From a virus, in the IMG/VR virus record IMGVR_UViG_3300049489_000249, positions 1 through 30,119 of that record: a stretch of DNA of 30,119 nt. One strand, given 5' to 3'. The position numbers were made by a program, and so were the translations under genes. The notes under the pieces were generated by a model, which worked only from the letters and a program-made list of their open reading frames with translations, ran no database searches and had not been told where the DNA came from. Below are positions 1 to 30,119 of the stretch, piece by piece (the stretch's first letter is position 1; every line of letters begins with the position of its first letter).

Positions 1-170
1 TCACAATCGCTTCCAACCTGACCAACTGTTAGCCTGTTTAATATAGTCTGAGTATTCTTAGTCATGGTCCCGCTTCCAGAACCATCAGCTTTAAATACTT
101 GTCCTATAGTTGCGTTTTCGCCTAAAGCATTAGCAACAGCTTCTAAGTCAGTCGATGTATATAGTGGCAT
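1..170 (-). CDS. Partial phage structural protein (N-terminus only)
   Basis: This minus-strand frame starts at ATG 170-168 and runs open off the left edge of the window, giving about 56 residues that begin MPLYTSTDLEAVANALGENA. Its start codon follows directly on the TAG stop of the upstream fibre-like gene (TAG then ATG), so it belongs to the same transcript. The visible part has no motif I can assign. Its position after several fibre/decoration genes suggests another virion surface or tail component. The rest of the gene lies outside the window. Confidence 0.6.
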   Translation of the reverse strand, partial: MPLYTSTDLEAVANALGENATIGQVFKADGSGSGTMTKNTQTILNRLTVGQVGSDC

Positions 171-1874
171 CTAGAAAACCTCTGTAATGCGCGCATAGCC
201 ATTAGCTTCAACCCAATAGGCATGTACCGCTCCTGTATAACCATAAGGAACTTCATAATAGTCTCGTGATTTCATCTTAACAGTATAACTTGTAGAAGAT
301 GCTCCAGTTCCTAACTTCAAGAAGACGGCAGAAGTGCTGTCGTTATAGATAGCAGCTCCAGACCTTAACAGATTAAGATCAAGAAGCTCTGTATCTGCTA
401 CAGCAGAAGCTACATTGCTTACAGTAGATTCTGGCGGTCGGTCATTAACAGGATTGATCGTTTCTTTAATTGAATTTTCGATAGTTTCTATCCTGTTGAA
501 ATTAGAAAAATAAACAACATCAGCAGAAAGAGTAGAAGAACCTGTTACGACTCCAAAATTTCCAATACCTACCACAATCTGAACCTCATCATAAGGTCCA
601 ATGATATGACGGCTATGGGTTGCTAATTTAACTCCATCAACCCAAAGACTGTTTGTTGCTGCTGTTACTTCGATATAGTACTCGTGATAGTCGCTTGTAA
701 CCCCACTATCAGGAAGGGTTACTATCGTAGTCTCTTTATCGTCCGAATTAAAAGACGTAACCAAAGAAACTTTCGTATTATCCGTTCCGCTAAATTCTAA
801 AGCAGCTATCTTGTCTGATAAATGATAAGCAGTGTTCATAAAACCAACAGAAGAAACCTGGTTAGCGTATCTATTATCTATCTTAATTACAAACAAACCA
901 TTAAATGGAGGGTAGTCTGCTGGTCGAAGAATAGTAGAATGGCTTCCTGGTGTAGTGCCAGAAATTAATTCTGCTACTGAAGTACTGTAACCAACACTGC
1001 CGGTTCCGCCAGACTGATAAAACCAAGCGGCTCTGCTTGAAGCTCCAGTCCCAGGAGTGCCAAGGTAAGCTTGTTCAAGAATAAGTAGAGTATCAGACAT
1101 AACATCAGAAACAACAGTTAATGCTGCCTGTGGATCAGAGTCTAACTTAACATAGTCTCCAATCTTTATTTCTGAAAGAAAACTTGTAGAAACTCCAACA
1201 ACATAGACACTTGCTGAGAAAGTTAGAGTACCAGATAAAACGGTAGCAATTGCTCCATCAGTAAAGTCGTCTCTAAAAGATTGTTCATCTGTTAAGATTT
1301 GACCGCGAGTAATAAGATTTCCATCAAGATCTACCTTAAGAGAAGGCAACACTCCAACTTCTGTAAAGTTTAATGGATCTGGTGAAGAACTTGATGTTTG
1401 GCTCGCTAAAGGAAGAGTTCCTGCTTCTGTTAAAGAGCGAGGAAGAGCTTCAATTACTGGGCATAAAGTAGTTGCAAGCCTGAGATAAGTTGTTATGGCT
1501 GGAGAAATATTAGTAACTACAACTCGAACATAAGCTCCAACGACTTGTGTGGTTCTTCCGTTTCCTTGGCCGGGATAAAGAAGAAACGTGTCTGCTATAT
1601 CCCAATTTGAATTATCAGTGCTTTGCTGAATAGAGATAGATAAAATCTTATCAGCCTTACACATAACCTGAACAGCAGTAACACCAAAAGCTTCTTCAGA
1701 AGTACCAGTAAACGAAGCACCAGCAGCAAGGTTGGTCGTACTGCTATTTCCTGTAGAGACTTTTATATTCTGTGTAGAAGAAACTGCTAAAGCTTTTTGA
1801 GAATCAACATCTATTGAGCTTATAGCTTCGCCACTACTGTTATATAGGATTACGACTGGGCTGTCTGAACTCAT
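171..1874 (-). CDS. Fibre/decoration-like virion protein with a lectin-like middle (567 aa)
   Basis: This is a predicted beta-rich virion protein. Residues 1-150 resemble the Ser/Thr-rich N-terminal domain often seen in phage structural proteins. The middle (about 315-465) contains the pattern YHEYYIEVTAATNSLWVDGV, which looks like a LamG/concanavalin-type sandwich that could bind glycans. The C-terminus (about 505-567) has the common phage surface-domain pattern AIYNDSTSAVFLKLGTGASS followed by YYEVPYGYTGAVHAYW. Its ATG overlaps the TGA stop of the upstream IsrB gene (ATGA), with only a weak GGTGA ribosome site. That start context seems to be carried by a 9-bp repeat shared with the far side of the IsrB element (see 1875-1883). 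Virion location and glycan binding are inference. Confidence 0.7.
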   Translation of the reverse strand: MSSDSPVVILYNSSGEAISSIDVDSQKALAVSSTQNIKVSTGNSSTTNLAAGASFTGTSEEAFGVTAVQVMCKADKILSISIQQSTDNSNWDIADTFLLYPGQGNGRTTQVVGAYVRVVVTNISPAITTYLRLATTLCPVIEALPRSLTEAGTLPLASQTSSSSPDPLNFTEVGVLPSLKVDLDGNLITRGQILTDEQSFRDDFTDGAIATVLSGTLTFSASVYVVGVSTSFLSEIKIGDYVKLDSDPQAALTVVSDVMSDTLLILEQAYLGTPGTGASSRAAWFYQSGGTGSVGYSTSVAELISGTTPGSHSTILRPADYPPFNGLFVIKIDNRYANQVSSVGFMNTAYHLSDKIAALEFSGTDNTKVSLVTSFNSDDKETTIVTLPDSGVTSDYHEYYIEVTAATNSLWVDGVKLATHSRHIIGPYDEVQIVVGIGNFGVVTGSSTLSADVVYFSNFNRIETIENSIKETINPVNDRPPESTVSNVASAVADTELLDLNLLRSGAAIYNDSTSAVFLKLGTGASSTSYTVKMKSRDYYEVPYGYTGAVHAYWVEANGYARITEVF

Positions 1875-2902
1875 GAAATCACCGCTTTAGTAGAGTTTGT
1901 GTTTGGAAGAAAACTTGATTTCCATCTTAAGTTAAATAATATTTTACAGTCTTCTTTTTTAATCTTTTGAGATATTCTATTTCCAGTTTTTATGTCGTGC
2001 AATGATAGTTTGTCTTTCATTGCCCCTCCTATATAAGTCAATCCGTATTTAGTATGTTTAACCAAAGCGCCTCTATTTATACTAAAAGTTCTAGTCGTTC
2101 CATATTGTTTTCTAATTCCATCTTTTTTTGGATTAGTAACATGTAGTTGTCTTCTATGCCATTGAAATAACTCACATTTATTAATTCCAAAAAACGGTTC
2201 TATATTTCCAATAGTAAGTTCGCAAATACAATGAGAATCTACATTATGAGCATCCCAGGAATCTCTAAGCTTCTCAGAAGTCTTCTTGAAACCACGGTAG
2301 TCTCTTTGAGCTTTAGTTTCATATCCTTGAAACTTATATAAATCTAATTTTCTATTCTTAACTTCTTCTTCAAACCATTTCTTGCCAACTTCTAAAGGAC
2401 TAAAGTCTTTATTCCATTTCTTACAATTCTTCTTAGAAGTAGTTTTAACATCCTCTATAGAAACTGTAGTCAAAGGAATAACCTTCTTCCAAAAATCAAC
2501 AATCCTCAAATGGGCTCCCCATCTTGCTTTAGTTGAAGGTGGGAGTCCACCTATTGTTCTATTATACCTACATTTTCTATAAGGTGTATTTCTGTAACGG
2601 CGAGATTTTCTAAGACTTCTTCTAAACTCAAGACTTTTTTTAATCCAATTAGGGGTATTAAAGAGCTGATTACAAACTATACTGTTTTCAGTGGCGACTG
2701 TAATTCCAGTTCTTTTAGAACCAGGATCAATTCCTATCACTACGTCTTGATAGTTTCTTTCCGATGGTTCTTTCTGTAAAATAATACAAAAAATACCATT
2801 TTTCCAATAAGCTTTAGCTTCTTTACGTTCTATAAGCTTTCGTGCTCTCTTTTCAGAACAAGGCATTAATGGAATTTTCTTATTGTCTAGAACTGGTACC
2901 AT
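1871..2902 (-). CDS. isrB: IsrB-type RNA-guided RuvC nuclease (IscB family without HNH), 343 aa
   Basis: IsrB proteins use an omega RNA to direct a RuvC domain that nicks DNA. Motifs in order: a PLMP motif at residues 11-14, RuvC-I IGIDPGSKRTGITV with D59, an arginine-rich bridge helix at about 92-115, RuvC-II TTVSIEDV with E150, RuvC-III SWDAHNVDSHC with H219 and D222, and an IscB-like C-terminal target-recognition segment (RRQLHVTNPKK, then YGTTRTFSINRGALV). Only about 70 residues separate RuvC-II from RuvC-III, so the HNH domain that IscB carries there is absent and the frame is continuous. The length fits IsrB (about 350 aa). All acidic RuvC residues are present, so nickase activity is plausible. 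ATG at 2902 has AAGGAG about 13 bases upstream, inside a possible stem. The last four bases overlap the next gene. No transposase gene is nearby. Confidence 0.88.
   Translation of the reverse strand: MVPVLDNKKIPLMPCSEKRARKLIERKEAKAYWKNGIFCIILQKEPSERNYQDVVIGIDPGSKRTGITVATENSIVCNQLFNTPNWIKKSLEFRRSLRKSRRYRNTPYRKCRYNRTIGGLPPSTKARWGAHLRIVDFWKKVIPLTTVSIEDVKTTSKKNCKKWNKDFSPLEVGKKWFEEEVKNRKLDLYKFQGYETKAQRDYRGFKKTSEKLRDSWDAHNVDSHCICELTIGNIEPFFGINKCELFQWHRRQLHVTNPKKDGIRKQYGTTRTFSINRGALVKHTKYGLTYIGGAMKDKLSLHDIKTGNRISQKIKKEDCKILFNLRWKSSFLPNTNSTKAVIS
1875..1883. repeat. 9-bp direct repeat, left copy, at the IsrB element edge
   Basis: GAAATCACC on the plus strand. It encodes the last residues (VIS) of IsrB and supplies the ribosome-site region of the downstream gene. 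The identical copy is at 3133-3141, where it likewise encodes the terminal VIS of the upstream gene. Confidence 0.75.
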
Positions 2903-3132
2903 AATTGAGATTACTCTCCTTGTAAACTACAGCTTCGATACTGAGAGAGACATTGAATCAAGACTAGCTGAACATCCTGAATGTGTCATATTGCCTACCA
3001 CGGCCATCTCTCTAGTTGCCTTCAAGCGGGTATTGTTCCCCTTGGCTAATCTAGTTTCTTCTTGCCCTTGTGGGTTATTGCTGGTAAATGCTTTTCCTCA
3101 CAAGCCCAAGTGTTTAATCTTGGGTTATTTAC
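1875..3132 (-). mobile_element. IsrB-omega RNA element inserted between two fibre genes
   Basis: A unit of about 1,258 bp holds only the isrB gene and its predicted RNA. It separates the fibre-like genes at 3129-3647 and 171-1874. The same 9 bases flank it (1875-1883 and 3133-3141). Deleting one repeat plus the element joins the flanks so that the upstream protein still ends RVIS, its stop becomes TGA, and that stop overlaps the downstream ATG as ATGA with AAGGG seven bases ahead. Such a clean reconstruction argues for insertion into a formerly coupled gene pair. No transposase or IS200/IS605-like terminal hairpin was recognised, so it may depend on nick-stimulated recombination or a transposase in trans. 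Confidence 0.65.
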
Positions 3133-3152
3133 GAAATCACCCTTGTCCTTGA
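2903..3152 (-). ncRNA. Predicted omega (HEARO) RNA of IsrB, with its guide at the 5' end
   Basis: The bases between IsrB and the gene before it code for nothing but fold well. Reading the minus strand: CCCAAG/CTTGGG (3124-3119 with 3110-3105), CTTGTG/CACAAG (3104-3099 with 3072-3067), then a nested stem at 3054-3012 (CTAG, GCC, AAG, GGG paired with CCC, CTT, GGC, CTAG). A possible stem pairs 2950-2943 with 2918-2914 and would cover the IsrB ribosome site. In IscB/IsrB systems this RNA lies upstream of the ORF and its 5' guide comes from flanking DNA. By that rule the guide is TCAAGGACAAGGGTGATTTC (3152-3133), which is the 3' end of the upstream fibre gene plus intergenic DNA. Boundaries are estimates; no covariance search was possible. 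Confidence 0.68.
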
Positions 3153-3647
3153 TACTTCAAATGGACCAGAATAAGAAATAGTATCAGTTAATGTAGCTAT
3201 CAATACTTCACCGTCATCATATATAGTCCATTCGATTTCTGTTGGAAGAACACCAGTCCAAGTTATCGATTTTTGAACAATCTTCTTTTTGGTCAGGCCA
3301 GCATCAGTATACCAAGTAATAGCTGTAGGGAAAGCAGTGCCAGTAGTTTCTCTATATGCGCCACTTGCAAAACCTTCGCCCGGTCCATTATCGATAAAGT
3401 GAATTAACTGCCTTAGTGTTTTATGAGCAGGAATAGTTAAGCCATCAGAACCACTTGTCACCGCAAGCCATTCGCTTGACTCATAATCAATAAGCATCCA
3501 TAGAGTGTTATCATCTAATTGCCGGGCTAACTTACCTTCATCTGCTAAAAGAAAACCAGTAGCAGCTTCTCTTTCAGTTTGATCGGCATAAGTCCAGTTA
3601 TAGACTACGTGAACATCTCCTGTGGATAGATTAGTATGTAGTGCCAT
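3129..3647 (-). CDS. Small fibre-type virion protein (172 aa)
   Basis: Residues 15-65 contain YADQTEREAATGFLLADEGK followed by LARQLDDNTLWMLIDY. This recurrent module of phage fibre and surface proteins usually comes before a beta-structured region that ends in a tryptophan. The remainder is beta-rich and unassigned. ATG 3647 has GGAG six bases upstream, and the previous gene's stop lies three bases away, so the two are probably translationally coupled. It ends in RVIS immediately beside the IsrB element. In the reconstructed ancestral locus its stop would overlap the start of the 567-residue fibre protein, implying the two were made together. The exact virion position is unknown. Confidence 0.68.
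   Translation of the reverse strand: MALHTNLSTGDVHVVYNWTYADQTEREAATGFLLADEGKLARQLDDNTLWMLIDYESSEWLAVTSGSDGLTIPAHKTLRQLIHFIDNGPGEGFASGAYRETTGTAFPTAITWYTDAGLTKKKIVQKSITWTGVLPTEIEWTIYDDGEVLIATLTDTISYSGPFEVSRTRVIS
3133..3141. repeat. 9-bp direct repeat, right copy, at the IsrB element edge
   Basis: GAAATCACC on the plus strand, identical to 1875-1883. On the minus strand it forms the last nine bases of the predicted IsrB guide, the end nearest the target-adjacent motif. Confidence 0.75.
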
Positions 3648-3650
3648 ATT

Positions 3651-3974
3651 TTACTCCGGTCCTAATACAATATCGCCATCATCAACATATACTATAGTAC
3701 CATTAATTGTTAACAATATTCTATTGATATCAAAACCACCAGCAAGCAATGTAGTCAGAGTTACTGATGTATTATTAGCATCTTTAAAAGTCATGTCGCC
3801 GTCGAGATTTCTTCCCAGTATAACGGCTTCATCTGCAGAGGTAGAGTCTTGTAAAACGACACCTCTTGCTTCTAAATAATCCTCAGACGGATCGAGAGGA
3901 GTTGGAAACTCATCGTTTTCATCTCCACCAGAAGTAACAGATTCTATTTTTAATGGACGGATTTTATCAACCAT
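3651..3974 (-). CDS. Small phage structural protein (107 aa)
   Basis: The start MVDKIRPLKIESVTSGGDEN, followed by FPTPLDPSEDYLEARGVVL, resembles a short protein often found beside fibre or neck genes in large phages. Its function has not been established to my knowledge. It is acidic and contains no Cys. ATG 3974 has AAGGA seven bases upstream. It is the first gene after the terminator at 3991-4029, so it must depend on read-through or on a promoter I could not identify. It is followed at three bases by the 172-residue fibre-type protein. Confidence 0.65.
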   Translation of the reverse strand: MVDKIRPLKIESVTSGGDENDEFPTPLDPSEDYLEARGVVLQDSTSADEAVILGRNLDGDMTFKDANNTSVTLTTLLAGGFDINRILLTINGTIVYVDDGDIVLGPE

Positions 3975-3990
3975 GTAGCATCCTTAGAAG

Positions 3991-4029
3991 AAAAAAGTAG
4001 GGAGGGCAGATTTCTCCACCCTCCCTACT
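3991..4029 (-). terminator. Rho-independent terminator after the 517-aa fibre gene
   Basis: On the minus strand, 12 bases after the fibre gene's stop, AGTAGGGAGGG pairs perfectly with CCCTCCCTACT (11 bp, 12-base loop) and is followed by a run of six T. It closes the transcript carrying the fibre protein. Confidence 0.88.
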
Positions 4030-4041
4030 CCTAATTACCTA

Positions 4042-5595
4042 TTAGCTACCTTTACCGTAGTCTCTGACTTCAACGACAAGATCTGTTGCGTTCTTTGCGA
4101 CGCCAGCGAGAATAACATTTTTGCCACCCGTTGGACGAGTAGCAGTCAGACCGCCACCATCAGCCAGCCAATAGCGAGTACCAGCAGTTGCGCCAGTAAG
4201 AACACCAGTAACAATACCACCAGAAAAAACTACATCTCCAGTAGCTGCGCTTAAAATACCAGCAGGAGCAAGACCGATAACCCAACGCTTAGCGTCTGTT
4301 CCGGCATCTGCTTTAGCAATAGTATTGTTGGCAGCAGTTACGTAAACGGGATCGCCAGCTGCGATTGCTTCTCCAGCAACGAAAGCAGCTTGTGAACGAT
4401 TGTGCTTATGTAGAGACGAAGCGTCGCTACCATTAGTAAGAATATCAAAGTTAGCTGCCGTAACGGTTGCCCCAACAGCAGTATCATTGACTTTAAAGAG
4501 AGAAGGAAGACCTACAACCTTGAGGCCGTCTGCGTCTACATCAAGAGTATCTGGGGTGTCATCGATCTTGATTTGAAGATCACCAGAAGAAAACTCAAGA
4601 CCACCAGCAGCAACAACATCAATTGCAATACCAGAAGCACCGATAGAAAGACCATAAGAAGTATTTACTTCAGCTTCTATACCAGTAGAAGTTAGGATAA
4701 TACCATGAGCGCCATCAGTCTTCACCTGAAGATCGCCAGAAGAGAATTCGAGACCACCAGTACCAGCACCAGCAGCAATAATATCAACAGCAATACCAGA
4801 TGCGCCAATAGAGAGACCGTAAGAGGTGTCTACTTTCGCTTTAAGGTCACCAGAAGAAAATTCAAGACCAGGATTTGAAGCAGCAAGATCAACAGCCACA
4901 GCGTCAGCGGCAATCTCAAGACCGTCGCCAACATTAACATAGAGAGTATTACCAGTTTTGCCAAGGCCGTCACCGGCATTGATCAGACCAGTACCTGTGA
5001 ACTGAACCCAGTTTGCGCCATCAAAGGTGTATCCTTGATTCTCATAAACGCTGCCATCACCAATAACAAGAGAAGCATCTCCGTCTTCAGCGTTAACAAA
5101 ATCCCAAGTATCAGTATAGGCAACATAGGTAGCAATGTCTTCTTCATGGCCAGCAAAAGAACCAGCCGCACTTGCTTCAATAACGATAACGCGAGTTCCA
5201 TCAACAGGAAAACCACCAGAGTTAGCAACAACTACATCCCAAGAATCTCCATCCCACTCAACGATGTCTCCGTCATTAAAACCTGTCCAGTTGTTAACAA
5301 CCCACGCTTCACCAGTAGAACCAGCAGTAGGAACAACGGTAGACTGATCGGCGTCAGAAAGAATACGAAGAACCTTAACTGGGTCTTTCCAAGAAAGACC
5401 AACAGCCATACCATCTAACTGCGCTTTGTTAACTGCATCTGTCGCATCCGTGCCCGCAAGCAAACCAGTAATTTTGTGAGAGCCCATAGCAATATTACCA
5501 CCCATGGTAAGACCACCAAGGCTAATAGAGTCAGTAGAAGCTTGTTCCTCGTGATAGCCATCTGCATGTAGAAAGATAAATTTACGTTCTGCCAA
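4042..5595 (-). CDS. Trimeric fibre-like virion protein with internal repeats (517 aa)
   Basis: Residues 25-65 hold the classic fibre-stalk pattern GGNIAMGSHKITGL...DATDAVNKAQLD. The segment GLEFSSGDL recurs at about 243, 281 and 332 with SIGASGIA between copies, giving a repeated shaft. LHKHNR (395-400) has the HxH seen in iron-binding fibre shafts. The C-terminal 110 residues form a small beta domain (GDPVYV, GTRYWLADGGGL, ILAGVAKNATDLVVEV) also recognisable in the 140-aa protein at 5997-6419. The start is TTG at 5595: TGA lies directly upstream in frame and GGAGG nine bases before. Balanced base composition and a strong terminator suggest a high-copy protein. It could be a head fibre or a tail fibre; the sequence does not decide. 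Confidence 0.75.
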   Translation of the reverse strand: MAERKFIFLHADGYHEEQASTDSISLGGLTMGGNIAMGSHKITGLLAGTDATDAVNKAQLDGMAVGLSWKDPVKVLRILSDADQSTVVPTAGSTGEAWVVNNWTGFNDGDIVEWDGDSWDVVVANSGGFPVDGTRVIVIEASAAGSFAGHEEDIATYVAYTDTWDFVNAEDGDASLVIGDGSVYENQGYTFDGANWVQFTGTGLINAGDGLGKTGNTLYVNVGDGLEIAADAVAVDLAASNPGLEFSSGDLKAKVDTSYGLSIGASGIAVDIIAAGAGTGGLEFSSGDLQVKTDGAHGIILTSTGIEAEVNTSYGLSIGASGIAIDVVAAGGLEFSSGDLQIKIDDTPDTLDVDADGLKVVGLPSLFKVNDTAVGATVTAANFDILTNGSDASSLHKHNRSQAAFVAGEAIAAGDPVYVTAANNTIAKADAGTDAKRWVIGLAPAGILSAATGDVVFSGGIVTGVLTGATAGTRYWLADGGGLTATRPTGGKNVILAGVAKNATDLVVEVRDYGKGS

Positions 5596-5616
5596 TCAAA
5601 TGCACCTCCAAATTCA

Positions 5617-5997
5617 CTACTGAGGAATTATTGTAATTCTCCCAGTAAATTCATCAAACGAACACTCTGAAAGTTTAAAGCTATATTTTGCTTCAATAGT
5701 TTCTTTCAAAGCGTTCAGCTCTCTGTTCTTCGTTTTTCGTTCTTCAACCAATCCGCTTAGATCAAGTGTTTTTCTGTTTTGTAGTTCGGTTATTCTGCTT
5801 TGTAAAACGACAATTGCTTCATTAAACTCTCGTTCTTTTAATCGATAAGAAAGCTCTAAGTTTTTAATAACAGCATCAAGATAAAGTAGTTCTAATCGTT
5901 CGTCTTTTGTTAAATAGAAGTCGTTATCAACCGACTCTATAGTAACAACCTCTACTACTTCTTCTTTCTTTTCTTCTTTATTTTTCTTCTTTGTCAT
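5617..5997 (-). CDS. Coiled-coil protein (126 aa)
   Basis: A short charged protein. A lysine/glutamate-rich head (MTKKKNKEEKKEEVVEVV) is followed by about 75 residues of predicted helix and coiled coil (residues 35-108, for example LELLYLDAVIKNLELSYRLK), then a small C-terminal strand region (GRITIIPQ). It overlaps the upstream gene by one base (TAATG) and is therefore translationally coupled to it. I do not recognise the family. Its place between fibre and decoration genes suggests a connector or chaperone for those fibres, which is inference. Confidence 0.65.
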   Translation of the reverse strand: MTKKKNKEEKKEEVVEVVTIESVDNDFYLTKDERLELLYLDAVIKNLELSYRLKEREFNEAIVVLQSRITELQNRKTLDLSGLVEERKTKNRELNALKETIEAKYSFKLSECSFDEFTGRITIIPQ

Positions 5998-6419
5998 TAT
6001 ACTTTCCTCTTTGTTAAAGTGTCGTCCAGCTTTACAAAAAGCCTTGTCGGAGTAACCGCTACTCCAACAATCTGAATAAACAAATCACTCAAAGTTGGTG
6101 TCGGAGGTACTAATACTGGCGATGAATCTATGCCAACAAAATAGTACTTTCCAACCTCTAAGCCACTATATAGGGATGGAGTTTCCCCCAACCATTGCAC
6201 TCTACAACTAATAGCAGAAGCCTTGTCTATTATTATACCAACACCAGGTAGTTTTGCATAGTCCGTCAAGTCTGTCTTACGGACAACATCTCTACCATTA
6301 TTAGTAGCAAATAGATAAACAATATTGCCAACTTGCTCAAGCGAGGTGCAATCAGCATCTCTAATAACAGACTGGCTTTCGCTCTGTTCTTGCTTGCCAA
6401 ATCTAGCAACAATTGCCAT
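5997..6419 (-). CDS. Small virion surface protein sharing the fibre C-terminal domain (140 aa)
   Basis: A beta-rich protein. Its second half (YSGLEVGKYYFVGIDSSPVL, then FIQIVGVAVTPTRLFVKLDD) follows the same order of short motifs as the C-terminal domain of the 517-aa fibre protein: an aromatic after GxxY, a Pro-rich turn, VGVA, then an LVVEV-like final strand. This suggests a shared knob or attachment domain, in effect a fibre tip without the shaft. ATG 6419 has AAAGGA four bases upstream. It overlaps the next gene by TAATG. Function beyond probable virion exposure is unknown. Confidence 0.65.
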   Translation of the reverse strand: MAIVARFGKQEQSESQSVIRDADCTSLEQVGNIVYLFATNNGRDVVRKTDLTDYAKLPGVGIIIDKASAISCRVQWLGETPSLYSGLEVGKYYFVGIDSSPVLVPPTPTLSDLFIQIVGVAVTPTRLFVKLDDTLTKRKV

Positions 6420-6427
6420 AGGTTCCT

Positions 6428-7510
6428 TTAGATCTGAACGGTAATTTTATTGCCAGACACAGAAATAACTTTTGCTAATATTCCTGCTGCTGTGATGTTT
6501 GGATCTCCGTTAACTGCTTCTGCCCAGATAGTAATAGTGGAAGCAGTGACTGTTGTGGGATCTAATTCTTTGTTAAAGGTAATCTCTATGTCATGTAGTG
6601 AATCTGGATTTAGGTTGGTACTTCCGTCTTTAGGCTTAATACTGAGAACCTTTAAACTTCCTTCGCCCGCGACAAGAAGCTCACCAATGCCACTTGCTGA
6701 ATAAGTAGAAGTAGGAATAACAATAGATCCACTACCAGTAGTGAACGACCATCTATAGTTATTTGGTAGTTGGATACCCGGCTTGCAAACAATAAACCAA
6801 TGGTCTCCTATTTCATAGGTTCCATCTGAATCAAAGAGAACAATAACTCCATCTTCTAACTCTCGTTCTCCTGTAGTTGTTACTCCAGTAAAAACTGTTA
6901 GAGGGTCAGTGTCTCTATACCATTCATATTCTGCAGTCCCAGTAGTCCCAGCTGAAGTGATAACAATATGATATGTTTGATTTACTTCTGCAGTATATCC
7001 GCCAGAAGCAAACAAACTACCAGTGCCGACAACAGAGGTAGGAGACGGATCGAATACTGTTCTTGTTCTAACGCCACTATTATAACCATCAGTTAAGTTT
7101 TCATCGCCACTGATTATAATATTATGAGTGCTATTTACTTGAAATGGTTTTAGAGAAGTAAAGAGAGCTACTGTTCTCCAAGCTGTTCCACTACCAGAGT
7201 AGTCTTTCACAGACTCGTCAACTGGATCTCCATTTGCGTCAACTCGAAGGAAAGAAATAGAGCCTTTTACAAAACCAGAGTAGTACGGCGAGGAAAGAAT
7301 ATCCTCATCATCTAAGCCAGGCTGATCAATCAGATTGAATTCATCCCCAAAGAAGATTCCGCTATCTGGTCCAGCAACAACAAAAGTCCCTGTATTGATC
7401 GAGCTTTCATCCATCTCTTGATCAAAGAAAACCTTTAGTTGGCTACCAATAGCAATTCCAGAAGCACCATTTGGGGGATAGGAATCCAAGATGTGTGGAG
7501 TGCTGGCCAT
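6428..7510 (-). CDS. Ig-like-domain virion protein (360 aa)
   Basis: Two SbsA/Big_5-type immunoglobulin-like modules frame the protein. The first starts SYPPNGASGIAIGSQLKVFF with DQEMDESSINTGTFVV (residues 8-45). The second starts SIKPKDGSTNLNPDSLHDIE with ITFNKELDPTTVTASTITIW (about 290-335). The middle has WYRDTDPLTVFTGVTTTG and IGDHWFIVCKPG, typical of beta-sandwich surface proteins. Phage Ig-like domains usually decorate capsids or tails and bind weakly to surfaces. TAATG couples its start to the 81-aa gene before it, with GAGGAG as ribosome site. No signal peptide is present, as expected for a virion protein. Confidence 0.72.
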   Translation of the reverse strand: MASTPHILDSYPPNGASGIAIGSQLKVFFDQEMDESSINTGTFVVAGPDSGIFFGDEFNLIDQPGLDDEDILSSPYYSGFVKGSISFLRVDANGDPVDESVKDYSGSGTAWRTVALFTSLKPFQVNSTHNIIISGDENLTDGYNSGVRTRTVFDPSPTSVVGTGSLFASGGYTAEVNQTYHIVITSAGTTGTAEYEWYRDTDPLTVFTGVTTTGERELEDGVIVLFDSDGTYEIGDHWFIVCKPGIQLPNNYRWSFTTGSGSIVIPTSTYSASGIGELLVAGEGSLKVLSIKPKDGSTNLNPDSLHDIEITFNKELDPTTVTASTITIWAEAVNGDPNITAAGILAKVISVSGNKITVQI

Positions 7511-7755
7511 TACTCCTCCTCAATTAACTCAATATCTTCTTGTATTTTGTCTAATTCTTTAGATATATCATCATTACAATTATCGCATACATTACCACAT
7601 GACATAGCAAACAGTTCAATTGCTTTGTCAATCTTCTGCTTTGCTGCTTCTTCACGCATCTTCTTTGCTGTTGCGCGAGAAATCTGATAAATATCGTCTT
7701 CTTCGTGTTCAAATTCTAATTCAACTTTTTCCAAGTCTAATGGTTTGATACTCAT
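7510..7755 (-). CDS. Small acidic Cys-containing protein (81 aa)
   Basis: A highly acidic, mainly helical protein with a tight cysteine cluster SCGNVCDNCND (C53, C57, C60), which could bind a metal if a fourth ligand comes from a partner or a dimer. AGGAG lies five bases before ATG 7755. It overlaps the next gene by TAATG. I do not recognise the family. Its position two genes after the major capsid protein suggests an assembly factor rather than a surface protein, which is inference. Confidence 0.6.
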   Translation of the reverse strand: MSIKPLDLEKVELEFEHEEDDIYQISRATAKKMREEAAKQKIDKAIELFAMSCGNVCDNCNDDISKELDKIQEDIELIEEE

Positions 7756-7763
7756 GGAATCTC

Positions 7764-8264
7764 CTATAGTTTTTCTTCGAGCATTGAGATAATCTGCTTA
7801 CGTTTCTTTCCTTGCTCCTCTACGTCAAGAATAGCTCTAAGGAGCACTGATGAAGAAGTATTAGCTATGATATTCTTGATAACACCAAGCTTATTCTCTA
7901 ATAGGATTTTAGCATTTTCCATATCTTCTTCCGAGGGCAAGACAACAGATTCTTTCTCTTCATTTTCAGAAACTGTAACACATAAAATCTCAGGAAACTC
8001 ATCATCGTCATCGTCGTCAGAAAAGAACTCAATTGCTTTTGTGTAGTTTGAAAAACTATCAATATCAGCAATTCTCTGTCCTTCTATATCGAAAGCTTTA
8101 ACCTCTAATACTCTCAACGAGTTAATTAAAGCTCTCTTATGCTCGTCTTCTAATTGGTCTATATCAAAATAAGAACTTTCACTTTCGTCATAGGATAGTT
8201 TTATCTTATCGTTCAAAAACCAAAAGGGTACATCTCCTAATCTTATCTTGATTAGTCTGGACAT
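7764..8264 (-). CDS. Acidic protein following the major capsid gene (166 aa)
   Basis: A helical, acidic protein with six consecutive aspartates at residues 83-88 and a helical C-terminus (about 105-166) ending in KKRKQIISMLEEKL. AAGGAG lies seven bases before ATG 8264. It is the first gene after the capsid terminator at 8282-8316. No family is recognisable to me. Position and size would suit a head-completion or tail-assembly factor, but nothing in the sequence proves this. Confidence 0.62.
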   Translation of the reverse strand: MSRLIKIRLGDVPFWFLNDKIKLSYDESESSYFDIDQLEDEHKRALINSLRVLEVKAFDIEGQRIADIDSFSNYTKAIEFFSDDDDDDEFPEILCVTVSENEEKESVVLPSEEDMENAKILLENKLGVIKNIIANTSSSVLLRAILDVEEQGKKRKQIISMLEEKL

Positions 8265-8281
8265 TTTAAAACTCCTTGGAT

Positions 8282-8316
8282 TAGAAAAAGAAGGAGGGTG
8301 AGTTTCCCCACCCTCC
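8282..8316 (-). terminator. Rho-independent terminator after the major capsid gene
   Basis: On the minus strand GGAGGGTG (8316-8309) pairs with CACCCTCC (8300-8293) across an 8-base loop and is followed by TTCTTTTTC. It lies about 19 bases after the capsid stop. Its stem resembles the terminator at 3991-4029 (both contain GGAGGGTGG). Confidence 0.85.
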
Positions 8317-8334
8317 CCCTAAAGACCTACACGA

Positions 8335-9591
8335 TTAGAGACCGGAGATAGCAGTGGTAACGTCGAGTTCACTCAGAGAACCGGCAGCAGAGATAGTCGC
8401 GCTCACGGGGAGAGCGATCTCGTTAGCCTTGATTGGGATGCTACGGAGCACGCCAATGGCCAAGCCGTCTTCATAAATCGAGAAACCATAGCGCTCTTTG
8501 AGCTTGATTTTCGTAATGTCGGTGCTCATGTCGTCCCACTGATCAACAGTGACATCTTCCTCGACAATGAGAGCGCCCAAGTTACGAGAATCGAAGAGCA
8601 TGATGTCACAAGTCTGCTTGTAGACATCGAAAGGAACGAATGGGCTAACAACAACGCGAAGTGGGTGTGGGAAGTAACTTGGGATAATCGCAGCAGAATT
8701 AAGATTCTGATCGATTTCCGCAACGCCAGTTGGGGTCTCGCCAGCAGCATTGCCACCAGGAGTAAACTGACCATAGCCACTGGGGATGCCACGGCCGCCC
8801 TGAGAGGCAGCAGCCCATGGATTACCCGACTTGGGCATGTTGTGTTGCTGGAACCAAGAACCGCCACCAGTGTTCTTCACGATGGTCTGGAGCAGAGGAT
8901 CAACCATCCACATAGACCAAGCGAGTGGGTGAAGAAGAAGTGTGTCTGGCATGAAACCCTGCATCATGATGTGGGCATAAGCCTTCATGAGGTCTTCCAT
9001 GCGGCAGGAGCCGTTACCGGCACCACTGATAGAACGACCAGTGCAAGTACCATAAACAGAAGACTCGGGGTTCTTATTATCGAATAGGGTTACGCCCATA
9101 CCCGAAATGAAGTTCATGCCCTTCTTCTCTTTGTGGCGGTCAAGCGCACGACGAGCAGCACGGATGTGAAGGTTAATAACATCGAACATGCTCTGACGAC
9201 GCATCTCTTCAGAAATCTTAAAGGCAACGCCGCTCTTTCCGGTCGAAACCGTGATCGAGCCTGGCGCAACGTTCAAGGTCTGCTCTGGATAAGCCATTCC
9301 TTCAGCGATATCGGCGGCAGTAAGCGCGCCGAGAGCTGGGAAGGTAATACGAGCAGCATTCTGAACTTGAATGCGATCAAGCAAAGCTGGGATAACGAGC
9401 ATTGGCTCAACGGGCTCACGAGCGATGTCTTCAATAACCTTAGGCAGCCAAACGTTAGCATTTGGGGTAGCCAGGAAATCTTTGAAACCGATCTGATCGC
9501 CGGTTGGAGCGTAAACGCCGCTGTTAATCCAAGTGTCTCTGTAGAGATGGTAATTATCACCAAAAGCTACTTTTGCATCAAACCTGTCCAT
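8335..9591 (-). CDS. Major capsid protein, HK97 fold (418 aa)
   Basis: This is the predicted shell protein. After an N-arm region it shows the usual order for HK97-type capsid proteins: WLPKVIEDIAREPVEPMLVI, a spine-helix and E-loop-like stretch ITFPALGALTAADIAEGMAY, VSTGKSGVAFKISEEMRRQS, the helix VINLHIRAARRALDRHKEKK, then the A-domain containing YAHIMMQGFMPDTLLLHP and the closing strands around LFDSRNLGALIVEEDVTVDQ. AGGAGG lies seven bases before ATG 9591. Its DNA is clearly richer in G+C than most of the window and uses different codons, consistent with very high expression. A strong terminator follows. It comes after protease/scaffold, as expected. Confidence 0.85.
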   Translation of the reverse strand: MDRFDAKVAFGDNYHLYRDTWINSGVYAPTGDQIGFKDFLATPNANVWLPKVIEDIAREPVEPMLVIPALLDRIQVQNAARITFPALGALTAADIAEGMAYPEQTLNVAPGSITVSTGKSGVAFKISEEMRRQSMFDVINLHIRAARRALDRHKEKKGMNFISGMGVTLFDNKNPESSVYGTCTGRSISGAGNGSCRMEDLMKAYAHIMMQGFMPDTLLLHPLAWSMWMVDPLLQTIVKNTGGGSWFQQHNMPKSGNPWAAASQGGRGIPSGYGQFTPGGNAAGETPTGVAEIDQNLNSAAIIPSYFPHPLRVVVSPFVPFDVYKQTCDIMLFDSRNLGALIVEEDVTVDQWDDMSTDITKIKLKERYGFSIYEDGLAIGVLRSIPIKANEIALPVSATISAAGSLSELDVTTAISGL

Positions 9592-9609
9592 ATGGCGTCC
9601 TCCTTTAAA

Positions 9610-11001
9610 TTACCGGAAGAGAAGATTCACGAGAACCATCTTTTCGGCTGCATTAGCATAGGTTAATTGGTCGGTACGGCCACCTGTGGCAGAACCTGGA
9701 GTTTGCATAATGGCGGCGGTTTGACCAGCATACGGAGTATGCACACGATCAAGAAGGTCGCGAGGGAAGATCTCGGTTCCAATAACCTGACCAACAATGC
9801 CTTCCACGAAACCGACAACGGCTTTCTCAATCTGAAGCGAAATCGCAGCATCAGCAGCAGCACTATAGTCTGGATCAGCAGAGAAGATAACACCAGAAGC
9901 GTTATATCCTTCAGCAGTACCAATGTCCAAAGTGGCCTTAATGAGGTTGCTGTTCGCGTCATAAGTGAGGAAATCGCCAAAGCTGAGATTGCCAGTGGCA
10001 CAAGCAAATGTCGAAACATTACTACCAACAGCAGCGTAGTGCGAATAGGTTAGGGTAGAGCTTGTCGTGAACGGAGAAGGAATAGCGTCGCCGCCAGCTT
10101 CAAACACGAAAACCATACCGAATTCATGATCAACAAAGAAGTCGCCTGCAGCGACGATTTGGCTGATAGAAGCAACCTGACGAACGAGACCAGCTACAGA
10201 AGCTGTAATTGGACTGTCTTCGGTGATATGAGCCAAGGGAGCATTGGTTGTCAGATAACCAACAACGCTATCGGTCGCAGCAACTTCAGAAGCAAACCGT
10301 GTAACGGCATGAATCTGAGCAGCGCTAAACCAACCCTTGGTCCGAGCATTGGTACCATCGATCATCAGAGAAAGAACTGTGCTTGCCCCGCCAGTGTTGT
10401 CATTGGCCATAGTCTCAGCAGTAGCAACTGCTGGGAGCACTGGGAATGTAGCAACATAGTCGCAAGTAATAGCAACAGTAGCTTGTGGGCGGAAGTTGTG
10501 TTGGAACAGAGTAGCTGGATTGTACCAGTCTGTGCCAGCGGCTTTGTAGTAGTTATAAGAAGCGATACCAACGGGCTTGCTGATGAAGTCCATAGCTCTC
10601 TCGCTGGGGTCGATTAGACCGCGCAGACGAAGAGCTTCAGTCAACTGAGCTTCGGTATAGCTAACAGCGCCAGTAACAGCAACGCCAGTAGCGAGGTCGA
10701 TAACGAACTCAGCAGCGTCAGTGGCGGTGTAACTAAGAACGGTGCTACCAGAAGCAACGTTCCATGCTTTGCGGAGACCAGCAGGAACCATAAATCCCTG
10801 ACGATCTTCAGCGACGACTTTGCCCATAGAGATGACGAAGTAAGTCTCAAGCTCTTTCTCGAATCGACCGACAGGCAGCCAAACGGCTGGCATCGATTCA
10901 AAGTAAGGCCGATCAGACTCCGACTTCTCCACATTTGGAGTCACGCGACCCATTCTGTCCCAGAACTTATGATTGGGAACATACCCGCGTGGAATTGCCA
11001 T
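9610..11001 (-). CDS. Abundant head protein next to the capsid gene (463 aa)
   Basis: A virion protein of uncertain role placed between the protease/scaffold and the major capsid gene. It starts MAIPRGYVPNHKFWDRMGRV and is rich in Ala, Thr and Val with beta-type segments (GMVFVFEAGGDAIP, SSTLTYSHYAAVGSN). Its ribosome site is AGGAGG five bases before ATG. Like the capsid gene it has raised G+C and similar codon use, which points to high copy number. It could be a second shell, vertex or decoration protein. I see neither the portal nor the protease motifs and do not assign the HK97 fold to it. Confidence 0.65.
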   Translation of the reverse strand: MAIPRGYVPNHKFWDRMGRVTPNVEKSESDRPYFESMPAVWLPVGRFEKELETYFVISMGKVVAEDRQGFMVPAGLRKAWNVASGSTVLSYTATDAAEFVIDLATGVAVTGAVSYTEAQLTEALRLRGLIDPSERAMDFISKPVGIASYNYYKAAGTDWYNPATLFQHNFRPQATVAITCDYVATFPVLPAVATAETMANDNTGGASTVLSLMIDGTNARTKGWFSAAQIHAVTRFASEVAATDSVVGYLTTNAPLAHITEDSPITASVAGLVRQVASISQIVAAGDFFVDHEFGMVFVFEAGGDAIPSPFTTSSTLTYSHYAAVGSNVSTFACATGNLSFGDFLTYDANSNLIKATLDIGTAEGYNASGVIFSADPDYSAAADAAISLQIEKAVVGFVEGIVGQVIGTEIFPRDLLDRVHTPYAGQTAAIMQTPGSATGGRTDQLTYANAAEKMVLVNLLFR

Positions 11002-11013
11002 ATTTACCTCCTA

Positions 11014-12267
11014 TTAATCAGCAGACTTTACAGAATCTGCCAAACTCTCGAAACTAATTACATTTTTATCAAGCACCGTTATAGCAACCATTTTATCATA
11101 AAATGACTTAGCAGTTACAAGCTTACCTTTTACAAGGTGACTTTTAATCTGCTCTACAGCTGCTTTTGCTGGAGCTGACAAACCATCAAACATCGAAAGC
11201 CCAGTGTTGTTGTCTTGAATTGGATTGGTGAGTGGTTCATCAATCTTTGGTTCGCGAGACATACCATCATTAAGCTTTGCCACAATAGCATCCAACTTAA
11301 AAGAGTCTTGAATCAGAAGATTCTCTTGCTCTAAATTCAAACCTTTAAGCGAAGAGACTCCATCTTCAATCGACTTGAACTTTCCAGACAGAGTGCCTTT
11401 CAGCGCAACAAGTTCAGCCTTAGTAGACTCAAGTTTTGCGCCGAGAGAGACATAATCATCAACCTGGAGAGAGTAGTCATTGTATTGACGACGAAGTTCG
11501 TCTCTTAGAACTTTAAGAGTCGAATTAGCATCAGATAACTTCTTAACAAGGTCTTCTTTTTCAGTTTCAGCTTTTTGTGTACGTTGAACAGCATCCTCAC
11601 ACTTAGAGCACTCGCGTGCAACAGTTAGTCTGCGGTCGATCATTTCCGTCTCTGCGGCAGCAAAGAGAGCACGAATATCTTTGTCAGAAGCGACTTTAAG
11701 TTGCTCGCATGATGGAGCAGCGAAGATAATTTCTTGCTCTTTCTTTTCAGAATCAGATGATGTTCCACAACCAAGAGCTTTTGCTTTACGAGAAACACAA
11801 GCAAGGATAGCTGTCTTGTCTCCTGGACCTTTGTATCGGCCGATAAGACGACGAGCGGCAGTCACATGAGCGCAATCTGGAACTGGGAAACTTCTATCTG
11901 GGCCGCAGAAAGTAGAGTTAGAAAGATTGCTCCTTTTCTCAGTAGAAAGCTTTGCATCAGCAAACTCTTCCTCCGAGAGAAGTCCTTCGTCTTTCATGAG
12001 TTCTAATTCTTTCTCAAGCTCAGTATTGATTTCATCAGCATTAACTTCTTGACCAGCTGTCTCTAATGCTTCCAGAGCATAGGTAAGAGCTAACTCATCG
12101 CTGAGTTCTGCTTCTACTTTGTCGCTAAGAAATGTCTCATTGGAAACAAAAGCAAAAAGCTTTTTGGCTTGATCGGCCAAAACAACTTCTTCAACTTCTG
12201 GTCTGAGAGGTTTGATCGCGTCAAGGATTTTCTGCTCATCCTCCGATAGAGAAAACTCCTTGTCCAT
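11014..12267 (-). CDS. Nested in-frame scaffold protein, internal start (417 aa)
   Basis: Within the protease/scaffold gene, codons for KEEQH read AAGGAGGAACAACAT directly before ATG 12267 (Met 279). That places a near-perfect AAGGAGG eight bases before an in-frame start. The product, beginning MDKEFSLSEDEQKILDA, would contain the acidic and coiled-coil scaffold part without the protease, like lambda Nu3 nested in gene C. The site sits exactly at the boundary between the protease domain and the scaffold region, which supports use. The signal could still be a chance result of Lys-Glu-Glu codons. Confidence 0.6.
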   Translation of the reverse strand: MDKEFSLSEDEQKILDAIKPLRPEVEEVVLADQAKKLFAFVSNETFLSDKVEAELSDELALTYALEALETAGQEVNADEINTELEKELELMKDEGLLSEEEFADAKLSTEKRSNLSNSTFCGPDRSFPVPDCAHVTAARRLIGRYKGPGDKTAILACVSRKAKALGCGTSSDSEKKEQEIIFAAPSCEQLKVASDKDIRALFAAAETEMIDRRLTVARECSKCEDAVQRTQKAETEKEDLVKKLSDANSTLKVLRDELRRQYNDYSLQVDDYVSLGAKLESTKAELVALKGTLSGKFKSIEDGVSSLKGLNLEQENLLIQDSFKLDAIVAKLNDGMSREPKIDEPLTNPIQDNNTGLSMFDGLSAPAKAAVEQIKSHLVKGKLVTAKSFYDKMVAITVLDKNVISFESLADSVKSAD

Positions 12268-13101
12268 ATGTTGTTCCTCCTTAATAAAATCCTTAAATTC
12301 GATTATGCTATTTCCTACACTTCCTCCTTCTTTTTCCTTCCATAGGTCTAAATCAATTGCATAGTCTTTAATACTGTCACTCATACTAACGGAAATGGCT
12401 GTGATTGGGTCGGCAGCAAAAACCACAAAACTAATTTCGTCATACAAGTGCATGCCAGGGACCACAGCACACACGACTGGGAGATCCTCTTCGGAATCAG
12501 CATATTTCTTGCCCCACTCGTGCTCACACATACCATCAGCAACCAGATTCTGGCCACAGATGTTGCAGTATGCTTCTCCTGGCGATCTAAACGAAGTAGA
12601 CACAGCATCAAAGCGTCCGTCCTTGACTTGCTCTATGGTCTCTTCATCAAAGATTCTGGCAGTTACTTCTATATAACCAAGACCCCTCCAGCCATCGCTA
12701 AAGGGGATTCCAGACTTCATAAAACGCTTTGCCGCAGCAAGCTGCTGCTTTGTGGTCAGAGAACCATCGAGCATAACTCGAACGTCTCTATCGTTTAGCA
12801 AAGCCTGAGGAACTGTTTCAATGTAAGTAGCGTTGGTGATAATACCAACTGGATCAGCTTCAGAATTGTGGTGCTTTAGAATCTTAGCAGGGTGCTTTCT
12901 GTTATTAAAGGTCTGAGCGCCATCTCGCATCTTAGACGGAAGATAGAAGCGCATGTTGTTATTGAGAAGACCAGAGTGAGTGGCTTCTACTTTAACCTCA
13001 AGACCTTTTTTAAAAGATTGGCCTGAAAAAACACTATCAGAATGAGTCTCTAATTCTTTATTTGGAGACACAATCTTGTAATAATCGCGAAATACAAACA
13101 T
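11014..13101 (-). CDS. Prohead protease fused to scaffold (695 aa)
   Basis: The N-terminal 240 residues fit the HK97-type prohead serine protease. HPAKILKHHNSEADPVGII supplies the catalytic His (H77 or H78) and FDAVSTSFRSPGEAY the Ser (S168 or S170). A CxxC...CxH cluster (C179, C182, C192, H194) follows the serine and may bind zinc, an insertion most relatives lack. Residues 279-400 are acidic. At about 400-450 lies RSFPVPDCAHVTAARRLIGR, a segment I associate with phage protease/scaffold fusions. Residues 500-640 look like coiled-coil scaffold. ATG 13101 has GGAGG 11 bases upstream. The protease would free the scaffold and trim head proteins during maturation. An internal start at 12267 may make scaffold alone. 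Confidence 0.78.
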   Translation of the reverse strand: MFVFRDYYKIVSPNKELETHSDSVFSGQSFKKGLEVKVEATHSGLLNNNMRFYLPSKMRDGAQTFNNRKHPAKILKHHNSEADPVGIITNATYIETVPQALLNDRDVRVMLDGSLTTKQQLAAAKRFMKSGIPFSDGWRGLGYIEVTARIFDEETIEQVKDGRFDAVSTSFRSPGEAYCNICGQNLVADGMCEHEWGKKYADSEEDLPVVCAVVPGMHLYDEISFVVFAADPITAISVSMSDSIKDYAIDLDLWKEKEGGSVGNSIIEFKDFIKEEQHMDKEFSLSEDEQKILDAIKPLRPEVEEVVLADQAKKLFAFVSNETFLSDKVEAELSDELALTYALEALETAGQEVNADEINTELEKELELMKDEGLLSEEEFADAKLSTEKRSNLSNSTFCGPDRSFPVPDCAHVTAARRLIGRYKGPGDKTAILACVSRKAKALGCGTSSDSEKKEQEIIFAAPSCEQLKVASDKDIRALFAAAETEMIDRRLTVARECSKCEDAVQRTQKAETEKEDLVKKLSDANSTLKVLRDELRRQYNDYSLQVDDYVSLGAKLESTKAELVALKGTLSGKFKSIEDGVSSLKGLNLEQENLLIQDSFKLDAIVAKLNDGMSREPKIDEPLTNPIQDNNTGLSMFDGLSAPAKAAVEQIKSHLVKGKLVTAKSFYDKMVAITVLDKNVISFESLADSVKSAD

Positions 13102-13107
13102 TATTTT

Positions 13108-15264
13108 TTATTCCTCCGAACTTATAACACAATCGCATCCAGGATGCAATGGAGGTAGCTCTTCATAAATTATAGCATCTGGTTGATTATATTCCAAAAA
13201 CTGTTTCTTACACATCTCGCAAGGAGAGTCGTTCTGTGTAACGGATCGAATGATTCTTTTGTTATTGATTTTATAACCAAGAGCAAGGCCGTAATTATAA
13301 GCTCTCATAACTTCAGAATAGTCGATTAGTTTAGCTCTACTCTTCATTGCGTCAAATACGAGTTTTGCAAAAACAGCGTTCTCTGTATTCAATCGGCTAT
13401 CAAGAGTAGTGTTTGTTTTAATCTTATCCAAAAGCTCTTCTCTTAACTTTGTTGTGTATTTTGTGATATGGTCTTTAATCTTTTCGTCAGTATAACTGAT
13501 GTTGACGCTAAGGATATCATTTCCGGTTTTAGAAAGACCAAATCTAAATGCACTTAAAGCCTGAGAGACAAGTCTGTCTTTCGCTTCTTCAAAAGCAATA
13601 CCAAGATTCAGTTCAATACGATTCAGATTAGCTTCTTTAGAAAGAGAATTGCTGATATCGGAAGCAATGCTCTCATAGATATTAGAGAGTTGGAAGCCGC
13701 GCCGGAAAAGCAAACTTGTTTCTGCTGTTTCAACAAAGTCTTTGTTCAACTTTGGAGCGTTTCTAACACCATGCTGGTTTTCAGGTCTGCTCTTATTAGC
13801 AACAGCGTTTCCACCAGGAGCCGCGCCGCCACCAGTAAGTTTCATCTTGTTAGAAGAAGCTCTGCTCTTTACTTCAGCTTGAGACTCTACGGTTCCTGGC
13901 TCATCAATAGCCTGAAGAACAATCTTGTCTCTATCTAAGAGCCCATAAGAAGTTTGCTCCCAGTCACCACTGGCGTTGCCTTTTGTATTCCAGGCAGTAC
14001 CTTCAAATGGTTCTCGGCCAATAGACTCTCGCAGTTCAGTATGCGTAATAACGTTCTTTAAGAAGATATCTGTGTAGTGGTTTTCTTTGGCGAGCAAAGA
14101 CTCAAAATCAATCTCATGGAACTTAAGATAAACCTTATTCTCGTCTTCAAACAAAGTACTTTCATCGAAAGTAGACTCAAGAAGAAGCTCTTGGATGACA
14201 TATGCGTAGAACTGAGCAGCAAACTCTGACTGATCTGCTTTGGTATCATCAACCAAGTTGCGAGAAAGTGTTTGCGCAGTACTTCTGTTAGCTGTTCCAG
14301 ACTCGCCCATATCAACAGAGCTAACACCTAAACCAGAGAAGATTCTCTGTTTGAAATGCAGAATAACTTTCTCAACAGCAACAGGAGAGCTACTGGCTGC
14401 AAGAGGAGTAATCGTATGCCTCTCTGGAGTAACCCAACAGCCATCTGAAGGCATCTGAGCAATACGCATGCGTACTACGTCTACCTCAGTCGTTCCATCG
14501 GCGTATGTTGCCGCTGGAGCCTCTTCTGTGCCAACTTGATAATGGAACAAAGGAAATAGATGTTGATATACAAGAAGCTCTACGTTTTCTTCAATTCGAC
14601 GTAAAGCTCTAATATCGTCTTTTACAGGAACGAGGATGGGCGTTCCAACGGAAAAGCCCTCTCTCTTATCCAGATAGAAATGAATAACATCTTCTGGACT
14701 AAACTCTTTCTCTTCTTTACCAGGAAGATTCTGAGCATACTTAACAATATCGCCAAACTCATTGCGCTTAATTCTCAGTGTTTCCATAGGCATTGGAAAG
14801 TAAGCAGCAACAGGTTTGACTTCTCTATTTCCAATAGTTCTAATCCGGCCGCCAGAAACCTTTTCGTTTCTAACCTTAACAAGCAGAGCATTCTGCTGTC
14901 TAACAATAGAAGAAATAAGCTGAGAAATTAGAATCTGGAACGGGATTCCAGAAGCTAATTCAATCTGCTCTATCCGCTTCTTGATATAGCGAATCCTTTC
15001 AGGATTTCGCCCAACAAACGAATAGCCTTCTTTGATAAAGAGATTCTTTTTGGTTCGAAAGGCTCTTCGGGCAAATGATTCAGTGTCACAAATACGGCCG
15101 ATTTCTGCAAAGTCCCACTCTGGAGCTTCCCAAACCATACCGCGAGAACGAGCTTTACCAACATTGTCCGTATAAACCTTTACAGGAGAAGGGACTTTAA
15201 TTGGCATTATTGGCTTTTTTTCAAGACCAGGATTAGCAGGAGTATCTACGTTCTTAATTTCCAT
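13108..15264 (-). CDS. Portal protein with MuF-type C-terminal tail (718 aa)
   Basis: The portal is the dodecameric ring at the DNA-entry vertex. The body shows portal features: VWEAPEWDFAEIGRICDTES, a helical region with KKRIEQIELASGIPFQILIS, EFSPEDVIHFYLDKREGFSV, then LFPLFHYQVGTEEAP and a long helical clip/stem region. The last 40 residues carry CEMC (682-685) and LPPLHPGCDC (703-712), the metal-binding-like signature of SPP1 gp7/Mu gpF head morphogenesis proteins, so this looks like a portal-MuF fusion. ATG 15264 has GAGGAG upstream and lies one base after the previous stop. An upstream extension to 15333 would overlap that gene by about 65 bases and is less likely. Confidence 0.82.
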   Translation of the reverse strand: MEIKNVDTPANPGLEKKPIMPIKVPSPVKVYTDNVGKARSRGMVWEAPEWDFAEIGRICDTESFARRAFRTKKNLFIKEGYSFVGRNPERIRYIKKRIEQIELASGIPFQILISQLISSIVRQQNALLVKVRNEKVSGGRIRTIGNREVKPVAAYFPMPMETLRIKRNEFGDIVKYAQNLPGKEEKEFSPEDVIHFYLDKREGFSVGTPILVPVKDDIRALRRIEENVELLVYQHLFPLFHYQVGTEEAPAATYADGTTEVDVVRMRIAQMPSDGCWVTPERHTITPLAASSSPVAVEKVILHFKQRIFSGLGVSSVDMGESGTANRSTAQTLSRNLVDDTKADQSEFAAQFYAYVIQELLLESTFDESTLFEDENKVYLKFHEIDFESLLAKENHYTDIFLKNVITHTELRESIGREPFEGTAWNTKGNASGDWEQTSYGLLDRDKIVLQAIDEPGTVESQAEVKSRASSNKMKLTGGGAAPGGNAVANKSRPENQHGVRNAPKLNKDFVETAETSLLFRRGFQLSNIYESIASDISNSLSKEANLNRIELNLGIAFEEAKDRLVSQALSAFRFGLSKTGNDILSVNISYTDEKIKDHITKYTTKLREELLDKIKTNTTLDSRLNTENAVFAKLVFDAMKSRAKLIDYSEVMRAYNYGLALGYKINNKRIIRSVTQNDSPCEMCKKQFLEYNQPDAIIYEELPPLHPGCDCVISSEE

Positions 15265-15265
15265 A

Positions 15266-17278
15266 CTAACTAGATCTCCTCTCGAAATCACTAATCCAGC
15301 TTCTAACTTTTGCAAGTTCTTCAGAAGAAACATCTTTCAAGCAACTCTTTATAATGATACCTGATTCTTTGACTCTTTCCCGCATTTCTGCTTCTGTGTT
15401 TGGCTTTGGTTCTACCTGACCAACACCAGAATCAATTGGCTTTCTCTCTATCTTTTTCTTTATATCATTAGAAAGGTCTTTAATGTCTACTGGTTTTCCA
15501 GCTGGATACATTGTTATAGTGCCGTCGTCAGCAACCTTAAATTTGGTTTGACTAAACTTATTAAGGCCGTCTTCTAAAATGTCTCTCATTTGCACAGTAC
15601 CAAAGTTGTTATTAGTACCGCATTCTAAACCATTCTTTGAAATTGACTCAAGAATAGACTTAACCATTGCGATTAACTGAATGATATTCGTCTTAAGATA
15701 ACTCGTACCAGTCTTCTTGCTCATCCAACCAAGTTCTACTCCAAGAAGGTCGTAAATCATTTGCGTCAAGAAAGTAAACCAATCTTTGACGTACTGGATG
15801 CCGCCTTGGATAATGTTCCTAAGTTGGACAATAGAACTTATTAACGGAGACGGGTCCCAATACTTATAGGCTTCATCTGGCTTCTTTGCCCGGTTTTCTG
15901 GCTTCTTATAACTATCTTCCCAAGCAGAAGTTGCGGCCCTTGCTTTTCTTTCTGTCTCTATTTCTTGTTTCTTCTTCTTTCTTTCTTCTTGTTTCTTCTT
16001 AGCTGCAGCCCAACGCTGGTCTAATTCTTTTCGCTTTTCAGGAGAAGTCTGATAACCCGCATCGCCAAAGTCCTTTTCAGCAAATGTTCTCATTTCTTCT
16101 CTGGTCTCTTGGCCCGCTAAGCTAAGTTCTTCAACCGGGTATTCTGGAATAGGATTATCGTAAACATCCAGCTCTACTTTTTCATACCTATAAGCTTCAG
16201 CTCCAGACCAGGCAGTATTGTCTCTGTTATCTGAAACAAAACCTACCTGAGTGCCAACAGTTGGAACGTCTGGAATTAAGTTTGTGTTAAGCCCCATGTC
16301 TACGTTGCCAGAATACCTGGCATCTTTAATAGCTATAGGAATTTTTTGCGCCGTAATAATAACTTCGTTTACGTGGTCTACTACACAGAGTAGAGGTTCA
16401 ATAATCAATTGAACCCACTTATCCAGCCATTGGCTAAGACCATCCAAGAATGGACTTAGTATTGGGCCGACTAAGTTAATCATGAAGTCCATATTGAACT
16501 TGATATCAAGATTTATCTTTGTTAGGTACTGTGTTAATAGAGCTAAGATTGCTATCAAGTCTTGTGGGCACAAGGACGCAAAAAGTTTAAGCAATTCGCA
16601 GATATCGATATACATACCGGGATCTCCGAATAACTTCTTAAGCTCGTCGATAAAATCTGTTCTAAGTCTTATGTTCAGAGCATGAATCTGAAGTATATCT
16701 CCGTTTGGAAGGAGATTATTCTTATCAATTAGCCGATTGAAGCAAGGAACGCATTCAGTAAGCATCTTACCCATGTTCTCTGCTCTTGTTTTAGCAGAGA
16801 CATCTGAGCCAAAAATCTTAGTATAGTCGAAGTCTTTTTGTCTTGAGCGCAAACCATTCATAAAAGACTCTGGACTTGACATCGCATTATTCCAAGAATT
16901 CATACGATTAGCAGAATCTTCTTTTGCGTTCTTAAGAAAAGGATTTTCTTTTGGCGGGCTGGAAGATTGGTGCATGCCAGGATAGTAATCCATCTGGCCG
17001 CGCACTCTCTCGGAAAAGTTCCTTGTGCTATATACGTCTTTATAGTGGGTTGCTAAAGCATAGTCTTCTTCTACCCAACTTGTTGTCTCTGATTCATATG
17101 TCTGAATAATCTTATGGTAGTCTTGGGCAGCAAAAGGATTACTTACATTAACCTCTATACTGCCAGGCTTTCCATTGTTCTTGTCGGGATCGCGCAAACC
17201 AATATTAATAGAAGTATCTTGGCCGATTCGGCTGGAAGACTTATCGTTAATACTTGTTTGGTTTTCTAAAAATCCCAT
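15266..17278 (-). CDS. Large unknown structural protein between TerL and portal (670 aa)
   Basis: I do not recognise the family. The N-terminal 180 residues are polar. Residues about 225-310 form a hydrophobic helical region (LLKLFASLCPQDLIAILALL and LVGPILSPFLDGLSQWLDKW) that could be membrane-active or a core helical bundle. About residues 410-460 are a strongly charged coiled segment (KKKQEERKKKKQEIETERKA). A second amphipathic region follows at 475-560 (IVQLRNIIQGGIQYVKDWFT). The stop of the upstream gene lies six bases away. Placement beside the portal suggests a neck, adaptor or internal core component. This is inference from position only. Confidence 0.6.
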   Translation of the reverse strand: MGFLENQTSINDKSSSRIGQDTSINIGLRDPDKNNGKPGSIEVNVSNPFAAQDYHKIIQTYESETTSWVEEDYALATHYKDVYSTRNFSERVRGQMDYYPGMHQSSSPPKENPFLKNAKEDSANRMNSWNNAMSSPESFMNGLRSRQKDFDYTKIFGSDVSAKTRAENMGKMLTECVPCFNRLIDKNNLLPNGDILQIHALNIRLRTDFIDELKKLFGDPGMYIDICELLKLFASLCPQDLIAILALLTQYLTKINLDIKFNMDFMINLVGPILSPFLDGLSQWLDKWVQLIIEPLLCVVDHVNEVIITAQKIPIAIKDARYSGNVDMGLNTNLIPDVPTVGTQVGFVSDNRDNTAWSGAEAYRYEKVELDVYDNPIPEYPVEELSLAGQETREEMRTFAEKDFGDAGYQTSPEKRKELDQRWAAAKKKQEERKKKKQEIETERKARAATSAWEDSYKKPENRAKKPDEAYKYWDPSPLISSIVQLRNIIQGGIQYVKDWFTFLTQMIYDLLGVELGWMSKKTGTSYLKTNIIQLIAMVKSILESISKNGLECGTNNNFGTVQMRDILEDGLNKFSQTKFKVADDGTITMYPAGKPVDIKDLSNDIKKKIERKPIDSGVGQVEPKPNTEAEMRERVKESGIIIKSCLKDVSSEELAKVRSWISDFERRSS

Positions 17279-17284
17279 TAGAGC

Positions 17285-17596
17285 CTACTTTCCAAGTTCA
17301 CCAAGAGCTTCATTAATTGCTGCACCGCCAGCTTGTTTCTTTGCTTCTTTTGATTGCTTAAGAAGCTGAGAACCTGCGCCAGGAGAAGATCCATTCTGAA
17401 TTGGTTGACAAACACCTCCAGTAATAGGAGCCGGTCCAACCTGTCCAGTGACAATCAAGTTGCTTGCAATAAGCAGTTCTTTCATATCTGCTCTTGTAAC
17501 AAAATCCTCCATAATAAGAGGAAAGAGTCTAAAATAAGTCATCTTTGTTGCGGCCTCAAGATAAACTTTTTGATTTAATGGCGTAAAGGTTAGCAT
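17285..17596 (-). CDS. Small protein upstream of the 670-aa structural gene (103 aa)
   Basis: The start chosen is ATG 17596 (MLTFTPLNQKVYLEAATKMT), which has GAGG five bases upstream and follows the previous TAA by one base. A longer frame from 17647 would overlap that gene by about 50 bases. The first 50 residues are helical; the remainder is Gly/Pro/Ser-rich (GPAPITGGVCQPIQNGSSPG) and ends in a basic helix. No recognised family. It is probably a minor virion or assembly protein. Confidence 0.6.
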   Translation of the reverse strand: MLTFTPLNQKVYLEAATKMTYFRLFPLIMEDFVTRADMKELLIASNLIVTGQVGPAPITGGVCQPIQNGSSPGAGSQLLKQSKEAKKQAGGAAINEALGELGK

Positions 17597-17597
17597 G

Positions 17598-17996
17598 TTA
17601 TCCTCGCGAGGTCTTGAAATCATTGCCAATTTTGGCAATTTCAGCAATACAGGTTTGGTACATTTGAAATGTTATCTTAGTAGTATGCATACCAAAGACT
17701 CTTTCAATTGCTTCTATAGTAGCAAAATGCTTCTCTTCGTCAAGGTCTACAGTAGCATCCTTACAGCGATTAGCAATTTCGTCTTCTAACTCTTTGCAAT
17801 TATCAATAAGAGTTCCATAACCCTCATATACTTCTTGTGCTTTCTGGCGACGGCTATCAACACTATTAAGGTCTTCTGGTTCTTCCATATAGGGAAGTAG
17901 AATATCTCTTGGATTTGGTGGAACCCAACTGGTTGCACCTGTAGCATTGATTATTTGTTTGTCGTCCGGCCGAAGAAGTCTTTTAATGTCAACCAT
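17598..17996 (-). CDS. Small helical protein (132 aa)
   Basis: The N-terminus is Pro-rich (ATSWVPPNPRDILLPYMEEP) and residues 45-125 are helical (YEGYGTLIDNCKELEDEIAN; KHFATIEAIERVFGMH). It overlaps the preceding gene by one base (TAATG), so translation is coupled. No family is recognised. It is one of three small genes between TerL and the portal region where head-tail connectors are often found. Confidence 0.6.
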   Translation of the reverse strand: MVDIKRLLRPDDKQIINATGATSWVPPNPRDILLPYMEEPEDLNSVDSRRQKAQEVYEGYGTLIDNCKELEDEIANRCKDATVDLDEEKHFATIEAIERVFGMHTTKITFQMYQTCIAEIAKIGNDFKTSRG

Positions 17997-18439
17997 TAAA
18001 CCACATTCTCCGTATAAGAAACAGTTAACGCAATATCGGTTTTATTCTGAGCGTTAGTATTTGGCGGACAAGTGATAAGATACCAAAAAGAATGAGACAA
18101 TTCAGCAATACTGGTTATAGAAATTGGAGCCCCCCAGACAATATCTTCCCATTGAGACTTTGAAGGTTCTTCTCCACCAAGGGAAAGCTTAACACCCCAA
18201 CCAGTATCAGTATAAACTGTATCATTTTTTGGCGGACTAGGAAGCTCTAAATCTGTTGGAGTGATGACAACATTTGAATAGGTCCTATTAGGATTATCGT
18301 TCTTAATATAAAGAAGAACCTTTTGAGAATCTCCGTTCTTTCCATCATGAGAAGTCATAATCGGACTTGTAAAGTCGCTTCCAGAAGAAATCTCAACATC
18401 TCCTGGGCCGCCATTATCTTTAAACAATAACAATGCCAT
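17996..18439 (-). CDS. Small beta-rich structural protein (147 aa)
   Basis: A beta-rich sequence with alternating hydrophobic strands (KVLLYIKNDNPNRTYSNVVI; DIALTVSYTENVV) and several Trp residues. It looks like a compact sandwich protein used in heads or connectors. AGGAG lies five bases before ATG 18439, and the gene begins eight bases after the terminase stop. No specific family is recognised. Confidence 0.6.
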   Translation of the reverse strand: MALLLFKDNGGPGDVEISSGSDFTSPIMTSHDGKNGDSQKVLLYIKNDNPNRTYSNVVITPTDLELPSPPKNDTVYTDTGWGVKLSLGGEEPSKSQWEDIVWGAPISITSIAELSHSFWYLITCPPNTNAQNKTDIALTVSYTENVV

Positions 18440-18447
18440 GATTGCTC

Positions 18448-21400
18448 CTAAAAGTTATCTCTCTTTGGTTTGTCGGACCTATAACCACTTCTCGATCTTC
18501 TCCTCTGAATAAACTCTGCTTGTCGTTGTTCTTCTTGATCCGTATCCCAACCAAGTCTATTTGTCTTAACGCCGCCCATAGGATCGCTTAGCTTACCAGG
18601 TTGCTGTCTGAATAACTGTTTTTCAAGGTCTGTCTTCTGAATCATTTCTCCATCAAGTCTTCGTTCTGTGGGCGCTGTTTTCTTTTCGTTCGAATAAACC
18701 AACTTACCCTGTCCGTCTGTTTCAGTAAGTCTTGGGTCCATCGCCGCGCCACAAACAACAACTGCTGGATTAATCTTATAAAGGTCGTCGAACTCTAAAT
18801 GGAAAGCAACTATAGCTAAGTTTAAAGCATCAAGCCTATGATCTCCTATTTTATCATCGGTCATACCATAGACGTTAACTCCTGATGGAGTGGTGCGAGC
18901 TATGATGTAATTTCTAAGTTGTTTGATTAGAGTAGTGTCCGAAGAACAGATTCTAATCTTTTCTTGCTCGAACAACCGAATACTTGCATTGACCATGAAT
19001 GGTTTAGCTGGTGCTCGATTTATCTGATGAGCAATAGGGTCTTTAACCTCAATAGAAGAACCAGAATCGTATTTCTTAAGAATATCTAATAACCGAGCAG
19101 TATCGTGATCTCCACCATGTCTGCGCTCATCAAAAGCCTTTTTCCTTATTAATTCCGCATTCGTACTGCCGTTTCCAGCGTCGATATAGATAAACGCTGG
19201 CTTCCACTTCTTGTTAAGCTCAAGAAGTTTAGAAACGCCGACTAACTGAGTAAACTCAGATCTCTCAACATGGACAGTTTCTGCTACTTGGAACAAGCCA
19301 GTTAGGGTGTTGTATCCCAATACCGCTATCTCTGTTCCATACTTCTCGTTCCAGTCAGTGCCAATACAGTATCTCCAAGTAGGAGTAGGTCTTTGCTGTT
19401 CGTAATTGTAATTAGTAATCGCCTTATCAATATAAGCTGTTTTGTAAACGTTTGTTTCAGAAGCCGTCCAGTCGGCTAAGTACTCTCTTGTCCACTGATC
19501 TAAGGTGTAGTTGTTTCGTTCTTTCTCAACCTGCTCAAACCAAGGTAATACTTTATACGTATGGTGAAATTCTTTATAGTTTGGATTCTCCTCACACATA
19601 GAAAAGAATGGTGTTTTTGCGCCCGTAGGAGTAGAAAATCCAATAAATTCGGTACGTTCGCTTGTTTGCAAAAGTGGAAGAACAGCTCCAACAAGAGCTT
19701 CTTGGTCGATATAATCAAGTTCTTCAGTCATGAGTAAATCGGCGTCCTGACCTCGGATGTTAACGCCTTCTGATTTACCACGAGTACCAATAGCATAACC
19801 TCTAAGTCTTGAACCATTCTTAAGTTTTAGTTCATGATATGGATTTGAAACAGACCTTGAGATAGAACTGCTAAGGTCTGGATTTAGCCTGATAAAAGAC
19901 TTTACGCGATTGAAGATTTCTTCAACATGGCCCTTGAGTGGCGCAGCAAGAACAATTTTCAAATCTGACTGCGTGAACATTCGATAGCAAATTACAATGG
20001 CAACGGAATCAGTATTGTGAGAAACAATATTATCAGAAATAAAAGTTTTTGTTTCTGGAACACTAAGATCGAAAGTCTCTTGATCCTCTATTTGTTCTAT
20101 TTTGGTAATTTTTTCCCAAGCAAAACCATTATCTGATGAAAGCCATTTCAGATACTCATCGTTCAAATTTTCTGCAAAGACAGAAAGTTTTTCTTTCGTT
20201 GGGGAATATATCATAGAATAAGAAACTCTTGTGCCATCTTCTTTAAGCCCAAGACTTCTTTTCGACTTATTGATTTTCTTTCTTTCTGTTTCTATGTAGT
20301 TATAAATCTGTTTTGGCGTAAAACCATATTCAGACTTCGTAGAGCCTTTTTGATTAATCTTTTCTATCACTTTTAAAAGAGCTTTCTTTTTACCAAGAAT
20401 AGGAATTTCTTTATTAAAAGTATAGATATCTTCTTTTGAGCTTAAAACTAAAGTCCAATTGTCTCTATAACCTTCTTTATACTTAACTCTTTTATAAGAC
20501 TTATTTGAGAAAATACCGAGCCTTAGCAAAAGATACTGCACGTCTTTTATTAATTGCTCAGAAGCACTGCTAACTCCAACCTCTGTGGATTCTATTGGAT
20601 GAGAAGAATCATGTGTTTTGCTTTCAATAGAAAACCAACCATCTGTGTCCCAATATCCAGCAAGAAAGTTTTTCACTGCGCTAAGCGAAGCAGTCATTAC
20701 TTCTTTTGGAACACTTTTAAATCTTGCTGTTTTTCTTAAGTTATACTTATCTAAAAGTTCGTTAACTTTATTTCTATATTTGCCTTTAATAGGAGCGAAG
20801 CCTTCTATAGAATTGTCTTTGATAACAATACTATAGTCGCAACCTCCAATATAACTTAGTTTACAATTGTATAAGGATAAAATCTCCTCAATATCTTCCA
20901 GGCATTCTTTAGTTTCATTTATAAACCTTGAGGAGTGTTTGTAGTTTAACCCCCCGTCGCCGGTTAGATATCCTAATAGTTTGGCTTCTTTGTCAGAAAT
21001 ATTAGAAATATTAAAATTAACATCTCTATAAGAAGAGACTGTTAAGATAGAGTCTCCAATTCGAAGCTCCGATAATTCTCTCCAGCCAAGAGTTCCATCC
21101 TCTTTCATTGTTAAAAACGGATGGTTTAAAGTAGCGTCTATCTCTTTGCCATACATGGTAATAAGCTTAAATACTTGCTTTGTCCCGTTGCTAAAAATAG
21201 AATATTCTTTTGTGGTTTTTATTTTTCCATCGTTCTCATCAAAAGTTAATATTTCTGGTTTGTCTTCTGCACCAAGAAGTTCTTTTACAGGTATTAAGCC
21301 ATCAACTGTATTAATTCTTGCAGTTGCAGCTATGCACTTGCCAGACCTTCTGCTGATACGCAAGACTTTTTTATTTGAAGAACATTTTAAAATCGGGACT

Positions 21401-21720
21401 TGATACTCGCGAGCAATCCAAGGATTTCCATCTGGTAATGTTAGGTGTTTGGCCGCGAACTTAACAACATCATTAACTGCTTCAATCTCTTCAATTTCGT
21501 CTTTAGAATAAATGTTTCTAAAACTTGGATCGATGATAGATTTCTTAATACCCTTACAGTTAATTAAGAACTTACCTTCGGCTTTAACCCCGTCCTGATC
21601 TACGAATTTTTCATATTTTCTTAATTGATTACGAACGCATTCATGACAGATAGGATCTACCTCGTCTACATCGAAAGGTAGCTTTATCTTTCTAAGGTCT
21701 GATAAGTTGTCATCTTGCAT
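18448..21720 (-). CDS. terL: Terminase large subunit interrupted by an intein (1,090 aa precursor)
   Basis: TerL powers DNA packaging and cuts the concatemer. Walker A SRRSGK (123-128) is split from its next residue T570 by the intein. Walker B is LLMTEE (662-667), with Glu where Asp is usual. The coupling motif GFSTPTG is at 694-700. The RNase H-like nuclease acids appear in GTDW (D789), YIDAG (D847) and GDHRLDAL (D960, D964). Excision would leave about 649 residues, normal for TerL. CHEC near residues 25-28 and C55 could bind metal at the N-terminus. ATG 21720 has AGG six bases ahead, with the previous stop close by. No convincing small terminase gene is visible. Confidence 0.92.
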   Translation of the reverse strand: MQDDNLSDLRKIKLPFDVDEVDPICHECVRNQLRKYEKFVDQDGVKAEGKFLINCKGIKKSIIDPSFRNIYSKDEIEEIEAVNDVVKFAAKHLTLPDGNPWIAREYQVPILKCSSNKKVLRISRRSGKCIAATARINTVDGLIPVKELLGAEDKPEILTFDENDGKIKTTKEYSIFSNGTKQVFKLITMYGKEIDATLNHPFLTMKEDGTLGWRELSELRIGDSILTVSSYRDVNFNISNISDKEAKLLGYLTGDGGLNYKHSSRFINETKECLEDIEEILSLYNCKLSYIGGCDYSIVIKDNSIEGFAPIKGKYRNKVNELLDKYNLRKTARFKSVPKEVMTASLSAVKNFLAGYWDTDGWFSIESKTHDSSHPIESTEVGVSSASEQLIKDVQYLLLRLGIFSNKSYKRVKYKEGYRDNWTLVLSSKEDIYTFNKEIPILGKKKALLKVIEKINQKGSTKSEYGFTPKQIYNYIETERKKINKSKRSLGLKEDGTRVSYSMIYSPTKEKLSVFAENLNDEYLKWLSSDNGFAWEKITKIEQIEDQETFDLSVPETKTFISDNIVSHNTDSVAIVICYRMFTQSDLKIVLAAPLKGHVEEIFNRVKSFIRLNPDLSSSISRSVSNPYHELKLKNGSRLRGYAIGTRGKSEGVNIRGQDADLLMTEELDYIDQEALVGAVLPLLQTSERTEFIGFSTPTGAKTPFFSMCEENPNYKEFHHTYKVLPWFEQVEKERNNYTLDQWTREYLADWTASETNVYKTAYIDKAITNYNYEQQRPTPTWRYCIGTDWNEKYGTEIAVLGYNTLTGLFQVAETVHVERSEFTQLVGVSKLLELNKKWKPAFIYIDAGNGSTNAELIRKKAFDERRHGGDHDTARLLDILKKYDSGSSIEVKDPIAHQINRAPAKPFMVNASIRLFEQEKIRICSSDTTLIKQLRNYIIARTTPSGVNVYGMTDDKIGDHRLDALNLAIVAFHLEFDDLYKINPAVVVCGAAMDPRLTETDGQGKLVYSNEKKTAPTERRLDGEMIQKTDLEKQLFRQQPGKLSDPMGGVKTNRLGWDTDQEEQRQAEFIQRRRSRSGYRSDKPKRDNF
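20014..21336 (-). other. Intein with LAGLIDADG homing endonuclease inside terL (441 aa)
   Basis: The protein intron runs from C129 to N569. Block A starts CIAATARINTVDGLIPV. Block B has TLNHPFL (T197, H200). Two LAGLIDADG helices are present: LLGYLTGDGGL (258-268) and FLAGYWDTDGW (362-372). Splicing block G is SHN with H568, N569 and +1 Thr570. All residues needed for splicing and for homing appear intact. The insertion point is inside the Walker A P-loop (SGK|T), a site that only tolerates an intein if splicing restores the ATPase. The codons at both junctions (TGC at 21336-21334, AAT at 20016-20014) agree with the assignment. Confidence 0.93.
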
Positions 21721-21723
21721 TAA

Positions 21724-22497
21724 TTACCTATGCATGAAACCGGCTTCGCGACCCATTAAAGAACGAGCATTCATCATGCCTCTGTTCATGGCTTCAAGCG
21801 AACGCTGTCTCATTGTAGCAGATCTTTGAGTATTAAAGACTTGTGTTTGGCCGCCCCACTCACTCCACTCCACTCCACGTCTACGACGTTCGTTCTCTAC
21901 AAGTCTATTAGCAAAGTCATAACCTTTATAAGCTACAGTGCTAACTCCCGTATAACCAGCAAGACCACCAGCAAGAAAGCCAACCGCTCCACCGATAGGA
22001 CCACCAACAGCAGCACCAATTAAAGCTCCTGCTTTTGCGCCACCCCAAGCTCCAAGATTAGAAGCCAAAGCGGTCCCTGTAGCAAAAGACCTATCTCCTG
22101 CAGAACCTTGAGAGTTTACAGCACTGTATACGTCGTATCCAACAAAAGCAGCAGGAAGAAGTCCTTTAACAAATCCTCTTCCAGCACCTCTAAGAACTGG
22201 AGATTTCATGTTTTTTATATGTCTTGCTTCTGCGGCATTGAATTTTGTTTCTATGCTTTTAGGAACATCGTTGCCATATCTCGTAACCATAACTTCTGCT
22301 AATTCTTGAAGATTTCTACCATGTCTTGCTGTCCCAGGAAGGCTTCTTAGGCTGTTCCCAGGAACGTGAGCCATCACTGTTTCTGCTACATTTGATCTCG
22401 TCCACTTATAGGCCCAACCGCGCTCAGCATAGCTTTCAGGGTTATGTTCCATAACATAACTCTTAAGAGAGAAAGAACTATTATTCTTTGGACCCAT
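21724..22497 (-). CDS. Gly/Ala-rich glycine-zipper protein (257 aa)
   Basis: Residues 1-120 are basic and polar. Residues about 125-195 hold a long Gly/Ala stretch with glycine-zipper spacing (GAKAGALIGAAVGGPIGGAV, then GFLAGGLAGYTG) that can insert into or span membranes. The C-terminus is Arg/Met-rich (RRRGVEWSEW, MRQRSLEAMNRGMMNARSLM). AAGGA lies six bases before ATG 22497. It lies beside another Gly-rich gene and the nuclease/kinase gene. Glycine-zipper proteins in virions can form DNA-ejection channels, so this may be an ejected pore protein; that is inference. Confidence 0.62.
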   Translation of the reverse strand: MGPKNNSSFSLKSYVMEHNPESYAERGWAYKWTRSNVAETVMAHVPGNSLRSLPGTARHGRNLQELAEVMVTRYGNDVPKSIETKFNAAEARHIKNMKSPVLRGAGRGFVKGLLPAAFVGYDVYSAVNSQGSAGDRSFATGTALASNLGAWGGAKAGALIGAAVGGPIGGAVGFLAGGLAGYTGVSTVAYKGYDFANRLVENERRRRGVEWSEWGGQTQVFNTQRSATMRQRSLEAMNRGMMNARSLMGREAGFMHR

Positions 22498-22507
22498 TGA
22501 TTATCCT

Positions 22508-22981
22508 TTAGTAGGGGCGATTACTTCGAAGAGCAGAACTGCCAAGGCTGGCACCCATAGCACCAGCAATACCAACCGCGCCATAGTGAGCGAATTTGTT
22601 GATGGAACTTAATCTTTTTTGAGATGTCTTAAAAGCAGAAGAACCCACTCTGATCTTTCCTTTTCCAGCAAGTCCACCAGATAGATTACTTTTAAGAAAT
22701 CCACCGAGACCTTTTCCTGCGCTCCAATTAGAAGCAAAACCTTTATTACGGCTAAGATTTTTAAGTCCCCAAGAACCAATAGCCTTAGGAGCGAATTTGC
22801 CTAAGTATCCACCAGCAGCCATACCTCCAGCAATACCTCCAGCAAAACCCCATCCTTCTTCATTTCTTGAAGAGTAAGCTCCCATTACGCCGCCTACAGC
22901 GGCTCTGCCAAAAAAGCTAGAACCTCCAGCTCGTCTAAGAGTACCTGCTGCAGAAGTAGCTGCTTTACCAAGTCCAAACAT
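22508..22981 (-). CDS. Small Gly/Ala-rich membrane-active-like protein (157 aa)
   Basis: It is rich in Gly, Ala, Ser and Lys, with glycine-zipper segments at about 30-65 (GGVMGAYSSRNEEGWGFAGG, IAGGMAAGGYLG) and 130-150 (YGAVGIAGAMGASLGSSA). It has no acidic active-site motifs and is strongly basic. ATG 22981 is chosen because GGAGG lies eight bases before it; the GTG at 22990 would overlap the ribosome site. The composition matches its 257-aa neighbour, and the two may act together in membranes or bind DNA in the head. Function is unproven. Confidence 0.6.
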   Translation of the reverse strand: MFGLGKAATSAAGTLRRAGGSSFFGRAAVGGVMGAYSSRNEEGWGFAGGIAGGMAAGGYLGKFAPKAIGSWGLKNLSRNKGFASNWSAGKGLGGFLKSNLSGGLAGKGKIRVGSSAFKTSQKRLSSINKFAHYGAVGIAGAMGASLGSSALRSNRPY

Positions 22982-22984
22982 CAA

Positions 22985-23027
22985 AAACACCTCCGTGTTT
23001 ACATAAACTACTGTAATTATTGTAGCA
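22985..23027 (-). promoter_or_regulatory. Possible extended -10 promoter and ribosome-site hairpin
   Basis: Minus strand: TGCTACAAT (23027-23019) fits an extended -10 element but has no clear -35. Downstream, AAACAC (23000-22995) pairs with GTGTTT (22990-22985) around a GGAG loop that is the ribosome site of the 157-aa gene. Together they could start and tune a transcript for the Gly-rich genes and terL. Weak evidence. Confidence 0.35.
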
Positions 23028-23034
23028 CATCAAA

Positions 23035-26000
23035 TTATTGTTTTCCACCATAGCGTGTATGGCCTTGAGAAGCAAACTTGAGTTTCTTTAAGCCCGCGCC
23101 GACAGAAGATTTTGACAACTTATGAAAGTTCATTTGCCTTTTAAGTCTTGCCATATCTATCATTTGTCTTAAAGCAGGAGGTTTTGTTTGTGCTTGGGCA
23201 AAAGGGTCTGTAAAGTCTACCGTCTTTGTAGAAAAAGTCAACAAGTCGTCTGTTAGTCTTGTGTTTATTGCAGAATGCATCTCTTGTGTGCTTTCTGCAA
23301 TAGCACTCCTTGTTTTTTCTGCTTGTCTTGCACTTCCAAAATCTACCCAAGAGAATCGCTTAGACTGAGCCTCATACATGATGTTTCCATAATGAATATC
23401 TGGGTTCACAACTCCTTCTTTTGCAGCTCTTAAGGCTTCTTTTCTCATTACTCTTTTTATGTTTTTAGGGACTTCTCCACCTTGCTCAATTATCTCTGCA
23501 ACACTTTTCCCAGGCATGAGTTCCATAAACATAGAATCTGTAGCTTTGTCATAACCATATGGAGAAGGAGATATTCCTTTCTCTACTTTTGAAAGCATAG
23601 AGAATTCTGATCTTAAAGCTTCTGTTCTTTCTTCATAAGAAGATAAAACAAATCTATCTTTCTCTGCTTCTCTCGATAAAGGAACTTTCTTAATATATCT
23701 AAACTTCTTTCCTTTTATAGTTGTTTCCATTAAAGAAGTAGTTCCGAAATCGCCAGAACTAATCTCCTTGATCTCTTTTCCTAAAGATAAAGCCGATTGA
23801 AACTCGTCTGATTCGCGAAAAGATTTATAAGCTATTTCTTTATCTACACCTTTAATTGCTTTTGTGGCAATAACTCTTAATCTATCGAGACCAGAACCAA
23901 ATGGAGAGTTCTTCTTGATAATATCCGAACCCATACCGTTTGGACCAGCATTAGGATGCAGTCCTTCTACTACGTTATGTGCATCATCTCTACCAGAAAA
24001 TGAATTTACTGAGAGCTCTTTCAACATTTCAGAAGAAAACGATTTACTTCTTGGTAAAGTAGCAGGAGTTTTATTTTCCGATCCAATAGAACTTAGAGTC
24101 TCTTTTGCAGAACCTTTTAAATCGAATAGTTTTTTCCCGCCAAAATGTTCTATTGACTCATTAGTTGTTTGAATTAAGTCTTTTACAAGTTCTACTCCTC
24201 TTGATCTTTTCTCTGGAGTCATCTCTATTGTGTCTGAGACTTTTATAAGTTCAGAAAAGATATCATTAATACCAGCAACACGTTCTTTGCCAAGGATAAC
24301 ACCCTTAGAAGAACCTTTTAGCGACTGACCATAAATCTTAGTAAGATCGGTCATTTCCTGAAATAAATCTACAGGAATTAATTCTTTTGTCGTTGTAAGT
24401 TGAGAAGAAGCTTCTGCAAGAAAAGACTTAATATTGTAGTCAAAGGTCTTTGAGCTTTCAAATCTATTCGACATACCCCAGTCAATAACACCAATTTTAG
24501 ATCCTTCTGGCGTATTGACTCGCATAATATTCTCACTATGAAGATCTGTATGAGAGACTCTTTTAGCATGTGCTTTTTTTATAAAGCCAAAAAGATCAGA
24601 AGATTCAGTTTTGGATAAACGACCAGACTTATCGAAGATTTCTTGAAGCGTTTCTCCCTCAAACTTTTCCATCAAAAGTGCATTTTCACCAAGACCAAAG
24701 TTCTCACCAGAACCATAGAGGCTTGGAGCGTTTTCCGAACCTAACTTAGATAAAGCATTTCTTTCTGCTGCTTTTGTTTGCGCTAAAGTTTTTTGGCTGC
24801 TTCTTTCAGCTATTGGGAGAACTCCTTCTCTCCATTTATTATATTCATCTGGAGACGACTTTAGAACTGCCTTATAGTCGTCATCAGTAAGTTCAAATGC
24901 TCTTTTTACAAATTCATCATTTAGTTCATTTGTTCTATATTGCTTAGAAACAAAGTCAAACTCTTCTGGTAGGTCTGCGACCCCATGCTTAAAGACAACT
25001 CTATGTGAATATACGTCGGCCGTTAAACCAGAACCTATCTTAGTACCGCCTTTTTCAATAGCAGCTCTCATAGAAGTTGTAAAATCTTCGTTCTTTAGAA
25101 GGAGATTAAAGGCATCTTCTGGGTCTGCATCTTTATACAGTCCTTTGGCTACTGCTCTTAGGATATCCCAAGAAGAACCGAAGTCTGTATTAAAATGTCT
25201 TACATGTTGAGCAAAGTTATAGTGGTCTAAGCCTTCAACCTGCAGGTTTTCGTCTTTCGCCCAAAGAGAACTCTTTACTCTGCTATAAGCTTGTTTAACT
25301 TGATAATCTGATTCGCCAGATAAAACGTTAAATGTTAATCTACCTTTATGTTTAGACCGTTCTTGGCGATATCTTTGATAATAATCTAATGACCAGATAC
25401 CCTGTCTCTTCTTAATAGCTTCTCGTTCTGCTTTCTTGAAAGCATATTCGTCTGTTAGGACGTTCTGATAAACAAGAGCAGAGGCTAATCCTTCTTCTGC
25501 CAATTGAAGGTTTAAGGGTTTTGAGGAACCTTCAGCATAAGCAAGACCAACGAATCGACCTTTAGTGCGGTCTTTGGCATCAGTGCTTATGACAACTCTA
25601 AGATTACCGTTTCTCAACCGCGCCTCTAAAGCAGCTCTGCTTGCTTTACCCTGAGGCATTCCAAGCTCGCCATCAGCGTGTGCTACTTCAGGAGCGTCAA
25701 TACCTGTTAAACGAACAGAGATTGGTTTGCGCGAAGAGAACATTCCTGTCTTCTTTGGTTGAAGAGAGACAGTATCTGCGTCCAAGAACTCAAAAGTAAA
25801 CTTACTCATGTCTACTTCTGCAGTCTTAGAGGTAAGAGGAATTAGGTCTCCGTTAGAGAAAGTAGAAGAACCAGTAGAGTCAAAGTCTTTCTTTTTCGCG
25901 CCAGCAGACCCAGACATTAAATCTAATTGTGTATCTGGATCGTTTCCTCTAAAGAATTCAGCAGAAGTATCTGGAACTGATATCCCATAGGCTTCATTGA

Positions 26001-26745
26001 GAGTCTTCTCACTGATAGCATTTGGAAGAGCTAAAGACCTACCACTTTGTTGCGACAAGGAACCAAGAGCAAGCGCAGCTATACCAAGCGCTCCCGCACC
26101 AGCCATCAGCTTTACGCCTTCTTTGGTAGTTGGCGAAGCGACGGTTTTCCTTGCAGCCTTATTAAAAATATCTTTTATTTCAGAGACGCGAGTAGTTAAC
26201 TGTTCAGCTTTTTGAGACTTAATAACCCTAAAAGACGATTCTTCTATATTCTGAGGAGCAATAACTCTTGCTTCGGGAAGAGGAGGTACGTCGTCTAAAA
26301 TGCCTTGAGGAACATCCTTAAAGACAGGTGGTTCTTTTAACTGTCTATATGGAAACTGGATCTTGCCTTCAAGCAACTCCCCCATGTCTTCCGAAGGAAG
26401 ATGAGTAGAGACTGACTTTAATCCCCAGCTATACTTTGAATGCCAATCCTGGTAAAGACTGCTCTTGTAGAGACTTGCAATTCTCTTAGTGGAGATTTTT
26501 AAAGGATCTATCTTCTTCTGTCTAAGAAATTCACCAAAGGTTATTGATTCAGGCGAACCAATAATAGTGGTGTTGTGATAGGCAAAGAGTTCTTTAGCAT
26601 ACTTAGCTCTACGCTTTTCTGCCTCTTCGTAGATTCTATTCTTTTCGGGACCTGGGAGAGAGAAGAGTTCTTCTAAACTAAGATCTTTTTCCTTGAGGAG
26701 ATCAGCAAGTATTCCTTCCCATGCTTCTTTTTGAGATCTGAACAA
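23035..26745 (-). CDS. Thermonuclease plus tandem kinase-like domain protein (1,236 aa)
   Basis: Residues 1-200 are helical and charged. About 205-235 (LMAGAGALGIAALALGSL) may cross a membrane. Residues 315-456 form a staphylococcal-nuclease domain: DADTV (322-326), RLTGIDAPE with R345, D350 and E353, and GRFVGLAYAEG with R397. These match the catalytic Arg, Asp, Glu and Arg of SNase. Kinase-like domain 1 (about 565-765) has GSGLTADVY, HTDLHSEN (D734, N739) and DWG (D755). Domain 2 (about 995-1145) has SGDFGTTS, a YIKK lysine, NPDIHYGN (D1116, N1121) and DFG (D1135), so both catalytic loops look intact and resemble APH/RIO-type kinases. The start is TTG 26745 with AGGAG about 11 bases before; TAG lies three codons upstream. 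Size and position suggest an ejected or head-internal protein. Confidence 0.85.
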   Translation of the reverse strand: MFRSQKEAWEGILADLLKEKDLSLEELFSLPGPEKNRIYEEAEKRRAKYAKELFAYHNTTIIGSPESITFGEFLRQKKIDPLKISTKRIASLYKSSLYQDWHSKYSWGLKSVSTHLPSEDMGELLEGKIQFPYRQLKEPPVFKDVPQGILDDVPPLPEARVIAPQNIEESSFRVIKSQKAEQLTTRVSEIKDIFNKAARKTVASPTTKEGVKLMAGAGALGIAALALGSLSQQSGRSLALPNAISEKTLNEAYGISVPDTSAEFFRGNDPDTQLDLMSGSAGAKKKDFDSTGSSTFSNGDLIPLTSKTAEVDMSKFTFEFLDADTVSLQPKKTGMFSSRKPISVRLTGIDAPEVAHADGELGMPQGKASRAALEARLRNGNLRVVISTDAKDRTKGRFVGLAYAEGSSKPLNLQLAEEGLASALVYQNVLTDEYAFKKAEREAIKKRQGIWSLDYYQRYRQERSKHKGRLTFNVLSGESDYQVKQAYSRVKSSLWAKDENLQVEGLDHYNFAQHVRHFNTDFGSSWDILRAVAKGLYKDADPEDAFNLLLKNEDFTTSMRAAIEKGGTKIGSGLTADVYSHRVVFKHGVADLPEEFDFVSKQYRTNELNDEFVKRAFELTDDDYKAVLKSSPDEYNKWREGVLPIAERSSQKTLAQTKAAERNALSKLGSENAPSLYGSGENFGLGENALLMEKFEGETLQEIFDKSGRLSKTESSDLFGFIKKAHAKRVSHTDLHSENIMRVNTPEGSKIGVIDWGMSNRFESSKTFDYNIKSFLAEASSQLTTTKELIPVDLFQEMTDLTKIYGQSLKGSSKGVILGKERVAGINDIFSELIKVSDTIEMTPEKRSRGVELVKDLIQTTNESIEHFGGKKLFDLKGSAKETLSSIGSENKTPATLPRSKSFSSEMLKELSVNSFSGRDDAHNVVEGLHPNAGPNGMGSDIIKKNSPFGSGLDRLRVIATKAIKGVDKEIAYKSFRESDEFQSALSLGKEIKEISSGDFGTTSLMETTIKGKKFRYIKKVPLSREAEKDRFVLSSYEERTEALRSEFSMLSKVEKGISPSPYGYDKATDSMFMELMPGKSVAEIIEQGGEVPKNIKRVMRKEALRAAKEGVVNPDIHYGNIMYEAQSKRFSWVDFGSARQAEKTRSAIAESTQEMHSAINTRLTDDLLTFSTKTVDFTDPFAQAQTKPPALRQMIDMARLKRQMNFHKLSKSSVGAGLKKLKFASQGHTRYGGKQ

Positions 26746-26768
26746 TTGCTGCTACAGCTCCTAACATC

Positions 26769-27566
26769 TTAAAGTTCTTCCCAATCAGCCTCGAAGACTA
26801 AGTCTTTTGCTACCTTTTCTGCATCTTCTTTTATTCTATCAAGACTTGTCTTACTTTGGGTATTATCCGTATTGAACTTCTTCTTTAGATTCGCCAGCCA
26901 GTTAGAAGCATCCTGATCCTCATCCTTTTTCAACATAGATGCTTTCTTTACTTTCTCCTTACGAGTAGCTACGAAAGCTTCAAGCACAGAGGCCCTAGTG
27001 CGCTGTAGGCGCTCTTTAATATCCAGGAGGGGATGCACTACCGTAGTAATGCTCATGACCCCTCCCTTGCCCTCTGTGACGTTCTCCTTGAGTAGTGTCT
27101 TAGCCTCTTCATCTATCCCGCCGCTAAGACCAAGATTAGCCCTGTAATCCAGTAGGTCGCACTCTACTAGCTTATTAATTAGAGTGACTTCTGTAAGGCT
27201 ATCTGTATTTACATTTAGCTCTTCCATATATCCTTGAGTAAGGACTTGGATTAATCTTGCTTCAACCAAACAGGGCTTTGTAAGAGGGTACTTACCCGAG
27301 TCGTGGAAGGGACAAATCTTATTTACACAACTCTTTCCGGCGCAATTCATTGGAATCGCGGCGGACATACCGTACTTCATACGAACTACATGTGCGCGGA
27401 AGGACATGGCTTCTTCTGGAGTAAGCTGGATATGAGAATAATCAGTCAAATCCATATTAAGGAAATCAAAGAAATTGGTTCTTGAAATCTTACCATCTTT
27501 AATTTGATGGCCGTCTAAGACCAATAGATCTGCTTTGGGTTTTCCTGATTCTTCCGTTCCAGCCAT
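26769..27566 (-). CDS. Protein with four-cysteine cluster, N-terminal to the virion block (265 aa)
   Basis: Residues 75-99 read CAGKSCVNKICPFHDSGKYP up to a final Cys, giving C75, C80, C85 and C99 with H88 nearby: a plausible zinc or iron-sulfur site. The rest is helical: residues 100-200 hold repeated amphipathic helices and residues 205-265 a charged, basic-then-acidic tail (KKEKVKKASM is approximate; KKKFNTDN and VFEADWEEL are seen). AAGGA overlaps the previous gene's stop, so translation is coupled. It could be a DNA-binding packaging or head-assembly factor, and a small-terminase role cannot be excluded. No family is recognised. Confidence 0.62.
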   Translation of the reverse strand: MAGTEESGKPKADLLVLDGHQIKDGKISRTNFFDFLNMDLTDYSHIQLTPEEAMSFRAHVVRMKYGMSAAIPMNCAGKSCVNKICPFHDSGKYPLTKPCLVEARLIQVLTQGYMEELNVNTDSLTEVTLINKLVECDLLDYRANLGLSGGIDEEAKTLLKENVTEGKGGVMSITTVVHPLLDIKERLQRTRASVLEAFVATRKEKVKKASMLKKDEDQDASNWLANLKKKFNTDNTQSKTSLDRIKEDAEKVAKDLVFEADWEEL

Positions 27567-27569
27567 AGT

Positions 27570-27896
27570 TTATCCTTTAAAGACTGTGAAGTCCTTCTCC
27601 TTTTGCGGGCTATTCTTCATAAAGCATTCCGAGTCAAAATATCGGGCGAAGAGGTAGTAAGGCATCTCTACTACTTCTTCTAAACTGTTCAAAGTAATCC
27701 AACCAAAGTCTTTATTGTTGTTCGTTACTTCGTATAATCTTCCTTGATTGAAAGACATAAAGGATTCAGTACAGAACGCATGAGCGCCCAAGGGTACTTC
27801 AAATCTACAATAAGAATTGTTTGGATTGGTCAGCCACCAAGACTCGTTGCTGTATCTTGGGTACTGTTCTTGAGAGACTTTAGTATATTTCAGCAT
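27570..27896 (-). CDS. Small protein of unknown function (108 aa)
   Basis: Rich in aromatic residues (YPRYSNESWWLTNPNNSYCR; MPYYLFARYFDSECF) and probably a compact alpha/beta fold. AAAGG lies four bases before ATG 27896. Six bases separate it from the upstream gene's stop. It reads like a small SH3-like or adaptor protein, but I cannot name the family. Confidence 0.58.
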   Translation of the reverse strand: MLKYTKVSQEQYPRYSNESWWLTNPNNSYCRFEVPLGAHAFCTESFMSFNQGRLYEVTNNNKDFGWITLNSLEEVVEMPYYLFARYFDSECFMKNSPQKEKDFTVFKG

Positions 27897-27902
27897 TTGC
27901 CT

Positions 27903-28214
27903 TTACCTTTCTTTTTCTTCGCCATCTGCAGATTCGCCTTCTTTATAAAACCGGCTCCAATTTTCATAGAGCCAATTAATAGTCTCTGCTACTCCTTTTG
28001 CGCGGTCTTCTAAGAAAAACTTCTTAGCCATCGCCGCGTACCTACAGTCGGGTCCGTCTTCTGAAGTTTCACAGAAGTACTTGTATCTTTCTAACATAGA
28101 ATTGTCAGAACCACAAGCCTCTATAAAGTCTACTAACTTGTTCAGTACTTCCGGCCGTAGGATATCTTTTAGATTTTCTCGAAGAGTAGCGAGTTCAAGA
28201 AGGGTGTCTTGCAT
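27903..28214 (-). CDS. Small helical protein of unknown function (103 aa)
   Basis: Mainly helical and acidic, with three cysteines (C34, C48, C57) in GSDNSMLERYKYFCETSEDG and nearby, and a Lys/Glu-rich C-terminus (GEEKER). The ribosome site is weak (AGG seven bases before ATG 28214). It lies between the membrane protein at 28222 and the 108-aa gene. No family is recognised. Confidence 0.55.
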   Translation of the reverse strand: MQDTLLELATLRENLKDILRPEVLNKLVDFIEACGSDNSMLERYKYFCETSEDGPDCRYAAMAKKFFLEDRAKGVAETINWLYENWSRFYKEGESADGEEKER

Positions 28215-28221
28215 ATGAAAC

Positions 28222-28497
28222 CTATCGGTTGTTGTGGATGTTTTCTAAAATCTTATCTAGCTTCTTATCCAAATTCTCAATCTGCTTTTCTTGATTTATA
28301 ATCCTCTGCTCTATCCTAGCAAAGTCTTCTCTCTTAGTATAGTTATCAGCTATATTTGTGGCAAGATCTTTTTTTATACCATCTAGTCTATCTCCTGCCC
28401 ACGCGAAACTTCCACCTAGTAGGCTAATAGAAGTAAGTAGAATAGCTACCCACTTTGCTATATCTCCTCCACTGATTGAGAATTTCTTGGTTGGCAT
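28222..28497 (-). CDS. Small membrane protein with coiled-coil tail (91 aa)
   Basis: Residues 12-33 (DIAKWVAILLTSISLLGGSF) form one clear membrane segment. Residues 38-88 form a coiled coil (RIEQRIINQEKQIENLDKKL with a regular heptad). The layout resembles small XhlA/holin-accessory or spanin-like phage membrane proteins, but with the membrane segment first. GGAG lies 10 bases before ATG 28497. It is the first gene of the long minus-strand series and follows the promoter at 28542-28570. Role in lysis or in membrane attachment is inference. Confidence 0.62.
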   Translation of the reverse strand: MPTKKFSISGGDIAKWVAILLTSISLLGGSFAWAGDRLDGIKKDLATNIADNYTKREDFARIEQRIINQEKQIENLDKKLDKILENIHNNR

Positions 28498-28541
28498 GGA
28501 AAGATCACTCCCCTATCGGTCTAATCTAAGCTTATAGGATA

Positions 28542-28570
28542 AGTATAACATGTAGGGATGGGCTATCCAA
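28542..28570 (-). promoter_or_regulatory. Sigma70-like promoter for the morphogenesis gene series
   Basis: Minus strand: TTGGAT (28570-28565), 17-base spacer, TATACT (28547-28542) preceded by TGT, an extended -10. Transcription would begin near 28535, leaving a leader of about 37 bases before ATG 28497. The -35 matches only three of six consensus bases; the -10 matches five of six. Confidence 0.5.
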
Positions 28571-28619
28571 GGGAAAACATTAGTTATGTGGCCGAACTGT
28601 AGTAAAGGAAGATATCTAC

Positions 28620-28682
28620 ATTATATAGGGGGGGCTGAACGGGGGGTTGCACAAAAGTAAAATAGGGGTTTAGGTTTGTGCA
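28620..28682. promoter_or_regulatory. G-run tract, TATAAT and 8-bp inverted repeat downstream of hsp20
   Basis: The plus strand carries G7 (28628-28634), CTGAAC, G6 (28641-28646), then TGCACAAA (28648-28655) with its inverse TTTGTGCA (28675-28682) and a GGGG between. Reading minus, the C-runs lead directly into TATATAATG (TATAAT at 28625-28620). No consensus -35 is present and the hairpin lacks a T-run, so its function is open: regulatory site, unusual promoter or G-quadruplex. Confidence 0.4.
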
Positions 28683-28684
28683 GC

Positions 28685-29098
28685 TTAGGTAAGTTTCTTT
28701 AGGTCTTCTGCTTTAAGAAAGTAAGTTCGCTCTTCGCTCCTATTTGCTACAGGAATAAGAACAGTAAGAAGGCCGTCTTCAAAAGATACAGAGAGTTTGG
28801 ATAGATCAAGATCTCTACTAACAGGGATCTCGTGTTTAAAAGAAGATTTAAACTTCTTCATTACGTTATCTCTATGAAGATTAGAACCCTCTATATATAA
28901 AACGTTGCGTTCTACATATACATTCAAGTCCTCTAACTTGAATCCAGCAAGAGCAAACTGAAGTTTAGCGTCTGAGTAAGACAACCCTTCGTCTTTACTC
29001 ACTACCGCTTTCGTAGCTGGGGGTTTAATCTTATCGTCCCAATTGTAGAACCAAGAACTAAAGAGATCGTCGAGAGATAAAAGTGTGTTGAATGTCAT
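28685..29098 (-). CDS. hsp20: Hsp20 family small heat-shock chaperone (137 aa)
   Basis: Small heat-shock proteins hold unfolded proteins without ATP. The alpha-crystallin domain spans about residues 38-122: LQFALAGFKLEDLNVYVERN, VLYIEGS, the helix-to-strand region FKHEIPVSRDLDLSKLSVSF and the signature FEDGLLTVLIP (106-116). The N-terminal arm is short (about 35 residues) and the C-terminal I-x-I motif is not evident, so the oligomer may be simple. AGGAGG lies five bases before ATG 29098. It has its own canonical promoter (29172-29200) and a structured leader, so it may be expressed apart from the late genes. Phages encode such proteins probably to assist virion-protein folding; cyanophages are known examples. 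Confidence 0.88.
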   Translation of the reverse strand: MTFNTLLSLDDLFSSWFYNWDDKIKPPATKAVVSKDEGLSYSDAKLQFALAGFKLEDLNVYVERNVLYIEGSNLHRDNVMKKFKSSFKHEIPVSRDLDLSKLSVSFEDGLLTVLIPVANRSEERTYFLKAEDLKKLT

Positions 29099-29120
29099 GT
29101 CTGCCTCCTGATTAGGTTGT

Positions 29121-29160
29121 GATGATTTGCTATTAAATCATCGTAGGAACAAATAGTTCC
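29121..29160 (-). promoter_or_regulatory. Two hairpins in the hsp20 mRNA leader
   Basis: Minus strand, 5' to 3': GGAAC-tattt-GTTCC (29160-29146), three bases, then GATGATTT-aatagc-AAATCATC (29142-29121), then AACCTAATCAGGAGG where CCT can pair weakly with AGG at the ribosome site. The architecture is compatible with an RNA thermometer, but the first palindrome at about +5 of the transcript could equally be a repressor operator. Confidence 0.5.
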
Positions 29161-29171
29161 TGAGTATCAAA

Positions 29172-29200
29172 AATATAAATCAAGAGTTTTGGGCTGTCAA
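29172..29200 (-). promoter_or_regulatory. Canonical sigma70-type promoter of hsp20
   Basis: Minus strand: TTGACA (29200-29195), exactly 17 bases, TATATT (29177-29172). Start of transcription is expected near 29165, 67 bases before ATG 29098. The -35 is perfect and the -10 matches five of six bases. Confidence 0.75.
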
Positions 29201-29204
29201 GAGG

Positions 29205-29430
29205 GAATCTTATATAAGGCCGATTTTTAGAAAAAATATTTTTTAGAGATATAAGGCAGAGTGAGTGGGCCGAAAAAAAGATTATAGAGGGACTCGGAGA
29301 GAGAAGATCCGAAAAAAGACAAAAACCTTATAGAAACCGAAAATGAAGAAATTTTAGAAGACCTCTGCAGATTGAAAGACAAAAGACCTATATAAACCAG
29401 AAACAGAGATATTTTTTTAGACCTGGTTTT
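29205..29430 (+). repeat. Repeated AT-rich promoter-like modules in the divergent region
   Basis: The 402 bases between hsp20 and the first plus-strand gene contain no ORF of note. TATA-type cores recur at 29210, 29250, 29283, 29329 and 29390. Two modules 60 bases apart (from 29317 and from 29377) both read AGACAAAA, then TATA(T/G)AAACC, then A/T-rich sequence and TTTTAGA with GACCT. A third weaker copy starts at 29209 (TTATATAAGGCC then ATATTTTTTAG). AAAAAATATTTTTT (29231-29244) is a perfect palindrome. No sigma70 pair was found for the plus strand, so these may be phage-specific promoters or binding sites. Confidence 0.55.
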
Positions 29431-29433
29431 GAG

Positions 29434-29482
29434 CGCATGAGACGATACTGTCTCTGCGTTCGGAGGGTACGGGGTCGTCCCC
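29434..29482 (+). promoter_or_regulatory. Two hairpins in the leader of the plus-strand genes
   Basis: CGCA-t-GAGAC (29434-29443) pairs with GTCTC-TGCG (29450-29458), nine base pairs with one bulge. GGGG-tcgt-CCCC follows at 29471-29482, shortly before AAAGGAG and ATG 29501. No T-run follows either hairpin, so they are leader structures rather than terminators. Confidence 0.5.
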
Positions 29483-29500
29483 ACAACAAAGGAGTCTGCT

Positions 29501-29689
29501 ATGAAGATGAAAGAGTTGGTTCTCGAAGTCGAAGAGTCTTTTCTGAACGATGATGGCTACGAAGAGTGGATAAAGTCTTGTGAGAAGAAAGACCTTGAGT
29601 ATCAAATGGAAGATGACTTAGCAAGAGATATCATCGAAGACTTAAATGCATTCTTTAGTGAAGAAGCTAACTACATCATCAACAAGTAA
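29501..29689 (+). CDS. Small acidic protein, first plus-strand gene (62 aa)
   Basis: A very acidic helical protein (MKMKELVLEVEESFLNDDGY; DDLARDIIEDLNAFFSEEAN) with one Cys. AAAGGAG lies six bases before ATG. It is the first gene of the rightward transcript. Small acidic proteins encoded in early phage regions often bind and inhibit host proteins; there is no motif to say so here. Family not recognised. Confidence 0.6.
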   Translation: MKMKELVLEVEESFLNDDGYEEWIKSCEKKDLEYQMEDDLARDIIEDLNAFFSEEANYIINK

Positions 29690-29713
29690 CCCAACAAAGA
29701 AAGAGAGGATGCT

Positions 29714-29896
29714 ATGAACAGAGTAGTAAAACGTTTATATGTAGATAACACTAGGACAATAACCTTTATCTTCAGCGCTAAGTCTACAGTAGTAGGGGTT
29801 GAGACAGGTAAGCATGCAGTGCTAACCATGTCTATCACAGAAGCTCTTGAACTCTGGAATGAGTTCGTGCGGCGCGGCGCAAAGGAGATAAGGTAA
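29714..29896 (+). CDS. Small plus-strand protein (60 aa)
   Basis: A short basic then mixed alpha/beta protein (MNRVVKRLYVDNTRTITFIF; TMSITEALELWNEFVRRGAK). GAGAGGA lies before ATG. Its stop overlaps the next ATG as TAATG, with AAAGGAG-like sequence inside its end, so it is coupled to the following gene. No family is recognised. Confidence 0.6.
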   Translation: MNRVVKRLYVDNTRTITFIFSAKSTVVGVETGKHAVLTMSITEALELWNEFVRRGAKEIR

Positions 29897-30119
29897 TGGA
29901 GAACAACACACTACATCTCATGCTTAGGTACGCCCAGCGTGTAGGCTCTCAGTATCAGGCTGAGGTACGTGCTGTACTGTGTAGGGTAGATAGATTGGCT
30001 AAGCTAAGGAAGCTACCCAATAGCCAATGGTACAAGTGTGTACGTGTAGAGGGTAGGGTAGTGTGCTACGTGTGTGGTACTGGCAATTATGTCGCTACCA
30101 TACTGGCAGCTAACATGGT
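29896..30119 (+). CDS. Partial plus-strand gene with Cys residues (75 aa visible)
   Basis: Begins at ATG 29896 (TAATG overlap, AAAGGAG about nine bases upstream) and runs open to the right edge: MENNTLHLMLRYAQRVGSQY, later WYKCVRVEGRVVCYVCGTGN. The cysteines (YKC, CYVC) may form a metal site with residues beyond the window. Codon choice (many GTA, CTA, AGG) differs from the minus-strand genes. Function is unknown. Confidence 0.6.
   Translation, partial: MENNTLHLMLRYAQRVGSQYQAEVRAVLCRVDRLAKLRKLPNSQWYKCVRVEGRVVCYVCGTGNYVATILAANM

What the first reader, a model, noticed from the sequence alone, without database searches (positions are those of the whole stretch)
1871..3152. Phage IsrB-omega RNA element that appears aimed at its own empty insertion site
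Seen: an IsrB-type gene (PLMP, intact RuvC D59/E150/D222, no HNH), about 230 structured bases upstream of it, and a 9-bp direct repeat at both edges. Joining the edges gives TCAAGGACAAGGGTGATTTC followed by ATGA. Known: in IscB/IsrB loci the guide is the flanking DNA at the RNA's 5' end and the target-adjacent motif lies 3' of the target; I recall NTGA for the Desulfovirgula IsrB. Inference: the RNA would guide nicking of alleles lacking the element, a homing-like drive in which the motif is the overlapping stop/start ATGA of two fibre genes. Here IsrB would act as an RNA-guided counterpart of an intron or intein endonuclease.
Basis: partly seen in the sequence, partly recalled or inferred. 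Interest (0 to 1): 0.93.

Follow-up and report, generated by a model that had tools for sequence, protein, structure and literature searches.

The report
Phage IsrB nickase targeting its empty site
A phage carries a small mobile gene unit, an RNA-guided DNA-nicking protein (IsrB) with its guide RNA, inserted exactly in front of a neighbouring gene's start codon, and its guide appears to match the same spot in copies of the genome that lack the unit, so it could help copy itself back in.

Summary
Window 1875-3132 (minus strand) is an IsrB/omega-RNA element. IsrB is confirmed by Pfam RRXRR and PDB 8DMB. The omega RNA is confirmed by a covariance model built without the window (E=1.2e-8). The 9-bp repeat is real. 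Relatives fix the ends: left |GTCA(N)TAACCC-hairpin (window GTAAATAACCC), right |ATGA, no target duplication. Two cyanobacterial relatives have natural empty alleles that read straight across the joint. The window's own empty site was not found.

Nicking and homing are untested. RNA-guided homing and gene drive are already proposed for TnpB, and an IsrB element entering a phage at ATGA has been seen in the laboratory.

New in the surroundings: the family sits directly before ATGA start codons. One 327-kb phage holds five IsrB copies plus three RNA-only mini-elements, several at stop/start overlaps. In Microcystis phage MaMV-DL01 the IsrB gene is replaced in place by an HNH endonuclease. The window's element lacks the usual right-end hairpin; its right end carries an unexplained 9-nt seed match to its own guide.

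The parts
1871..2902 (-). IsrB gene (PLMP, RuvC, no HNH), 343 aa; its stop codon TGA lies inside the target's ATGA
1875..3132 (-). Whole element, 1258 bp, by the boundary rule of relatives (left |GTCA..TAACCC, right |ATGA)
2903..3132 (-). omega RNA scaffold region, left-end hairpin CCCAAG...CTTGGG included
2920..3018 (-). omega RNA core found by covariance model R1, built without the window
   Evidence: 40.4 bits, E=1.2e-8
3122..3132 (-). Left end GTAAATAACCC (family GTCAATAACCC); its TAA ends the upstream gene as RVIS
3133..3152 (-). Predicted guide, TCAAGGACAAGGGTGATTTC (flank; end of the upstream gene)
   Evidence: rule and PMC9581776
3133..3141 (-). Left copy of the 9-bp repeat GGTGATTTC (flank, TAM-proximal end of the guide)
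1875..1883 (-). Right copy of the 9-bp repeat, within the element's right end
1871..1874 (-). ATGA: predicted target-adjacent motif, IsrB stop (TGA) and start codon of the next gene (ATG)
3129..3647 (-). Upstream gene, 172 aa, no family match; its last codons form the guide
171..1874 (-). Downstream gene, 567 aa, weak tail-fibre match; starts at the ATGA

Best explanation
The element is an IsrB-type OMEGA unit that sits, without target duplication, between the 3' end of one phage gene and the ATG of the next. Its omega RNA takes its guide from the flanking DNA at the left end (3152-3133). With IsrB it should recognise the same flank followed by ATGA, a site that exists in full only in DNA lacking the element. 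There it would nick one strand about 8-11 nt before ATGA, so that repair from an element-bearing copy (a sister genome after excision, or a co-infecting phage) puts the element back. Shown here: the protein family, the omega RNA, the boundaries, the contiguity of flank and ATGA in empty alleles of relatives, and multiple copies at different sites in a related phage. Inferred: expression, nicking, and repair-driven copying. Because the right-end hairpin has decayed here, retention or homing at this one site seems likelier than further transposition.
For: IsrB identity and catalytic residues. Omega RNA by a model that excludes the window, with covariation. Five IsrB copies in one 327-kb phage define the ends, and the window groups with them at 100/100 support. 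Empty alleles read across the joint in relatives of L053 (98% identity) and L060 (92% and 84%). Joined flanks of copies A, B and C restore the upstream frame into a TGA that overlaps the next ATG. An ORF starts at [AG]TGA just downstream in 56 of 89 loci, against 13% of control windows. IsrB copies are under purifying selection, dN/dS about 0.15-0.22. Right-end hairpin absent in the window, clear in most relatives tested. No Y1 transposase in LR745208 or two MaMV phages that hold such elements. HNH endonuclease replaces IsrB inside the same element ends in MaMV-DL01. Published DtIsrB motif NTGA and nick site.
Against: No empty allele of the window's own site was found. IsrB makes a nick, not a double-strand break, and I found no report of nick-driven homing by IsrB. 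The right end of the occupied allele matches the guide over the 9 motif-proximal bases plus ATGA, so the occupied allele may not be fully safe from its own complex. The window is a 30-kb fragment, so a transposase elsewhere in its genome cannot be excluded.
Confidence: 0.6

Rival explanations
1. An ordinary IS200/IS605-type passenger, moved in trans by a Y1 transposase, with IsrB serving only transposon retention after excision; no spread between co-infecting phages.
For: G002 with five copies encodes a Y1 transposase. Left and right ends with hairpins are conserved in relatives. Retention is the published proposal for TnpB.
Against: The transposase of G002 sits beside a TnpB with different ends. 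None was found in LR745208 or two MaMV phages. The window's right-end hairpin is lost.
Confidence: 0.45
2. Inter-phage exclusion: the complex nicks rival phage genomes lacking the element and lowers their yield, rather than converting them.
For: Same target logic. An HNH endonuclease takes the same place in MaMV-DL01.
Against: No competition data; one nick may be repaired without loss.
Confidence: 0.2
3. A decaying, inactive remnant: the gene is still open but neither transposes nor nicks.
For: Right-end hairpin gone; long branch of the window protein.
Against: Complete ORF with RuvC residues; omega RNA pairs kept; the left end differs from the family so that it stops the upstream gene at once.
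Confidence: 0.15
4. The left copy of the 9-bp repeat is a leftover of an earlier right end, so the true empty site is ...GGACAAG+ATGA, and the guide partly matches element DNA rather than the target.
For: The right copy resembles right ends of relatives, e.g. L112 GCGCTGATATTTCG|ATGA. Removing the 9 bp also leaves an in-frame stop (AGA TGA; frame arithmetic). Repeated left ends occur at the MaMV site.
Against: In relatives with an empty allele everything before the left end is native flank. AAGGG followed by 7 nt and ATG makes a good ribosome-binding site for the downstream gene.
Confidence: 0.25

Closest known systems
IsrB OMEGA system (DtIsrB, PDB 8DMB; PMC9581776)
   Same: PLMP and RuvC without HNH, about 350 aa; structured omega RNA directly upstream; ATGA fits the NTGA motif
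   Different: In a phage structural module; right-end hairpin lost; IsrB stop codon supplied by the target motif; activity untested
TnpB homing / gene drive (PMC8612924, PMC11870625)
   Same: Guide copied from the flank; target is the element-free site; repair restores the element
   Different: IsrB nicks rather than making a double-strand break; different protein family and reversed guide/motif sides (own knowledge)
Host IsrB element that entered Microcystis phage Mic1 at ATGA (PMC11237433)
   Same: IsrB with about 207 bp upstream and 59 bp downstream inserted at ATGA in a phage
   Different: That insertion broke a phage tnpB gene; here the junction leaves both neighbouring genes intact
HEARO RNA and ORF (Rfam RF02033; PMC9755519)
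   Same: RNA-plus-RRXRR-ORF architecture; insertion before ATGA/GTGA (recalled from the 2009 description, not held here)
   Different: No Rfam match in the window; no HNH domain
Phage homing endonuclease genes (free-standing, intron or intein HNH/LAGLIDADG)
   Same: Predicted to cut element-free alleles at the insertion site; in MaMV-DL01 an HNH gene occupies the IsrB place
   Different: Target recognition by RNA rather than protein; not inside an intron or intein

Membership tests
IsrB (OMEGA) | PLMP domain plus split RuvC, no HNH | tested here: met
IsrB (OMEGA) | Structured omega RNA directly upstream of the ORF | tested here: met
   (model without window, E=1.2e-8); covariation
IsrB (OMEGA) | Guide is the flank at the RNA 5' end and the motif lies 3' of the target in the empty site | tested here: inconclusive
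   Contiguity met for two cellular relatives with natural empty alleles; no empty allele found for the window's own site
IsrB (OMEGA) | RNA-guided nicking of the non-target strand at an NTGA motif | not testable with these tools
   ATGA is present; biochemistry needed
IS200/IS605-type transposon | Y1 transposase in the element or genome | tested here: inconclusive
   None in the 30-kb window, which is a fragment
IS200/IS605-type transposon | Subterminal hairpins at both ends, no target duplication | tested here: not met
   Left hairpin kept; right hairpin not above shuffles; no duplication in relatives
HEARO RNA (RF02033) | Match to the Rfam covariance model | tested here: not met
Homing element | Copies itself into element-free alleles after cleavage | not testable with these tools
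   Genetic cross needed; indirect support only
Homing element | Insertion interrupts its own recognition site | tested here: inconclusive
   Guide and ATGA are separated by the element, but the right junction still matches 9 seed bases plus ATGA

The most novel reading that the evidence does not exclude
Phages carry a class of junction-inserting, RNA-guided homing nickases whose target motif is the start codon (often a stop/start overlap) of the next gene. They spread within one phage as IsrB elements plus RNA-only satellites served in trans, and their place can be taken by a protein homing endonuclease.
Probability: 0.35. Interest if true: 0.8.

Novelty: new member of a known kind. Interest (0 to 1): 0.55.

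Why it matters
If IsrB elements home in phages, RNA guidance and protein homing endonucleases are interchangeable answers to the same selfish problem. That would make the natural role of the Cas9 ancestor lineage testable in phage crosses. The start-codon insertion rule explains how such elements spread without breaking genes. The RNA-only satellites are a step from one guide per nuclease towards many guides per nuclease.

Tried and rejected
Window's own empty site: relatives of the upstream gene, of the downstream gene, and a degenerate joined-site pattern in viral contigs (23 matches, none related to the window) all gave nothing. L004, a relative with 62% capsid identity, has a different gene order at this place.

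Target duplication as a general rule: rejected, because copies A-E and the cyanobacterial empty alleles show none.

Empty alleles for the G002 copies: L159 has a 56% rIIB relative that ends at an ATGA overlapping another gene, but its C-terminus differs, so it is suggestive only. Copy A's downstream gene has no relative that would show the site.

The claim that every G002 copy sits in a stop/start overlap: rejected. D sits before no gene, and E has no open upstream frame. The frame test for A, B, C and mini-element 1 needs one base more than for the window and mini-element 3, so it is not proof on its own.

The idea that the 9-bp repeat reflects the published 8-11 nt nick offset was kept only as speculation.

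Full report
What is there. The window is a 30,119-base virus record with head, portal, terminase and tail genes on the minus strand. At 1871-2902(-) lies a 343-aa protein with Pfam RRXRR (E=4.6e-38) and a match to the solved IsrB of Desulfovirgula, 8dmb (E=1.1e-26). D59, E150 and D222 are invariant in the alignment with two relatives, and no HNH domain is found. The 9-bp repeat GGTGATTTC occurs only twice in the window, at 1875-1883 and 3133-3141.

The RNA. Rfam, HEARO included, gives nothing, and single-sequence folding is only mildly better than shuffles. An alignment of 22 upstream regions from phages, cyanobacteria, Poribacteria and Chloroflexota shows a shared fold. It has 88.9% paired cells against 65.4% in shuffles and a covariation score of 0.668 against 0.242. 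A covariance model of the core built from 19 relatives without the window finds a single place in the window, 3018-2920(-), E=1.2e-8.

The ends. A related 327-kb phage (G002) carries five IsrB copies, which form a 100/100 clade with the window. Aligned, they share GTCAATAACCC... at the left and end just before ATGA at the right, with unrelated flanks. The same left end recurs across the family; the window has GTAAATAACCC. For two cyanobacterial elements, L053 and L060, relatives carry the uninterrupted site. The joined flanks align across the joint without a gap there, at 98% (L053) and 92% and 84% (L060). So the family inserts without target duplication, between flank and ATGA. This is inference from the family rule: no relative of the window's own site was found.

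The site. In 56 of 89 loci an ORF of at least 50 codons starts at [AG]TGA within 150 nt of the IsrB end, against 130 of 988 control windows. In Ma-LMM01 the annotated gene gp170 starts at the ATGA. For L053, L055 and L058 the joined flank puts a GGAG- or AAGG-type ribosome-binding site in front of that start. In G002 the joined flanks of copies A, B and C give an upstream gene ending in TGA that overlaps the next ATG. The window has the same arrangement: the element's own TAA ends the upstream gene as RVIS, and IsrB stops at the TGA of the target's ATGA. Copies A and B and LR745208 also use the target's TGA as the IsrB stop.

Mobility and partners. G002 also has three mini-elements of about 465 bp with left end, omega RNA and right end but no IsrB, each with its own flank and hence its own guide. 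They would need IsrB in trans. G002 encodes a Y1 transposase beside a TnpB, with other ends. LR745208 and two MaMV phages have such elements but no Y1 transposase. The window's right-end hairpin is not above shuffles, whereas it is clear in most relatives. IsrB copies in G002 show dN/dS of about 0.15-0.22.

A swap. Several related Microcystis phage records hold IsrB at one site. In MaMV-DL01 the two ends of that element are kept, but the middle is replaced by a protein with HNH_3 and helix-turn-helix domains. The record of DL02 shows the same two-piece match. This is the best indirect sign that IsrB does the job of a homing endonuclease. It may also be a chance invasion by an endonuclease gene.

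Mechanism. [quoted passage not shown] Karvelis et al. proposed homing for TnpB by analogy to group I introns (PMC8612924), and a TnpB gene drive in plasmids is reported (PMC11870625). A host IsrB element was seen to enter phage Mic1 at ATGA (PMC11237433). From these, RNA-guided nicking of element-free copies followed by repair from an element-bearing copy is the likeliest role. Nicking, RNA ends and homing are untested here.

Open points. The right end of the occupied allele matches the guide at 9 of 9 motif-proximal bases and has ATGA. Whether the complex nicks its own right end is unknown. The identity of the two 9-mers at the exact boundaries is unlikely by chance and fits neither a target duplication nor simple insertion. 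It may be a remnant of an earlier right end, or a right end remade by repair.

Verdict. Real, and well explained as a member of the IsrB family. The homing-drive claim is plausible but unproven and not new in principle.

Noticed in passing
G002 (IMGVR_UViG_3300023213_000432), 73379-73840, 75938-76390, 99326-99790: Three mini-elements with left end, omega RNA and right end but no IsrB gene, each with a different predicted guide: possible RNA-only satellites using IsrB in trans.
   Followed up: partly
L175 1611-2189 (Microcystis phage MaMV-DL01): An HTH-HNH-HTH protein replaces the middle of the IsrB element (omega RNA 3' half and most of IsrB) while both element ends remain; sister phages keep IsrB.
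   Followed up: partly
L176, L177, L178 (MaMV phages), upstream of IsrB: Tandem repeats of the element's left end (GTCACTAACCCCGCCCTAA...) in front of the omega RNA, differing in number between sister phages; perhaps traces of repeated insertion or slippage.
   Followed up: no
window 18448-21720 (-): The large terminase subunit carries an intein with a LAGLIDADG endonuclease domain, so this phage fragment holds a second homing-type element.
   Followed up: partly
window 23035-26745 (-): A 1236-aa protein joins a staphylococcal-nuclease-like domain with a protein-kinase and an ABC1-type kinase-like domain.
   Followed up: no
window 28685-29098 (-): Hsp20 small heat-shock protein gene (Pfam HSP20, E=4.7e-10).
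   Followed up: no
window 1871-1888 (-): The element's own right junction matches the predicted guide with 3 mismatches in 14 and carries the ATGA motif: possible self-nicking or self-binding.
   Followed up: partly
L218 and L213 (G002): The same phage also carries a Y1 transposase-TnpB pair and a second TnpB with a TNB domain.
   Followed up: no
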